64,000 nucleotides of DNA from Planctomycetaceae bacterium. Lineage in GTDB: Bacteria > Planctomycetota > Planctomycetia > Planctomycetales > Planctomycetaceae. Shown one piece after another: positions 1-64,000 of the stretch. Where the stretch lies: contig PBSL01000056.1 in the NCBI GenBank assembly GCA_002726205.1, positions 1-64,000 on the forward strand, written 5' to 3'. Position 1 is the first letter of the stretch. Each line of letters begins with the position of its first letter. The translations under genes were made by a program, and so were the position numbers. A model generated the notes under the pieces. The model did not search any database and was not told where the DNA came from. It worked only from the letters and a program-made list of their open reading frames with translations.

Positions 1-84
1 CTCAGCCGATTCCTCGGTCGATTCCTCGGTCGATTCCTCGGTCGATTCCTCGGTCGATTCCTCGGTCGATTCCTCAGCCGACTC
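1..84. repeat. Seven tandem 12-bp units encoding an acidic tetrapeptide
   Basis: Five identical copies of the unit ctcggtcgattc (13-72) are flanked by one variant unit on each side (1-12 and 73-84). The unit is a multiple of three, so copy-number change keeps frame. On the minus strand it encodes Glu-Ser-Thr-Glu (variant Glu-Ser-Ala-Glu). The array continues to the window edge, so total copy number is unknown. Confidence 0.9.
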
Positions 85-111
85 TTCGGGAGTTTCGTCG
101 TCGAACATCAT
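1..111 (-). CDS. rpsI: Probable ribosomal protein S9, N-terminal fragment with acidic repeat arm
   Basis: Only the first 37 codons lie in the window. They read Met-Met-Phe-Asp-Asp-Glu-Thr-Pro and then run into a Glu-Ser-Thr-Glu repeat, so the visible part is a strongly acidic, low-complexity arm. The assignment to S9 is inferred from position: the reading frame starts 26 bases after the rplM stop on the same strand, and rplM-rpsI is among the most conserved bacterial gene pairs. No S9 core sequence is visible. Such an arm would be unusual for a protein that binds rRNA through basic residues. An unrelated acidic protein is the alternative. The start is the first of two adjacent ATG codons (111-109). 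Confidence 0.55.
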   Translation of the reverse strand, partial: MMFDDETPEESAEESTEESTEESTEESTEESTEESAE

Positions 112-137
112 CGTCTGGTTTCTCCGTGCCCGCGGTC

Positions 138-605
138 CTATTTGGGCAGCAGGTACTCGGGGAACGGTTGAGGATTCTGGGCTTGGTGTGGATGCTCGTC
201 GGTGCAGTAGACCTTCAGTTTATCGAGCATTCTTCGACCCAGGTTACTCTTGGGCAACATTCTCCGCACCGCTTCGCGGAGGATCTGTTCGGGAGCTTTC
301 TTGAGCACTTCCGCGGCGGTCGTCAATCGGCGTCCACTGGGATAACCCGTGTATCGTTCGTAGGTCTTGTTGAGCATCTTGGCCGTGAATTGCGGGTGCT
401 CATCGTGCGCCAGTGACTTGCCACTGAAACGGACACGGTGTGCGTTCAACACGACGACATAGTCTCCGGTATCAACGTGCGGCGTATAATCGGCACGGTG
501 CTTGCCCATCAACACGGTGGCGATCTGGGTGGCCAGGCGACCCACGATGTGGCCACCGGCATCGACGACGAACCAGTCATGAGTGACCGTCTCGTTGCGA
601 ACCAT
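138..605 (-). CDS. rplM: 50S ribosomal protein L13
   Basis: Ribosomal protein L13 of the large subunit, an early-assembling 23S rRNA binder. The 155-residue product matches the family over its length: DWFVVDA near the N-terminus, GRLAT, GKHRADYTPHVDTGDYVVVLNA, the MLPKSNLGRRM segment and KLKVY near the end. A GTG at 641 would add twelve residues, but those codons have low third-position GC, unlike the rest of the gene, so the ATG at 605 is preferred. It is followed after 26 bases by the probable rpsI start, the usual operon partner. Expression probably starts in the long upstream non-coding stretch. Confidence 0.95.
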   Translation of the reverse strand: MVRNETVTHDWFVVDAGGHIVGRLATQIATVLMGKHRADYTPHVDTGDYVVVLNAHRVRFSGKSLAHDEHPQFTAKMLNKTYERYTGYPSGRRLTTAAEVLKKAPEQILREAVRRMLPKSNLGRRMLDKLKVYCTDEHPHQAQNPQPFPEYLLPK

Positions 606-1164
606 TGTTGAACGGGCGGGACCAATCGGTATCGGAGACACGTGTCTTCCCTATGCTCAGGGAGAAAGCAGTTTGCGAGTAAGACGACCCATCGTCTACT
701 GAAGCGTCAGCAGACGGGGAAACGTCCCAGAGTAGCGAACCGCCGATCTGGCATCAACGCCGACACCCTCTGATTCGGGATCAAACCCGAACCCTCGATC
801 CGGTTCTGCCAGACCGGATCTGCGCAAAAAAAGCGGGGCGTTCCCGGCATCCGGAACCACCAGCCGCCAATCTCCGTACCGGCCCACGGTGCTGTTGCGA
901 GTGCTATTGCTCTCGCGGGTCAGGCGACCGGGGTGGCCCTCCGCGTTGGCTCCGGCTGATGGAAGTTTCCGGATGGATCAGGAGTCGTTTTGACTTTCCG
1001 GGGACGTCCCCGCACCCGTTCGGAGAAGTCCCCTCGACGGGAGATTCGGGTCCGATGCGAACCCGGTCACCGGGTCGGAATGCCTCGAACTCGAAAAGGG
1101 ATCGCCACACCCTACCGGTTCGTTCGGGAAATTCAACCGAGCCAAACGCGATTTGTCCAACCGG
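606..1164. other. 559-base non-coding stretch upstream of rplM, rich in inverted repeats
   Basis: No protein in any frame looks real here: the short open frames resemble no family and are interrupted by structure. Perfect inverted repeats seen are 682-697 (6-bp stem), 774-791 (6-bp stem), 797-820 (8-bp stem, 8-base loop), 1000-1011 (12-bp palindrome) and 1061-1075 (6-bp stem, 3-base loop). An A7 run sits at 825-831. It probably contains the rplM promoter and leader and the 3' region of hisB. No tRNA or clear intrinsic terminator was found. Confidence 0.6.
774..820. other. Tandem stem-loops in the rplM upstream region
   Basis: Two perfect stem-loops stand five bases apart: TTCGGG/CCCGAA (774-779 with 786-791) and GATCCGGT/ACCGGATC (797-804 with 813-820). 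On the minus strand, which is the rplM direction, a T7 run precedes rather than follows them, so they do not form a standard terminator for that strand. They could be part of an untranslated leader that controls the L13-S9 operon, or a small RNA. Confidence 0.4.
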
Positions 1165-1752
1165 CTAGAGTGAACCCTTCGAGGAGGGAACTCCCTGCTG
1201 TCGAGGGTCAATGCTGACCGCGTCTCGCAGCGCCCGCGCGGTCGCCTTGAACAGGGCCTCGGCAATGTGGTGCGAGTTCTCACCGTGGTGCAGGATCTGG
1301 TGGAGGTTGATTCGAGCGTTGGCCGTCACCGACTGCCAAAAGACCTCGACGAGTTGCGTGTCGAAGTCGCCGATCTTCTCGGTCGGGTAGGACACGTCCT
1401 GCACGAACCAGCTTCGACCCGACAAGTCCACAGCGACCGTCACCAGTGTCTCTTCCATCGGCAGCGACTGGCTGCCGTAGCGACGGATGCCCACCTTGTC
1501 TCCAACGGCCTCGCCAAGGGCCTGGCCCAGGCAGATGCCGATGTCCTCGACTGTGTGGTGCCCATCGACTTCCAGGTCGCCGGTGGCGGTGACTTCCAGG
1601 TCAAACAACCCGTGCCGAGCAAACAGGGTCAGCATGTGATCCAGAAACCCGACGCCCGTCTGCACCGTACAGGCGCCATCGCCGTCCAATTCCAGCGAGA
1701 GCCGGATATCGGTCTCGAGCGTCTTCCTGGCAATTTCAGCAGATCGGCCCAT
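1165..1752 (-). CDS. hisB: Imidazoleglycerol-phosphate dehydratase
   Basis: Dehydrates imidazole-glycerol phosphate to imidazole-acetol phosphate, the step directly before HisC in histidine synthesis. The 195-residue single-domain protein has the usual length and the paired metal-binding motifs of the family: [14 protein letters not shown], and near the C-terminus [12 protein letters not shown]. The ATG at 1752 is preferred over one six codons upstream because it is preceded by AAAGGTGA at good spacing and matches family length. It lies downstream of hisC on the same strand with 138 bases between, so the two probably form a small histidine operon. Confidence 0.96.
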
Positions 1753-1890
1753 CGTGTTCTCACCTTTCATCCGCCGTCAAACCACCGGCCGGACCACTCC
1801 ATCATAGGGCTGCCCCCCGCCGCGGCAATTCCCACGCGGCGCAGCGCCCCGGCGTTGGCAGACTTATCCTCACCTGCGTCGTCACAATCG

Positions 1891-2973
1891 CTACGACCCG
1901 ATGCCGTCGAGCGCCTCGAACAAGCGGTCGATCTGGTCATCGGTTCCGACGGTGATCCGCAACCCGTCGCGGCGAGGCTCCTCGGCGGCAAAGACCATGA
2001 ACCGCACGAGCACCCTCTGTTGCTTCAACAACTCGAACCTTCGATCGTGTTCACCATCCGGATGCGTGGCCCAGACAAAGTTCGCCTGGCTCGGCACGAC
2101 ATCAAACCCCCGGTCGACCAGTCCGTCCACGAGTCTCTGCCGTGTCGCCCGGATCTTCCGGGTGTTCTCGATCATCCAGTCGGCGTCCCCCAGCGCCGCC
2201 GTGGCGGCCGCCAGCGAGAGTGTGTCACAATTGTAGCTGTCCTTGACCTTCCGCATCCCGGCCACCAGGTCCGGGTGCGCCACGCCGTAGCCCAGCCTCA
2301 ACCCGGCCAGGCTGTACGACTTGCTGAGTGTCCTGGTGAGAACCATCCGTCGTTGACACTCGGCGGCATGCAGCAATTCTCCCCGATGCGGCACATCCAC
2401 AAAATCCCCGTAGGCCTCGTCGAGTACCAGCACACCGCCATCCGGCACGATCGCCTTGAGATCCTCGTCGGGAAACCGGTTTCCCGACGGAGAGTTCGGG
2501 TTGGGAACCAGCAGCAGACGGCAGCCCTGCAATCGCTGGCGGGCGTCATCGACCGGCCACGACCAGTCGTCAGTCAACGGGATCCGGTCCACGACCGCCC
2601 CCTGGATCTCTGCAAGAGTCTCGTACAACACGTAGCTGGGGTACGGATAGGCGATCCGTTGCCCGGCATCGACAAAGGTCCGCATCAGGATCGTCAGGAT
2701 CTCGTCACTGCCATTTCCCGGCAGGATCCACTCGGGATCGACACCCAGCGCCTCACCCGCCACGCGGCAGAACTCGACTCCAAGCGGATCGGGATAGAGA
2801 TTCAGTCGGCCCTCGGCCGCCTGTTTCAGTGCCGCCACCACGCCCGGCGACGGGGGGTAGGGGTTCTCGTTGGTGTTGAGCTTGACCCAGCCACTCTCGC
2901 GAGGCTGTTCTCCGGGCACGTACCCGGCCAGGCGGGCGACATCGGGTCGGAAGGGAAGCTCGTTACGGCTCAT
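1891..2973 (-). CDS. hisC: Histidinol-phosphate aminotransferase
   Basis: PLP-dependent class I/II aminotransferase converting imidazole-acetol phosphate and glutamate to histidinol phosphate. The 360-residue product shows LNTNENPYPPSP near the N-terminus, the substrate-side NPNSPSG motif, LDEAYGDF with the cofactor aspartate, and TLSKSYSLAGLRLGY with the Schiff-base lysine. The ATG at 2973 (MSRNELPFRPDVARL) gives the normal family start; the open frame continues upstream but that part is arginine-rich and antisense to the neighbouring gene's signal peptide. It is divergent from the hydrolase at 3080, leaving about 106 bases for promoters. Confidence 0.96.
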   Translation of the reverse strand: MSRNELPFRPDVARLAGYVPGEQPRESGWVKLNTNENPYPPSPGVVAALKQAAEGRLNLYPDPLGVEFCRVAGEALGVDPEWILPGNGSDEILTILMRTFVDAGQRIAYPYPSYVLYETLAEIQGAVVDRIPLTDDWSWPVDDARQRLQGCRLLLVPNPNSPSGNRFPDEDLKAIVPDGGVLVLDEAYGDFVDVPHRGELLHAAECQRRMVLTRTLSKSYSLAGLRLGYGVAHPDLVAGMRKVKDSYNCDTLSLAAATAALGDADWMIENTRKIRATRQRLVDGLVDRGFDVVPSQANFVWATHPDGEHDRRFELLKQQRVLVRFMVFAAEEPRRDGLRITVGTDDQIDRLFEALDGIGS

Positions 2974-3079
2974 GGGTCGATTCTTGGTACCATCTCGATT
3001 CCCGTCAACCACCCACCCGGAGCCGCTTGACCATCCGGGAACGTGTCGAGAGGATGAAATTGTCCTGGAGAGCCTCGCG

Positions 3080-4393
3080 ATGACACCCTGCCGACTTTCC
3101 CGACTCTGCCTTTCCGCGGCCCTGGTCCTGGTCCTGGCCGCGAACGGCCGCGCCCTGGCATCCGATCCCCTGCCGGCGGGAACACATCCCCGGGTTGCCG
3201 TCACCGCACCGACAAGGCTCGATTGGGTCTTTTCGCTGGCTAACCAGAGTCCGGCGCGTCCGCCGGCCGAGTGGTCGCGGGGCTACAAGTCAACCGAGCA
3301 GTCCTACCAGTTGATCGTGCCCTCTGGACTCCCCGGCAAACTGCCAGCCGGCCACGCGCTGCCACTGGTGCTGTTCATTTCTCCCGGCAATGGCCCATCC
3401 GGAGCGGCGCAGTGGAAACAGACCTGCCAACGAAACGGGATCCTTTTTGCCAGCCCCCATGCCGCCGGCAATCGCTGCCCGTTTCCCCAGCGAGTCCACA
3501 TCGTCTTGGATGTCCTTGACGACATCCGTCGCAGGTACCCGATCGATCCCGATCGCACCTACCTTGCCGGGTTCTCCGGAGGCGGTCGGGTGGCGTGCAC
3601 GATCGGGTTTGCACTGCCGGAATATTTTGGAGGCGTGATCAGTGTCTGTGCCGCCGGCGACCTGCGTCCCGAGTCCTGGTTGCGTCGCCGTGTGGTCGAT
3701 CGACTCAGCGTCGCGCTGATCACCGGCGAAACAGATTTCAATCGCAGCGAAGTCGAGCGGTTTCGTGGCCCGTTGCTCAAGGAAGTCGGTGTCCGCACAC
3801 GGAGCTGGGTCCAGGCCGGCAGCGGTCACGCGATCCCGGCCGGACCCAACCCGGCCGTCTTCAAGTGGTTGGAACAGGATCGCCCCCGCCGGGTTGCACT
3901 GGCCAAGACGTGGCCCGCATCACGCACCGATCCGCAGGCGGCGATCGGACGTCGGGCATGGGCCAGGGCCCTGTTGGCCGAAGCAAGCAAGCGGCTCGTT
4001 ACCCCGGCAACCATCTACTCGGGACTGATGCAACTCAAGGGGATCCGTGTTCGCTGGAACGACCTTCCCGAAGCTGAACAGGCCCAGCGAATCCTGCGGG
4101 ATTACGACAGCCGCCCGCAGCGCCCCTGGGAACAGGAAGATATTGCCGAGCAACGACGGTTCCTGGTCGCCCGGGCCCGCAGTCTCGATGCCTATGGCAG
4201 CGGACCACTGCCGAAGCAGTATGCCGGTGGACGAGCCAACATGCTCAAGGCTGCCCTGGGCCTCTGGTCCCGCGTGCTGCAGGACGGTCGGGACAAGACG
4301 GCCGTCAAACAGGCACGCGAGAGGATCCCGATCCTCCGCAAGCTGCTGGCCGATACCGAACCGGATCCCGACGGAGATCCTGGTGAGGCATGA
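3080..4393 (+). CDS. Secreted alpha/beta hydrolase (esterase/peptidase-like)
   Basis: The 437-residue product begins with a signal peptide (hydrophobic core about residues 9-20, probable signal peptidase I site after ALA near 28). An alpha/beta hydrolase domain follows. The nucleophile elbow is GFSGGG with Ser166, an aspartate is available in the TGETDFN segment, and GSGHAIP supplies a plausible catalytic histidine. It resembles the esterase D/poly-3-hydroxybutyrate depolymerase-like group, but the substrate cannot be read from the sequence. The C-terminal 150 or so residues are helical and unassigned. GGAGAG stands 7 bases before the ATG. Its end overlaps the next hydrolase by 4 bases, so the pair is likely co-translated. 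Confidence 0.8.
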   Translation: MTPCRLSRLCLSAALVLVLAANGRALASDPLPAGTHPRVAVTAPTRLDWVFSLANQSPARPPAEWSRGYKSTEQSYQLIVPSGLPGKLPAGHALPLVLFISPGNGPSGAAQWKQTCQRNGILFASPHAAGNRCPFPQRVHIVLDVLDDIRRRYPIDPDRTYLAGFSGGGRVACTIGFALPEYFGGVISVCAAGDLRPESWLRRRVVDRLSVALITGETDFNRSEVERFRGPLLKEVGVRTRSWVQAGSGHAIPAGPNPAVFKWLEQDRPRRVALAKTWPASRTDPQAAIGRRAWARALLAEASKRLVTPATIYSGLMQLKGIRVRWNDLPEAEQAQRILRDYDSRPQRPWEQEDIAEQRRFLVARARSLDAYGSGPLPKQYAGGRANMLKAALGLWSRVLQDGRDKTAVKQARERIPILRKLLADTEPDPDGDPGEA

Positions 4394-5262
4394 TGGTTGA
4401 ACTGGTCCGCGCGATTACTGCCGACGGCATCACTCTGGACGGTGCCTTCCACGCTCCCAGGAACTTGGCCGCCAACCGCCTGCCGGTGGACCTGGCCCTG
4501 CTGGTCCACGGCACCGGCAGCAACTTCTATGCACCGGGAATTCTTGAATCGGTCGCCGCTGCCCTGCTGGCTGCTGAAACGCCGGTGCTGCGAATCAACA
4601 CGCGAGGACACGATGGACTGGTCGGGCGTCGTGGAGGAGCGGCACTCGAGGACATCGACGCCTGCCGATCGGATCTCGCGGCCTGGGTCGACTGGGCCCT
4701 GGCTCGCAAACTTGACCGGATCGTGCTGATCGGACACAGCATGGGCGGCGTCAAGTCGATTTATGCCGCCGCCGCCGGCCTGGCCCCAACGGCCATTGTT
4801 GCCATCTCGCCCCCGAGATTCTGCCACCGGATGTACCAGGAAGATCCCCGGGCCGAAGCGTTCCGCGAGGACTATCTTCGAGCCGGTACCCTGGTCGAGC
4901 AGGGCCGGGGCAAGGACCTGATCCTGGTCCGCCAGCCACTGCCGTTGTGGATCCAGGCCGAGGGATTTCTCGACAAGTACGGTCCGGCAGATCGCTTCGA
5001 CCTGGTCAGCCATCTCCCCACCGTTGGTTGCCCCGTACTGGTCCTCGTCGGCAGCCACACCGTCGAAAACTCGCCCGCCTTCAACAACCTCCCCGATGAC
5101 CTCGCTGCCCTGGAACTTCCCTCCGAACAACTGACCATCCAGGTCATCCCGGGGGCCGACATGGATTACAGCAACGACCCGCTCGAGCCCTGCCGTCGCG
5201 CCGCCGACTGGCTTGACGGTCTCCAGCCCCCTGCCGATCACTCTCGATCCGACAGGGGCTAA
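4390..5262 (+). CDS. Cytoplasmic alpha/beta hydrolase with an altered catalytic histidine site
   Basis: A 290-residue protein without signal peptide. LLVHGTGSN gives the oxyanion-hole region and GHSMGG (Ser117) the nucleophile elbow. In the C-terminal part, where relatives usually have a Gly-Ala-Asp-His stretch, this protein reads GADMDYSND, so the expected histidine appears to be methionine. It may be inactive or use another histidine. The start overlaps the upstream stop as ATGA, which suggests coupling with the secreted hydrolase. Its 3' end overlaps the convergent xseB end by 4 bases. Substrate unknown. Confidence 0.75.
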   Translation: MMVELVRAITADGITLDGAFHAPRNLAANRLPVDLALLVHGTGSNFYAPGILESVAAALLAAETPVLRINTRGHDGLVGRRGGAALEDIDACRSDLAAWVDWALARKLDRIVLIGHSMGGVKSIYAAAAGLAPTAIVAISPPRFCHRMYQEDPRAEAFREDYLRAGTLVEQGRGKDLILVRQPLPLWIQAEGFLDKYGPADRFDLVSHLPTVGCPVLVLVGSHTVENSPAFNNLPDDLAALELPSEQLTIQVIPGADMDYSNDPLEPCRRAADWLDGLQPPADHSRSDRG

Positions 5263-5567
5263 AACAGCGAGGCATCCTCGTCCTGACCGGGTGTCTCCTG
5301 GTCGATCGTTGCCTGGTTGTCGAACGGCTCGGTCGTCGGGTTTCCCTCGGCATCGACACCGGTGAGTATCTCGATCCGCTGCTCGGCCCGCTCGAGAACG
5401 TCGTTGCAGGTCTTCAGCAAGCCGATGCCCTTCTCGAACTGGCCCAGCGATTCCTCGAGTCCAAGCGTTCCCGATTCGAGAGCTTCGACGACACCCTGCA
5501 ACTGCTGCAACGCCTCCTCGAACGGCACGGATTGTTCTTCGGAGGCCTTCTTTTTCGATTCTGCCAT
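5259..5567 (-). CDS. xseB: Exodeoxyribonuclease VII small subunit
   Basis: Small subunit of exonuclease VII, which degrades single-stranded DNA from both ends with XseA. The 102-residue protein has the family core PFEEALQQLQGVVEALESG, then LGLEESLGQFEKGIGLLKTCNDVLERAEQRIE, a helical hairpin that packs on XseA. The last 30 or so residues form an acidic tail (ending in DEDASLF) that makes it longer than the usual 70-80 residues. It sits 26 bases after xseA on the same strand, the normal arrangement. Confidence 0.95.
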   Translation of the reverse strand: MAESKKKASEEQSVPFEEALQQLQGVVEALESGTLGLEESLGQFEKGIGLLKTCNDVLERAEQRIEILTGVDAEGNPTTEPFDNQATIDQETPGQDEDASLF

Positions 5568-5593
5568 GATCGCAATCCCGTTTTTCCTGTTGT

Positions 5594-6847
5594 TTACGCC
5601 CGTGATTCCGGTCGCTGTTGCCCGGTCGCCGCATCGACCGACTCGATCCGGCTGATCGCTCGGCCCCGAGAAAACACCGTGACGATTTCGTCACCGGCGG
5701 CAAGCTGGTCGGCCTCGCGGATCACGCCACCGTCGCCGGAAAGCGTCATCGAGTAACCTCTTGCAAGCACCTCCAGCGGACTCAATGCCTGCAGGGCGGC
5801 TGCAACCGTTCCCAGTCGATCTCGTGCGATTCGTGTTCTTCCACGAGCGGCGGCGTCCAGGCGACGCTGCAACTCGTCGGCTCGTCCAGCAAGTTCCCGC
5901 AATTGTCCGTGCGGTCGTGCCAGGACCGGACGCGACGCCAGGCCGGTCAGCACGCTGCGGGCACGCTCGGCCTGTTGCCTGAGTGCTCCGGCAAGCCGTG
6001 TGCCGACACTGACCAGCCCGGCCCGCAGTTCGTCACGACGGGGCACGACAAGTTCTCCAGCCTCGCTGGGAGTCAACGCCCTCACGTCAGCAACCAGGTC
6101 AGCAATGCTCACGTCGATCTCGTGACCCACGGCACTGACAACCGGGACCGGGCATGCGGCGATCGCCCGTGCCACGACTTCCTCGTTGAACGCCCAGAGA
6201 TCCTCGAGACTGCCACCACCGCGACCGGCGATGACAACGTCGACCCGGGGCAGCAACGGCACCCGGGCCAGCGCCGCGGCAATCTCCTCGGCCGCACCAC
6301 TGCCCTGGACCCGCACCGGCAACAGCACGATCTCGACGGCGGGCCAACGGCGGGTGATCACCTGCAGCATGTCGCGGACCGCTGCCCCGGTGGGGCTGGT
6401 CACCAGGGCAATCCGCTCGGGAAACCGCGGCAGGGGTCGCTTTCGATCCTCGTCAAAAAGCCCCTCGGCCGCCAGACGTTCCTGCAACTGGCGAAACGCC
6501 AGTTCGAGTGCACCCACTCCCCTGGGAGTCACCTGGCGGATGATCAACTGGTAGGACCCACGTGGTGGATACACGTCGACTGAACCCTGCGCGACGACCT
6601 CGAGTCCATCGACCAGTTCAAACGGCAGCCGGGCCGCCGTGTTTCGCCAGATCACGGCCGAAAGCTGTGCCTGCTCGTCCTTGAGCGTCAGGTAAACATG
6701 GCCCGAGCGAGCCGGCCGGCAATTGGAGATTTCGCCCGAGACCCAGACCGAGGGATAGCTGGCCTCGAGCAGTTCCTTGATCTCGCGGGTCAACTCCGAA
6801 ACCGTCAGCGCGGCCTCGTCTCCCGACCGTTGGCTGCCATCCGGCAT
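5594..6847 (-). CDS. xseA: Exodeoxyribonuclease VII large subunit
   Basis: Catalytic large subunit of exonuclease VII. The 417-residue product starts with an OB-fold domain (about 15-115; VWVSGEISN, GHVYLTLKD) followed by the nuclease domain with RFPERIALVTSPTGAAVRDML, the glycine-rich GRGGGSLEDLWAFNEE motif and AVGHEIDVSIAD. A coiled-coil stretch and a C-terminal SPLEVLARGYSM strand complete the family plan. ATG at 6847 was chosen over an upstream in-frame start because GGGAG lies 8 bases before it and the OB fold begins shortly after. It lies 28 bases downstream of the TIM-barrel gene and upstream of xseB. Confidence 0.96.
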   Translation of the reverse strand: MPDGSQRSGDEAALTVSELTREIKELLEASYPSVWVSGEISNCRPARSGHVYLTLKDEQAQLSAVIWRNTAARLPFELVDGLEVVAQGSVDVYPPRGSYQLIIRQVTPRGVGALELAFRQLQERLAAEGLFDEDRKRPLPRFPERIALVTSPTGAAVRDMLQVITRRWPAVEIVLLPVRVQGSGAAEEIAAALARVPLLPRVDVVIAGRGGGSLEDLWAFNEEVVARAIAACPVPVVSAVGHEIDVSIADLVADVRALTPSEAGELVVPRRDELRAGLVSVGTRLAGALRQQAERARSVLTGLASRPVLARPHGQLRELAGRADELQRRLDAAARGRTRIARDRLGTVAAALQALSPLEVLARGYSMTLSGDGGVIREADQLAAGDEIVTVFSRGRAISRIESVDAATGQQRPESRA

Positions 6848-6875
6848 CTCGTGTGCTCCCTTCCGATTCCCCGGC

Positions 6876-7673
6876 CTAGCCCGCCGCAATCGCCCGTACA
6901 AACGCCACGGCTCGGGCGACGTCGCCGGCCGGGTCGCCGCCAGCGGACCGCTCGGCTGTCAGCCAGCCGCAATACTCGGCCTCGTCGAGGACCGCCAGCA
7001 TCTCGTCCCAGGCAACTTCACCGTCTCCCATCGGCACCTCCCTCGGTCCACCAGCCTCGCAGATCATGTCCCGGACCCGCAGATGGCAGACACGATCATG
7101 CAACTCGCGGTAGGCTTCGACCGGATTCCGTCCCTGGCCGACGATCCCGGCCGGATCAAAATCGAGTCCGATCGGTCCCTGGTCAATCTTCGCCAACAGG
7201 GCCTTTAGTTCCTCGACATCCACCGCCGAGGCACCCAGGGCCGGCAGCGTCCCCACGTGATTGCCGTGCCGGGCGAGATCGTTGAGCACGTCGACAAGCA
7301 GGTCCCGCGGTGAACAGCCCGCCTCGTCGACCGCCCCGTCAGGCAATGGCCCCAGCCACAGCGTTACCAGGTCGCTGCCCAGTGAACGCGCAAAGGTCAT
7401 CGCCTGGCAGGTGGCCTCCACGCGGGCCTCGAGTCCCTGCCGATCGCTGAAGGATCGACGTGTTGGAAATGTCGTCACCGCCAGCACCAGGCCCAGTTCC
7501 TCCAGGTACCGGCCCAGGTGGCGACGGGCGCTCTCGCTGAACTCCGAAACCTTCAGTTGGTGCCGCGTGTCGACCAGGACCCCGGTGGCCCCAGTCGCCG
7601 CCGCCGACTTCAACGCGGTCTTCAACGGCTGTTGAAAAACGGGCAGCGAGACAGCAAGTCGAAGACGATCCAT
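6876..7673 (-). CDS. Sugar phosphate isomerase/epimerase-like TIM-barrel protein
   Basis: A 265-residue protein of the xylose isomerase-like TIM-barrel (AP endonuclease family 2) group. The signs are the barrel opening LRLAVSLPVFQQPLKTALKSAA, LGSDLVTLWLG, the GLDFDPAGI strand with a metal-type aspartate, HLRVRDM, and the end strand YCGWLTAERSAGGDPAGD. Relatives isomerise or epimerise small sugars and often bind a divalent metal. The exact reaction is not evident. A GTG five codons upstream is an alternative start. It is the first gene of a probable run with xseA and xseB, which looks like simple co-orientation rather than shared function. Confidence 0.8.
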   Translation of the reverse strand: MDRLRLAVSLPVFQQPLKTALKSAAATGATGVLVDTRHQLKVSEFSESARRHLGRYLEELGLVLAVTTFPTRRSFSDRQGLEARVEATCQAMTFARSLGSDLVTLWLGPLPDGAVDEAGCSPRDLLVDVLNDLARHGNHVGTLPALGASAVDVEELKALLAKIDQGPIGLDFDPAGIVGQGRNPVEAYRELHDRVCHLRVRDMICEAGGPREVPMGDGEVAWDEMLAVLDEAEYCGWLTAERSAGGDPAGDVARAVAFVRAIAAG

Positions 7674-7802
7674 CAAACACAGTTCCACGGTGAGGTGCCG
7701 GCGTCAATCGTCACGCAAGGGCCAATGAGGAATTGAAACGCATCGGACCGGTCGGTTCAAGAAATGAAGTGCCACATCAGAAATTTTGACCCGTACATCG
7801 CA

Positions 7803-10757
7803 TCAGCGGGGAAGACGGCGGCCTCGCCCCCGCCCCTCGACAATCACCAGTTCGCCATCGGCCCCGACATCGTGCAGCGTCTCCGATCGACCCGAGGGCC
7901 AATCGACCCGCAGCAGTTCAACCGAACGTCGATCGCCAAGCCCGATCGTCAATTGTCGCTGGTTGGACGCCTGGTACCCGTCCCCGGCGGTCAGGTGCCG
8001 GGTCCGTTTCCACTTCCCGTCGACAACCGTCACACGGGCACCGATCGCGTCACGCGCCGTCGAGGTGGCCACCAGGCGGATTGCCAGCCAGTGGCCGGAC
8101 TCCTGCGTCCGGTTGAGCAGCAGTCCGACCGGTTGCTCGAGGTGCGATACGGCAAAGTCGTCGCGGCCGTCACGATCGAAGTCCCCTCGCGCCAGACCCC
8201 GGCCCAGTAACTCCCGCTCGAAATACTCGCCGAGCGTGTGCGACTGCAACTCCCTGAAGCGGCCCTCGCCGACATTGCGGAACAACTGCGGCCGCATTCG
8301 GTACGGCTGATTCAACCTCTGCAGATCATCGACATGCCCGTTGGCGACCACGAGATCGAGGTCGCCGTCGAGATCGGCATCGACGAACTGGGTACCGAAA
8401 CCCAGCATCCGCCAACCCGGTTCGCGAAGTCCTGCACGGTGGGCGGTGTCGCTGAACATCAGTCCCCTCCCCTGCCGGTAGAACGCGTTGGACTGGTCGG
8501 CGAAATTCGTCACGAACAGATCCAGTCGTCCGTCGCCGTCGGCATCACCGGCGGCAACGCCCATGCAGGCCTGGACTCTCCCGTCGCGATCGACGGCCAG
8601 GCCACGAACCAGGGCTTCCTCGCGAAAGACGGTCGTGCCCGAAACGGATGCCGCCACGAACAGAAAATTCGCAACGGCGTCATTGGCCACAAACACCTCC
8701 AGGGAGCCCGGCTTCGAAAAACACCCGGCCACGATCCCCAGCCCCTTCCCGTCGGGCACCTCGAATCCCCCGCCGCGAGTGGCCTCGACAAATCCTCCCG
8801 CCCCGTCACCTCGCCACCATCGATCGCCCTCGGCAGCAAACTCGTTCGGATGACAGGCCATCTTGACTCCCTCGACCTGGCAGATGGTCGAAAACAGCCC
8901 CGGCCCGGAAAGATAGTTGACGTCATACACGTCGGTGTGACCGTCGCCGTCGAGATCAGCGACCAGGCAACTGGTCGTCCAGACCGATTCGACCGGAGTC
9001 AGTCGCCCCGAGACATCCTCGAACGTGCCGTCGGCGTTGTTGAGATACAGGCGATTGGTTCCGATGTTGGCGACATAAAGGTCCGGCCAGCCATCATGAT
9101 CGATGTCGCCAACAGCGACTCCCTGGCTGAACCCGGTGTCACCCAGCCCCGCCTCGCTCGTGACGTCGACGAAGGTTCCGTCGCCACGGTTTTGAAAGAG
9201 CCGGTCGCGATGTCGCCGGTCGGGTTTGCCCGGGGTGGGTGGCCAGGAACACCCCTGGGTGAAGTAGAGGTCCGGCCAGCCGTCACGGTCGAAGTCGAGC
9301 ACCGCCACACCGCCCCCGGTGTACTCGAACATCCGCGCCCCTTCGGTTGCCGGGTCGGCGCTGTTGAAATAAGTGAACCCGATTCCCGCCTTTCGCGCCC
9401 GGTCCTCGAATGTCACCAGCCCGGGAACCGGACGCGGCGGCAAAATCGCCGACGGTGACGACGGCCCGGCCTGGAAACTCGGTAACGGGAATTCGGAGAG
9501 ATCAACGGCCAGGGCCGGGTTGCTGGCCACAAGTGTCTGGGGCGGCCGGGGCTCGGTGGCAAGGCGTTGCTTGAGCCGGGGCAGCACGGTCTTGGCCCAG
9601 GAGGAAGCGGGCTCGTGGCCGATTGCTTCGCTGGCCCAACCAAACGCCTCCCACAATCGGCCCAGTTCTTCACACTGCCGGGCCGCCTGCTGCAACAGGT
9701 CCACGTCGGCCTCGCCGTCGAGCCGCGTCTCGATCAGCCCGAGCGTCTTCTCGAGTTGCCCGAGCCTTCGCGCCCGTTCTCGAAATTCGCCGCTGTCGCC
9801 GGCACGGCCGAGCCTGCCGAGCAGTTGTGCCAGTTGGTAGTTGGCCGCCCGCAGATCCGGTTCACGCCGGATCGCCTCCCAGAGGCAACGGACCGCGACC
9901 CGGTCCTGCCCGGTCCGCAGCGCCCAGCCAGCGTCGGCAAGCCAGAGTCGCGGATGGTCCAACAGATGTTCGTCACGGCTGCGCAGCGACGGGTACTCGT
10001 CGATGGCGTCCTGTTCCAGCAGCGTCAGCAGCACCCGGGCCCGGGCTTCTCCCAACTCGGGACGCCCCTGAACCACCGCATCGAGAAATTCCAGGGCCGT
10101 CTTGAAGTCTCGCTGCTCCAGGGCAATCCGTCCCAGTCCGAGTTTCGCCAGCAGTTCGTCCTGGTCGTGATCCAGGCAGGCGTTCAACATCGCCACGATC
10201 TGAAGATCAGAGGCGACTTCGTCGAACTTGCCCAGCAACAGCAGGTGCCTGCTCGTGAACCGCCCGCGCCTGACCAGGTTCAGCAGAGGCCGTCTTGCCT
10301 CCCAGCGTCGTCCGCTCACCGTCAGGATGTAGGCCAGGTGGTCATTGGCCAACACGTGGGTCGGTTCGTCGTCGATCCGTGCCTCGAGCCGCACTGCCAG
10401 TCGCGACAGCGTTCTCAGGCTGTCCATTCGATCACCCGGTCCCAGCATCCCCGTGATCTGTTCGGGCCGTTCGCGATCGGGCAATTCGACAAGGTAGCTG
10501 ACCGCCCGGTCGTAGTCGTTCTTCGCGTAGGCCAGTTCACCGGCCAGTTTCCGAGCCGCGACGTTTTCGGGCGAGCGGGCCAGGACACGATCGGCCAGCA
10601 CCAGCCCACGATCCAGGCGACGCAGTCGCTGTGCGCGACGGGCGGCGGCCAACAGGTCCTCCACCGAATCACCCCGGGGCACCACCAGCCACCAGGCGAC
10701 CACCAGCACCGTCAGAATCGATCCGGCCAGCAAGACCCCGCCGCGGTGAAAGGCCAT
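7803..10757 (-). CDS. TPR plus FG-GAP/ASPIC-UnbV repeat protein, membrane-anchored
   Basis: A 984-residue extracytoplasmic protein. An N-terminal hydrophobic helix (about residues 5-27) anchors or exports it. Residues about 35-420 are alpha-helical TPR-like repeats (for example ALRTGQDRVAVRCLWEAIRREPDLRAANYQLA in parts). Then come FG-GAP/VCBS beta-propeller repeats with calcium-type motifs such as DFDRDGWPDLY, DIDHDGWPDLYVAN, DLDGDGHTDVYDVN and DADGDGRLDLFVTN, and finally an ASPIC/UnbV domain (IGARVTVVDG, LTIGLGDR, VDWPSG). This TPR-FG-GAP-UnbV architecture is frequent in Planctomycetota and Acidobacteria; its function is unknown. Stands alone, with 91 bases between it and the upstream aldolase gene. 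Confidence 0.9.
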   Translation of the reverse strand: MAFHRGGVLLAGSILTVLVVAWWLVVPRGDSVEDLLAAARRAQRLRRLDRGLVLADRVLARSPENVAARKLAGELAYAKNDYDRAVSYLVELPDRERPEQITGMLGPGDRMDSLRTLSRLAVRLEARIDDEPTHVLANDHLAYILTVSGRRWEARRPLLNLVRRGRFTSRHLLLLGKFDEVASDLQIVAMLNACLDHDQDELLAKLGLGRIALEQRDFKTALEFLDAVVQGRPELGEARARVLLTLLEQDAIDEYPSLRSRDEHLLDHPRLWLADAGWALRTGQDRVAVRCLWEAIRREPDLRAANYQLAQLLGRLGRAGDSGEFRERARRLGQLEKTLGLIETRLDGEADVDLLQQAARQCEELGRLWEAFGWASEAIGHEPASSWAKTVLPRLKQRLATEPRPPQTLVASNPALAVDLSEFPLPSFQAGPSSPSAILPPRPVPGLVTFEDRARKAGIGFTYFNSADPATEGARMFEYTGGGVAVLDFDRDGWPDLYFTQGCSWPPTPGKPDRRHRDRLFQNRGDGTFVDVTSEAGLGDTGFSQGVAVGDIDHDGWPDLYVANIGTNRLYLNNADGTFEDVSGRLTPVESVWTTSCLVADLDGDGHTDVYDVNYLSGPGLFSTICQVEGVKMACHPNEFAAEGDRWWRGDGAGGFVEATRGGGFEVPDGKGLGIVAGCFSKPGSLEVFVANDAVANFLFVAASVSGTTVFREEALVRGLAVDRDGRVQACMGVAAGDADGDGRLDLFVTNFADQSNAFYRQGRGLMFSDTAHRAGLREPGWRMLGFGTQFVDADLDGDLDLVVANGHVDDLQRLNQPYRMRPQLFRNVGEGRFRELQSHTLGEYFERELLGRGLARGDFDRDGRDDFAVSHLEQPVGLLLNRTQESGHWLAIRLVATSTARDAIGARVTVVDGKWKRTRHLTAGDGYQASNQRQLTIGLGDRRSVELLRVDWPSGRSETLHDVGADGELVIVEGRGRGRRLPR

Positions 10758-10848
10758 GTCAACGTCCCGCCCGGCCAACCCTCTCGACCATTCCTGCCCT
10801 TAGCGGACCATCGTCACAACGACCGTCCCCACCGACAATCGCCAACGA

Positions 10849-11691
10849 TCAGTCACCGGCACCTCCATAGCCCCCGTGACCCGATCCCTTCCCGGGGTCG
10901 TCGCGGCCGAGCAACTTGTTGAAGGCACCCCCGGTATCGCGGAACCAGTCGAACAGGACGCTGACATCGGTGCCGACGCAGAAGTGCTTCACACCCATCT
11001 CGAGGTATTTCTCGGCCTGTGCGGGCGTGTTGATCTCGGCTCGCGGAGCGACTCCCATCTTCAACGATGTCTCGATAACGTGCTTTTCGGCTTCGACCAC
11101 TTCCGGATGTTGCCACTCGCCGGGACGGCCGATGCTGTTGGAAAAATCGGCCGGGCCGAACTGGGTCATGTCGACGCCGGGAACCGAGAGCAGTGCCTCG
11201 AGATCATCGACGGCCGACTTCTTTTCGATCATCAGGGCGACGACCGATTCGTCCAGCGCTTCCACGAACGCCGGTGACCCACCCTCGAGAACAAACCGGA
11301 CATCCCGCCGCATGCCCACGCCATGAATCCCACCAGCTGCCGGTGTCTCGGCCCGCACCGCCTGCACGCACTCCTGCACGTCCTCGACAGTCCGCGGATC
11401 AGCAAACAGCACGTTCTGGATACCCGAACCGATCGCCCGGATCGTCAGGAACGTCCGTGGTTCCTGTTCGATTTTCATCATCCCGCTCATGTGCGGAAAC
11501 AAGTCGATGGCGCGTCCGAGGTTCTCCAGCGCGTAGAGGTCATAAGGAGCGTACTCGGCAACGAATTCGACGTAGTCGAACATCCCGCTGTGACCGACCA
11601 GTTCAGTGATCGAGGGCCAGGACGAATGCAGGTGTGTGCCGAGGCTGGGCTGGTCGGCATCAAGCAGCTGGCGAAGTCGGTTGTGTCGCAT
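10849..11691 (-). CDS. HpcH/HpaI-type aldolase/citrate lyase family protein
   Basis: A 280-residue protein of the class II, metal-dependent HpcH/HpaI aldolase family. These enzymes cleave or form C-C bonds at 2-oxo acids in a (beta/alpha)8 barrel. Visible matches are LGTHLHSSWPSITELVGHSGMFDYVEFVAEY near the N-terminus, MKIEQEP, VALMIEKKSAVDDLEALLSVPGVDMTQFGPADFSNSIGRPG, and AEINTPAQAEKYLEMGVKHFCVGTDVSVLF in segments, with the glutamate and aspartate expected to hold the metal. The C-terminus is a glycine-rich tail. The nearby symporter (11775-13667) on the same strand could supply an organic substrate, but this is only context. Confidence 0.85.
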   Translation of the reverse strand: MRHNRLRQLLDADQPSLGTHLHSSWPSITELVGHSGMFDYVEFVAEYAPYDLYALENLGRAIDLFPHMSGMMKIEQEPRTFLTIRAIGSGIQNVLFADPRTVEDVQECVQAVRAETPAAGGIHGVGMRRDVRFVLEGGSPAFVEALDESVVALMIEKKSAVDDLEALLSVPGVDMTQFGPADFSNSIGRPGEWQHPEVVEAEKHVIETSLKMGVAPRAEINTPAQAEKYLEMGVKHFCVGTDVSVLFDWFRDTGGAFNKLLGRDDPGKGSGHGGYGGAGD

Positions 11692-11774
11692 GAGTGAAGT
11701 ATCTCGCTTTGGTGTCCTGTCTTGTGGATCCCCGAAAAATCACCCGACCGGATGTCGACGGGGTGGCCGCGATT

Positions 11775-13667
11775 CTATGCCAACAGGTAAATCACGACCA
11801 GCAGCACGGCCGCCGTCACATAAACGATCGCCCAGGCCCTGCCGGTCGCCATCGTCCGTGCCAGCCAGCTTTCTTCGATCGGCGCCTTCTCGCCGCTGTC
11901 CTCCTCGGGGACCGGTAACAGCGCATCGGCCACCTTGATCATGCCGGCGATGAACACCGTCAGCACCGCCAGGTAGGCGACGACGTTCCACGGCCGGGCC
12001 GCGTCAGGCAACCGTGAATCGACAAACCCGAAACCGACCATCGCCACCAGGCTGACAATCGAGACGGCCGCGCCGATCCGGCTGGACCGGGTCCAGCCGG
12101 CCCGACGAAACTGCATCTCGGCAAACAGGCCACGGGTCGAATCGGATTCGGGCCGTCGCGACAACAGGCTGACCCCAACCAGCACCAACGCCGCCAACGG
12201 CATGCCGACCAGTGCCCGGGTCGCCGGCAGTCTGTGGTCCCAGCCGAAAAACACCGACAGCACCGGAAACCCATCCATCCCCCACGCCTGGCCCAGCCAC
12301 TGCCAGCCCCCGGCGGCGCCCGCCGCCGTGTAGCCGATTCCCACGACCAGGCAGGCCAGCCCGCCGATCCGGGTCGCCCGACGGAAATACAGCGCCCCGG
12401 CCACCACGACAAACAGCGCGGGCTGAAAGATACTGCCGATCTTCCAGGCCGACTCGAGCAGTCCCGATCCGGCACGATGGCTGTAGATCGCATAGACCAG
12501 GCCCACCAGCCCGGCAATCACGGTGACGACACGGCCAACCATCAGATGATGCCGATCGTCGCGACCCGGGCGGAGGGGACGGTAGAGATCGCGATCGAAG
12601 AGCGTGGCGAGACTGTTGAGGTAACTGGAGGCGGTCGAGTTGGATGCCGCGACCAGGGCGGCCAGAAACAGGCCGCCCAGACCAACCGGCATTACCGTTT
12701 GCGCCAGTACGGGCAGAATCGTGTCGCTGCCACCGGTCAGCTCCTGGAAGTCGGGGTTCGCTCCGGCCGCCATCGCCGGCACGATATAACAAAGCGTCAG
12801 TGGACCGGTCAGCACGGCAGCCCACAACAGCCCCTTGCTCGCCTCGTGGACGGTCTTACCGGCAAAGCTGCGTTGCAACATGTACTGCGAGGTGAACCAG
12901 TAGGGCAGCCCGAGGACAAACAGCATCAGGATCGTCAGGTAGTCGATCCCCGCCTCCGGGCCACTGGGTCGCCACATCACCCATTTCGACGGATCGATCT
13001 TCTCGGGATCGAACAGCACCTCCAGTCCGCCCCCGGCCTGGATTCCCAGCGGCAGCAGGATCACTGCCCCGGCAATAATCAGAAAACTCTGCAGCAGATC
13101 GGTGTAGACCACCGCCAACAGGCCGCTGGCCAGGCAATAAAGGATCACCACCCCCGCGATCACCGTGGTGATCGTCTCGAAAGCATCCAGTCCCGGCAAC
13201 CGGAAACTTCCGGGCACACCAAACGCCCCGGTAATGATCGTGGCGCAGGTCATCATCGTCACGCCCGAGAACAGGGCATAGAAGATGATCCAGATTACCG
13301 AGACACTGATCGAAACGGGCGGTCCGTAACGCCGCTCGAGCAATTCGGTGATCGTCGACACGCCCAACCGACGGAAGCGGGGCAGAAAGGTCACCGCTGC
13401 AATCGCCGCCAGCATGTTGCCGCTCCAGGCCATCAGCAACAGCGGCGTGCCGCTCTCGAACGCCTTGCCGGCGGGGCCGACCAGGTAGACCGCCGCCACG
13501 TTGGTGGCCATGACGCTGCCGCAGATCACCCAGCGGTTCAGTGACCGCCCGGCGATGAAGTAGTCGTCGCCTCCGCGAATGTAACGGGCCAGGTACAGGC
13601 CCACGCCCAGCATCCCCACCAGGTAGATGACGACGATGGCCAGGTTGATGATGCTGGCTGTGGTCAT
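11775..13667 (-). CDS. Sodium:solute symporter (SSS family)
   Basis: A 630-residue inner-membrane protein with about 13-14 hydrophobic helices. Family signs are the N-terminal GGDDYFIAGRSLNRWVI motif, the core helix ATNVAAVYLVGPAGKAF, LERRYGP before a long helix, and GLFLAALVAASNSTASSYLNSLATLFDRDLYRP in the second inverted repeat, typical of sodium/glucose- or inositol-type carriers. The substrate cannot be assigned. The C-terminus carries two extra helices after a short acidic stretch. The ATG at 13667 is the only sensible start. It is divergent from the MFS gene at 13790 (122 bases between) and could be transcribed with the downstream aldolase. Confidence 0.9.
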   Translation of the reverse strand: MTTASIINLAIVVIYLVGMLGVGLYLARYIRGGDDYFIAGRSLNRWVICGSVMATNVAAVYLVGPAGKAFESGTPLLLMAWSGNMLAAIAAVTFLPRFRRLGVSTITELLERRYGPPVSISVSVIWIIFYALFSGVTMMTCATIITGAFGVPGSFRLPGLDAFETITTVIAGVVILYCLASGLLAVVYTDLLQSFLIIAGAVILLPLGIQAGGGLEVLFDPEKIDPSKWVMWRPSGPEAGIDYLTILMLFVLGLPYWFTSQYMLQRSFAGKTVHEASKGLLWAAVLTGPLTLCYIVPAMAAGANPDFQELTGGSDTILPVLAQTVMPVGLGGLFLAALVAASNSTASSYLNSLATLFDRDLYRPLRPGRDDRHHLMVGRVVTVIAGLVGLVYAIYSHRAGSGLLESAWKIGSIFQPALFVVVAGALYFRRATRIGGLACLVVGIGYTAAGAAGGWQWLGQAWGMDGFPVLSVFFGWDHRLPATRALVGMPLAALVLVGVSLLSRRPESDSTRGLFAEMQFRRAGWTRSSRIGAAVSIVSLVAMVGFGFVDSRLPDAARPWNVVAYLAVLTVFIAGMIKVADALLPVPEEDSGEKAPIEESWLARTMATGRAWAIVYVTAAVLLVVIYLLA

Positions 13668-13789
13668 CAGGACCTGGTCCTTCCCCGGGGAATCGCGGAC
13701 TCCGACCCGAGCAGCCTAACAGAGCCGCTTTGAATCCCGAAGCGACCCCCGTATTCTGGCGTGCTCGCCACCTGTTGCCCGGTCCCCAG

Positions 13790-15013
13790 ATGACCCGCAC
13801 CGTCTTCCGACTGATCCTGCTCGTCTCGTGTGCCCACGCGCTGGTGCATGTCTTCGAGTTGGCATTGCCGAGTGTCGAGCAGATGATCGGCGACGATCTC
13901 AAGGCGAGCAAGGCGACGACCGGTGCGCTGGGAATGGCGTGGCGGTTGCCCTTCGGCCTGTTGGCGATGGCGGCGGGCTGGTTGGCCGATCGCTATGGAT
14001 CGCGGAAAATGCTGATCGTCTACCTGCTGGGTTGCATGACCACGGCGATCATTGCGGCGATGAGCCGTGACCTGGGAACGCTCTTCGTGGCAATGTTCGC
14101 GATGGGCTGCTTCGCCAGTATCTACCACCCGGCCGGGTTGTCGCTGATCTCACGGGTGACGACACCCGAGACGCGGGGCCGGGCCCTGGGCTGGCACGGG
14201 ATCTTCGGTTCAATCGGGATCACGGCGGCGCCACTGGGAGCCGGCCTGCTGTTTGGAACCGGATGGTTGGGATGGCGAGGTTACTACGGGCTGCTGGTGG
14301 TGCCGGCTGCGGTGATCGCCGTGATGCTGCTGTTCTCGATCCGTCGCCTCGGATCAACCCGTGACAATCTGTCCGGCACGATCCGTTCCGAGAACGAAGA
14401 CGGCCGGTTTCGTGTCGGTCCCTACGCACTGCTGGTCGGTTCCGGCGCGATGTCGGGATTCGTCTACGGATCCTTCCTGCATTTCCTGCAACGTTACCTC
14501 GATGGAGCCAACCTCCGCCCACCATCGATTCCGGCGGAGAGCTTCCGGAATTACCTGGCCGCGTTGACCCTGCTGTTCGCGGTGGTCGGCCAGGCGATTG
14601 CCGGACGGCTGGCTCGCCCGAGACGTCTCGAATGGCTGCAGGTCGCTATCCTGGCGGCCAGCATTCCGTGCCTGGTCTGGATGGCATTTGCCGAGGGCTG
14701 GGGCCGGCCGGCAGCCACCTGTGCCTTTGCCCTGATCCACTTCATGACCCAGCCGGTCTACAACAGCCTGATCGCCCAGCTGGTTCCGGCCCGCCGCCGC
14801 AGCACCGGTTACGGGTTCAGCAACATGATCTGCTTCGGCCTGGGCGGACTCGGGCCGTTCATCGTCGGACAGTCGGCTGACAACAGGCTGATCTACGGTG
14901 GCCTGGCCGGCGTCGTCACCCTCGCGACGCTGCTTGCGGCCGGGCTGTGGTGGATGACACGGGTTCGCACCATGCACGATCTCCAGCCACCATCTCCCGA
15001 CGAGAACGCCTGA
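13790..15013 (+). CDS. MFS transporter
   Basis: A 407-residue major facilitator with about 12 transmembrane helices. The loop between helices 2 and 3 carries GWLADRYGSRKML, a good match to the MFS A motif, and YHPAGLSLISR with ETRGRALGWHGIFGSIG gives the 4-5 region. The second half has YSGF-like helices and a closing GLAGVVTLATLLAAGLWW helix. It resembles nitrate/oxalate- or drug-type carriers only loosely, so the substrate is open. An ATG at 13790 was chosen because helix 1 begins right after it. The stop overlaps the amidase start by one base (TGATG), which suggests coupled translation. Confidence 0.88.
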   Translation: MTRTVFRLILLVSCAHALVHVFELALPSVEQMIGDDLKASKATTGALGMAWRLPFGLLAMAAGWLADRYGSRKMLIVYLLGCMTTAIIAAMSRDLGTLFVAMFAMGCFASIYHPAGLSLISRVTTPETRGRALGWHGIFGSIGITAAPLGAGLLFGTGWLGWRGYYGLLVVPAAVIAVMLLFSIRRLGSTRDNLSGTIRSENEDGRFRVGPYALLVGSGAMSGFVYGSFLHFLQRYLDGANLRPPSIPAESFRNYLAALTLLFAVVGQAIAGRLARPRRLEWLQVAILAASIPCLVWMAFAEGWGRPAATCAFALIHFMTQPVYNSLIAQLVPARRRSTGYGFSNMICFGLGGLGPFIVGQSADNRLIYGGLAGVVTLATLLAAGLWWMTRVRTMHDLQPPSPDENA

Positions 15014-16386
15014 TGTCATTGGTCCCCGAGAACCTGTTGACGCTGACCGAGGCCGCCCGGGCGATCCGTCTGGGCGAAACGACGTCGGTAGAGATTGTCG
15101 AGGAGTGCCTGGCACGGATCGACTCCGGTGACACGGCGCTGCAGGCATTTGTCTCGATCGATGCGACCGGGGGACTGGCCCGCGCGGCCGAGCTCGATGC
15201 CCTGGCGATCGCCGGCCAGTGGCAGGGGCCATTGCACGGGATTCCGGTGGCAATCAAGGACATCGTCGACGTGGCCGGCTGGCCAACGGCCGCGGGAATG
15301 TCAGCCGAATCGGTTGCCGCCACGACGGGGAGATCCCAGCCGGCCAGCGACGATGCCCGGCTGGTTGCCTGGCTGCGACAGGCCGGGGCCGTGATCCTGG
15401 GCAAGACGGTGACCACGGCGTTTGCCTGCTTCGATCCTCCCCCGACCCGAAATCCCCACAATCTCGAATGCACTCCCGGTGGATCGTCGAGCGGTTCGGC
15501 CGCGGCCGTCGCCGCCGGCATGTGCTTTGCCGCGATCGGGTCACAGACGGGAGGATCGATCACGCGGCCAGCCGCCTTCTGCGGGGTCGCCGGGGCCAAG
15601 CCCAGCCTGGGCCGTGTGCCGTGTGCCGGCGTGGTCCCGATCAGCGAACATCTCGACCATCCCGGTCCGATCGCCCGCTGCGTCACAGATCTCGCCGTGA
15701 TGCTTGATGTGCTGATCGGCCACGACCCGACCGACCCCACTTCCCGTCACACATCCCCGCCCAACCTCGTCGCCTCGCTGGCCGGACCACTCGGGTCCCT
15801 TCCCCGGCTTGGCCGACTCGCCGGACTCTTTGACGACCTGGCCGAGGATCCGGCGCGGTCGTCCCTCGACCAGGCAGTCAGTGCCTGGGAATCGGCCGGG
15901 GCGAAGATCTCTCACCCACAACTTCCGGCCGGCTTCGACGAGCTGCTCGATCACCACGCCGTGGTACTGGTTGCCGGACTGACGGCCAATCACCAGTCCT
16001 ACCATGCCGCCCACAGCCGAGCTTATCCGCCGGGCCTGGCCAGCCTGATCAGCCAGGGACTCGAGTACCCACTGACACGGTTCATCGCCGCACGGCGTCA
16101 CCAGCTGCGGATGAAGAAGGAAATCCTCTCCTGCTTCGACGACTGCGACGTGCTGGTCTGCCCGGCAGCCACCGGTCCGGCGCCGGACAGCTCCACCACG
16201 GGAAACCCGGCGATGAATGCCCCGTGGAGCTACACGGGGCTGCCGACGGTGTCGTTTCCGATCGGTGGCGACGACGACGGGTTGCCACTGGCCGTGCAAC
16301 TGGTCGGGCGTCCCGACGGGGAAGCCGGCCTGTTCCGGGCCGCGGCCTGGTGCGAGGATGCCTGGGCCGCCGCACAATCGTCTTGA
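15013..16386 (+). CDS. Amidase (amidase signature family)
   Basis: A 457-residue amidase-signature enzyme, related to GatA and to amide hydrolases. The Ser-cisSer-Lys triad is visible: Lys82 in PVAIKDIVD, the cis-serine in GGSSSGS (158-160) and the nucleophile Ser182 in GSQTGGSITRPAAFCG. GatA is unlikely because no gatB or gatC is nearby and the C-terminal part differs; a stand-alone amidase is the better reading. It starts on the last base of the MFS gene stop, so transporter and hydrolase may act on the same amide or ester compound. Confidence 0.88.
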   Translation: MSLVPENLLTLTEAARAIRLGETTSVEIVEECLARIDSGDTALQAFVSIDATGGLARAAELDALAIAGQWQGPLHGIPVAIKDIVDVAGWPTAAGMSAESVAATTGRSQPASDDARLVAWLRQAGAVILGKTVTTAFACFDPPPTRNPHNLECTPGGSSSGSAAAVAAGMCFAAIGSQTGGSITRPAAFCGVAGAKPSLGRVPCAGVVPISEHLDHPGPIARCVTDLAVMLDVLIGHDPTDPTSRHTSPPNLVASLAGPLGSLPRLGRLAGLFDDLAEDPARSSLDQAVSAWESAGAKISHPQLPAGFDELLDHHAVVLVAGLTANHQSYHAAHSRAYPPGLASLISQGLEYPLTRFIAARRHQLRMKKEILSCFDDCDVLVCPAATGPAPDSSTTGNPAMNAPWSYTGLPTVSFPIGGDDDGLPLAVQLVGRPDGEAGLFRAAAWCEDAWAAAQSS

Positions 16387-16488
16387 CCAACCGGCGTCTC
16401 TTCCCGATGATCCGCCCCCCGCTGCGCCCGGCAAGCGCAGGCGGGCACGACCGACATTCCGTTTGGAACTCGAGGAAGGGGCAACCGC

Positions 16489-18477
16489 GTGGGCAGTTTT
16501 TCACGCCTGACGCCTTTCATCTGGCCGCACCGCCGACCGTTCATTCTCAGCGCCATCTTCGGCCTGGGCGTGGCCCTGCTCTGGGGAACCAACCTCTCGG
16601 TGGCATTCCCAGTCGTCAAGGTCCTGTTGCAGGGACAATCGCTGCAGCAGTACGTCGGTTCCGAGGCGCAATGGACCCGTGACGAGATCGCCAAGAAGAC
16701 GGTAACGCTGCAACGCTTACCTGCCGGGAAACTCAAGGACCGGGCCCACCTGCAGGGCAAGATTGTCGATCAGACCAGGAAGCTCCGCTCGTTGCAGTGG
16801 ATCGAGGGCAAGATCCTGCCCCACCTGCCCAGTGATGCCTTCGACACCATGGCACTGGTGCTGGGCATGCTGCTGCTTGGCACGTTGTTCAAGGGTGCCG
16901 CCATCTTCATCCAGGACGTGCTGGTGGGCAGCGTGGTGGAACGGTCGGTGCGAGGCGTCCGCGAGGCCTGTTTCGAACACTGCCTGGCCCTGGATTACCA
17001 GACACTCGCCCGCGACGGGTCCGCACCGTTGATGGCCCGCTTCACCAACGACATCACGGTGATGTCGGCGGGTCTGAGATTGATGGGTGGCAAGGTGGTC
17101 CGCGAACCGCTGAAGGCGGCCACCTGTATCGCGATGGCCTTCCTGGTCAACTGGCAACTGACGCTGCTGTCGCTGTTGTTCGTGCCGATCTTCGGCGTTG
17201 TCTTCTATCGCTACGGCAAGGCGTTGAAGACGGCCAGCCACCGGATGATGGAGAGCATGTCGAGGATCTACGAGGCGTTGGAGGAGACCTTTCACGCCAT
17301 GAAGGTGATCATCACCTTCAATGGTGCCGAACGGCAGAGACGAAAATTTCGCCACGAGAACCGCGAGTACTACGACAAGGCAATGCGGATGGTCAAGATC
17401 GACGCGTTGACCAATCCCACCACCGAACTGCTCGGGCTCGCCGCCGTCTGTATTGCACTGCTTCCCGGAGCCTACCTCGTGCTGCGGGGCACCAGGGACA
17501 TCTGGAGTATCCGGCTCTCGGCCGAGGTAATGGACGTCGCGCAGCTGTCGCTCTTGTACGCCTTCCTGGCCGGAACCATCGACCCCATCCGGAAACTCTC
17601 CAGCGTCTACGCCCGGCTGAAACGCTCGGCCGCCGCCACCGACCGGATCTTCGAGTTGCTCGACCAGCAGCCCCAGGTCACATCGCCCGAGTTGCCCCGG
17701 CAGATCGAACGCCATCAGCGGTCGATCGAGTTCCGCGACGTGTCGTTCCGCTACGACGGCCAGGCCGATGACGGCCTCGAGGCCCTCTCGAAAGTCAATC
17801 TCCTGGTCGAGGCCGGAGAGGTGCTGGCCCTGGTGGGTGGCAACGGTTCGGGCAAGTCGACCCTCGTGCACCTGCTGCCCCGGCTGTTCGATCCCACCAG
17901 CGGTTCGATCCGGATCGACGGTGTCGACATCCGTGATCTCGATCCCTTTGCATTGCGCCAGCAGATCGGGCTCGTCACGCAGGAACCACTCCTGTTTCAC
18001 GACAGCATCTACGAGAACATCCTCTTCGGTCGATCAGAAGCGACGCACGACGAGGTCCTCGAGGCGGCTCGCCGCGCGCAGGTGACCGAGTTTGTCGAGC
18101 AGTTTCCCGAGGGTTTCGAAACCAACATCGGTGAAAAGGGCGGACGGCTCTCGGGAGGTCAACGGCAACGGGTGACGTTGGCGCGGGCCATTCTCAAGGA
18201 CCCAAGCATCCTGGTCCTCGACGAAGCCACATCCGCGATCGACGCCACCAGCGAGGAGAAGATCCACGAGGTGCTCAGAGAGTTCGTCAAGGGGCGGACC
18301 GTGATGATGATCACCCACTCGCTCAGCCCCGGTGTGCTTGACCTCGTCACGCGGATCGTCGTGATGGACTCGGGTCGGATTGTCGCCACCGGCACTCACG
18401 ATCAGCTTCTGCAGACCTGCCCCCCTTACCGGCAGTCCTACTACGCAAGAATCCACGTCGATCTGGATGCGGCCTGA
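16489..18477 (+). CDS. ABC exporter, MsbA-like half-transporter with extended first periplasmic loop
   Basis: A 662-residue fusion of one six-helix membrane domain and one ATPase domain. The ATPase has Walker A GGNGSGKST (about 450), the LSGGQRQRV signature (about 554), Walker B ILVLDEAT and the switch histidine in ITHS. Between helix 1 and helix 2 there is an extra hydrophilic stretch of about 75 residues (about 45-118), not present in compact MsbA proteins. It probably exports a lipid or lipid-linked molecule as a homodimer. Start is GTG at 16489 with AAGGGG seven bases before. The preceding 102 bases hold no gene. Confidence 0.9.
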   Translation: MGSFSRLTPFIWPHRRPFILSAIFGLGVALLWGTNLSVAFPVVKVLLQGQSLQQYVGSEAQWTRDEIAKKTVTLQRLPAGKLKDRAHLQGKIVDQTRKLRSLQWIEGKILPHLPSDAFDTMALVLGMLLLGTLFKGAAIFIQDVLVGSVVERSVRGVREACFEHCLALDYQTLARDGSAPLMARFTNDITVMSAGLRLMGGKVVREPLKAATCIAMAFLVNWQLTLLSLLFVPIFGVVFYRYGKALKTASHRMMESMSRIYEALEETFHAMKVIITFNGAERQRRKFRHENREYYDKAMRMVKIDALTNPTTELLGLAAVCIALLPGAYLVLRGTRDIWSIRLSAEVMDVAQLSLLYAFLAGTIDPIRKLSSVYARLKRSAAATDRIFELLDQQPQVTSPELPRQIERHQRSIEFRDVSFRYDGQADDGLEALSKVNLLVEAGEVLALVGGNGSGKSTLVHLLPRLFDPTSGSIRIDGVDIRDLDPFALRQQIGLVTQEPLLFHDSIYENILFGRSEATHDEVLEAARRAQVTEFVEQFPEGFETNIGEKGGRLSGGQRQRVTLARAILKDPSILVLDEATSAIDATSEEKIHEVLREFVKGRTVMMITHSLSPGVLDLVTRIVVMDSGRIVATGTHDQLLQTCPPYRQSYYARIHVDLDAA

Positions 18478-18540
18478 TCGCGGAGGACTCGAGCAAGTGT
18501 CCCCCTGCGGTCGACGGCGCGGTAGAGTGGAGGTTCGCCC

Positions 18541-20976
18541 ATGAGCAGCCCCACCAGCCCATCATCCGAAATGGTCGCATCACCTGCCGCCCGCCGACGG
18601 TTCATCCCCGTTGCGCTCGGCCTGGCCGCGCTCGTCGTCCTGGGACTGTCCCTGGCCTGGTCGCGACGTGGCGAACCGGGGCTGAACGAAGACCAGGCCC
18701 GCAACCTCCAGGAAATCGAACACCTCGGCGGCTTCGTTCTCGGTGACCTCGCCCTGCCGCAGATCGCCGATGCCCTTCGTGACGGAGATCCGACCGGGTT
18801 GACGTCGGTACTCGCCGAGGACTTCAGCGGCCGGATTTTTCGTGAGCCGGCAAGAACAAGCGACCACGGCTTCGCCCGGATCTCCACCTGGCAACACGAC
18901 AACCAGAAGACGGCCGGCGCTGACTGTGACGCGAAAGAACTGGTCGCCTGGATGATGAATCACCAGCAGAGTTTCGAGCAACTCGACTCGGTCGGGCTGA
19001 AGGTCAAGCTGATGGAACCGGTGACGTCGGGAAAACTCGACGGCCCCTGGCATGGCACGTTGCGGTTGCGGATGGCCGGTCGCGGTGCCGGCAACGGTCC
19101 ACGCGAGATTCGCATGCAACTCGCCTGCCGACTCGACGGCCTCGACGACGAGCTGCCCAACCGCAAAGGCTGGCTGAAACGCCTCGAGGTGAGACGGGTC
19201 GACATCTCCGAGAGCGACGCGCCGTTGATGGAGGAAATGACTCTCCAGACCGGGATCCAGGTCGCGCGGCTGCAGGACAACTGGAAAGGCATCAGTGGCC
19301 AGCAGACACCGGCACTGACCGGCGGTGTCTACCTGGCCGACTACGATGGCGACCGACAGATCGACTGCCTGTTGACTGATCTCAGGGGGCTGGCCCTGTA
19401 CCGCGGGCTGGGAGGGGGGCGTTTCCGGAACGTGACCGCGGCGGTGGGATTGCCGGCCAGTCACACCGATCTCCAGGCCGCCTGGGCCGACTTCGACAAC
19501 GACGGCGACCCCGACCTGGTCCTGGATCGCCGGATCTATCGCAATGCCGGGGGACTCCGATTCGAACCGCTGGACCCCTCGACCACCGGACTCGAACTCG
19601 AAGACAACGTCGGTTTTGCCGTGGCCGATGTTGACCGCGACGGACTGGTTGACCTGTATGTCGTGGGCATCAGCCACCGCACGACCGGACAGAAATGGAT
19701 CGGTGCAAACGACAGTAACCGCAACCAGTTGTGGCACAACGAGGGAGACCTGACGTTCACCAATTCCACCGCTTCCAGCGGTACCGCCGGAAGCGGGACC
19801 AGCACCTTTGCCGCGGTCTTCTTCGACGCCAACGCCGACGGCTGGCCCGACCTGATGACCGCCTGCGAGTTCGGAGAAAACGACTTCTGGCTCAACAACG
19901 GCGACGGCACGTTTGCTCGATCGCCGTTACCGGAAATCTACGGCGGCTTCTCGATGGGACTGACCGTCGGCGACATCGACAACGATGGACGAGCCGACCC
20001 CTACCTCGCCAACATGTACTCGAAGGCGGGCGAACGGATCGTGGCCAACCTGCCACGGGGCATTTATGCCGACGACGTCGACCGCAAGCTCCGCGACTTC
20101 GTCACCGGCAGCGAGCTGTACCACAACAACTCCAGGGGAGGTTTCACGAGGATCGGCCAGCAGGCCGGTGTCGCCGATGTCGGCTGGGCCTACGGACCCG
20201 CCTACGTCGATCTCGACAACGACGGTCAACTGGACCTGTATGCCCCCGCCGGTTTCCAGAGTGTCACGCCCGATCGACCCGACGGCTGACGCTGTGTCTG
20301 GCTGGCTGTCGTGTCACAGCCGTTCAATACCAATGCCGCCACGCCGGCGCTTCGCGAGATCGATCGATCCGCGGGCGAGTTCTGGGTTTCCAATCCCTGG
20401 GAATTTGCCATTCGCCGCGAGAACCTCTCGGGCTACGAACGCAACGCCGTCTTCCTGAACCTCGGCAACGCCCGCTTCGCCAACATCGGTCACCTGACAA
20501 CCGCCGACAACAACGGCGATGGACGCACGGCCATTGGTTGCGACATCACCGGTGACGGACGGCCCGAGTTGTTCGTACGACAGGCCGGCGGTGGTCCGCT
20601 GAGGATCTATCGCAATCGTTTTCCGCCCGCCCACTACCTGACCGTCTCGCTGCAGGGGTCCTCCAGCAATCGCCAGGGCATCGGGGCCCGCGTGATTGCC
20701 CATCTCGACAAGACGACGATTCGCCGCGAGCTGTTCCCCGTCGCCAACTTTCTTTCCCAGGCGCCGGCACGGCTCACGCTCGGACTCGGCCAGGCCGACC
20801 GGATCCGTCGACTCGAGATCCGCTGGCCATCGGGAATCGTGCAGATCCTGAAAAATGTCGCCGTCGACCGGCACCTGGTGATCAAGGAAACCAGGGCCAC
20901 AGGTCAGGTCACCGACACGCCGACGGCTCACGACAGCCCCAGCAGCTCGCGGATTTCTTCCCAGGGTACCAGGTAG
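18541..20976 (+). pseudogene. FG-GAP/ASPIC-UnbV (CRTAC1-like) protein interrupted by one in-frame TGA
   Basis: The frame from ATG 18541 is open to a TGA at 20287-20289, then continues in the same frame to TAG at 20974-20976. Both halves belong to one protein of about 811 positions. The first 582 residues have an N-terminal hydrophobic helix and FG-GAP repeats (DYDGDRQIDCL, DFDNDGDPDLVLD, DVDRDGLVDLYVVG, DIDNDGRADPYLAN). After the TGA come SQPFNTNAAT, DITGDGRPELFVRQ, then the UnbV domain (GIGARVIAH, LTLGLGQADRIRRLEIRWPSG). GGAGG precedes the ATG. The TGA may be a nonsense mutation, a sequencing error, or recoded; a 6-bp hairpin follows it (20304-20321). A GTG at 20311 could restart translation. 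The 3' end overlaps the opposite gene by 49 bases. Confidence 0.8.
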
Positions 20977-21944
20977 TCGTCGATCCCCAGGCCATCGACG
21001 CCGACGACCTGCCGTCCCGACGGTCCGTCGACGCCGGGTCCGTTGGCGACCATCGCTGCCACGAGTTCCCGTTGCCATTCCAGCGTCAACGGCGACAACA
21101 ACTCGACCCGATCGGCCAACACGGCCACCGCCGCTGCCAGCCCCCAGGCCCCCCAGTTGCTGATTCCCGCCAACAGGTTCCAGTCGGTGGCAATGCGGCA
21201 GGGGATCCGCTCCGACCCCTCGCCCGGCAGCCGGGCGACGAGTTCCTCCCAGGGCACCGCCCCCATCCCGATCTCGTTTCCGCCATCGCCGATGCCGATC
21301 GAGCGGGCGCCGGGACAAATTTCTGTCAGCGAATCGAACAATCTGGAGATGTCCGCGGTCCACTCGTCGATCACCCGCGCCCGCATGTTGTGGCAATGGC
21401 CCCACGACTCCTCGGGCACCTGGGCGCGAAACCGGTCGACGGGTGGATCGCCAGAGCGATCTTGCGCTGCCAGCGACGACGGATCGTGGCTGGGACCGAC
21501 ACGTTCAATTGCCACCAGGTGATCCAGTCCCCCGGCCCGCTCCTGGGTTCGCAGAAACTCCTCGCACCACGCCGGTGTCCCCACCAGCGGCGCCACCGCC
21601 AGCTGGATCTCGCCAAGTCCGGCCGACCCGGCCGTGACATGCATCGCCCCGGCACACGGCTCGTCGGTCAGCAGGACCACGGCGTGACCCAGGTCACCCA
21701 GTAACCGGGCCAGCGTGACAGCTCCGGGAGGCCCATCGGTCTCGGCGGCGGGTGGATCACCGTGGGGAATGAAGAACCCGGTGACAATCACCACACGACC
21801 CGGCGCCTTCGCCAAACTCTCGGCCGCCTGGGCCAGCTGCCCGGCACACAGGATCCCCCGATCCGGCTCGGTACCGATCAGGCCCCGGCCCGCCGGATCA
21901 CGGCGAACTGTCGCCTCAATTCTGGAAATCGTCTCTCGGCTCAC
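20928..21944 (-). CDS. DUF4392 family protein, related to the D-glutamate cyclase C-terminal domain
   Basis: A 338-residue cytoplasmic protein of the DUF4392 family, which contains the catalytic part of mammalian mitochondrial D-glutamate cyclase. Family features are VIVTGFFIPHG, the ETDGPPGA segment, LLTDEPC, the glycine-rich GIGDGGNEIGMGAVP and CRIATDWNLLAGISNWGAWGLAAAVA. A D-glutamate to 5-oxo-D-proline reaction is known for the mammalian enzyme; activity here is inferred only. The start is uncertain: GTG at 21944 is preferred, because the thirteen codons from the next upstream GTG (21983) lose third-position GC. It is convergent with the interrupted FG-GAP gene. Confidence 0.75.
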   Translation of the reverse strand: MSRETISRIEATVRRDPAGRGLIGTEPDRGILCAGQLAQAAESLAKAPGRVVIVTGFFIPHGDPPAAETDGPPGAVTLARLLGDLGHAVVLLTDEPCAGAMHVTAGSAGLGEIQLAVAPLVGTPAWCEEFLRTQERAGGLDHLVAIERVGPSHDPSSLAAQDRSGDPPVDRFRAQVPEESWGHCHNMRARVIDEWTADISRLFDSLTEICPGARSIGIGDGGNEIGMGAVPWEELVARLPGEGSERIPCRIATDWNLLAGISNWGAWGLAAAVAVLADRVELLSPLTLEWQRELVAAMVANGPGVDGPSGRQVVGVDGLGIDDYLVPWEEIRELLGLS

Positions 21945-22097
21945 AACATCACCACGCCGAACTGAACCCCGGCTGTTCCACACCAGGCAACCTCGAATCG
22001 GTTACCTTCCGTCTCGGAGAACTCAAGAATACCGGTTCGCTCATCGAATCCCATCTTCAACCAGATTTCCTGTCGCCGGAAACGATTTCCAGAAGCA

Positions 22098-22120
22098 TTT
22101 TTTGTGTTTAAAAAATACAC
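22098..22120. promoter_or_regulatory. AT-rich island between the DUF4392 gene and the respiratory operon
   Basis: In otherwise GC-rich DNA a T6 run (22098-22103) and an A6 run (22110-22115) form an AT-rich patch, with GTGT (22104-22107) and ACAC (22117-22120) as short inverted arms. It lies about 110 bases before the Rieske start, so it is the likeliest promoter or operator region for the respiratory operon. No clear -35/-10 pair could be fixed. Confidence 0.3.
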
Positions 22121-22227
22121 GCGTTGCGCCTGATCGGTGAGGTTGTGCGAGCCTCGCTGACGTGCCAGAATCTCCGGCAGCGGTCTTTCCGACACGACGA
22201 TCGGAGTTTCGCTCTCGGAAGACGACG

Positions 22228-23406
22228 ATGACTGAAGAGAAACCGACGATCGAGGAAATCCTGGCGATGGCGCGGGGCCAGGACGGTGGCGGCGAGGCCG
22301 ATCCACCTGCCGATGACGTGGTGGCCGAACAGTCCGGGACGCCCGAACAGTCCGAGTCCAGCCCAGCTCCTTCGCCCGCCTCTGACATCCTCGCTGCGGC
22401 ACGCGCCCAGGACGCGGCCGGCGACGAAGAACCGGCCGCCACGGAAAAACAACCGGCCCCGGCAACAGGTGTCTCGGACATCCTGGCCGCCGCACGTGCC
22501 CAGGACACCGGTGGAGACGCCGGAGCGGCCGGTGACGAAGAACCCGCCGCCACGGAAAAACAACCAGCCCCGGCGACAGGTGTCTCGGATATCCTGGCCG
22601 CCGCACGTGCCCAGGACACCGGTGGAGACGCCGGAGCGGCCGGTGACGACCAACCCGCCGCACCTGCGGCAGAGACTGCCGAACAACCGGCAGCCGCGGA
22701 TTCGGCCGGCGGCGAACGTCCAAGCGTCCAGGAGATGCTGCAGCAACTTCGGCAGACCGACGGCGCCACGGCGGACCAGGACCAGGCAAGCGACACAACG
22801 GCCCCGCGACCGATGCCAACCCGACCTGCCGCCGCGGCTGTCCCGGTCGCCGCAACCGTTGCTCCCGGGGATCTCTCACGACGCAGCGTGCTGGGCGCAG
22901 TCGTGCTGGCGCCGCTGCAACTGGTCGCCACGCCATTTGCTGCTGCCTGGACGGCACTGACGGCGGCAACCACCGCGATGTTGCTGGGAACAGCCAGGTT
23001 CATGTTCCCCAACACGCTGGTCGAACCATCGATGACCTTCAAGATCGGCCCGCCCAGCGACTATCCCCCGAACTCGGTCTCGGCAAAATTCAAGGCCGAG
23101 CGGGGTGTGTGGATCGTGCGGTCGACGATGTACAACGCACAGGACCAGATCGTCGCGCTGGCCAGCGTCTGCACGCACCTGGGCTGCACGCCCAACTGGC
23201 TCGACGGTGAACAAAAATTCAAATGCCCCTGCCATGGCTCAGGGTTTTATATCTCGGGTGTCCACTTCGAAGGCCCTGCGCCACGTCCGCTCGAACGCGT
23301 CGGGCTGAAGATCGCAGCCGATGGGATGCTGGAGGTCGACAAGAGCAAGAAGTTCCAGGACGAACTGGGTCAATGGGAGGACCCTGCGTCTTACGTCAAC
23401 GCCTGA
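22228..23406 (+). CDS. Rieske iron-sulfur protein with long repeat-bearing N-terminal arm
   Basis: The 392-residue high-potential 2Fe-2S subunit of a cytochrome bc-type quinol oxidising complex. Box I CTHLGC (Cys315, His317, Cys320) and box [10 protein letters not shown] (Cys333, Cys335, His336) carry all cluster ligands and the disulfide pair. The first 200 or so residues are a disordered Ala/Pro/Glu-rich arm with four copies of a (S/E)ILAxARxQD motif, and a fifth weaker copy ([12 protein letters not shown]). One or two hydrophobic helices (about 215-255) anchor the domain. ATG 22228 follows GGAAG by six bases. It heads the fourteen-gene respiratory run, 19 bases before cytochrome b. Confidence 0.92.
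22378..22650. repeat. Near-identical 111-bp tandem repeats inside the Rieske gene
   Basis: Units start at 22378 (93 bp, lacking six codons), 22471 (111 bp) and 22582 (identity continues to about 22650, then diverges). The two later units differ at only a few silent positions over their shared length. Each encodes a [10 protein letters not shown] helix followed by an Ala/Glu/Pro linker. The high DNA identity points to recent duplication. Confidence 0.85.
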
Positions 23407-23425
23407 TTCTTTCCTTTTTCATAAC

Positions 23426-24241
<816 letters not shown>

Positions 24242-24255
24242 CCTGACTGACTCGT

Positions 24256-25689
24256 ATGCACGTCGATCCGTTCATTGATCCGCACCCCAACCTGACACCT
24301 GCGGTGTTGCAGGGACTGGGCTGGTTGTACCTGGTGCTGTCGGTGATGAATGTCTTCTGGTGCGCACGGGTCCTGAAGCAGGACGAGCACGTCCGCATCC
24401 GCTTGTTCGGAATGCTCGGCAAGGGAGTCGAAATCCCCCGGGCTGCCAGCTGGGCGATTTATTCGTCGATTCTCGCGACGATCGCCTTCATGCACATGTC
24501 CTGGAGCAGCGCCGAGTACATCGGCAAGTTCTGGCTGTCGCTGACGCCCGATGGACTGATCGAGTCGTCGATCGACTCGATCGTGGCCAATCCGGTCAGC
24601 TACTTCGTGCTCTCGATCGCCGGCACGGCGATGATGATCTTCTTCCGCGAGTGGCTGGTCAAGCCGACTGTCGGCTGGATTATGCTCAACGTCGCCATCC
24701 TGTTCATGGCGCTGTCGATGACCGATTACGACTTCCGGCAAATCGTCGGCAAGCCCGACAACGTACCGATCGTCGCCCTGTTGTACCTGGTGGGCGGTTT
24801 CACCTGGCTGTACTTTTTCCACGCGGTGGAAAACGACCGGCGGCTGGAAAACTGGGATGGCGAGGGAGCGATCCCAGTCCTCAACAACGAGGACAACGAG
24901 AAGGTGCTCGTCTGGCCCGACCTGGTCTACGCCGAGTTGATCTGCATGATCGCAGTCACCACGGTACTGATCGCCTGGGGAATCGTGCTCGACGCGCCGC
25001 TGGAAGAACCCGCCTCCAGCGCCAAGACACCCAACCCGTCAAAAGCCCCGTGGTACTTCCTGGGACTGCAGGAAATGCTGGTCTACTACGACCCCTGGCT
25101 GGCCGGCGTGGTCTTTCCCACCATGATCATCGGTGGGCTGATCGCAGTGCCCTACATCGACTTCAACAAGGTCGGCAACGGCTACTACGTCTTCAAGCAA
25201 CGAGCCTTTTCAGTAATCACGTTCCTGTTCGGGTTTCTCACGCTCTGGGTGGCGATGATCATCCTGGGCACGTTCCTGCGCGGACCCAACTGGAACATCT
25301 TCGGGATCTACGAGTTCTGGGATGTCCACAAACTGGTCGCCCTCAACAACGTCATGCTCTCGGAACTCTTCTGGGTGGACCTGGTGACACCGATCACCGG
25401 TTTTGCGCCCGAGTACAAGAACAGCGATCCCGAGAGCGTCAAGACGCTGATGATTCTCATCCGCGAAGCCCCCGGTTTCATTGCGCTGATTGCCTACTTC
25501 ACGGTTCTGCCGCCGCTGATGGCGATTTCGTGCCTGAAGACCTTCTTTCATCGGATGGGATTTCTCCGCTACATGGTCTTCACTCACTTCCTGTTGATGA
25601 TGGCCGCGCTGCCTCTGAAAATGGTGCTTCGCTGGACCTTCAACCTGAAGTACCTCGTCAATATTCCCGAGTGGTTCTTCAACATCTAG
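24256..25689 (+). CDS. Cytochrome b, C-terminal (subunit IV-like) protein with extra N-terminal membrane domain
   Basis: A 477-residue membrane protein. Residues from about 255 match the C-terminal part of cytochrome b/subunit IV, including the quinol site region, which reads KAPWYFLGLQEML (264-267 APWY) where bc1 and b6f proteins usually have PEWY. The glutamate used as proton acceptor in that motif is therefore absent at its usual place. The first 250 residues contain about five further hydrophobic helices and are much longer than a plain subunit IV (about 160 residues). At the C-terminus two more helices follow the core. It probably pairs with the preceding b6-like subunit. Confidence 0.88.
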   Translation: MHVDPFIDPHPNLTPAVLQGLGWLYLVLSVMNVFWCARVLKQDEHVRIRLFGMLGKGVEIPRAASWAIYSSILATIAFMHMSWSSAEYIGKFWLSLTPDGLIESSIDSIVANPVSYFVLSIAGTAMMIFFREWLVKPTVGWIMLNVAILFMALSMTDYDFRQIVGKPDNVPIVALLYLVGGFTWLYFFHAVENDRRLENWDGEGAIPVLNNEDNEKVLVWPDLVYAELICMIAVTTVLIAWGIVLDAPLEEPASSAKTPNPSKAPWYFLGLQEMLVYYDPWLAGVVFPTMIIGGLIAVPYIDFNKVGNGYYVFKQRAFSVITFLFGFLTLWVAMIILGTFLRGPNWNIFGIYEFWDVHKLVALNNVMLSELFWVDLVTPITGFAPEYKNSDPESVKTLMILIREAPGFIALIAYFTVLPPLMAISCLKTFFHRMGFLRYMVFTHFLLMMAALPLKMVLRWTFNLKYLVNIPEWFFNI

Positions 25690-25704
25690 ACGACACGCCA
25701 CCCC

Positions 25705-28700
25705 ATGCCAGCTTCCGACAACTTCTTCCGTGACCTGAACAAGACCCACGTGGTCTTTGCCGGCAACGCCGTCGTGTTGCTGTTCGCCACGCTGTGGATG
25801 TTGCACGACGACCACAACGACGAGTGGCGGACCTGGCAGCAGAAATGGGACCGCGTCGAAGCTGCCCGCCTGACCACCCTCGGAAACGACCAACAGGAAA
25901 CGCTGCTGCGACAGCAGGCACAACTCAACGAACAGATCACGCAGGCCAGGAATCGTGCCCTGACGATCCAGGCCAAGCTCACCGACCTGCAGAACACCCT
26001 CAAGCAACAAGACGACTCCGTCACCGCAGCACTTCGCAGCACCAAACCGCTGCGAACCGACCGTGACGTCGCCCGTGCCAACTACGACCTGGCGATCCGT
26101 GACAACAATGGAACCGCCAAGGCAAAGCTCGAACTCTTCAAGCAGGCTCAGCAAAACGCCGATGCGGCTGAACGGAAGCTTCGCAACGCCCAGGACATTG
26201 CCAAGGCAACCCAGGCTGACATCACGAAGCTCCAGGGAGTTGCCGGCGAAGACCTCAAGGCCCTCGAAGACCTCCAATCCTCGCTTTCACTCTCTCTGGA
26301 CTCCCGGGCGGAGATCGCCCCCGAGGGCAGCTTCCAGACCTTCAAGCGATGGTTGATGGAGCAACCCATCGTCGACGGTTTCAACTCGCACCACAGGGTT
26401 CGCCAGGACTGGTTGCCCGGCCAGCAGATCACGCTCGGGATGGCAAAGACGGCTCGCTTCGACCGCTGCCGCACCTGTCACCTGGGCATCGACCGGGTCC
26501 TGCCCGGGAATCGTCCCGAGTTTCCTCACGGCGACGTTGACTCCAGTGCCGACCCACGCGAGTGGGTCGCCGCGGGAAAGTTTCCGCACCCCTTCGCAAC
26601 GCACCCCCGCACCGATGTCTTCGTGACCGCCTCCAGCCCGCATCCGTTGACCGAGTTTGGCTGCACCTCGTGCCACGACGGGCAGGGATCGGCTACCAGT
26701 TTTCATCATGCCCAGCACGGTCCCGACCACCCGGCTGAACACGAGAAGTGGAACCGGGAATACGGATACCACCCGAACCACTTCTGGGAATACCCGATGC
26801 CGGCCCGGCGGTTGCGCGAGTCGGCCTGCCTGAAATGCCATCACACGGTCGTCGAACTCGGCGTCAACCCGAAGTTCGGCCCGACCGCGCCCAAGTTGTA
26901 TCGAGGATGGCAACTGGTACAGCAGTTCGGCTGCTTCGGCTGCCACGAGATCACCGGGTTCGAAGGTCCCACGCCGATTGGCCCCGATCTGCGGCTTGAA
27001 CCGGCCACCGCCAAGCAAAAGGCGGCCCTCGATATCGATCCCAACCAGGTGGCCGGCCGGATGCGCAAGGTCGGTCCGAGCCTGGCCCACATCGGTCTCA
27101 AGACCAACGCCGCCTGGCTGAACGCGTGGATCACCAGGCCGGCATCGTTCCGCAAGGCCACCCGGATGCCGCAGTTCTTCGAACTCAGCAATCAGCAGGA
27201 CCAGCCGCACGGCAAGAAGTTCAATCCCGTCGAGGTCGCGGCCGTCACTCACTACCTGCTCGACCGCAGCAAGCAGGCCGGGGGAGCCGATCAACTCGAT
27301 CAGCCACCAGCCGGCTACAAGCCCGATCTGCAGCGGGGAGCGATCGCCTTCCGCGAGCGTGGCTGCCTGGCCTGCCACACCCACGAGGCCGTCCCCGACC
27401 CCGACGGCAAACTCTCGGCGAACTTCGGCCCGGACCTCTCAAAGATTCACTTGAAAATTCGCCACGACCAGGGCAAGCAGCCCGGTGATCCCGACAACAG
27501 CGGCTTCCGCTGGCTTTACTCCTGGGTCCGTAAGCCGCAACGGCACTTCCCCCGCACGCGGATGCCCGACCTGTTCCTGGTTCCCACGGGCAAGGGCAAA
27601 ACGCTGATCGATCCGGCCGCCGACATCGCCGCCTTCCTGCTGTCGAAGGGCAGCGGCGATTTCGCCGATGTCGACACCGGTAGCCCCGAGTTCCGCGAAA
27701 CACTCGACGAGCTGGTGAAACTCTACGCCGGGAAGATCCTCGGAGAAGCCGCTGCCAGGACGATGATCGAGGACGGCCAGCCTTTCCCCGAGAGCGATCC
27801 CGAGAAGATCAGTGGCGACGAGAAGGAACTGGTCGGCCCGAAGCTGACACACGAGATGAAGCTGGCCTATATCGGCCGTCGCACGATCAGCCAATACGGC
27901 TGTTACGGCTGCCACGATATCCCCGGCTTCGACACTGCCCGACCGATCGGGACCAAGCTCGAGGACTGGGGCCGCAAGGACCGGAGCAAGCTGGCCCTGG
28001 AACACATCGAGGAGTTTCTGCACCACCACGGCGAAGCCGACGGCTCGAGCACGCGTGAGCGAGTCGACCAGGAAATGAAACGAGCCCGGGCCCACGCGTT
28101 CAGCGACCAGGGACTGTTCGCGAGTCCCGAAGAAGAACAGGCCGCAACCCGTGGAGCCTTCTTCTACGGCAACCTGCTCAAACACGGCCGCGAAGGCTTC
28201 CTCTGGCAAAAACTCCGCGATCCCCGCAGCTACGATTTCAAGAAAATCGAAACAAAGGGATACGACGAACGACTGAGAATGCCCAAGTTCACGTTCGACA
28301 CCGACCCGACCCGCAACGAGGAGGCGATCGAGGCGATCGCGACGTTCATCCTGGGCCTGGTTGCCGAACCTCCCCCGGTCAAGTACGTCTACACGCCAGG
28401 ACCCCAGGTCGCCGATCGACTCGAAGGCGAACGCTTGCTGCAGAAGTACAACTGTGGCGGTTGCCACATGCTCGAGGCGCCCGAGATCCGGGTCCGCTCG
28501 ACCGTCGACGGCCTGCCCTCGGCCGACCTGGCCGCCACCGACCATCCCTCGGGGCGGGACCTGCTGTTGAAAATCCGACCGGCACGCCAAATCGACCTGG
28601 TCGCCGACAAGAACGGGCAGGTCGAATTCTCGTTCCACGGACTCTCGGTCAACCGGCCCGATCCCGACGACACCGATCTGGATCCTGACGAGCGCGAGTA

Positions 28701-29574
28701 CTCCTACAACCTCTGGGAACCGATCGAACTCCGCGTGACCACGACCGACAAGGACGGCAAGCCCAGGACCGAGATCCGGACCGTGCTGCCCTCGGCACGG
28801 TTGCTGGTAGCCGAGGCGGATCTGCTCGAAGAAAAACCGGCACGTGGCGGACAGTTTGCCGAATGGCTGATGCAGGACATCTTCTCCCGGGACAAGGATC
28901 CCAACCGCGATCTCGCCTGGCAGGCCTCGCCACCTCCGCTGATCGCCGAGGGCATCAAGGTGCAAACGCCCTGGCTGTACCGCTTCCTGAAGAACCCCAA
29001 CAAGTTGCGGTACACGACCAGGCTGAGAATGCCGCGGTTCAACATGGACGAGGATGAGGCGCGGGCGCTGGCCAACTACTTCGCCGCCGCCGACAACGCC
29101 GGCTACCCCTACCAGCCGGTGCCCCAGCGACAACCCGATTATCTCGCTCTCCGCAACGGGGAATTCAAGTCGGCTGCCGGACACGACTACCTGACCGAGT
29201 CGTGGCGACTGCTCAATGCCCCGCTGTGCATCAAGTGCCACTCGCTGGGCGGTCGACCATTCAAGGCGGTCGATCCGAAAAAGGACATCCGGGGACCCGA
29301 TCTTGACCTGACCCGCGACCGGTTGCAGCCGGACTGGGTCCGTGTCTGGCTGTCCAATCCCAAGTGGTTCACCCCCTACACCTCGATGCCCCAGCCGTTC
29401 GCTCGCAACCAGAAGCTCTTCCCCGAACATTTTTCTGGCGACAGCCTCAAGCAGACAATCTCGGTCCGCGATGCCCTGATGAATTACAACCGCCTGATGC
29501 ACGACATCGGCAAGTACGAGCCACCCGCAAAGCCCAAACCGGCCGCGGGTCAGCAGAAAGCGGCCAAGCCATGA
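25705..29574 (+). CDS. Octahaem cytochrome c with N-terminal membrane helix and coiled-coil arm
   Basis: A 1289-residue cytochrome. A single hydrophobic helix (about 13-31) is followed by about 180 residues of Gln/Ala/Lys-rich helix, predicted coiled coil. Eight CxxCH haem sites follow: CRTCH (about 254), CTSCH (318), CLKCH (373), CFGCH (409), CLACH (552), CYGCH (731), CGGCH (915) and CIKCH (1173). Several are followed downstream by a methionine in an RMP context (TRMPDLF, LRMPKF, LRMPRF), typical of class I cytochrome c modules. It sits where bc complexes encode cytochrome c1, so it probably takes electrons from the Rieske centre and passes them to the oxidase. Its stop overlaps the next start (ATGA). 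Confidence 0.9.
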   Translation: MPASDNFFRDLNKTHVVFAGNAVVLLFATLWMLHDDHNDEWRTWQQKWDRVEAARLTTLGNDQQETLLRQQAQLNEQITQARNRALTIQAKLTDLQNTLKQQDDSVTAALRSTKPLRTDRDVARANYDLAIRDNNGTAKAKLELFKQAQQNADAAERKLRNAQDIAKATQADITKLQGVAGEDLKALEDLQSSLSLSLDSRAEIAPEGSFQTFKRWLMEQPIVDGFNSHHRVRQDWLPGQQITLGMAKTARFDRCRTCHLGIDRVLPGNRPEFPHGDVDSSADPREWVAAGKFPHPFATHPRTDVFVTASSPHPLTEFGCTSCHDGQGSATSFHHAQHGPDHPAEHEKWNREYGYHPNHFWEYPMPARRLRESACLKCHHTVVELGVNPKFGPTAPKLYRGWQLVQQFGCFGCHEITGFEGPTPIGPDLRLEPATAKQKAALDIDPNQVAGRMRKVGPSLAHIGLKTNAAWLNAWITRPASFRKATRMPQFFELSNQQDQPHGKKFNPVEVAAVTHYLLDRSKQAGGADQLDQPPAGYKPDLQRGAIAFRERGCLACHTHEAVPDPDGKLSANFGPDLSKIHLKIRHDQGKQPGDPDNSGFRWLYSWVRKPQRHFPRTRMPDLFLVPTGKGKTLIDPAADIAAFLLSKGSGDFADVDTGSPEFRETLDELVKLYAGKILGEAAARTMIEDGQPFPESDPEKISGDEKELVGPKLTHEMKLAYIGRRTISQYGCYGCHDIPGFDTARPIGTKLEDWGRKDRSKLALEHIEEFLHHHGEADGSSTRERVDQEMKRARAHAFSDQGLFASPEEEQAATRGAFFYGNLLKHGREGFLWQKLRDPRSYDFKKIETKGYDERLRMPKFTFDTDPTRNEEAIEAIATFILGLVAEPPPVKYVYTPGPQVADRLEGERLLQKYNCGGCHMLEAPEIRVRSTVDGLPSADLAATDHPSGRDLLLKIRPARQIDLVADKNGQVEFSFHGLSVNRPDPDDTDLDPDEREYSYNLWEPIELRVTTTDKDGKPRTEIRTVLPSARLLVAEADLLEEKPARGGQFAEWLMQDIFSRDKDPNRDLAWQASPPPLIAEGIKVQTPWLYRFLKNPNKLRYTTRLRMPRFNMDEDEARALANYFAAADNAGYPYQPVPQRQPDYLALRNGEFKSAAGHDYLTESWRLLNAPLCIKCHSLGGRPFKAVDPKKDIRGPDLDLTRDRLQPDWVRVWLSNPKWFTPYTSMPQPFARNQKLFPEHFSGDSLKQTISVRDALMNYNRLMHDIGKYEPPAKPKPAAGQQKAAKP

Positions 29575-30431
29575 GCATCACGTCCCGATCATTGGCAACG
29601 TTTGCCCTCGCCTGCTGCGGCCTTGGCCTGGTCGCCGGCTGTGGGGGCGGAGCGTCGGCGAAGCCGGAAATCGTCTACAAGTCCAGCGGCAGCGACCAGG
29701 CTGGTGGAAACGGAAGTGCCGTGGCGGTTGCCGCGATCGACGGCACCGGCACATTCACCGGGACGGTCCAATTGACCGGGACGGCACCGCCACCGGACGT
29801 GATCGTTGCCAAGGGAACAGCCAAACGCGACGGAGAGGTCTGTGCCGCAACGGTGGCCATCGTCGACCAGTCACTGGAGATTGGCGAGAGCAACGGAATT
29901 GCCAACATCTTTATCTTCCTCGACAAGGCGCCGCCGGGTGCCCAGGTCCCGGCAGTTCCGACCGAGCCGGCGGTCTTCGACCAGAAAGGCTGTGTCTTCA
30001 TCCCGCACGCGATGGTCACCCGCACCAACCAGCAGGTTCTCGTCAAGAGCGGTGATGCGATCGGTCACAACACGCATACCTTTCCCAAGCGAAGTCGCGT
30101 CTTCAACCAGCTCATCCAGGCCAATGACCGCAAAGGGTTTCCACTGATCTACAACAGGGCCGAACGTGAACCCTTCCCGGTCAAGTGCGACATGCACTCC
30201 TGGATGCAAGCCTACCACCTGGCGATCGATCACCCCTGGGGCACCACGACCAATGCCAAGGGGGAATTCAAGATCGAAGGTGTTCCCGCCACGTCCTTGA
30301 CGTTTCGAGTCTGGCACGAAAGAGCGGGGGGGAAAGGCGGTTTCCTGGAACGTGCCTTGAAGATCACCGTCAAGAAGGACGAGACCGTCACACAGGACCT
30401 GAAATTCGCGTTGAGTGACTTTGGACAGTAA
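29571..30431 (+). CDS. Cupredoxin-like lipoprotein
   Basis: A 286-residue exported lipoprotein: hydrophobic signal then the lipobox VAGC near residue 21-24. Two beta regions follow. A plastocyanin-like part contains GHNTHTF and CDMHSWM, giving a possible His-Cys-His-Met set for a type 1 copper site. A carboxypeptidase-regulatory-like beta domain (GEFKIEGVPATSLTFRVWHE) closes the protein. It overlaps the octahaem gene by 4 bases and precedes a dihaem lipoprotein, so a role as copper electron carrier between reductase and oxidase is reasonable but unproven. The copper ligands are read from motif spacing only. Confidence 0.75.
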   Translation: MSITSRSLATFALACCGLGLVAGCGGGASAKPEIVYKSSGSDQAGGNGSAVAVAAIDGTGTFTGTVQLTGTAPPPDVIVAKGTAKRDGEVCAATVAIVDQSLEIGESNGIANIFIFLDKAPPGAQVPAVPTEPAVFDQKGCVFIPHAMVTRTNQQVLVKSGDAIGHNTHTFPKRSRVFNQLIQANDRKGFPLIYNRAEREPFPVKCDMHSWMQAYHLAIDHPWGTTTNAKGEFKIEGVPATSLTFRVWHERAGGKGGFLERALKITVKKDETVTQDLKFALSDFGQ

Positions 30432-30486
30432 AGACAACCATCGACCGTTCCCGAGGCCCGTCGGTGTTCCGACAGAGGACAGCAAG

Positions 30487-31908
30487 TTGAGTATCCGTCG
30501 CCACCTCCTGCCGTACCTGGTGCTGGTGCTGATGGTCGCCGGCTGCGCCGACCAATCCGCTAAGTTCAGCTCCGACCGTCGGATCGAAGAACTCGAGTCC
30601 GCCAGTACCGATGCCGCAAACAACCTCACCACCACCCTGCTGGAGCATTTCGGGACTCCCAACCGGCTGGTTTCCTGGAGCGCACTGCCGATCGACTACG
30701 GGACAGTCAGTGGGACGGTGCTCTCGGCCAGCGGCGACCAACTGCGACTTTCGCTGGAGACCAAACCTCCGGCCGGACTGGCCAACGTCGCGGTCGTCTT
30801 CGGTGAAAACAACCCCGGTCCGCGGCTCGCAGTCTCCTACGATTCGGACTCCCGAATGCTGACACTGGCACCCGGCACCAAGTCCGACACTCTGCCGCCA
30901 CCTGGCACCCGGGTTCGCCTGATCGGACACCGGTTACAGCAGGGACGCCAGTCGTTCATGCAGCACTGCATGCACTGCCACGGTGTCGCCGGCGACGGCT
31001 TTGGCCCGACGGCCCGCTACATCCGCAACCACAAGTTCAACCCGATGCCGCGAGACTTTCGCCGGGGGTTGTTCAAGTTCACCTCGACCAAGGACGGAAT
31101 TTACGCGAGCCGTGACGACCTGAAACGGACCGTCAAGCTCGGGCTGTCCGGAACCTACATGCCATCGTTCCTGCTGCTGTCGGACGCCGAACTGGATGCC
31201 GTCGTTGAATACGTTCGCTTCCTGGCAATTCGTGGCGAGACCGAGCGGAGACTGCTCGCTCACTTCCAGCCGTTGATCGACGCCAAGACGCCACAGGATC
31301 GGCAACCTCTCGAACAGGAACTCAACGGGGCAGGTTTCACCGAGGCGTTCAACGACGCCGTCTCCCTGGTTGCCGAGAACTGGCAGGCGGCCGAGGAGTC
31401 CGACAACGTGGTCCTGCCGACTGTCGCCCGTGTTCCCGACGGTTTCGAGTCCCGCAAGAAAGGTCGCGACCTGTTCATCGGCACCAAGATCAACTGTGCG
31501 AAGTGCCACGGTCCCCGCGGCCGCGGCAACGGCAGTTTTCTCAATGAAATCCAGGAGAACCCGGAAACCAAGAAGAAATATTCCGAGCCGGGCCTCTTCG
31601 ACAACTGGGAGAACAAGGTGTCTCCGCGGGATCTCACCGCCGGGATTTACCGCGGTGGTCGCCGCCCCCTGGACCTCTTCCGTCGCGTGACCACCGGCGT
31701 GAAGGGCACGCCGATGCCCGGTTTTGCCGCGTTGAAGGAGGAGGACCGCTGGCACATCGTCAACTACATTCTCAGTATCCCCATCGCCGGGGTGTTCCCG
31801 GAAAAAAAGCACGACCACCCCGACGGTGACGATCACAAGGCGGACAAGCCGGCACCAGCACCGACGAAGTCCACCAAGGGATCCGGATCCCCGAGCAAGG
31901 ACAAGTAA
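30487..31908 (+). CDS. Dihaem cytochrome c lipoprotein
   Basis: A roughly 473-residue lipoprotein with a signal ending in VAGC (LVLVLMVAGCADQ). Two class I cytochrome c modules are present: CMHCHG in the first half with YMPSFLLLSD as distal methionine region, and CAKCHGPRGRG in the second with GTPMPGF. The C-terminus is a Lys/Asp/His-rich tail. Start choice: TTG at 30487 follows AGAGGA and begins just before the signal; a GTG at 30415, overlapping the previous gene, would add 24 polar residues and spoil the lipoprotein signal. It ends six bases before coxB and is the likely direct electron donor to CuA. Confidence 0.85.
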   Translation: MSIRRHLLPYLVLVLMVAGCADQSAKFSSDRRIEELESASTDAANNLTTTLLEHFGTPNRLVSWSALPIDYGTVSGTVLSASGDQLRLSLETKPPAGLANVAVVFGENNPGPRLAVSYDSDSRMLTLAPGTKSDTLPPPGTRVRLIGHRLQQGRQSFMQHCMHCHGVAGDGFGPTARYIRNHKFNPMPRDFRRGLFKFTSTKDGIYASRDDLKRTVKLGLSGTYMPSFLLLSDAELDAVVEYVRFLAIRGETERRLLAHFQPLIDAKTPQDRQPLEQELNGAGFTEAFNDAVSLVAENWQAAEESDNVVLPTVARVPDGFESRKKGRDLFIGTKINCAKCHGPRGRGNGSFLNEIQENPETKKKYSEPGLFDNWENKVSPRDLTAGIYRGGRRPLDLFRRVTTGVKGTPMPGFAALKEEDRWHIVNYILSIPIAGVFPEKKHDHPDGDDHKADKPAPAPTKSTKGSGSPSKDK

Positions 31909-31913
31909 CGACT

Positions 31914-32786
31914 GTGAGCAGAATCTTCTGGTGCCTGTTCTTTACCGCCTGGCCGATCCTCGGGATTGTCGTCAGCGTGATCTCCCCCCAGATGAACTGG
32001 GGCTTTCCCGACAACCGGGAATCGGCCACTCCGCTGGGTGAGAGAATCGATGACCTGTTCTACCTGATCCTGTGTATCGTGACGATCGCCTTCATCGGCA
32101 CCATGGTCGTGCTGGCCTACGTGCTCTGGAAAGCCTCGAAGAACGAGGACGAGAAGGGCTGGTTCAGCCACGGCAGTCACAACCTCGAGGTCATCTGGAC
32201 CATCGTTCCCGCCGGCATCCTGCTGTTCATCGCGCTGTACCAGATGGATGTCTGGGCCATCTACCGCGTCCGTGACTACGACCTCAAGCAGCAAAACAGC
32301 CCCCGGCTGAATAACCTTGTCGCCGAGGTGATCGCCCGCCAGTTCGAATGGCGGATCCGCTACCCGGCCCCCGGAACGGTCTTCAAGTCAAAGAAGCAGA
32401 TCGACGACTGGTTGGCCAAGCCCCAGGCCGGGGATCTCTACACGGTCAATCATCTGCACGTGCCGCTGAACAAGGAAACGCTGATCTATCTCAAGTCCGG
32501 TGACGTGCAGCACTCGTTCTTCGTGCCCGAAATGCGGGTCAAGCAGGACGCGATTCCCGGGCAGAACATCGACATCTGGTTCACCGTCAACCGGGCCGGT
32601 GATTTCGACCTGACCTGCGCCGAGTTGTGCGGCTGGGGTCACTACAAGATGCGTGGTCGCGTAACGGCGATCGAAGATTTCAGCGGTTTCCTGCAGAAGT
32701 TGAAGGCCGAGCAGGATTTTGACGGCATCAGCAAGTCGGCCGGCGAAATTGCCGCGACCGGTCAGACGCAGGAGGTCACACGGTGA
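31914..32786 (+). CDS. coxB: Cytochrome c oxidase subunit II
   Basis: A 290-residue subunit with an extra N-terminal hydrophobic helix and the usual two-helix hairpin (about 45-70 and 95-115), then a cupredoxin domain. The binuclear CuA site is complete: Cys235-x3-Cys239-x3-His243-x2-Met246 in CAELCGWGHYKM, with an upstream His in DVQHSFF and the acceptor residues in ARQFEWRI. Unlike caa3 proteins it has no C-terminal cytochrome domain; the separate dihaem lipoprotein just upstream may fill that role. The start is GTG at 31914, and its stop overlaps the coxA start by 4 bases. Confidence 0.95.
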   Translation: MSRIFWCLFFTAWPILGIVVSVISPQMNWGFPDNRESATPLGERIDDLFYLILCIVTIAFIGTMVVLAYVLWKASKNEDEKGWFSHGSHNLEVIWTIVPAGILLFIALYQMDVWAIYRVRDYDLKQQNSPRLNNLVAEVIARQFEWRIRYPAPGTVFKSKKQIDDWLAKPQAGDLYTVNHLHVPLNKETLIYLKSGDVQHSFFVPEMRVKQDAIPGQNIDIWFTVNRAGDFDLTCAELCGWGHYKMRGRVTAIEDFSGFLQKLKAEQDFDGISKSAGEIAATGQTQEVTR

Positions 32787-34630
32787 GTACTCAAAATCCC
32801 GCCGATGCCGTCCAAGTCAACAGCGATGGGACAGTTGCCCAACACGCCGACCACCACGGGCACCCCGAGTTGACGTTCCTCCAGAAGTACATCTTCTCGA
32901 CCGACCACAAGGTGATCGGCGTCCAGTTCCTGCTCACCACGCTGTTGATGCTGCTGGTCGGCGGTTCACTGGCCCTGGGTGTTCGCTGGCAACTGGCCTG
33001 GCCCTGGCAGAGCATGCCTTTCTTCGGCCAGCGGTTCGCCGCCGAGGGCGGACAGATCTCGCCCGAGTTCTACACGATGCTCTTCACGATGCACGCCACG
33101 GTGATGATCTTCCTGGTGATCATCCCGGTGCTGGCCGGGGCGTTCGGCAACTTCCTGATCCCGCTGATGATCGGCGCCGACGACATGGCCTTTCCCCGGC
33201 TGAACATGCTCAGCTACTGGTTCATGTGGCCGGCGATCATCTGTTTTGGAATGAGCATGCATTTCGGAGGAGGACCGGCCGGCGGCTGGACCAGCTACCC
33301 GCTGCTGACCGCGTTGCCCGAGGCGGCGCCAGGATCGGGGGTGGCCCAGACATTCTGGCTGCTGGCGGTGACCTTCATCGGTGTCTCCTCGATGATGGGT
33401 TCAGTCAACTACCTGACAACGATCATTAACATGCGGGCCCCCGGCATGACGCTCTTCCGCATGCCGTTGACGATCTGGGGAATGTTCATCACGGCCATCC
33501 TGCAGGCGTTTGCACTGCCGGTGCTCACGGCGGCCGGGTTCATGCTGGTCTTTGACCGCGGTCTTGCCGGACTCTCCGGCGACATTCACACCTGCTTCTT
33601 CACACCCTCGGAAATCGTTGTCAACAACGCCGCCCCGACCGTCGGCGGTGGCCAGCCACTGCTGTGGCAGCACCTCTTCTGGTTCTACTCGCACCCGGCC
33701 GTCTACATCATGCTGCTGCCGGCCATGGGCATGGTCTCCGACATGCTGGCGACGATGTGCCGCAAGCCGATCTTCGGTTACAAGCCGATGGCCTACTCGA
33801 TGGCGGCAATCGCCGGGCTGGGCTTCATCGTCTGGGGCCACCACATGTACACCAGCGGGATGAACCCGGCACTGGGCATGACCTTCATGACCTCGACGAT
33901 CATGATCGCGCTGCCCTCGGCGATCAAAACCTTCAACTGGCTGGGCACGATCTGGGGGGGCAAGATCCGTTTCAACACGGTCACGCTCAACTGCATCGCG
34001 TTCGTCAGCCTATTTGTCGTCGGTGGACTTTCGGGCCTGTTCATGGCGGCGGTTCCCGTCGACATCTACATCCACGACACCTACTTCATCGTTGCCCATT
34101 TCCACTACGTCCTCTTCGGGGCGACGCTGTTTGGGGTCTTCGGGGCCATCTTCTTCTGGTTTCCCAAGATGTTTGGCCGAATGATGAACGAGCGACTCGG
34201 CAAGCTGCACTTCTTCCTGACGTTCCTGGGCGCCAATGGTGCGTTTTTCCCCATGCACATGCTCGGGGTCGCCGGGATGCCGCGACGCTATGCCGATCCC
34301 TACATTCACCCGTACCTGGAACACCTGATGCCGATGAACCAGTTCATGACGGTTTCGGCCATCGTGATGGGACTGGCACAGCTGCTGCTGATCGGAAACT
34401 GGATCTACAGTATTTTCTGGGGCCCGAAAGTCGGCCGAAACCCCTGGAACGCCAACGGGCTTGAATGGGTCGCCCCCTCGCCACCGCCGCACGGCAACTT
34501 CGAAGAAGTACCGACCGTCTACCGTGGCCCTTACGAGTATTCCTCGCCGCTGGTCGAGGGTCGTGACTTCCTGCCACAAACAGAAGTGCTGGCACCGTCG
34601 GCATCGGCGGACACCGACGACGACCACTGA
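32783..34630 (+). CDS. coxA: Cytochrome c oxidase subunit I, A2-type
   Basis: Catalytic subunit holding haem a and the haem a3-CuB centre; 615 residues and about 12-13 helices. CuB and cross-linked Tyr region: the helix VI motif reads FYSHPAVYIMLLPAMGM, so the usual GHPEV glutamate is Ala306, while Tyr302-Ser303 are present. This is the YSHPxV pattern that defines the A2 subfamily, in which tyrosine substitutes for the glutamate in the proton path. HHMYTSGM carries the two other CuB histidines and VAHFHYVLFGATLF the two axial haem histidines. GTG start at 32783 overlaps coxB. Confidence 0.96.
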   Translation: MSTQNPADAVQVNSDGTVAQHADHHGHPELTFLQKYIFSTDHKVIGVQFLLTTLLMLLVGGSLALGVRWQLAWPWQSMPFFGQRFAAEGGQISPEFYTMLFTMHATVMIFLVIIPVLAGAFGNFLIPLMIGADDMAFPRLNMLSYWFMWPAIICFGMSMHFGGGPAGGWTSYPLLTALPEAAPGSGVAQTFWLLAVTFIGVSSMMGSVNYLTTIINMRAPGMTLFRMPLTIWGMFITAILQAFALPVLTAAGFMLVFDRGLAGLSGDIHTCFFTPSEIVVNNAAPTVGGGQPLLWQHLFWFYSHPAVYIMLLPAMGMVSDMLATMCRKPIFGYKPMAYSMAAIAGLGFIVWGHHMYTSGMNPALGMTFMTSTIMIALPSAIKTFNWLGTIWGGKIRFNTVTLNCIAFVSLFVVGGLSGLFMAAVPVDIYIHDTYFIVAHFHYVLFGATLFGVFGAIFFWFPKMFGRMMNERLGKLHFFLTFLGANGAFFPMHMLGVAGMPRRYADPYIHPYLEHLMPMNQFMTVSAIVMGLAQLLLIGNWIYSIFWGPKVGRNPWNANGLEWVAPSPPPHGNFEEVPTVYRGPYEYSSPLVEGRDFLPQTEVLAPSASADTDDDH

Positions 34631-34664
34631 CCCACCGCGATTTCCCTACCACCGCACCGGTCTC

Positions 34665-35606
34665 ATGACTTCCACCCCCGCACCAACCACCTGGCTGCAC
34701 CGAATCGCCGTCGCCACGTGCTGCGCGGCGCTGCTGCCGATCATCATCGGGGCCATCGTGACCACGATGAAATGGGGGATGGCAATCCACGGCTGGCCGG
34801 GTTCGGACGGTCACGGCATGTTCAGTTATCCGTGGTTCTCCTCGGCAATCGACAAGTTCACCGAACACGGACACCGCCTGGCGGGAATTGTCATCGGCTG
34901 TTTCAGCATCCTGCTGGCCGCCTGGGCCTGGAAGACCGAATCACGACGCTGGGTCGCCTGGACCGGCGTGGGCGTCCTGGCCGGGGTGATCGTGCAGGGC
35001 CTGCTCGGAGGCGGCCGGGTGCTGGCCAACGATCCGCGCATGGCACTGCTGCACGGCCAGTTTGCCGCCGGCGTGCTGGCCCTGATGGGAACCATGGCCC
35101 TGGTCACCGGACGTGGCTGGCGCGAATCAACCAACCGGTTGCCCGCAACCATCACTCCTCGATTGAAAGCCCTGGCGCTGACCCTGCCGGCGGTCCTGCT
35201 TGTCCAGTCCGCCCTCGGCGGCTGGATTCGTCATCTCGGCGGCGGCCTCTTCGAACACGTCGGCTTTGCCCTTGTCGTACTGGTTGTTGCGGTGGCCACG
35301 ACCGTCGTCGCTTTCGGTCACGGTTCGAACTGGCTGAAGGCCAATGCCCGCCTGCTGCTGGTCGTGATCCTGGCACAACTCGCGTTGGGCGTTGCCGCCT
35401 GGATCAGCCGCTTCGGGTGGCCGCAGACCGGTTACGTCGCCGTCCAGGGAGCCCCGCTGCAGGTCGTGCTGCGAACCGGACACGCCGTCACCGGCCTGTT
35501 GTTGTTCGTCATCGCCGTGACCCTGGCATTGCGTGTTGCCCGCCTGGACTGGCTGGCACGGCGTGAACTTGTCGCCACAGTTTCGATCCAGGGAGGACCG
35601 GCATGA
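34665..35606 (+). CDS. ctaA: Haem A synthase (CtaA/COX15)
   Basis: Membrane monooxygenase that converts haem O to haem A for the oxidase. The 313-residue product has about eight helices and the four conserved histidine sites in the expected order: TEHGHRLAGI in the first half, LLHGQFAAG, then EHVGFAL and RTGHAVTGLLL in the second half. The N-terminal loop after helix 1 contains a long WGMAIHGWPGSDG stretch. It starts at ATG 34665, 34 bases after coxA, and its stop overlaps ctaB by 4 bases, so haem O and haem A synthesis are translated together. Confidence 0.93.
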   Translation: MTSTPAPTTWLHRIAVATCCAALLPIIIGAIVTTMKWGMAIHGWPGSDGHGMFSYPWFSSAIDKFTEHGHRLAGIVIGCFSILLAAWAWKTESRRWVAWTGVGVLAGVIVQGLLGGGRVLANDPRMALLHGQFAAGVLALMGTMALVTGRGWRESTNRLPATITPRLKALALTLPAVLLVQSALGGWIRHLGGGLFEHVGFALVVLVVAVATTVVAFGHGSNWLKANARLLLVVILAQLALGVAAWISRFGWPQTGYVAVQGAPLQVVLRTGHAVTGLLLFVIAVTLALRVARLDWLARRELVATVSIQGGPA

Positions 35607-36541
35607 ATTCGCTGGGACCGGTTTCTCCCGACTTCAATACCGCCTCGGTCGCACTGCCGCAACGGCGCGTGTTGTCGACCCGGCTGGTCGATTACGCCCA
35701 GCTCGCCAAGCCGCGAATTGCGGTCATGGCCCTGGTCACCGTGGTGGTTGGTTACACGCTTGCCGCCGGTGACGGCTGGCAGTGGCTCCGACTGGTCAAT
35801 GCCCTGGTCGGAATCGGGCTGGCCGCGGTCGCCTCGGGCGCCCTGAACCAGTACCTCGAACGTCATTCCGACCGGCTGATGTCGCGGACCGCCGATCGGC
35901 CCCTGCCGGCAGATCGGCTGGCAGCCACCGAGGTCGGGCTGGTCGGGCTGGTGTCGGCCATCGCCGGCCTGACCTGGCTTGTCGTGCTGGTCAACCCGGC
36001 CACGGCAATCGCGACCGCCGTCACGCTGGTGCTCTACCTGGCCGTCTACACCCCACTCAAACAACACTCGTCACTGGCCACCGCCGTCGGTGCGATCCCC
36101 GGAGCGCTGCCACCGGTGCTGGGATGGCTGGCCGCTGGCGGCACGCTTGACGCCGGGGCCCTGGCACTGTTTGGCATCCTCTTTCTCTGGCAGTTTCCTC
36201 ACTTCCTGGCCATCGCCTGGCTCTACCGCGACGATTACGCGGCCGCCGGGATGAAAATGCTGCCACGGGCGGCACGGCGGCCTGGACTGACCGGGATGCT
36301 TGGCGTCATCTACACCCTGGCCCTGATCGTCGTCTCGTCCTGGCCCAGCCAACTGGGCCTGGCCGGTGACGGTTACCTGGTCGCGGCATTCGTGCTGGGT
36401 GCCGGTTACCTCGTGGCCGCCCTCCGGTTCCAGTTTGCCGAGTCGGACCGGACGGCCCGGGGCGTACTCTACACCAGCCTTGTCTACCTTCCCCTGCTCC
36501 TGGGCGCCCTGACCTGGGATCACCTCCAGATGTTGCGCTGA
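35603..36541 (+). CDS. ctaB: Protohaem IX farnesyltransferase (haem O synthase)
   Basis: UbiA-family membrane prenyltransferase making haem O from haem B and farnesyl diphosphate. The 312-residue protein has about nine helices. The first aspartate-rich motif reads [21 protein letters not shown], where the usual first Asp of NxxxDxxxD is Glu. The second loop has [27 protein letters not shown] near the start is the standard CyoE/CtaB opening. The start ATGA overlaps the ctaA stop, and coxC follows 19 bases later. Confidence 0.94.
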
Positions 36542-36560
36542 AGCGCCTGGAAAACCACCG

Positions 36561-37484
36561 ATGTCACACACCTCGCACACCACCACCGCCCCGCTGAAGA
36601 TGGGCCTCGCCCTGCCCAACTCCAAGCTCTGCATGTGGCTGTTCCTGGGCACCGAGATCATGTTCTTCACCGCCCTGATCGGAACCTACCTCGTTCTGAG
36701 AATGTCGGCGAGGCTCCCGGGCGGAGAATCGGCGTGGCCGTCCAACGACATGACCCACATCATCACCTGGGCCGGCGCGCTCAATACGTTCGTCCTGATC
36801 GGGTCCAGTTACCTGGTCGTGCGGTCCCACGAGCGGTTGGGACGCGGCGAATTCCAGAAGGGCCTCAACGACCTGTGTCTTGTCTTTCTGTGTGCCGTGC
36901 TGTTCCTGGGCATCAAGGGCGTGGAGTATCACGGCAAGTGGGTCCGCGACATCCTGCCGGGACGAATCGCCGAGACTCCCCAGGCGGCCGTGCAAAAGGC
37001 CGTCAGACAAATCGGCCTGGCCGCCGCCGCCGACCCGACGTTGGCCGGGGTCCACCTGGGATTGGAGAACCGGCTGCGAGACGAAAAGCTGAGCCTCGAG
37101 CAGATGGAAACCGAGCTCGAGCAGTTGGTCCGGCACGAAGGCTATGGTGCCCTGGTACAACAGCAGGTTTCGATGGCCACGATTTTCAAGGACCGTACCC
37201 GGGATGAGAACGACGAGCTGGTGCCACTTTCCCAGGATCACCACGCCGCCTACTACATTCCCTACGGCAACATCTTCGCATCGTGCTACTTCACGATGAC
37301 CGGTTTCCATGCGATCCACGTGATCGTCGGCATGATCATCTTCTTCTTCCCGATCAAGAAGGGGCTGATGAAAGGCCTCGAGCATGGGGATGCACAGTAC
37401 GTTGAAAATGCCGGCCTGTACTGGCACTTTGTCGACCTGGTCTGGATCTTCCTGTTCCCGCTGATCTATATCGTCAAGTTCTGA
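36561..37484 (+). CDS. coxC: Cytochrome c oxidase subunit III with inserted hydrophilic domain
   Basis: A 307-residue subunit III. The core matches are [30 protein letters not shown] with the conserved lipid-side glutamate, [17 protein letters not shown] and [19 protein letters not shown]. Between the EYHGKW helix and the following [13 protein letters not shown] helix there is an insert of about 90 mostly polar, helical residues (about 130-225), longer than in common CoxC proteins. The insert probably projects into the aqueous phase and could contact partner proteins of the large complex. It is followed by the subunit IV gene after 34 bases. Confidence 0.94.
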
Positions 37485-37518
37485 TCGACCGCGCAGCAAC
37501 CAACCCGGAGCCGGCCTC

Positions 37519-37932
37519 ATGGCTGACGAACACACCCCCGGACATGACGAACACTCGCACGACGCCATCTTCCTGAAGGTGTTCCTGGTGCTGTGCGGTT
37601 GTACGGTTCTCTCGTTTGCCGCTGACTTCCTGCCGAATCTGCACGTCGGTGATGGCGTTGTCGGGACGATTGTCCTGGCGATCGCCGTGGCGAAGGCCCT
37701 GTGCGTGATGCTGTTCTTCATGCACCTGAAGTGGGAACAGAACTGGAAGTTCGTCGTACTGGCTCCCACGGTGATCCTCTCGGTCGGACTTTGCCTGGCC
37801 CTGGTCCCCGATATCGGCTTGCACTATTACAGCGTGCAATCGACCGAGACCAGGGAGGCGGCAACAGCTGCAGCTGCGGCTTCGGCTGCGGCACACGCGG
37901 ACAACGGGCAAGCCGAGAAAGACGGTCGCTGA
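37519..37932 (+). CDS. Cytochrome c oxidase subunit IV-like protein
   Basis: A 137-residue membrane protein of the prokaryotic subunit IV (CoxD-like) group, an accessory subunit of haem-copper oxidases. A His/Asp/Glu-rich N-terminus (residues 1-17) is followed by three hydrophobic helices, the second carrying AKALCVMLFFMHLKWEQNWK, the family hallmark. The C-terminus is an Ala-rich tail (TAAAAASAAAHAD). It stands between coxC and a DUF420 gene, separated by 34 and 3 bases. Confidence 0.85.
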   Translation: MADEHTPGHDEHSHDAIFLKVFLVLCGCTVLSFAADFLPNLHVGDGVVGTIVLAIAVAKALCVMLFFMHLKWEQNWKFVVLAPTVILSVGLCLALVPDIGLHYYSVQSTETREAATAAAAASAAAHADNGQAEKDGR

Positions 37933-37935
37933 CCG

Positions 37936-38382
37936 ATGCCTGCCTGGGTCGCCTCGCTTCCGGCAGTCAACGCCGGCCTCAACGGTCTGGCCCTGTTGTT
38001 GCTGCTTGGCGGTTGGGTCCTGGTCCGCCGTGGTCATCATGACGCGCACAGGCGAACCATGCTTCTTGCGTTCGCCACCTCGGTTCTCTTCCTGGTCTGT
38101 TACCTGGGTCACCACGCCGCGCGGTATCACTACATCGGCGACGGACACGTGCGGTTTGCAGGAACCGGAACGATCCGGACCGTCTATCTTGCGATCCTGG
38201 CCAGCCATGTTGTGCTGGCGGCCGCGGTGCCGGTGCTGGCAATCGTGACGATCCGACGCGGGCTGCGACAGGATTGGGAAAACCATCGCAGGATCGCGAA
38301 GATCACCTTTCCGGTCTGGCTGTACGTTTCGCTGACCGGCGTTATCATCTACGTGATGCTCTTTCACTGGAACGTCGGCTGA
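37936..38382 (+). CDS. DUF420 family membrane protein (CtaM-like)
   Basis: A 148-residue protein with four hydrophobic helices. Conserved histidines are visible at HDAHRRTMLLAF, YLGHHAARYHY, LASHVVLAA and NHRRIAKITFPVWLYVSLTGVIIYVML. This matches DUF420; a staphylococcal member (CtaM) is needed for maturation of an aa3 oxidase, so an assembly or haem-handling role is likely here too. It begins 3 bases after the subunit IV gene stop and is clearly part of the operon. Confidence 0.85.
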   Translation: MPAWVASLPAVNAGLNGLALLLLLGGWVLVRRGHHDAHRRTMLLAFATSVLFLVCYLGHHAARYHYIGDGHVRFAGTGTIRTVYLAILASHVVLAAAVPVLAIVTIRRGLRQDWENHRRIAKITFPVWLYVSLTGVIIYVMLFHWNVG

Positions 38383-38416
38383 CCCAACCGATCGATCAAC
38401 TGATCCGGCCGCTCGA

Positions 38417-38683
38417 ATGCCCTCTCGCCTGCTTGTTTGCCTGGCCCTTGTTTTCGGTACCTGGAGCATGTCTCCGGCGGTGCCGATGGCCCGCGCCTGT
38501 CCGATGTGCAAGGCCGGCCTAGAAGACGACGATGCCAAGCCGCGGGCCTACATGGTCAGCATTCTCTTCATGCTGACGGTCCCCGCCTGCCTGTTCAGTA
38601 GCCTGGGGTACGGACTCTGGCGACTCAACCGGCAGGAATCCGACCGCCTGGAAGCCGCCGGCCAGGACCTCTCGCAACACTAG
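38417..38683 (+). CDS. Small membrane protein with an exported CPMC motif
   Basis: An 88-residue protein: an N-terminal signal-like helix (about 4-22), then ACPMCKAG at about 27-34 and one hydrophobic helix (about 46-66), followed by a short polar tail. The Cys-Pro-Met-Cys pair would face the outside and could bind copper or haem or take part in thiol exchange. It ends the respiratory operon and no further family is recognised. A maturation role in CuA or CuB assembly is inference from location; no Sco-type copper chaperone is seen in the cluster. Confidence 0.7.
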   Translation: MPSRLLVCLALVFGTWSMSPAVPMARACPMCKAGLEDDDAKPRAYMVSILFMLTVPACLFSSLGYGLWRLNRQESDRLEAAGQDLSQH

Positions 38684-38686
38684 GCC

Positions 38687-39109
38687 TCAGGGTTGGTGAT
38701 GCGAGTCGGGATCGGCGTGGCCCTCTTCCCACCCGTCCTCGGCAAATCCCGCGCGGTCGAAGATGCAGTCCATCGCCAGCCACACTGAGCGGGCGTGCCG
38801 GAACATCAGCACTGGCCCGCCGACAAACACGGCCACCAGAGGAAACAGCAGTTGCCGGTTGGAGAATTCCATGCCGAAGTGCAACGCCGGGTACAACAAC
38901 AGCAGCAGCAACCCGGTCCAGGCATAGTTGATGTAGGCCGAACCCAGGAAGTACCCCCGCGCCCGTTCGTACTTCAGGCCACACCCGTCGCAGCACTCGT
39001 GCATCGAAAACCAGCGGCGGGCCTCGTGAAACAACCGGCCATCACCGCAGCGGGGACATCTCAACCGCCAGGCGCGTCCCACGATCGTACTCACCCGTCC
39101 CCGACTCAC
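38687..39109 (-). CDS. DUF983 family zinc-ribbon membrane protein
   Basis: A 140-residue protein of the DUF983 family. A zinc-ribbon-like part carries [11 protein letters not shown] and CCDGCGLKY, and two hydrophobic helices follow (about 58-78 and 85-105), with [17 protein letters not shown] between. DUF983 genes often lie near cytochrome oxidase genes, as this one does: it is convergent with the end of the respiratory operon, 3 bases away. Start GTG at 39109 is inferred from where the family homology begins; a GTG five codons later is possible. Biochemical role unknown. Confidence 0.8.
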
Positions 39110-39122
39110 AACACCGCCCTCG

Positions 39123-39151
39123 TGATCACAACCAGATCCGACTGCTATACT
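39123..39151 (+). promoter_or_regulatory. Possible sigma-70 promoter for the sulfatase gene
   Basis: TATACT at 39146-39151 is a good -10 match. TGATCA at 39123-39128 is a weak -35, with a 17-base spacer. It lies about 65 bases before the sulfatase ATG and within the short gap after the divergent DUF983 start. Confidence 0.4.
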
Positions 39152-39217
39152 CGACGCCGATCCCCGAGTCCATGCTCGACGCGTTCCTTCCGTGCCGCTG
39201 TGAAGAGAGGTTACCAG

Positions 39218-40687
39218 ATGATCGACACCGTCCGTAACGGGTCCGCCGCGATGTTGCTGTGCTGCCTGCTGGGCGTTCCCGCCACCGCCGCAAACCGCAA
39301 CGTCGTCCTGTTTGTCGTCGATGACCAGGGAGACCAGGCCGGCTGCTTCGGCAACAAGCTGATCCGGACACCGTCGCTGGATTCGCTGGCTGCGGCCGGC
39401 ACGCGATTCACCCGGGCCTACTGCACCACGGCCAGTTGCAGCGCCAGTCGCAGCGTGCTGATGACCGGACTCTACAATCACGCCACCGGTCACTACGGAC
39501 ACGCCCATGGTTACAACCATTTCAGCACCTACAGCGGAGTGGCAACGCTGCCGGTGCTGCTGGCCGAGGCCGGTTACCGGACGTGTTCGATCGGCAAGTA
39601 CCACCTGGCCCCCAGGCAGACCTACCATTTCCAGGACTACCGCAACGCCGGTGTCCAGGGAAACCGCAACGCGGTACGAATGGCCAACAACGCCCGCGAG
39701 TGGATTGCCGAGAACGACTCGAAACCGTTCTTCCTTTACTTTTGTACCTCCGACCCGCACCGGGGCGGGGGGCCCGATGGATTCTCCAACTTCAACGACA
39801 CGCCCGATCGTTACCCGGGCGTCACTCCCGTCCGCTACGACCCCGAAAAGATCGTCGTACCTCCCTGGTTACCCGATCAACCCGAAGTCCGACGTGAACT
39901 GGCCGAGTACTACCAGGCCATCTCGAGACTCGACCAGGGTCTTGGCGTCCTCTTGAAAGCACTCAAGGAGACCGGCCACTGGGACGACACGTTGATCGTG
40001 TTTCTTTCCGACAACGGCCCTCCTTTCCCCGGTGCCAAGACCACGCTCTACGAACCCGGCATGAACCTGCCGCTGATCGTCCGCAGCCCGGACCAGAAAA
40101 CCAGCGGAGGAACCACCGATGCACGGGTCAACTGGGCCGACATCACGCCGACGATCCTTGATTTCTGCCGGGTCACACCCCGGCCGCGACCCCCGTTCGG
40201 TCGCGGTCCCAACGGCGAGCCTCCTCGAAAACCGGGGAAACCTCGACCGGTCAGCTTTCACGGCCGTTCGTTTCTCTCCACCCTCGACACGCCGCATCCG
40301 AAGGGATTCGACGAAATTCACGCGTCACACACGTTTCACGAGATCACGATGTACTACCCCATGCGGGTGATCATCTCGGGTCGCTACAAGTACATCTTCA
40401 ACATCGCCCACCAGTTGCCCTACCCGTTCGCCTCGGACCTGTTCGCCTCACCCACCTGGCAGGGAGTACTCCGCCGCAAGGACGTGCTCTTTGGCAAGCG
40501 AACCGTCTACTCGTACCTGCATCGACCACGGCACGAACTCTACGACCTGGTGGCCGATCCCGACGAGATCACCAACATGGCCTATCAACCGGCTCAGCAG
40601 GAACGCCTGAAAGCCCTGCAGGAAAAACTCAAGACCTGGCAACGACGGACCCGGGATCCATGGATCCTCAAGTGGCGGTACGAGTGA
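39218..40687 (+). CDS. Secreted Cys-type sulfatase
   Basis: A 489-residue sulfatase. A signal peptide (about 1-24, ending near TAA) directs export. The metal-binding opening [17 protein letters not shown] is followed by the maturation site Cys74-Ser-Ala-Ser-Arg78 in [11 protein letters not shown]; the cysteine is converted to formylglycine by a sulfatase-maturing enzyme, not encoded in the window. [20 protein letters not shown] gives the second metal site. The substrate, probably a sulfated polysaccharide or glycan given the abundance of such enzymes in Planctomycetota, cannot be named. ATG 39218 follows AGAGAGG by seven bases. Confidence 0.93.
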
Positions 40688-40706
40688 TCTTGGACCCGAA
40701 CCGGCC

Positions 40707-43016
40707 TCAGCGAAGGTTGAGCGGATCAACATCGATCACCGATTCGACTGACGGGTGCTTCGGCAACCTGTCCGCCGCATCGTTCCAGAGATCCCGGATC
40801 TGGCCGAACTCGGCGGAGGCCAGTTGCAGGTGGTAGCGGTAGTAGTTCTTGACGCGTGAGATCGGGGCCGGGGCCGGTCCAAGAATTCGAACGGCCGGAG
40901 GGTCGCCCTGCGATTCCCTGAGTATGCCGGCAACGCCGCGAGCCGTCTCGGCAACCGCCGTCTCGTCCGGGCTCCTGAGAATCACCCGGGCCAGGGAACA
41001 GAACGGGGGGGTCTGGGTCGATCGACGGTGAGACAGTTCGTGGGCCACGAACCCGATGTAATCGTGCCCACAGGCCAGGCGAATTGCCGGATCGTCGGGA
41101 CAGGCTGATTGCACCAGGACCCGCCCGCCGCGGTCACTACGGCCGGTCCTCCCGGCAACCTGGGCAATCAGTTGAAACGTCCGTTCAGAAGCCCGGATAT
41201 CGGGTTGATGCAGCATCGTGTCGGCATCGACGACGCCGACGAGCGTGACGTTGGGGAAGTCGAATCCCTTGGCGATCATCTGTGTTCCCAGCAGGATCTG
41301 GGCGTCCCCGTTGCGGAATTCTTCAAGTGCCCGATCGTGGCTGCCGTGTCGCCGCATCGAATCACTGTCCATCCGAAGTACGCGGGCCTCGGGAAACCGC
41401 TTCTGGACCTCCTGTTCGAGTTTCTGTGTACCGATCCCCAGCAGTTTCAGGCCTCGCTGACCGCAACCAGGACATTCCCGGGGTGGTGGCGACTGAAAAT
41501 CACATACGTGACACACGACTGCCTGGCGGTCACGGTGCCAGGTCAGGGTGATGTCGCAGGCATCACAGCGAATTCCCTGGCCACAACCGCGGCACCAGAC
41601 GGCCGGCGAGTGACCTCGCAGGTTCAGGAACAGGATGGCCTGGCCCTTGTCATCGAGTGCCTGCTGCAGCGCGGTTTCGAGCGCCCGTCCGATCGCCACC
41701 CCGCCCCGGAAGCGACGGTCGTTGCGGGTGTCGACGAGTGAAACCGGGGGCAGCGGACGATCGTCGATGCGGCTGGGCAGCGACAGCAGTTCGTCGGAAC
41801 CTTCCGCCGCCGACACCCAGCTCTCCAGCGACGGTGTCGCCGATCCCAGGATCAGTGGCACATCCGCCAGCTCGGCTCGTCGTCGGGCCACGCCCCGGGC
41901 ATGGTATCTCGGAACACTCTCCTGCTTGAACGTCGTCTCGTGCTCCTCGTCGATCACGACCAGTCCCAGGTGGGGTGCCGGCGCAAAAATCGCACTGCGA
42001 GCACCGACGATCACCTGCACCTCGCCGCGGGCAATCCGCTGCCAGTGCCAGTGGCGTTCGGCGTCACCCAGGTGACTGTGGAGCACGGCGACCGAGTCGA
42101 ACCGGCTGCGGAAGCGGCGGATCGTCTGGGGTGTCAGGCTGATTTCGGGCACGAGCACGATCGCCTGACGGCCGTAACCGACCACCTCGCGAATCGCCTG
42201 AATATAGACCTCGGTCTTGCCGCTGCCGGTCACCCCGTGCAGCAGGATCGTCTGATGCCGTTTCTGGCGAAGGTGTTCGACGATCGAATCGAGTGCGCGT
42301 TGCTGGTCGTCGTTGAGAACCAGGTCGTCCTCGCGAACAGGATCAGCCGTTCCATCGATCTCGGCCGGATCGATCCTGCGTTGGACGACCTCGAGCAGCC
42401 CCTTCTTCTGCAACCCTTCGACCGGCGTCTTGCCGCACTCGGCCACGCGGGTCAGTTCCTCGATCCGCAACTCCTTGCCGGCTTCCCGCAACGCGTCGAC
42501 GACCGCCTGTTGTTTCCTGGGCAGCACGGCCTCACCTTGCCTCTGCTCGAAGTCGTCCGGCAGCGAGAAGAAGCGGACCTGTCGGGTTCCGGCCTGCTTC
42601 TTGACACCCGCCGGAACGACACTCTCCAGGACCTGGCCCCAGCCGCACAGGTAGCGGTCGGCAATCCAGCGTGTCAGGTCCAGCATCGCGGCATCGACAA
42701 TCGGATGATCATCAACAATCGAGTCGATCGATTTCAGCCGGCGGATCGACTCGGGAGGGCGTTCCAGCCCGACACAGAACCCGATCGTCTGCTGGTTGCC
42801 ACGCCCGAACGAGACGCGAACACGCTGGCCGGCCACCAGTTGACCTCGCAGAGAGTCCGGTACCAGGTAGTGGTAGGCGGTGTTGAGTGGCCGGTTGAAA
42901 ACCACCTGCGCAGCCACCCGGTCAGCCCGGGAGGCCTCTTCCCAGCGGGCCGCCGGGTCGTCATCGATCCGGTCAGCCGGCAGGTCAAACAGCCGCTGCT
43001 GGCGCGAGCGGGTCAC
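40707..43016 (-). CDS. priA: Primosomal protein N' (replication restart helicase PriA)
   Basis: 3'-to-5' DNA helicase that reloads the replisome at collapsed forks. The 769-residue product has an N-terminal DNA-binding domain (VVFNRPLNTAYHYLVP), Walker A HGVTGSGKTEVY, Walker B VVIDEEHE, LGSATPSLESW, and the zinc-binding cysteine cluster CRGCGQGIRCDACD followed by CHVCD and CPGCG, then the second RecA lobe (GTQMIAKGFDFPNVTLVG, VAGRTGR). GTG at 43016 is chosen, with AAGGAAAGG nine bases upstream; a TTG at 43049 is an alternative. Divergent from nadD. Confidence 0.96.
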   Translation of the reverse strand: MTRSRQQRLFDLPADRIDDDPAARWEEASRADRVAAQVVFNRPLNTAYHYLVPDSLRGQLVAGQRVRVSFGRGNQQTIGFCVGLERPPESIRRLKSIDSIVDDHPIVDAAMLDLTRWIADRYLCGWGQVLESVVPAGVKKQAGTRQVRFFSLPDDFEQRQGEAVLPRKQQAVVDALREAGKELRIEELTRVAECGKTPVEGLQKKGLLEVVQRRIDPAEIDGTADPVREDDLVLNDDQQRALDSIVEHLRQKRHQTILLHGVTGSGKTEVYIQAIREVVGYGRQAIVLVPEISLTPQTIRRFRSRFDSVAVLHSHLGDAERHWHWQRIARGEVQVIVGARSAIFAPAPHLGLVVIDEEHETTFKQESVPRYHARGVARRRAELADVPLILGSATPSLESWVSAAEGSDELLSLPSRIDDRPLPPVSLVDTRNDRRFRGGVAIGRALETALQQALDDKGQAILFLNLRGHSPAVWCRGCGQGIRCDACDITLTWHRDRQAVVCHVCDFQSPPPRECPGCGQRGLKLLGIGTQKLEQEVQKRFPEARVLRMDSDSMRRHGSHDRALEEFRNGDAQILLGTQMIAKGFDFPNVTLVGVVDADTMLHQPDIRASERTFQLIAQVAGRTGRSDRGGRVLVQSACPDDPAIRLACGHDYIGFVAHELSHRRSTQTPPFCSLARVILRSPDETAVAETARGVAGILRESQGDPPAVRILGPAPAPISRVKNYYRYHLQLASAEFGQIRDLWNDAADRLPKHPSVESVIDVDPLNLR

Positions 43017-43096
43017 GATGGGGTGCCTTTCCTTCCGAGCGTATGGCAACAGCGATAGGATTCTAGCAGCTTGTTACTCGACAACCACTTGGGACC

Positions 43097-43714
43097 ATGG
43101 CAATGCGACTGGGAGTTTTCGGGGGCACATTCAACCCCGTACACCTCGGGCATCTGGTGCTGGCACGCGAATGCCGCGACCAGCTCGGACTCGACGAGGT
43201 CTGGCTGGTTCCCTGTGGAACCCCGCCTCACAAGAAACCCGCAGACCTCGCCGACCCGCTGGCTCGCAAGGAGATGTTGCTGCTGGCCACCGCAGGCGAT
43301 CCGTCGCTGGTTGTCAGCGATATCGAGATCCAGCGACCGGGAGTCTCATACACCGTCGACACACTCGAGACGATCGCGGCCGGGGATCCGGATCGGGAGT
43401 TGTTTCTGCTGCTGGGTGCCGACGCGGTCGATGATCTGGTCAACTGGCATCGACCCGAGCGGATCTGTGAGCTGGCAACACTGGTCGCAGTCAACCGGGG
43501 TGAGAAGGCCTCGATCACCGCTCTGCCGGGTGCCCGGGTCGAGGCCGTGACCATCCCCGGCATCGCGTTGTCCTCGAGCGATCTCAGGCAGAGGATCCTC
43601 GCAGGTCGCAGCCTGAGGTACCTGATGCCTCGCGCGGTCGAAATCTACCTTCAAGAACACGACGTCTATGCCGGCGATGATCCCACCCCGCACCGACCGG
43701 ACGATATTTCTTGA
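43097..43714 (+). CDS. nadD: Nicotinate-nucleotide adenylyltransferase
   Basis: Adenylates nicotinate mononucleotide to deamido-NAD in NAD synthesis. The 205-residue protein has the nucleotidyltransferase opening GVFGGTFNPVHLGHL with the HxGH motif, the GTPPHKK loop, FLLLGADAVDDLVNWHRP and the LSSSDLRQRI motif, which corresponds to the usual ISSTxIR. The C-terminus extends about 15 residues past the final helix. Two Met codons lie close (43097 and 43103). It stands alone between priA (divergent) and the NfeD-like gene. Confidence 0.95.
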   Translation: MAMRLGVFGGTFNPVHLGHLVLARECRDQLGLDEVWLVPCGTPPHKKPADLADPLARKEMLLLATAGDPSLVVSDIEIQRPGVSYTVDTLETIAAGDPDRELFLLLGADAVDDLVNWHRPERICELATLVAVNRGEKASITALPGARVEAVTIPGIALSSSDLRQRILAGRSLRYLMPRAVEIYLQEHDVYAGDDPTPHRPDDIS

Positions 43715-43814
43715 AACTGATCAAAGTGGGAACAAGATCCTCGGCCCGTCAGCGAAGAACATGGGACGTTTTGCCCAGACGATGAAGAGGTGACGAAACG
43801 GCGAGAGACGGAAT

Positions 43815-43844
43815 TTGACCGACCTTTTCTCGACTCCGTATACT
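43815..43844 (+). promoter_or_regulatory. Predicted sigma-70 promoter for the NfeD-like gene
   Basis: TTGACC (43815-43820) and TATACT (43839-43844) are separated by 18 bases. Each hexamer matches the consensus at five positions. The expected transcription start near 43851 is about 30 bases before the ATG at 43881. Confidence 0.6.
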
Positions 43845-43880
43845 CGATGATGTCTTGACGCACCCTGGTGAGTGACACCG

Positions 43881-46070
43881 ATGATTCGAAACGGTCTGCT
43901 GGCGATGATTCTCTGTTTTCCGGTGACGGTGGCCGCCCGGGCGCAGGACGGTCCGGCCAAGCCGATCGGCCAGTTCCTGACCGTCCACAGCCCCATTGAC
44001 GATTCGGTCACCAGCCGGATCCGCAACGTGGCCCTGGACCTGGTGGGAAAATCCGAACGCGACAACCGGCCGGCGATCCTTGTTCTGGAGATCACTCCGG
44101 GCGCAAGCCCGTTTCACCATGTCCAGGGGCTGGCCACGCTGTTGAGTTCGGTGAGGCTTGCGGAAATACGGACGGTGGCGTGGGTCCCCGAAACGGTGAC
44201 CGGTAACAAGGTGGTCGTGGCACTGGCGTGTGACGAAATCATACTGCACCCGGACGCGGAACTCGGCGACATCAGCCTCGGAGAACCTCTCGAAGATCCA
44301 CAACGGCAGTTCGTGCAGTCACTGGTCGAGAAGCGGCGAAACGCCAAGGTCAACTGGGCGCTCGCCCGTGGAATGCTCGATCGCAACGCCGAGGTGATCA
44401 AGGTCACGATCAAGGGACAGGACACCCCAGCCGAATCCCGGATTCTCAGCGTCAAGGACCTGCCCCGGATCCGTGACAACAACCCGGGTGCGACAATCAA
44501 GGTGGACACGATCAAGGAGGCCGGTGGTCGGGGTGCCTTCTCGGGGGAACAGGCCCGGGCACTGGACATCCTGGTGGTACAGACTGCCCAGGCCCGTGCC
44601 GAAGTCGCGGCAATCTACGGTCTGCCACGACGCGCGATGCGCGAGGAGCGAATCACGGGCACCGAACCGGTCGCGCGGCTGATCAAGATCACCAACATGA
44701 TCGAGCCGACGCTGCAGGCATTCTTCAACCGCCAGATTCAACGAGCGATTGTCGAGAAGGCCAACCTGCTGATCTTCGAGATTGATTCTCCCGGTGGCAT
44801 GCTGACGGTGGCCGAGACAATGGCCAATGACATCGCGTCACTGGAGGAACGCAACATTCGCACCGTGGCCTGGATACCACGCGAGGCGATCAGTGGAGCC
44901 GCCATCATCGCGCTGGGCTGTGACGAAATTTACATGGCCCCCGGGGCACGGATCGGAGACGCCGCACCGATCGAAATGAAGCCGGGCATGCCATTTGAAC
45001 GAGCCCCGGAAAAGGTGCTCAGCTACACCCGCGAAGTGCTCCGAACACTCGCCGAAAAGAAAGGGCGACCGCCGGGAATCGCCGAGGCGATGGCTGACAA
45101 GGACCTGGAGGTCTTCCAGGTGGTCAACCGCGAGACCGGTGACACGGAGTTCAAGACCGAGGCCGAGTTGCACGGGGCCGCTGCCCAGTTTGGAGACAAG
45201 CAACCCGTCCCCGAAACCCGGGCCGACAACCTGCTGACGGTCAACGGACGGCGAGCCCACGAGCTGTCGTTGGCCGAACCACCGGTTTCGGGAATCGAAG
45301 AACTCAAGCAGCGACTCGGATTGTCTCCAGGGGTCGTCCTGCGAGCAGTCGAACGGACCTGGGTCGACAACCTCGCCATCGGGCTCAGCGGCAGCGAGGC
45401 CGCGTTCCTGCTGTTCTTCTTCGGGTCGATCCTGGTCTACCTCGAGTTGTACACGATGACCGGCCTGTGCGGCATCGGGGCCTCGCTGTGCTTCGCGTTG
45501 TTTTTCTGGGCCCGCTGGGGCCAGACAGCGGGCTGGCTCGAGGTCGTACTGTTCATGCTGGGGCTGGCGTTGATCGCCCTGGAGATATTCCTGATCCCGG
45601 GATTCGGCGTCTTCGGGCTCTCGGGAGGACTGCTCGTCTTCGTCTCGCTGATCATGGCCTCGGAGACAATGTCCGGGTCCATCGGCATCGAAGGACTGGC
45701 GAGATTCGAGCGTCCGACGCTCACCCTGATCGGATCACTGGCCACGGTCGTCGTCGTCGCCGCGGTGATCAGCCGCTACCTGCCCAGCCTGCCACTGCTG
45801 AAGCACATCGTGCTCGAACCACCAAGCCAGGAAGAGCTCGCCTTCGACCCTCGACTGGCCGGCACGGTCGAATCCACCGCGTTACTCGAAAGTGACCACA
45901 GCCTGGTCGGCCAGTCCGGATCTGCCGTATCGGTGCTCCGGCCCGCCGGAAAGGCACGGTTTGGTGAGAACCTGGTGGATGTCATCAGCGACGGCCCTTT
46001 CATCAACCCGGGAACGACCATCGAAGTCGTTCGGATTGAAGGTAACCGCGTGATCGTACGTCAGTCGTGA
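43881..46070 (+). CDS. NfeD-like membrane protein with two ClpP-fold domains, one probably inactive
   Basis: A 729-residue exported/membrane protein. A signal peptide (about 1-21) is followed by a first ClpP-like domain (about 30-140), a helical linker, a second ClpP-like domain (about 285-400), four to five membrane helices (about 490-620) and a soluble beta-barrel NfeD C-terminus (SALLESDHSLVGQ-type OB fold). In the second domain Ser338 (AISGAAIIALG) sits at the expected nucleophile position; the aligned site in the first domain is Thr107 (TVTGNKVVVALA), so that copy is probably not proteolytic. NfeD proteins act in membrane quality control with stomatins; no stomatin gene is adjacent. Confidence 0.87.
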   Translation: MIRNGLLAMILCFPVTVAARAQDGPAKPIGQFLTVHSPIDDSVTSRIRNVALDLVGKSERDNRPAILVLEITPGASPFHHVQGLATLLSSVRLAEIRTVAWVPETVTGNKVVVALACDEIILHPDAELGDISLGEPLEDPQRQFVQSLVEKRRNAKVNWALARGMLDRNAEVIKVTIKGQDTPAESRILSVKDLPRIRDNNPGATIKVDTIKEAGGRGAFSGEQARALDILVVQTAQARAEVAAIYGLPRRAMREERITGTEPVARLIKITNMIEPTLQAFFNRQIQRAIVEKANLLIFEIDSPGGMLTVAETMANDIASLEERNIRTVAWIPREAISGAAIIALGCDEIYMAPGARIGDAAPIEMKPGMPFERAPEKVLSYTREVLRTLAEKKGRPPGIAEAMADKDLEVFQVVNRETGDTEFKTEAELHGAAAQFGDKQPVPETRADNLLTVNGRRAHELSLAEPPVSGIEELKQRLGLSPGVVLRAVERTWVDNLAIGLSGSEAAFLLFFFGSILVYLELYTMTGLCGIGASLCFALFFWARWGQTAGWLEVVLFMLGLALIALEIFLIPGFGVFGLSGGLLVFVSLIMASETMSGSIGIEGLARFERPTLTLIGSLATVVVVAAVISRYLPSLPLLKHIVLEPPSQEELAFDPRLAGTVESTALLESDHSLVGQSGSAVSVLRPAGKARFGENLVDVISDGPFINPGTTIEVVRIEGNRVIVRQS

Positions 46071-46101
46071 TAACTGGCGATCCCGGTGACGACCCGTGCC
46101 G

Positions 46102-46129
46102 TTGCAACTTCAGACGGTGCTGCTAAAGT
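46102..46129 (+). promoter_or_regulatory. Possible sigma-70 promoter for rpsO-pnp
   Basis: TTGCAA (46102-46107), a 16-base spacer and TAAAGT (46124-46129) precede rpsO by about 100 bases. A G-rich/C-rich pairing (46178-46181 with 46187-46190) in the leader could fold ahead of the rpsO start, where S15 autoregulation is known in other bacteria. Confidence 0.4.
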
Positions 46130-46227
46130 AAGCTGGTTGGATGGAGTTGGCTCGCTGGCAATGGTTGCCGACGGGATGGGGAGGATCCCCGTTACCAGAA
46201 GAGTTTAGCCTCGATGACGGTACGTGG

Positions 46228-46497
46228 ATGTCGATTACCCAGCAACGCAAAATTGAACTGATACAGGAGTTCCGGCGCGGTGAGGCAGATACAGGATCGG
46301 CCGAGCTGCAGATTGCCGTATTGACCGAGCGGATCAAGAATCTGACCGAGCACCTCAAGAGCCACGGCAAGGATCATGCCAGCCGCCGTGGATTGCTTGG
46401 TCAGGTCAGCCGCCGCCGCCGGTTACTCGACTACCTGGATCGAACGGATCATCAGAAATATCGCGAGTTGATCGAACGGTTGGGAATTCGCAAGTAG
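46228..46497 (+). CDS. rpsO: 30S ribosomal protein S15
   Basis: Primary 16S rRNA-binding protein of the small subunit. The 89-residue length equals that of typical S15, with [22 protein letters not shown], the [25 protein letters not shown] rRNA-binding region in two parts, and the final helix [13 protein letters not shown]. The ATG at 46228 is certain from family length; the frame is open upstream but those codons are not S15. It is followed by pnp, the widely conserved rpsO-pnp order. Confidence 0.97.
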
Positions 46498-46590
46498 TGC
46501 AGACGGTTCGGACGTGTGAACCGACTGCCCGATCAGCCTCCGGGGGCTCCCGGGGTGGCGATGGAAAACGTAGATGGTAGGGAACAGGTT

Positions 46591-48774
46591 GTGAAGACAG
46601 TTGTTTCGCGTGAAATTGGAGGACATACGCTCAGCCTGGAAACAGGAGAACTGGCCAAGCAGGCCAGTGGCGCAGTCCTGGTTCGTTATGCCGATACGGT
46701 CGTGTTCGTCGCCTCACAGGACGGACCTCCACGGCGTGGCATTGACTTCTTTCCACTGACGGTCGACTACCGCGAACGCTTCGCGTCGGCCGGGAAGTTC
46801 CCCGGCGGGTTCCTGAAGCGAGAGGGTCGGCCGACGACCAGGGAAATCCTCACCGCGCGGCTGACCGACCGCCCGATCCGTCCCATGTTCCCCAAGGGGT
46901 ACAAGGACGAGATCCAGGTCATGGCCAACGTGCTGGCAGTCGATCCCGAACACGACCCCGACGTCCATGCCATCATCGGCGCCAGCGCCGCGCTGATGAT
47001 CTCCGCGTCCATCCCCTTCCAGGGACCACTCGCCGCCGTCCGGGTCGGCAAGGTCGATGGTCAACTCGTCATCTTCCCCACGCTGGAACAGACTGCCGAG
47101 GGAACTCTTGACCTGATCGTCGCCGGCAACCTCGAGAGCGTATTGATGATCGAGGGCTTTGCCAAACAGATGCCCGAGGACGAGATGCTCGAGGCGATCC
47201 TTTTCGCCCAGAAACACATCGTCTCGATCTGCGATTTGCAGATGGAGTTGGTCGGAGAGGTTGGTGTCGAGAAGGCCGAGTACGAAGGTCCGGGTGAGAA
47301 TCCGCTGTTGAGCGCGATGCAAGGCGATGGCTTCGAGCGGCTGAAGACCGCCATGCAAAGCACCGTCAAGGTCGAACGTCACGAGCAGACCAGGGCCCTG
47401 AAGGATGAACTGATCGAGAAGTACTTCCCCGATGACGCCGAGGAAACCGCCGATGGGGCCACCCGGGGAGATTTCAAGGAGGCCTTCCACGATCTCGAAC
47501 AACTCGTCGTCCGCGACCTGATCCTCAATGACAAGACGCGGCTGGATGGCCGCAGCATGGGCGACCTGCGGGCCATCAACTGCAGTGTTGACCTGCTGCC
47601 CCGGGTCCACGGTTCGGCGGTCTTCACCCGCGGTGAAACCCAGTCAGTCTGCACGATCACCCTGGGTACCCCCCGCGACACCCAGCGGGTCGACGGCCCG
47701 GTCGAGGAATACGAAAAACGGTTCATGCTCGACTACAACTTCCCGCCCTATTCGGTGGGTGAGTGCCGCATGATCCGAGGACCCGGTCGCCGGGAAATCG
47801 GACACGGGGCACTGGCCGAGCGCAGCGTGCACTCGATCCTGCCCGACGCCGAGGCGTTCCCCTACACGATCCGGGCGATCTCGGACATCACCGAGTCGAA
47901 CGGGTCCAGCTCGATGGCGAGCGTCTGCAGCACGACCCTGGGCCTGATGGCCGCCGGTGTGCCGATCCTGCAACCGGTCGCCGGCATCTCGATCGGAGTC
48001 GTCGCCGAACCTGACGGTCGCTTCGAACTGCTGACCGATATCATCGGCGACGAGGATCACTTCGGCGACATGGACTTCAAGATCGCCGGCAGCCAGATCG
48101 GGATCACCGGAATCCAGCTCGACCTGAAAATCAAGGGGATTTCCGAGGAGATCATCACCGCGACACTGGCGCAGGCCAAGGACGCGCGACTGAACATCCT
48201 CCGCTCGATGCTCGAAACTCTCGGTCAACCCCGCGAGGACATCTCCGAGCACGCTCCACGACTGGAGCGGACCCAGATCGACCCCGAGAAGATCGGCCTG
48301 TTGATCGGTCCCGGTGGAAAGACCATCCGGGCCATCCAGGACGAGACCTCGACCCAGATCGACATCCAGGAAGATGGCACCGTCACGGTCGCCTCCAGTG
48401 ATGGCGCCGCCGCGCAGGCCGCCCTGGCCCGGATCGAGGCACTGACCGAGGATGTCAAGGTGGGCCGGATCTACAACGGGACCGTCTCCTCGGTCAAGGA
48501 CTTCGGCGTGTTCGTCGAAATCGCCCCCGGCAAGGACGGCCTTTGCCACATCAGCGAACTCGCCGATGGCTTCGTCAAGTCGGTCGCTGACGTCTGCAGC
48601 ATCGGTGACGCGATGCAGGTAAAAGTGATCGCCGTCGACGAGCAGAATCGAGTCAAGCTGTCGCGACGCGCGGTGCTGGCCGAGCAGGCCTCCGATGAGG
48701 ATGAGGCGGCAGAAAGCGGCCAGGCGACGGAGGTGGCAACAACCGACGACGGTGGAGACGACAGCGAGGGGTAA
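46591..48774 (+). CDS. pnp: Polyribonucleotide nucleotidyltransferase (PNPase)
   Basis: Phosphorolytic 3'-to-5' exoribonuclease of the RNA degradosome. The roughly 727-residue product has two RNase PH domains: the first with [16 protein letters not shown], the second with catalytic region FPPYSVGEC...GRREIGHG and [22 protein letters not shown] domain ([15 protein letters not shown]) and an S1 domain ([21 protein letters not shown]) close the protein, with an acidic tail. The GTG at 46591 ([19 protein letters not shown] follows) fits the family start; ATG 46561 is possible but its added codons are low in third-position GC. Its stop overlaps the histidine kinase reading frame. Confidence 0.95.
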
Positions 48775-49496
48775 CGACGATCGAAGCGCAAGAACGTCGG
48801 CAACTGCTGTCCCGCTACGCGGAAATCGCCGAGCTGGCCGGTGGGCTGGCCCACGAGATCCGTAATCCGCTCTCGACGATCTCCATGAACCTCGATCTCC
48901 TCGTCGAGGACCTTGCGTCCTCGGATGCCCCCCGCGATCGGCGGACGCTCGACAAACTGCACACCGTGCAGTCCGAGTGTCGTCATCTCGAGGAGATCCT
49001 CGACGCCTTCCTGCAATTTGCCCGCGTCGGAGAACTTGACCTCGTTCCCACCGACCTGAATTCGGTTGTCAGCCGCTTTCTTGACTTCTACCGGCCCCAG
49101 GCCGACGACACCAAGATCGAAATCAGCCCCCATCTGCAACCCGGCCTTCCCGCCGTCGCTGCCGACGAACCGCTGTTGCGACAGATGTTGATGAACCTTT
49201 GCCGCAACGCCGCCGACGCGATGCCTGGCGGCGGCCGACTCGAGATCCAGACCACCGTCGTCGATAATCGGGTTGCGCTGGTCGTGATCGACAACGGCCG
49301 AGGGATGGACGACGCGGCCCGGTCACGGATGTTTGACACGTTTTTCTCGACACGACCATCCGGCAGTGGTCTCGGGCTGCCAACGGTCCGTAAAATCGTG
49401 CAGGCCCATCTCGGAACGATCGACTGTGAGAGCGAACCGGGCCAGGGCACAAAGTTCACGATCCTGCTGCCGATCGAAACCGAAACCTCCTCATGA
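48774..49496 (+). CDS. Sensor histidine kinase (NtrB-like, no sensor domain) lacking a canonical start codon
   Basis: The open frame gives a roughly 240-residue kinase: H-box [12 protein letters not shown] with His at codon 48852, N-box [11 protein letters not shown]1 DNGRGMD and G2 GSGLGLPTV. The first ATG in frame (48885) lies after the phospho-accepting His, so it cannot be the start of a working kinase. Upstream to the nearest in-frame stop (48702) no ATG, GTG or TTG exists. The likely starts are ACG at 48774 or 48777, or ATC at 48780, just behind GAGGGG at 48766-48771. Coordinates use 48774, overlapping the pnp stop as TAACG. No sensor or membrane segment is present. The partner regulator overlaps its end by 4 bases. 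Confidence 0.75.
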
Positions 49497-50920
49497 ACGA
49501 TCCCGCACAGGTTGATCCGCAACCAACCGGCAACGAGCAGCCCGGACCTCCGATCCGCGTGCTGGTCATCGACGACGACGAACCCCATGCCCAGGCGGTC
49601 GCCGAGAGTCTCGAGCGGGTCGGTTACGACTGTGTCACCGCGCACTGTGGCGAGGAGGGAGCCCAACGGATCGAAAGCGACAACTATGACGTCGTGGTGA
49701 CTGACCTGATGATGGACGATCTCGATGGGCTCGCCCTGCTGCAGAAAACCAAGGACGAGTTGCCCAATGCCGAGGTCATTCTGTTGACCGGGCACGCCTC
49801 GGTCCAGTCGGCCCTGGCCGCCGGCCAGGCCGGTGCGTCGATGTACCTCACCAAGCCGCTCGACATCAACGAGTTGCGAGCCGCCGTCAAGAAAGCCTCG
49901 ACCCGCCTCCGGTTGCTTCGACGCAACGCCGAGCTCTCGAGACGACTCGACGAAAAATTCGGTTTCGAGGGTGTGATCGGCAACAGCCCGACAATGAACC
50001 GTGTCATCGAACAACTCAAACACGTCGCCCCGACCGGCAGCACGGTGCTGATCCAGGGCGAAAGCGGGACCGGCAAGGAACTCGTTGCCCGTGCCCTGCA
50101 CCAGAACAGTGATCGCAAGACCAAGCCGTTTGTCCCGCTCAACATCTCGGCATTGCCCGAGAGTATCCTCGAGAGCGAGTTGTTCGGGCACGAGGCCGGT
50201 GCATTCACCGGTGCCATCGGCCGCCGCGTCGGCAAGTTCGAGTTCGCCAACGGGGGGACACTGTTCCTGGACGAGGTCGGCGAGATGCCGACCGAGACAC
50301 AGATCAAGCTGCTGAGGGTTCTCGAGGATCACAAGGTGGCGAGAATCGGGGCGAACGAGGAGATCAAGATCAACGTCCGGGTGGTCGCGGCCACCAATGC
50401 GGATCTCGAATCCGCCGTCCGTGAAAAACGGTTTCGCGAAGACCTCTACTACCGACTCGCGGTCGTCACGATTGATCTGCCGCCGCTCCGGGAACGACGG
50501 CCTGATATTCCACTGCTGGTCGACCACTTCCGTAAGGAGTTTGCCGAATCGCACGGCCGCGATGTTCCCGATGTCTCGCGAGCGGCCCGGCAAGCATTGA
50601 TCGCACATGGCTGGCCGGGCAACATCCGTCAACTCCGCAATACCGTCGAACGAATGCTCGTCCTCGACAGCGATGGCCTGCTCGATGTCGACGACCTGCC
50701 GGATGATATCCTGCCAACAACCGAGACCGATCGAGAGGCGGGGCTGGGTCCTACCGGCCCCGACGGCCTCGTCGGTCGACCACTGACGGACGTCGAACGT
50801 TACTACATCGAACGGGCACTGCAACTGGTTGACGGCAAGCGCGAGGACGCCGCCGCACTTCTAGGTATTGGCGAACGCACGCTTTACCGTAAAATCAAGG
50901 AATACGGGCTCAAGCAGTGA
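49493..50920 (+). CDS. NtrC-family sigma-54 response regulator
   Basis: A 475-residue activator: receiver domain with phospho-acceptor Asp71 (VVVTDLMM), AAA+ domain with Walker A GESGTGKE (about 189-196), the sigma-54 contact loop GAFTGA (about 236-241), Walker [13 protein letters not shown], and a C-terminal Fis-type helix-turn-helix ([23 protein letters not shown]). It activates transcription from -24/-12 promoters after phosphorylation, most likely by the kinase whose end it overlaps (ATGA). It is separated from the next gene by a predicted terminator. Confidence 0.95.
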
Positions 50921-50956
50921 CCCGCGGTCCCCGATGCTCCAGAACCCGATGACAAC

Positions 50957-50983
50957 ACCGGCGACAACCGGTTTTCTTTTTTT
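50957..50983 (+). terminator. Predicted intrinsic terminator after the two-component pair
   Basis: A 5-bp stem ACCGG/CCGGT (50957-50961 with 50968-50972) with a 6-base loop is followed at once by a T-rich tract (50973-50983, interrupted by one C). It lies 36 bases after the response regulator stop. The stem is short, so efficiency is uncertain. Confidence 0.6.
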
Positions 50984-51062
50984 CTCGCGGAACCCCGGAT
51001 TCCTGACGGTGTTTACTCCTCGCCGCTTCCACAGTGGGCCTGCCTGTTTGCTGGAGAGACCA

Positions 51063-52910
51063 ATGTCACACAGCCGAACGATTGCATTGCTGGCGGTCTC
51101 GTTGCTTGCACTTCCGATCGCCGGGTCCGCTGACCAATTGCGGGCGGCCGATCCCGCGCCGGCAGCCGACGTGGCCACCAGGATCGACCGGTTGATCGAC
51201 GCGGAACTCACGGCAACCAACGCCACCCCGTCTCCTGTCACTTCCGACTTCGACTTTCTCCGTCGCATCACGCTCGATCTTTCCGGCCGGTTGCCGAGCC
51301 CGCGTGCCATCACGCTCTTTGGCCTCAATCCCGACTCGGACAAGCGGGTCCGGCTCGTGTCCCAGCTGCTCGAATCATCCGACTTCTCGAGGGTCCAGGC
51401 GAAGTACTGGCGAGACGTCATTTTCTCGCGGGCAACCGAAGTGCGGTCGCGACTGATGCTGCCGGCCTTCGAGCAGTGGATGACACAACAGTTCGAGGAA
51501 CGACGGGGCTGGAACGAAATCGCCACATCGCTCCTGACGGCCTCGGGCGATGTTCGTGAAAACGGCGCCACGGCGCTGATTTTCGCCCAGGGAGGCAGTG
51601 CTGCCGAGCTCGCTGCCGAGACCTCAAGAATCTTTCTCGGGATCCAGATTCAGTGCGCCAATTGCCACGACCACCCCACTGATCGCTGGAATCGCACCCA
51701 GTTTCATCAGCTCGCAGCCTTCTTTCCTCGCGTTCGCGTTCGGCCGATTCGAGACTCTTCGCCACGATCGTTCGAGGTGGTCTCGCTGGACGTCAATCCA
51801 CGGTCCCGTCGGAGCAACCCATTTCAAGACAGCGGACGGATTTTCCGTCAGCTCGACCGCAACCGGGACGGCCGGTTGGTCAAGCGGGAGGTGGTCAACT
51901 CGAGGCTGAATCGCGTCTTTGACCGCCTGCTTGAACAGGGCGACAAGAACAAGGATCGCGGACTCAGTCTCGCAGAACTCCGCGCGCTGCCGCAGCCCGG
52001 CAACGCCAACAACCGCCGACTCGACATCGAACACTTCATGCCCGACCTGGAGAATCCGGCCTCACGCGGTACCCAGATGAAACCGGTCTTTTTTGCCACC
52101 CGTGGCCAGACTGCCGAGGAGCTCAGCGACGTGAAACGCCGCCAGCTCCTTGCCGACTATGTCACATCGTCCTCGAACCCCTGGTTCGCCCGGTCGATGG
52201 TCAACCGCACCTGGTCGGTCCTGCTCGGCGAGGGCTTCTCGATGCCGATCGACGACCTGGGTCCCGAACGCGAGGTGACTCACCCGGACGCCTTCAAACT
52301 GCTGTGTCGTGACTTCGTCGACAACGACTACGACATCCGACGACTTGTCCAGGTCATCACCGGGACTCAAGCCTACCAACGCCAGATCCGTGACCGTGAC
52401 GTCGCCGACAGTGCCCCGCCGTTTGCCGCAACATCTCCAACCCGGCTCCGCGCCGACCAACTCTACGATTCGCTGCTCGCCGTGTTCGGGTCGGATGTGT
52501 CCCGCAGAAGCCGTGGTTCCAGAAGTTCCTCGGGCAGCACACAGTCTCGCCGCAGGCGCTCCCCCCAGGGACGAAATCTTGTCCTGTCGCTGTTCGGCTT
52601 CGATCCGTCGACGCCGCCGGAGGATATTGCCGGCACCGTTCCCCAGGCATTGTTCATGATGAACTCGCCGCTGATCAACGCGATGATTCGTGCCGCTGGC
52701 AACACCAGGCTGGCCCGAATTCTCGGGCGATTCCCCGACAATGATGAAGCCGTCTCGGAAGTCTACCTGCTGGTTCTTTCGCGAGAACCCACAGCAAACG
52801 AGTTGAAGATCTGTCGCGAGTACCTTGCCGAGGTCGGTGATCGCGGTGAAGCGTTTGAAGACCTGATGTGGAGCCTCGTCAATTCCAGCGAGTTCCTTTC
52901 TCGAAGATAA
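51063..52910 (+). CDS. DUF1549/DUF1553 protein with a central EF-hand insertion
   Basis: A 615-residue exported protein with a signal peptide (about 1-20). The DUF1549 part holds DFDFLRRITLDLSGRLPSP and the haem-type CANCHDHP motif (Cys198, Cys201, His202). Around 262-305 two EF-hand-like loops occur, DRNRDGRLVKRE and DKNKDRGLSLAE, of the calcium-binding dockerin/calmodulin type. DUF1553 follows (LADYVTSSSNPWFARSMVNRTWSVLLG, TGTQAYQRQ), ending with SREPTANELKICREYL and SLVNSSEFL. This family is typical of Planctomycetota and of unknown activity. GGAGAG precedes the ATG by six bases. The DUF1501 gene follows after 41 bases, the usual partner. Confidence 0.9.
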   Translation: MSHSRTIALLAVSLLALPIAGSADQLRAADPAPAADVATRIDRLIDAELTATNATPSPVTSDFDFLRRITLDLSGRLPSPRAITLFGLNPDSDKRVRLVSQLLESSDFSRVQAKYWRDVIFSRATEVRSRLMLPAFEQWMTQQFEERRGWNEIATSLLTASGDVRENGATALIFAQGGSAAELAAETSRIFLGIQIQCANCHDHPTDRWNRTQFHQLAAFFPRVRVRPIRDSSPRSFEVVSLDVNPRSRRSNPFQDSGRIFRQLDRNRDGRLVKREVVNSRLNRVFDRLLEQGDKNKDRGLSLAELRALPQPGNANNRRLDIEHFMPDLENPASRGTQMKPVFFATRGQTAEELSDVKRRQLLADYVTSSSNPWFARSMVNRTWSVLLGEGFSMPIDDLGPEREVTHPDAFKLLCRDFVDNDYDIRRLVQVITGTQAYQRQIRDRDVADSAPPFAATSPTRLRADQLYDSLLAVFGSDVSRRSRGSRSSSGSTQSRRRRSPQGRNLVLSLFGFDPSTPPEDIAGTVPQALFMMNSPLINAMIRAAGNTRLARILGRFPDNDEAVSEVYLLVLSREPTANELKICREYLAEVGDRGEAFEDLMWSLVNSSEFLSRR

Positions 52911-52951
52911 CCCTGTACCCACCCCGCGGGCCGATGGGGAGTCCTTAGACA

Positions 52952-54220
52952 ATGACCAGTTCATCACGCGTCACTCTGGAAACACTGTCGCGGCGCCGCC
53001 TGCTGCAAGCCGTTCCCGCTACGGCGATTGCCGCGGGAAGCGTCGGCCTGAGCGACGTGGTCAGCCTCCGGGCTGACCAACTCCGCAAACAGGGCCGATC
53101 CGTGATCCTGCTGTGGATGCAGGGAGGTCCCAGCCAATTCGAGACATTTGATCCGAAACCGGGAACGACCAACGGCGGCCCCACGACGGCCATTTCGACA
53201 GCGGTCCCCGGAGTACAGATCGCCTCCACCTGGACACAAACCGCCAAGGTGCTCGACAAGCTCGCGATCATCCGCTCGATGACCAACAAGGAAGGGAACC
53301 ATCAGCGGGCCACCTACCAGTTGCACACCGGCTACGTGCCCGCCGGCAGTGTCAAGCACCCCTCGCTGGGGGCCAACATTGCCAAGCAACTGTCCGACCC
53401 CGCGTTCGAGCTGCCGGCGGTGGTCTCGACCAACCGCACCAATGGCGCCGGTTTCCTTGGTGTCGATTACGAACCGTTCGTCGTTGGCAATCCCGGCCAG
53501 CTACCACAAAACGTCGCCACGACGGTTCCGGTTTCACGTTATCGTCGACGGCTGGGATTGCTGGGCCGGCTCGACGGAGAATTCGCAGGCCGTGGAGGCC
53601 GGGTCGTCGCCGGCGACCATCAACGGCTGTACAAGAAATCCTCGAGAATGGTGCTCAGCCGCAACGTCACCGCGTTTGACATTTCCGGCGAGCCGGATTC
53701 GCTGAAACAGCGTTACGGCGACAACGCCTTCGGCCGGGGTTGCCTGCTGGCACGCCGACTCGTGGAATCCGGCGTGACGTTCGTCGAGGTTCATTCGCGG
53801 GGATGGGACACCCACCAGGACAACTTCGATCGAACCACCACGCTGGCCGGACAGGTTGATCCCGCACTGGGCACGCTCATCGATGATCTCGACAGTCGAG
53901 GACTTCTCGAAAAGACACTTGTCATCTGGATGGGCGAATTCGGCCGATCGCCACGGGTCAATCCACAAACCGGACGAGGTCACTATCCCCGTGCATTTTC
54001 AGTGGCCCTGTCCGGCGGCGGAGTTCGCGGTGGCCAGGTGATCGGTGCCACCACTGAAGACGGCTCGGCAGTTGCCGGCGACCCCGTCTCTGTCCCTGAC
54101 CTGTTCTGCTCGATCTGCCACTCGCTGAACATCGACCCCCGCATCGAACGCCTCAGCCCGCTGGGTCGACCGATGAAGATCGTCGATGGAGGCCAGGTCG
54201 TCGAACAGCTGTTCGCCTGA
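52952..54220 (+). CDS. DUF1501 protein, Tat-exported
   Basis: A 422-residue member of DUF1501, a group with an alkaline-phosphatase/sulfatase-like fold that is nearly always paired with DUF1549/DUF1553 genes. The N-terminus has a Tat signal: SRRRLLQ then a hydrophobic stretch (AVPATAIAAGSVG). Family motifs are ILLWMQGGPSQFETFDPKP, ATYQLHTGY, VHSRGWDTHQDNF and IWMGEFGRSPRVN, the last two containing the metal-ligand-type residues. The reaction is unknown. The start ATG 52952 is the obvious one. It follows its DUF1549 partner and ends 9 bases before the convergent SDR gene. Confidence 0.92.
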   Translation: MTSSSRVTLETLSRRRLLQAVPATAIAAGSVGLSDVVSLRADQLRKQGRSVILLWMQGGPSQFETFDPKPGTTNGGPTTAISTAVPGVQIASTWTQTAKVLDKLAIIRSMTNKEGNHQRATYQLHTGYVPAGSVKHPSLGANIAKQLSDPAFELPAVVSTNRTNGAGFLGVDYEPFVVGNPGQLPQNVATTVPVSRYRRRLGLLGRLDGEFAGRGGRVVAGDHQRLYKKSSRMVLSRNVTAFDISGEPDSLKQRYGDNAFGRGCLLARRLVESGVTFVEVHSRGWDTHQDNFDRTTTLAGQVDPALGTLIDDLDSRGLLEKTLVIWMGEFGRSPRVNPQTGRGHYPRAFSVALSGGGVRGGQVIGATTEDGSAVAGDPVSVPDLFCSICHSLNIDPRIERLSPLGRPMKIVDGGQVVEQLFA

Positions 54221-54229
54221 CCGGTCGGT

Positions 54230-55045
54230 TCAATCCTCGTCCTCGGTCGCCGAGAACGACCGGGTGCGAAAGAACTTCATCGTCTGGGTAACCACCGTCT
54301 TGCGAGTTGCCAGTCGCGGGCCCAACGAACGCAGGTAGTTCCACAGTCCGGTGACGACGTAAGGCCGGCGTTTCTCCAGCGCGTCGATCGCTTCCTTGAC
54401 GACCTGGCGAGCCGTCTGGGATCTCTGTTTCTTCAACCAACCGGGCACACCGGCCACGTCAAAAAACTCGGTCTCGGTCGTCCCCGGACACAATCCCATC
54501 ACCGTCACGCCGCGGTCCCGGGCCTCGGCCCACAAGGCCTCGCTGAAATGCAGTACGAAAGCCTTCGTCGCGGCATAGACGGGCATGTAGGCCACCGGTT
54601 GGAAGCTGACAACACTGGCGACATTGATGATCGCACCGTGCTCACGTGCCAGCATGTCGGGCAGCACACGATAGGTCAGCTCGGTCAGGGCCGAAACATT
54701 CAGCGAGACCATTTTCAACATCGAATCGACGTCGGTCCCTTCGATCTCGCCGACGAACCCGAATCCGGCATTGTTGACCAGCAATTCGAGTTCGATGTTC
54801 CTGTCGGCAATCCGCCCAAGCAATTCCGGTACCGCCGCGGGTTCGCACAGATCCATCGGCACGATCTCCGTCTGGACCATGTGCTGCGTCCGCAGCTCGT
54901 CGGCGAGTTCTTCGAGCAGAGACTCGCGGCGGGCAGTCAGCACCAGGTGCATGCCGTTACCGGCAAGCACCCGAGCAAACTCGGCACCGATCCCGCTCGA
55001 GGCCCCGGTGACCAGGGCCCATCGCTCCGTGTATGCTTCCAGCAT
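54230..55045 (-). CDS. Short-chain dehydrogenase/reductase
   Basis: A 271-residue classical SDR. The cofactor motif TGASSGIG (13-20) lies near the N-terminus, NNAG at 91-94, and the active-site serine, tyrosine and lysine are Ser144, Tyr157 and Lys161 (YAATK). An Arg pair after strand 2 (ARRES) suggests NADPH preference. The C-terminus is longer than a minimal SDR and basic, like the DltE/YqjQ-type oxidoreductases. Substrate unknown. ATG 55045 begins just before the cofactor fold; a further in-frame stretch upstream is not needed. Confidence 0.9.
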   Translation of the reverse strand: MLEAYTERWALVTGASSGIGAEFARVLAGNGMHLVLTARRESLLEELADELRTQHMVQTEIVPMDLCEPAAVPELLGRIADRNIELELLVNNAGFGFVGEIEGTDVDSMLKMVSLNVSALTELTYRVLPDMLAREHGAIINVASVVSFQPVAYMPVYAATKAFVLHFSEALWAEARDRGVTVMGLCPGTTETEFFDVAGVPGWLKKQRSQTARQVVKEAIDALEKRRPYVVTGLWNYLRSLGPRLATRKTVVTQTMKFFRTRSFSATEDED

Positions 55046-55203
55046 AACAGGCTCTCCCAGCCAGCCCGTGTGGAACCCGCCTCTCAGCCCGTCAATGGCT
55101 GCGAATCGTAACACAAACCGATTGAAATGAAACCCCGCCGGGATCGTGGACTGGCCGCCTCGAGGGGAATTGGTCCGTGCGAGTTGTTAGAGTTGGCCGC
55201 ATC

Positions 55204-55872
55204 ATGTCCGATTCCTACCCCGTACTCACGCGCCGGCAGGCCCGCGACGTCGATCTTCGCGCAATGCGTGACTACGGCCTGTCGGGCCTGGTGCTGATGG
55301 AGAACGCCGGGCGGGGCTGTGCCACGTTACTGGAACGGCTCGGAATCAACGGCCCGGTCTGTGTCTGCAGTGGAAAGGGAAACAACGGCGGCGACGGCTA
55401 CGTGGTCGCCCGGTATCTCGACAACGGTGGCCACCAGGTCCGGGTGGCCTCGGCCGTTGATCCCGACACGCTCACTGGCGATGCCGCCGTCAACCACGGG
55501 ATGTTTTCCGCCTCCGGGGGCACGGTCTCGGTCATCGATCCTGCCGGCTGGGACCGAGAACTCAAGGGGGCCGACTGGATCGTCGATGCACTGCTGGGCA
55601 CAGGAACCCAGGGAGACGTCCGCTCGCCGTTCACCGAAGCCATCGACGCGATCAATCGCACCTCGTCCCCGGTCCTGGCAATCGATTTGCCCAGCGGAAT
55701 CGACTGCGACACGGGTGCCGTGTTGGGAACTGCTGTCCAGGCACGACACACCGCCACCTTCGTGGCGGCCAAACAGGGTTTCCAGGCAAGAGGACTTCAA
55801 GACTGGACCGGCGAAGTCCACGTTATCGACATCGGAATTCCCCGATCCTTGCGCGAGGAAGTGCTGGGATGA
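55204..55872 (+). CDS. nnrE: NAD(P)H-hydrate epimerase (YjeF N-terminal domain)
   Basis: A 222-residue stand-alone epimerase that interconverts R and S forms of damaged NAD(P)H hydrate so that the dehydratase NnrD can repair them. Family motifs are MENAGRG, CSGKGNNGGDGYVVAR, IVDALLGTGTQGDVRSPF and AIDLPSGIDCDTG. The dehydratase half found in fused NnrE-NnrD proteins is missing and not nearby. ATG 55204 was taken over an earlier in-frame start because it fits the family. It overlaps rsmE by 4 bases. Confidence 0.93.
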   Translation: MSDSYPVLTRRQARDVDLRAMRDYGLSGLVLMENAGRGCATLLERLGINGPVCVCSGKGNNGGDGYVVARYLDNGGHQVRVASAVDPDTLTGDAAVNHGMFSASGGTVSVIDPAGWDRELKGADWIVDALLGTGTQGDVRSPFTEAIDAINRTSSPVLAIDLPSGIDCDTGAVLGTAVQARHTATFVAAKQGFQARGLQDWTGEVHVIDIGIPRSLREEVLG

Positions 55873-56576
55873 TGCACCGATTCCACGCCGAGGATTTGCA
55901 GGGCGACGAGTTGCTGCTGCGTGGACGTGAGGCACACCACCTCACCGACGTGCTGCGACAAGGTCCCGGCACCGAGGTCGAACTCTTTGACGGACGGGGA
56001 ACACGGGCAGTCGCCGAGGTAATTTCGTCGGGAAAACGTGAAACGGTCCTGACAATCACCGCCCGTTTCCCCGATCCGTCGACCGACGGCCCCGAACTGG
56101 TCCTGGCCACCGCAATTCCCAAGGGTGATCGATTCCGATCGCTGGTGGAAAAGACGACCGAACTCGGGATCGATCGACTGATCCCGCTGAGGACCGATCG
56201 CAGCGTGGTCCACCCTGGAAAGGGAAAGTGTCAGAAGATGAACCACGCCGTCATTGCCGCCTGCAAGCAGTGCGGCCGCAACCGACTGATGGCGATTGAA
56301 CCGGTCACCGCCTGGCGGGAGATGTTGGCCATCGACAACGCGGCGTTGATCATCGCACACCCCGGGGAATCGCCCGCCGCTGAGACTCTCGATCAAGTGC
56401 TCAGCGACCCTCCCGGCTCGCTGGTTTTTTGTGTGGGGCCCGAGGGAGGCTGGTCCGAAACCGAACTCCAGGCAGCCGGTAACGCGGGGGCTGTGCGGGT
56501 CAGCCTGGGGCCACACGTGCTGCGAATCGAAACCGCGGCCATCGCCCTGGCCGCCCTGGTCACCAGTCGCCTGTGA
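55869..56576 (+). CDS. rsmE: 16S rRNA (uracil1498-N3)-methyltransferase
   Basis: SPOUT-fold methyltransferase that modifies U1498 of 16S rRNA. The 235-residue protein has the PUA-like N-terminus (MHRFHAEDL, REAHHLTDVLRQGPG), LVLATAIPKGDRFRSLVEKTTELG, the conserved R-rich loop with CKQCGRNRLMAIEPV, and the knot motifs VGPEGGWSETE and LGPHVLRIETAAIAL. Its start overlaps nnrE, indicating joint expression. Confidence 0.95.
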   Translation: MMHRFHAEDLQGDELLLRGREAHHLTDVLRQGPGTEVELFDGRGTRAVAEVISSGKRETVLTITARFPDPSTDGPELVLATAIPKGDRFRSLVEKTTELGIDRLIPLRTDRSVVHPGKGKCQKMNHAVIAACKQCGRNRLMAIEPVTAWREMLAIDNAALIIAHPGESPAAETLDQVLSDPPGSLVFCVGPEGGWSETELQAAGNAGAVRVSLGPHVLRIETAAIALAALVTSRL

Positions 56577-56600
56577 CCGCAGCAGCAGCCGCAAGCCAGC

Positions 56601-57461
56601 CTATACCGCGTAGGTCAAGAAACCCCGCACCACCGCCAGAAACGCTTCTGGTTCATCGGCGGCAATCGAGTGGGCGCTGTTGGCAAAGACCTTCAGATGG
56701 GCCCGCGGGATTTTCTCGGCAATCTCCCGAGAATGATCGGGAGCACAGATCCAGTCACGAGCACCGGCAAGCACCAGCGTCGGACAGGTGATCGATGCCA
56801 GGCGGTCGGTGTAGTCGAAGGTACGGAGAAATTCCGAGAACCCGAGATTGAGCTGTTCAAAGTTTCGTCGCCCACGCGACCACGACCGTTCAGATTTCTC
56901 GGCATCGTACTTTGTCGAGTACATCGGCCCCATCTCAGTGTAGTACTCCTTCAGTTGTTCCAGTGATTCAAACGATCCCGCCCACAGCCGTTCACACACA
57001 GCCTGTTGTCGGGGTGTCCCCCGCTCGGCGACAATCCGCCTGGCATCGTCAAGAAACCGATGACTGGCCGCGGTGGCGCAGAGCACGAGATGAGACACGC
57101 GGTCGGGATAGCGGATCGCATAACCGATCGCGACCATTCCGCCGTAGGATGATCCCAGCACACAGATCTGGTCGAGTCCAAGATAATCGCGCAACGCGTC
57201 CAGATCGTCGATGTTCTCCTCGAGCGTATAGCTCTGTGGATCCGCCGCCGCGCTGCGACCTGAACCGCGGTGGTCGACGTAGACCAACTGGGCCACGTCG
57301 GTCAACCCGTTGACGGTCGACTTGAAACCGACATGGTCTCCACCGGGTCCACCGTGCAACAGGAAAAGAACCGGCCGCTGGACCATCCGGTCGCCATCGG
57401 GCACCAGGCCGGCCCCGTCGACATCAAAGTAGATCTCGGTTCCACGCACCCGGGCTTTCAT
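56601..57461 (-). CDS. Proline iminopeptidase-like alpha/beta hydrolase
   Basis: A 286-residue hydrolase of the prolyl aminopeptidase (S33) group. HGGPGG (36-41) is the oxyanion-hole signature, the nucleophile elbow is GSSYGG with Ser105, the aspartate is in GARDWICAPD and the histidine in NSAHSIAADEPE. Substrates in this group range from proline-leading peptides to epoxides and esters, so specificity is open. ATG 57461 follows AGGAGAG by eight bases. It lies 5 bases after the COG0523 GTPase stop, so the two are probably co-transcribed. Confidence 0.88.
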   Translation of the reverse strand: MKARVRGTEIYFDVDGAGLVPDGDRMVQRPVLFLLHGGPGGDHVGFKSTVNGLTDVAQLVYVDHRGSGRSAAADPQSYTLEENIDDLDALRDYLGLDQICVLGSSYGGMVAIGYAIRYPDRVSHLVLCATAASHRFLDDARRIVAERGTPRQQAVCERLWAGSFESLEQLKEYYTEMGPMYSTKYDAEKSERSWSRGRRNFEQLNLGFSEFLRTFDYTDRLASITCPTLVLAGARDWICAPDHSREIAEKIPRAHLKVFANSAHSIAADEPEAFLAVVRGFLTYAV

Positions 57462-57466
57462 CGCAA

Positions 57467-58579
57467 TCACTCTCCTGGTGAGTCGTCGAACCGGTGAGTC
57501 GGAACCGGGCGTCCTGGCCGGAAACTCTGCGTCTGCCGAAACTCGGCCACCGCGCCACGGGCACCAACAGCCGCGTTCACTTCCTTGTGAACCACTTCCT
57601 TGAGCCACTCCGGATCGCAGGCCACCCGGGCATTGACGATCAGGTCTATCGTCTTCACCTGGCAATTCGAAGACAAAGACAACTCGGGGGCGTTCTCGCT
57701 GGAAACAAGGTTGGCCACCCCGAAGAACCCCTCCCACAATCCGATCACCTTCAGATGAGCCGTTTCGGCATCCCGTTCACCCAGGATCTCACCCAGCCGG
57801 GTGACCACGTCGAGCAACAGGTCATCAAGATCGAAAGACTCGTCGGCAGCCACGTGGAGGCTGCTGTTGAGCCAGCCCAGTTCCGCTTCGCCCTCGGCAT
57901 ACGTGTCGTAGTCGATATCGAGAACCCGTCGACCAAAATCACCGTCCTGGTCGAGCAAGGCGACCAGTTGATCGACTCCTTCACCGGTCCTGGCCGACAT
58001 TCTGATGACCGGCACGCCCGGACACCTGCGGCTGACCAGTTCCACGAGTTCCTCGACCTGCTCGTCGGAAAGTTCATCGATGCGGTTGACCAGGATGGCA
58101 TCGGCTTCTTCGAGTTGTTTGACCAGGATGTAGGCGGCCTTGGGTGAAAACCCCGAACCCGTCTCGCCTCGCAATACCCGCCGGCCATGGCTGGGCTTGA
58201 GGATCACAGTGTAGGGAGCAATCTGGAACCGTGCTTCGAACAGCCGCTTGATAGGCTGGATCACGGTGGCAACCAGGTCGGTACAGCTTCCCACCGGCTC
58301 GGCCAGGATCACGTCAGGACGCTGATCCTCTCCCAGGGCCTCGATCGTGCTCATCAACTCGTCGAAGTTGCAACAAAAGCAGGCCCCGGCGACTTCGCCA
58401 ACGTCGAAACCCTGTGAACGGAAGGTGTTGGTATCGACCAGGTCGCTGGCCTGGTCGTTGGTGACCACACCGACGTTTTTTCCCTGGTCGGAATAGTGGC
58501 GAGCCAGTCGTGCCAGCGTGGTCGTCTTGCCTGCCCCCAGAAATCCACCAACCATGATGTATCGGATCGTGTGCATCAT
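57467..58579 (-). CDS. COG0523-type G3E GTPase (CobW/UreG relative)
   Basis: A 370-residue metal-chaperone-type GTPase. Walker [10 protein letters not shown] is at 11-19, the metal-binding CxCC motif CFCC at 67-70, and the guanine motif reads VNRIDEL where NKxD is usual. COG0523 proteins carry zinc, cobalt or iron to client enzymes. The C-terminal third does not resemble the common CobW_C domain and has a conserved [17 protein letters not shown] stretch. The metal is unknown. Start is the first of two adjacent ATG codons. Confidence 0.88.
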
Positions 58580-58749
58580 GACTCCACGGCAGGCTGTCGA
58601 GATGGCCGGCTAGACATTCACACCGCTTGTCATCGTCCACGCAAGCTGCGACAAGGAAAGTTGCAGTTCGACAAGCGTTCCGACCAGAACGCTCCATCCT
58701 AGACAATTCCGCCATCGCGACCAATCAAGTCTCACTCCGGCAACATCCC

Positions 58750-59937
58750 ATGACCGGTGACAAGGCCTCTCGAGACGACCGTCCCGCTGTCCTGGGGGGA
58801 ACTTCGCTCCGCCCCGAAGGGGCTCCCGGTTGGCCGCCCGGGGATCCGTCGATCGTCGACGTTCTGCACCAGGCGGCGATCGACGGCAGTTGGGGACGCT
58901 ATCACGGTCCACACACCACGACCCTCTCGGAACAACTGGCCCGTCTCCACGGCCTCGAACATGTCGTTCTCTGCGCCAGCGGTACGGCCGCCGTCGAACT
59001 GGCTCTCCGGGGACTGAAAATCGGTCCTGGCGACGAGGTGCTGCTGGCCGCCTACGACTTCCGGGGCAATATTCAGGATGTCCTCTGCGTGGGAGCGACC
59101 CCGGTCCTGGTCGACATCCGTCCGGACAATTGGAATCTCGACGTCTCTCTTGTCGAAGCAGCGATCACCGATGCCACCCGCGCCCTGCTCGTTTCACACC
59201 TTCACGGTGGCCTGGTTGACATGCCCGTGCTGCGGGATCTGGCCGATGCGCGGGGGCTGCCGATCATCGAAGACGCCTGCCAGGTTCCAGGAGCCCGTGT
59301 TTGCGGTCGGACCGCCGGGACCTGGGGTGACGTCGCCGTGCTTTCCTTCGGCGGCAGCAAGTTGCTTTCGGCCGGTCGCGGCGGTGCGTTGCTGACCAAT
59401 GACGGGGGGGTTGTGCAACGGGTGAAGCTGTACACGCAGCGAGGCAACGAGGCCTACCCGCTTTCCGAACTGCAGGCCGCCTTGCTCGTTCCCCAGCTCG
59501 ATGCCCTCTCCGAAAGCAACCAGCGTCGCAGCCTTGCCGCCGACCGACTGATCGAAGGCCTCGCCGGTTGCCCGGGACTGCAACCGTTTACCAACCCCGT
59601 CCTGGACGATTCTCAGCCGGGCTACTACAAGCTCGGCCTGCAATTCAAGCCCGCCGACTGCGCGAATCTCTCGCGGGACGCCTTCGCCAAGGCGGTCCGC
59701 TGTGAAGGCGTGGCGATCGATCCCGGCTTCCGGTCACTCCACAAGTCACACGCCCGACGACGATTCACCGCACCCCACAAGTTGCCTCATGCCGACCAGG
59801 CCGACAGCAACGTCCTCGTGCTGCATCACCCCGTCCTGCTCGGCAGCGACGAGGATCTTCAACAGGTCCTTACCGCCGTCGTCCGTGTCGCTGACCACGC
59901 GGAAGAAATCGGCCAACTGCTGGGTTTTGCCTGTTGA
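58750..59937 (+). CDS. DegT/DnrJ/EryC1/StrS-family PLP aminotransferase
   Basis: A 395-residue PLP enzyme of the sugar aminotransferase superfamily. CASGTAAVELALRGL and GDEVLLAAYDF form the cofactor region, IEDACQVPGA provides the pyridine-side aspartate, and FGGSKLLSAGRGG carries the Schiff-base Lys204. The last part (LHHPVLLGSDEDL) is close to the GabT-like end of this family. Members modify nucleotide sugars for surface glycans or make inosamines; no sugar-nucleotide genes are adjacent, so the product is open. ATG 58750 is preferred over an upstream in-frame ATG that would add about 40 non-conserved residues. Confidence 0.87.
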   Translation: MTGDKASRDDRPAVLGGTSLRPEGAPGWPPGDPSIVDVLHQAAIDGSWGRYHGPHTTTLSEQLARLHGLEHVVLCASGTAAVELALRGLKIGPGDEVLLAAYDFRGNIQDVLCVGATPVLVDIRPDNWNLDVSLVEAAITDATRALLVSHLHGGLVDMPVLRDLADARGLPIIEDACQVPGARVCGRTAGTWGDVAVLSFGGSKLLSAGRGGALLTNDGGVVQRVKLYTQRGNEAYPLSELQAALLVPQLDALSESNQRRSLAADRLIEGLAGCPGLQPFTNPVLDDSQPGYYKLGLQFKPADCANLSRDAFAKAVRCEGVAIDPGFRSLHKSHARRRFTAPHKLPHADQADSNVLVLHHPVLLGSDEDLQQVLTAVVRVADHAEEIGQLLGFAC

Positions 59938-59969
59938 GCTGATCGGCGGACGATCGCGCCAGCGGCAGA

Positions 59970-60530
59970 TCAATCGCCGTGCAGTTTCCGGAGCCGGCCC
60001 GAGGTTCTCATCATCAACTGCATCCGCTCGAACTCATCAAGCCATTCCCCGGTCACCCGCTGCAGAAGTGACCGCCCGTCATCGGCAGTCGGGCCGGACG
60101 GAGAGGCATCGACACCGGCGGTCATGGCGCGGTACTTCGCCAGTGTCCGATCGCCGAAAATTCCACAGAGAAAATCATCCTCGCTGAGAAAAACGACAAC
60201 CGGAACGCGATGACCACCGTTGACCGACAACCGCTCGGTCAACTCGGGGTTCTCATCGCGATCGAGGTAGCGGACCTGGATCGCCGGGTTGGCCTCGGTA
60301 AACCGCTCGAAAATCGGGCACTGGTTGACACAGTCACCACACCACGCACCGGCCAGCACGATCACTTTCATCTCGCGGACAAATCCCGACAGCACGGCGA
60401 GTTGTTGTTCGTCGAGCGTGATTTCCTCGTAGACCTTCTGCCACCGATCACGGTGTTCGGGCGTTCCGTGCTGATCGAGGAAGTCCCGGTAATCAAACCC
60501 CTTCCGAAATTCGTCTGCAAGACAGCTCAT
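59970..60530 (-). CDS. Thioredoxin-like protein with WCGDC motif
   Basis: A 186-residue cytoplasmic protein with a thioredoxin fold in the middle. KVIVLAGAWCGDCVNQCPIF holds the active-site Cys64-Gly-Asp-Cys67, and VPVVVFLSEDD includes the cis-proline region. A helical N-terminal extension (residues 1-50) and a C-terminal helix flank the fold. No signal peptide is visible. Partners unknown; CGDC-type members are generally annotated as thiol reductases. ATG 60530 follows AGGAGAT by seven bases. Confidence 0.85.
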   Translation of the reverse strand: MSCLADEFRKGFDYRDFLDQHGTPEHRDRWQKVYEEITLDEQQLAVLSGFVREMKVIVLAGAWCGDCVNQCPIFERFTEANPAIQVRYLDRDENPELTERLSVNGGHRVPVVVFLSEDDFLCGIFGDRTLAKYRAMTAGVDASPSGPTADDGRSLLQRVTGEWLDEFERMQLMMRTSGRLRKLHGD

Positions 60531-60714
60531 CGAAGTATCTCCTGGAGTGTTGCCGGCGGGAACGACCAACATAGGCACCGATACCGTTCCGGGCAACACG
60601 CCGCAAAGGCACCGCGGCGGACATCGAAAACGTCAGAGCACTCGCTGTGACTGCGGCACAGAAATCACCTAGGATGGAGTCTTGTTTCTTTACCCGGTCA
60701 AGGGAAACTCCATC

Positions 60715-61890
60715 GTGGACGTTGTTGAAATCCTGAAGGCGCTCGTGTCGATTCCCAGCGTCAATCCGATGGGACGCGACCTTTCGGGTCCGGAGTACTT
60801 CGAGACCCGGGTCAGCGAATGGCTCTGCGGGTTCTTTGCCGAACGCGAAATCCCTCACGAGCGGATCGAGGTCGTTGAGGGTCGGGCAAACGTCATCGCC
60901 CGGGTCGACGCCGGCCCCGACCGGCCGACTGTGATCCTCGACGCCCACCAGGACACGGTGCCCGTCGATGGCATGACGATCGAACCGTTCGACCCGATTG
61001 TCCGTGACGGGCGGCTTTACGGTCGCGGTGCCTGTGACGTCAAAGGGGGCATGGCGGCAATGCTGCATGCGGTCGCCCGCCTCGCCGCCGAACGCCCTGC
61101 CGATGCGGTCAACGTTGTCATGAGTTGCACGTGCGATGAAGAAGCCACCGTCCAGGGCATCAACGACCTGGTACGTCTCTGGACCGATGACTCTCGGCAC
61201 TCGGACCTGCTGCCCGACAAGCCCGACGCGGCACTGGTAGCCGAACCGACGAATCTTGACATCGTCGTCGCCCACCGCGGTGCCACCCGCTGGCAAGTAC
61301 GAACCGGGGGCCGTGCCTGCCACAGTTCACAACCCGAACAGGGAATCAACGCCATCTACCGGATGGCGAAGGTGATTGCCGGCCTCGAGGAATACGCCGC
61401 GACGCTCGCCGACCGCGTCACGCCTCATCCACTGTGCGGTCCCGCGACGCTTTCGATTGGCCGGATCACCGGCGGCGTCAGCGTGAACACGGTACCGGAC
61501 GAATGCCTGATCGAGGTCGATCGACGGGTGATCCCCGGGGAAAACGGGGCGGAAGTGATGGACGACGTCCTGGCCTTTCTGCAGGAACGCGTCGAGGTTC
61601 CGTTCGAGTTTCTTCCCCCGTGGCTGACGGGGCTGCCGCTGCCCGACGATGGCAACCAGGCCTGGGCGGCAAGACTGCTGGAACATGTCAGCTCCGTCGC
61701 CGGACCGCACCGGACAGTTGGCGTGCCCTACGGTACCCATGCCTCGCGGTTCGCCAACGCCGGTGTCCCGGGAATCGTCTGCGGTCCCGGCTCGATCGAC
61801 CAGGCTCACACCAAGGACGAATGGCTCGCCATCGACGAACTCGAGCAGGCGGCCGAAGCGTACTACCGATTCTGCTCGGTCGCAGTTTGA
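60715..61890 (+). CDS. M20-family metallopeptidase (ArgE/DapE/CPG2-like deacylase)
   Basis: A 391-residue zinc-dependent amidohydrolase or peptidase. The metal and catalytic residues sit in DAHQDTVPV (His, Asp), GRGACDVKGG (bridging Asp), CDEEATVQG (Glu pair), VAEPTNLD and the C-terminal QAHTKDEW. Relatives remove acyl groups from N-acetylornithine, succinyl-diaminopimelate or peptides. No arg or dap genes are adjacent, so specificity is not assigned. GTG 60715 follows AAGGGA by nine bases; a TTG eleven codons upstream is an alternative. Confidence 0.9.
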   Translation: MDVVEILKALVSIPSVNPMGRDLSGPEYFETRVSEWLCGFFAEREIPHERIEVVEGRANVIARVDAGPDRPTVILDAHQDTVPVDGMTIEPFDPIVRDGRLYGRGACDVKGGMAAMLHAVARLAAERPADAVNVVMSCTCDEEATVQGINDLVRLWTDDSRHSDLLPDKPDAALVAEPTNLDIVVAHRGATRWQVRTGGRACHSSQPEQGINAIYRMAKVIAGLEEYAATLADRVTPHPLCGPATLSIGRITGGVSVNTVPDECLIEVDRRVIPGENGAEVMDDVLAFLQERVEVPFEFLPPWLTGLPLPDDGNQAWAARLLEHVSSVAGPHRTVGVPYGTHASRFANAGVPGIVCGPGSIDQAHTKDEWLAIDELEQAAEAYYRFCSVAV

Positions 61891-61945
61891 TGTCCTGCTG
61901 GGCATGTGCCAGACTGGTCGTTCATGATCCCCGGGAGGTGGTTTG

Positions 61946-63037
61946 GTGCGCGTTTTAACGTTCGGTGAAGTGATGATCCGCCTGGCACCCGCGGAATTCC
62001 TCAGGGTCCGACAGGTCCTGCCCGGGCGACTCGAAGCCACCTTCGGTGGCGGGGAACTCAACGTCGCCGTCTCGATCGCCAACCAGGGAGGCGACTCCGC
62101 TTTTCTCACCAGCGTTCCCGACAACACGCTGACCGACGCCCTCGAGCAGGAGATGCGGAAGCTGGGTGTCGATACCAGCCTCGTCCGCCGCAGCGACCGG
62201 GGACGATTTGGAATTTACTTCGTCGAAACCGGGGCCAACCAGCGTGGGGGCACGGTGACCTATGATCGCGACGGCACGTCAATCGCCCTGGAAACGGCTG
62301 CAGCATACGACTGGGAGGCGGTCTTCACCGGTGCCGACTGGTTCCATGTCACCGGAATCACTCCGGCCATCAGCGAAACCGCTGCCGGAGCCGCGTTGGC
62401 CGCCGTCCAGGCCGCGTCAGCACAAGGCCTGAGCGTCTCCTGCGATCTCAATTTTCGCAAGAAGCTCTGGAACTGGCGACCCGGCACGGCCTCGATCGAT
62501 CTGGCCCGGGAAACAATGCGGGGCCTGATGCCATTCATCAACGTCGTTGTCGCCAACGAGGAAGACTGTGATCTGTGCCTGGGCATCCTGGCTCCCGAAA
62601 CCGATGTCGAGGCCGGCGAGTTGAACATCGCGGGTTACGAGGCGGTCGCTCGCCAGATCGTTGACGAGTTTCCCAACGTCACCACGGCCGCGATCACACT
62701 TCGCGAGAGCATCTCGGCCAGCCACAACAACTGGGGAGCGATGCTCTACGACACGGCCTCTGATTCGGCACACTTCGCGCCCACCGATGATCAGGGAAAC
62801 TACCGACCCTACGAAATCCGCAACATCGTCGATCGCGTCGGTGCCGGCGATTCGTTTGCTGGAGGCCTGATCTTCGGCCTCTCGACTCCGGAACTCTGCG
62901 ACCCCGCCACCGCGTTGCGGTACGCCACTGCGGCAAGTTGCCTGAAACACAGCATCAAGGGCGACTTCAGTTATGCGGAACGGCAGGAAATCGAAGCTTT
63001 GATGGGAGGGGCCGCCTCGGGTCGAGTCTCCCGCTAA
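61946..63037 (+). CDS. PfkB-family sugar kinase, probably 2-dehydro-3-deoxygluconate kinase
   Basis: A 363-residue ribokinase-fold enzyme. FGEVMIRLAP at the start, FGGGELNVAVSIANQGG, SCDLNFRKKLW, and the anion-hole catalytic motif DRVGAGDSFAGGLIFGL identify the family, and the MIRLAP/FRKKLW patterns are most like KDG kinases (KdgK). It would phosphorylate 2-keto-3-deoxygluconate from uronate breakdown; no aldolase partner is seen in the window. GTG at 61946 follows GGAGG by seven bases; an adjacent TTG (61943) is possible. Confidence 0.85.
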   Translation: MRVLTFGEVMIRLAPAEFLRVRQVLPGRLEATFGGGELNVAVSIANQGGDSAFLTSVPDNTLTDALEQEMRKLGVDTSLVRRSDRGRFGIYFVETGANQRGGTVTYDRDGTSIALETAAAYDWEAVFTGADWFHVTGITPAISETAAGAALAAVQAASAQGLSVSCDLNFRKKLWNWRPGTASIDLARETMRGLMPFINVVVANEEDCDLCLGILAPETDVEAGELNIAGYEAVARQIVDEFPNVTTAAITLRESISASHNNWGAMLYDTASDSAHFAPTDDQGNYRPYEIRNIVDRVGAGDSFAGGLIFGLSTPELCDPATALRYATAASCLKHSIKGDFSYAERQEIEALMGGAASGRVSR

Positions 63038-63079
63038 CTTCCGCAACACACCCACTCCTCTTTCGTTCGACCGATTCTC

Positions 63080-64000
63080 ATGCCCCGACGTCGCCGACGC
63101 GTGGAGAAGTGGCTGGCCGAAACAAGCACGCCCGTTTTCGTCCTCGACACCGACCGTGTCGTCGGCTGGTTCAACTCGGGTTGCGAACAACTGACGGGCT
63201 GGTCGGCTGAAGATGTCGTGGGTTGGCGGTGCGACTACAGCAGCGAATTCGCAGCCGACACTGTCGACGCGCTGGTGGCGAGCCTCTGCCCACCACCGGA
63301 TCTTGCCCTCTCCGCAAGGCAGCAGGTGCCGGTCGAGGTGGCCTGCAGGGACGGCCACCCGCAGCCCCGGATCATGCATGTCTTCCCTCTCGAAGACGCC
63401 GACGGCCAACCCGACGGTTTCCTGGGGGTGCTGCTGCCGGTTCCCCGGAGTGATTCTGCCACGTTGACCGATTCGCCCACGCACAGATTACACGCCGAAC
63501 TCGCCGCATTGCGGATCGCGCTGCGGCAACGCTACGGAACCGACACGCTGCTGGGAACCGGGCCCGCCATGACCCGTGTTTTGCAGCAGGTCGAGCTCGC
63601 CGTCGATTCTCTCAACGGTGTCACCCTCATCGGAGAACCCGGCACCGGTCGCGAACACGCGGCGCGCGCGATCCACTACGCAGGACCCAACGGGGACCAT
63701 TCGTTCATTCCGCTTCACGCCGTCACTCTCCCGACCGTTGAACAGGCCAGCCTGATTGATCGCATGCTCGGACCCCATCGATCACCACAGACCGGACCCG
63801 ACGTTCTTCAGCCCGGCACCCTCTTCCTGGCCGAGATCGACCGGCTCCCCCGCGACATCCAGCAACAACTCCTCGATCGGCTCGACGCCGATCCCGAACG
63901 GCATCCCACAATGCGGCTGATGGCCTCGTCGACCATCTCACCTGAACTGGCTGTCGACTCCGAGCAATTGCTTCCCGAACTGCATTACCGGCTGACGGCA
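63080..64000 (+). CDS. PAS plus degenerate sigma-54-type AAA+ protein, cut by the window end
   Basis: The first 307 codons are present and the frame is open to the edge. Residues about 10-60 look like a PAS domain (TPVFVLDTDRVVGWFNSGCEQLTGWSAEDVVG). A linker then leads into an NtrC-type AAA+ domain starting near 155 (LLGTGPAMTRVLQQVELAV). The Walker A reads GEPGTGRE (185-192), with Arg191 for the usual lysine, Walker B reads LFLAEID with Ala251 for the usual Asp, and no GAFTGA loop is seen. It therefore probably does not remodel sigma-54 polymerase; a sensor or regulatory role is more likely. The C-terminus is not in the window. Confidence 0.8.
   Translation, partial: MPRRRRRVEKWLAETSTPVFVLDTDRVVGWFNSGCEQLTGWSAEDVVGWRCDYSSEFAADTVDALVASLCPPPDLALSARQQVPVEVACRDGHPQPRIMHVFPLEDADGQPDGFLGVLLPVPRSDSATLTDSPTHRLHAELAALRIALRQRYGTDTLLGTGPAMTRVLQQVELAVDSLNGVTLIGEPGTGREHAARAIHYAGPNGDHSFIPLHAVTLPTVEQASLIDRMLGPHRSPQTGPDVLQPGTLFLAEIDRLPRDIQQQLLDRLDADPERHPTMRLMASSTISPELAVDSEQLLPELHYRLTA

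Follow-up and report, generated by a model that had tools for sequence, protein, structure and literature searches.

The window analysed here is a 64,000-nucleotide stretch of contig PBSL01000056.1 from a Planctomycetaceae bacterium, and all genes and features located in it below lie on its forward strand. A Rieske iron–sulphur protein, recognised by Pfam, is encoded at 22228–23406; its ORF opens at 22162, and the ATG at 22228 is on reading the likelier start. The gene is followed by that of a b6-type cytochrome b (23468–24241; Pfam and alignment), for which 23468 is the probable start codon. Numbered from the stretch that starts at 23375, Cys 88 of haem cN is invariant in this cytochrome b (32/32 aligned rows), the His pairs 138/152 and 259/274 are 14 and 15 residues apart, and a hydropathy scan gives three segments. 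A gap of 14 bases separates the b6 end (24241) from the start of the gene for a subunit-IV-like protein (24256–25689; 477 residues), which has Pfam and NCBIfam matches and carries the Qo motif KAPWYFLGLQEM. The ORF at 25705–29574 starts with ATG and encodes a 1289-residue octahaem cytochrome c subunit, which is placed in the cytochrome c1/f position by its ORF, haem motifs, family and synteny.

Two carrier genes lie between the octahaem gene and coxB in the oxidase-linked operons. In the window, the ATG of the first of these (29571–30431) overlaps the stop codon of the octahaem gene, and its product is a cupredoxin-like lipoprotein of 286 residues with an N-terminal LVAGC. The conservation of H166, C206, H209 and M212 in 35–36 of 36 rows suggests that this lipoprotein may bind copper; Pfam gave weak carboxypeptidase-regulatory-like matches only and no cupredoxin match over the 286 residues, and no sequence relative was found in the PDB. 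The second (30415–31908, approximate start; ORF and Pfam) encodes a dihaem cytochrome c with a lipobox-like VAGC. The oxidase block coxB, coxA, ctaA, ctaB, coxC and coxD occupies 31914–37932, where coxB and coxA are assigned by Pfam and the others by reading.

Haem motifs and candidate ligands

A motif scan and homologue alignment locate eight CxxCH motifs in the octahaem protein: haem 1 (CRTCH, residues 255–259; 26467–26481), haem 2 (CTSCH, 320–324; 26662–26676), haem 3 (CLKCH, 375–379; 26827–26841), haem 4 (CFGCH, 410–414; 26932–26946), haem 5 (CLACH, 554–558; 27364–27378), haem 6 (CYGCH, 733–737; 27901–27915), haem 7 (CGGCH, 917–921; 28453–28467) and haem 8 (CIKCH, 1175–1179; 29227–29241). 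Each of the 16 cysteines of the protein falls within one of these motifs, and shuffled versions of the sequence contain a mean of 0.0075 CxxCH and a maximum of 1 (2000 shuffles), so the eight haems claimed in the initial annotation stand. The same annotation had assigned RMP-type distal segments to all eight sites. There are five conserved MP segments, and a Met candidate is thus available for haems 4–8 only: Met 488 (27166–27168), Met 620, Met 859, Met 1109 and Met 1228, respectively. The candidate ligands of haems 1–3 are instead His 300, His 313 and His 338. These three His and the five Met are invariant across 25 homologues. Pfam matches on the protein are to cytochrome c domains only, with none to cytochrome f. 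The modelled haem-5 domain resembles a SoxX-type class I cytochrome c, a mostly beta insertion is predicted between haem 7 and its Met (about residues 922–1044; 28468–28836), and model quality is low around haems 1–4 (pLDDT 35–65 in places).

Membrane helix and helical arm

Hydropathy reveals a single strong hydrophobic segment in the octahaem protein, at about residues 14–34, that coincides with a predicted helix at residues 11–37 (25735–25815), in agreement with the one membrane helix noted previously. The AlphaFold2 model of the N-terminus comprises this helix, a helix at 40–132, a turn at 133–137 and a helix at 138–204. Alignment, the model and sequence periodicity together define arm helix A (residues 40–132; 25822–26100), with invariant W41 and Q45 at its base, and the model and periodicity define arm helix B (138–204; 26116–26316) as its antiparallel return. 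The tip between them (116–137; 26050–26115) is better conserved (0.58) than the shafts (0.33–0.42). Block means of pLDDT are mostly 92–96 over residues about 90–180. Hydrophobic residues are enriched at the heptad a/d positions of the two helices (0.62 versus 0.25 and 0.75 versus 0.28), values that are descriptive only as the register is the best of seven. At period 3.5, the power averaged over 62 homologues reaches 0.36 in the first helix and 0.52 in the second, whereas shuffles give 0.18 (sd 0.02–0.03). The coiled-coil part of the initial annotation is accordingly helical in prediction and takes the form of an antiparallel hairpin. Foldseek searches with either half of the model gave no match at E ≤ 0.001, and the list for the arm half consists of generic antiparallel coiled coils, e.g. 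SMC arms and chemoreceptors. The N-terminal profile found nothing in the PDB, and a sequence search of the PDB with the whole protein returned no relative of known structure.

Homologues in Planctomycetota and in Kuenenia

An octahaem match at E ≤ 1e-30 is present in 145 of the 392 sampled genomes of the phylum. Exactly eight haems are found in 73 of 75 full-length homologues from named genomes, and the remaining two, with seven haems, are apparently truncated by a contig end. The gene order Rieske–b6–subunit IV–octahaem recurs wherever a locus reaches far enough, with one clear exception (locus L165); gene order in nearly all loci thus supports the cytochrome c1 position proposed in the initial annotation, in the sense of a slot in a Rieske/cytochrome b operon. 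Most loci with sufficient flanking sequence, several of them without oxidase genes, have a cupredoxin-like gene 3′ of the octahaem gene. A search for a paralogue or recent duplication of the octahaem gene within the same genome gave only weak, partial matches of 30–40% identity over short stretches, and the idea was dropped.

In Kuenenia stuttgartiensis, Kustd1485 is the octahaem subunit of the Kustd1480–1485 Rieske/cytochrome b complex and is said to replace cytochrome f (PMC12954380). The Rieske protein of the Kuenenia genome in our sample is identical to PDB 9rk3_A over 117 residues, and the locus (L163) has the order b6, NAD(P) oxidoreductase, subunit IV, 8-haem protein. From this Rieske protein and the gene order, we infer that the 946-residue 8-haem protein (L163:7319–10156) is Kustd1485. 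It matches the octahaem protein of the window in BLASTP (E = 5e-49) with the haem motifs in line, and in hhalign, profile against profile, with probability 100 and E = 1e-125 over 915 columns from residue 13. The membrane helix and arm alone match Kuenenia in a profile comparison at 97.1% (E = 6e-11), a homology that is weaker than that of the haem part, as coiled-coil profile scores can be inflated. Both proteins share eight CxxCH in register, distal Met/His candidates in the pairwise alignment, an N-terminal membrane helix and a long helical arm, and both loci share the order Rieske–b6–(insert)–subunit IV–octahaem. The protein of the window is about 340 residues longer owing to insertions that include the mostly beta segment behind haem 7. 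Long helices that wrap the complex characterise Kustd1485-like subunits; for the protein of the window, a long helical hairpin is predicted. Another multihaem locus in Kuenenia (L185, about 505 residues), considered for comparison as the hexahaem Kuste4573, was set aside, as it has four haems and genes of another system around it.

Proposed role and comparison with known systems

We consider it probable that the octahaem protein, a homologue of Kustd1485, fills the c1/f slot as the c-type haem subunit of a complex that resembles b6f and contains Rieske and cytochrome b. In such a complex, a quinol, presumably menaquinol, would be oxidised at the Qo site of cytochrome b/subunit IV, and the Rieske protein would pass one electron to a haem of the octahaem subunit. 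The electron may then run along the haem chain, through three probably bis-His haems followed by five His/Met class I domains, and would leave to the cupredoxin-like lipoprotein and/or the dihaem cytochrome c as likely redox partners; in this operon, these carriers would deliver it to CuA of the aa3 oxidase. The arm, a hairpin anchored by the membrane helix and conserved at its tip, is most likely to lie along or around the dimer of cytochrome b and Rieske protein and to keep the haem chain in register.

The initial annotation had proposed a wire or scaffold that spans to the oxidase. In its strongest form, this would be a fixed supercomplex in which the arm and haem chain connect complex III with the aa3 oxidase and no diffusing carrier is needed. 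The octahaem and oxidase genes of most COX-linked Planctomycetia loci do form a tightly packed, conserved run, and the dihaem cytochrome could act as a bound bridge. Clusters that combine Nrf-like genes (ACIII) with COX genes, which occur in Planctomycetes as well, have also been considered as candidates for compact systems of electron transfer (PMC4013037). However, no oxidase genes are recognised near the octahaem genes of Kuenenia and three other Brocadiales, whose proteins have eight haems and a similarly long arm. Within the locus flanks covered, an adjacent oxidase is likewise missing from the sampled loci of other classes, of Gemmataceae and of Isosphaeraceae, where the haem count is also eight. 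In a quick tree rooted on Brocadiales, the oxidase-linked loci are clustered inside Planctomycetia and require three changes. On the basis of this distribution and the tree, the arm as an element made for the oxidase link was rejected, and the occurrence of relatives across the phylum, including anammox Kuenenia, argues that arm and eight haems evolved for the quinol-oxidising complex. The span to the oxidase is therefore not upheld, and we regard the fixed bridge as decidedly unlikely. A variant for aerobic Planctomycetia, in which the octahaem subunit, the cupredoxin-like lipoprotein and the dihaem cytochrome would form a fixed path in a Rieske/b6–aa3 supercomplex with the arm tip docking and the subunit unrelated to c1/f, appears slightly less improbable but still doubtful.

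The octahaem protein could also be an independent redox enzyme, e.g. a Sox-type cytochrome of thiosulphate oxidation that is encoded in a respiratory operon by chance. The SoxX family of NCBIfam (TIGR04485) gives a score of 63.3, above its cut-off of 61, and structures of SoxX align with the haem-5 domain at Z 11.2 (rmsd 2.3, 98 aligned). The match covers single class I cytochrome c domains only, however, whereas SoxX is a small, single-haem protein and the 1289-residue octahaem protein is about ten times its size with seven more haems; in almost every locus its gene moreover stands beside those for Rieske, b6 and subunit IV, which makes this reading very improbable. Least probable of all is operation as proposed for Kuenenia, with bifurcation reducing NAD(P)+ and the multihaem subunit taking the high-potential electron. 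The homologous octahaem subunit and a b6 with haem cN would be compatible with such a scheme, but the NAD(P) oxidoreductase gene by which b6 and subunit IV are separated in L163 is absent among the Rieske-to-coxD genes of the operon (ORF list and Pfam). These do include the genes for the cupredoxin-like protein, the dihaem cytochrome and the aa3 oxidase.

In the accessible literature, an octahaem replacement of c1/f is described only for anammox bacteria; it is found here to be widespread in the phylum and, in many Planctomycetia, coupled to an aa3 oxidase operon. The reason for so many haems was described in 2025 as not entirely clear (PMC12954380). As the count of eight is independent of both the NAD(P) oxidoreductase and an adjacent oxidase, the explanation has to be sought in the core complex, and the comparison points to aerobic organisms as sources for it.

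Alternative complex III consists of Nrf/Psr-like subunits and has neither a Rieske protein nor a cytochrome b. The present operon resembles its clusters in that genes of a multihaem quinol oxidoreductase lie beside oxidase genes, and differs in that Pfam identifies a Rieske protein, a cytochrome b and a subunit IV rather than NrfD/PsrC-like quinol subunits. Like cytochrome b6f, the complex has a b6-type cytochrome b with the haem cN cysteine and a separate subunit IV, whereas the octahaem protein stands where cytochrome f would be. Cytochromes f and c1 share with it the operon slot beside Rieske and cytochrome b and the presumed role as acceptor from the Rieske protein. In contrast to these cytochromes, the octahaem protein carries eight haems instead of one, an N-terminal rather than a C-terminal membrane anchor and a coiled-coil arm, and so departs from the single-haem (or dihaem), C-terminally anchored form of cytochrome c1; its haem-8 region bears a weak resemblance to c1 structures (Z 6.2, rmsd 3.7, 117 aligned). 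Its relation to cytochrome f/c1 thus looks like one of replacement.

The octahaem protein

The ORF at 25705–29574 on the forward strand starts with ATG, comprises 1289 codons and is read in the same direction as its neighbours. Its product (P0001, the octahaem protein) carries CxxCH motifs at residues 255, 320, 375, 410, 554, 733, 917 and 1175, against a mean of 0.0075 motifs expected by chance (2000 shuffles of the protein). These eight motifs hold all 16 cysteines, in agreement with the eight haems of the initial annotation. Aligning 25 full-length homologues with MAFFT shows the eight motifs to be conserved in all or almost all rows, as are Met 488, 620, 859, 1109 and 1228 together with His 300, 313 and 338; this suggests, by inference, that the first three haems are bis-His and the remaining five His/Met. 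The distal Met segments noted previously thus hold in part: five MP segments lie behind haems 4 to 8, whereas the candidate ligands of haems 1–3 are histidines.

The only strong hydrophobic segment (∼residues 14–34) falls within helix 11–37 of an AlphaFold2 model of residues 1–530 (42 homologues as input), as anticipated for a single membrane helix. The model continues with helix 40–132, a turn and helix 138–204, predicted to form an antiparallel hairpin arm (block-mean pLDDT mostly 92–96, residues ∼90–180). Across the family, periodicity at 3.5 averages 0.36 and 0.52 in the two arm helices versus 0.18 in shuffles; by this measure the arm sequence has coiled-coil character, and the proposed coiled coil is borne out at the level of prediction. 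Conservation reaches 0.58 at the arm tip (116–137) versus 0.33–0.42 in the shafts, and as these boundaries were set with the predicted turn already in view, the tip is a candidate rather than a demonstrated contact site. A structure search with the residues 1–530 half gave no match at E ≤ 0.001; the entries it listed were antiparallel coiled coils of a generic type.

The model of residues 215–1289 (AlphaFold2, pLDDT 76.7, pTM 0.77) is of poor quality at haems 1–4 and places a mostly beta segment (∼922–1044) between haem 7 and its Met. The haem-5 domain resembles SoxX-type class I cytochromes (Z 11.2, rmsd 2.3, 98 aligned). The haem-8 region bears a weak resemblance to cytochrome c1 (Z 6.2, rmsd 3.7, 117 aligned), which, as the search tool itself remarks, may be merely a common arrangement. 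The NCBIfam SoxX model TIGR04485 scores 63.3 on residues 455–520 (cut-off 61), and automatic annotation may therefore name P0001 as SoxX.

Distribution and operon partners

Octahaem matches occur in 35 of 59 relatives and in 145 of 392 genomes sampled from the phylum (E ≤ 1e-30), many of the latter being partial stretches not individually read through. In a scan of named genomes, planctomycete titles stand on 79 of the best 80 of 533 loci, a scope that does not show confinement to the phylum; the exception (L148, 'Candidatus Nealsonbacteria') is perhaps a misassigned contig. Exactly eight CxxCH motifs are present in 73 of 75 full-length proteins, and the two with seven (L090, L134) both seem to stop at a contig edge. 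Nearly all loci with enough flank share the gene order Rieske, b6, subunit IV, octahaem, supporting the claimed cytochrome c1 position; of these genes, locus L165 shows the octahaem gene alone. The title 'Candidatus Kuenenia stuttgartiensis' looks wrong on eight MAG records (L082, L089, L113, L117, L129, L130, L146, L152); in the tree, the octahaem proteins of L082, L113 and L129 group with Planctomycetaceae or Isosphaeraceae-like rows.

All 32 rows of the b6 partner retain the haem cN cysteine, and its His pairs are 14 and 15 apart, as in b6f. The subunit-IV-like protein (24256–25689, 477 aa) shows nine hydrophobic segments in a simple scan, whereas b6f subunit IV has three helices. Its Qo motif has P replacing E, and of the 31 motif occurrences counted, 30 are KAPWYFLGLQEM; the E-to-P form is associated with menaquinol.

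The N-terminal part of the Rieske ORF (22162–22850) is a low-complexity extension in which a helix-like (S/T)xx(E/D)ILAxARxQ repeat recurs several times, a possible multivalent docking element. Within its own genome the exact coding pattern is present at three places, all in the Rieske gene. In most of the COX-linked Planctomycetia operons compared, the Rieske protein holds two to five copies; it holds none in COX-linked L037 and L038, and none or one in three Isosphaeraceae-like loci (L040–L042); the repeat is absent from Kuenenia, other Brocadiales loci with a Rieske match and the sampled other classes. At 18541–20976, a protein that reads as FG-GAP/ASPIC-like is split into ORFs 18541–20289 and 20311–20976, by a frameshift, a sequencing error or a true split.

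Proposed electron exit and the oxidase link

In Planctomycetia the operon usually runs on into genes for a cupredoxin-like lipoprotein, a dihaem cytochrome and COX. The cupredoxin-like gene (29571–30431) overlaps the octahaem gene, its ATG lying at 29571 and the octahaem stop at 29572–29574, and it also follows the octahaem gene in several loci lacking COX genes; on these grounds its product is the likeliest first electron acceptor from the octahaem chain. None of the libraries searched gives the protein a cupredoxin name. H166, C206, H209 and M212, kept in 35–36 of 36 rows, hint at a type 1 copper site whose C-x2-H-x2-M spacing is unusual. Tandem pairs of such genes occur in the related loci L031, L040, L042, L044, L045, L172 and L174.

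Eight haems are kept where adjacent COX genes are absent, namely in Kuenenia, other Brocadiales, sampled loci of other classes, Gemmataceae and Isosphaeraceae, and the arm is present in Brocadiales (188 residues versus 215 in the window protein). On a quick 48-sequence tree, for which Brocadiales were chosen as the root and which has moderate support at several inner forks and two long end branches, the oxidase label changes three times versus a mean of 16 with shuffled labels; read most simply, the linkage arose once in Planctomycetia, with losses later. Because lineages without adjacent COX genes keep eight haems, Brocadiales keep the arm and the tree is most simply read as a gain of linkage in Planctomycetia, the arm and haem number predate the oxidase link, and the same observations argue against the earlier proposal of a wire or scaffold spanning to the oxidase.

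In the best supported route, menaquinol would be oxidised at the Qo site of b6/subunit IV, and an electron would pass from the Rieske protein into the octahaem chain, leave it through the cupredoxin-like lipoprotein, the dihaem cytochrome or both, and move onward to CuA. For this mechanism the analysis provides homology, gene order, conserved residues and a helical prediction, and we infer all electron flow.

The Kuenenia counterpart

The Rieske product of compared genome G144 is identical over 117 residues to PDB 9rk3_A, presumably the crystal structure reported for Kustd1480 in PMC12954380. Behind it follow b6, an NAD(P) oxidoreductase, subunit IV and a 946-aa eight-haem protein, an order that fits Kustd1481–1485; the 946-aa protein is presumably Kustd1485, as judged by gene order and not by locus tag. 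Sequence comparison indicates that this protein and the octahaem protein are homologous (BLASTP 5e-49; profile E=1e-125 over 915 columns), and the membrane helix and arm alone match it with a profile E of 6e-11. The octahaem protein does not represent a new kind, since its architecture is already known from Kuenenia. Against the accessible literature, two points appear novel: the wide occurrence of the subunit across the phylum, and its coupling in many Planctomycetia to an aa3 oxidase operon that lacks the NAD(P) oxidoreductase.
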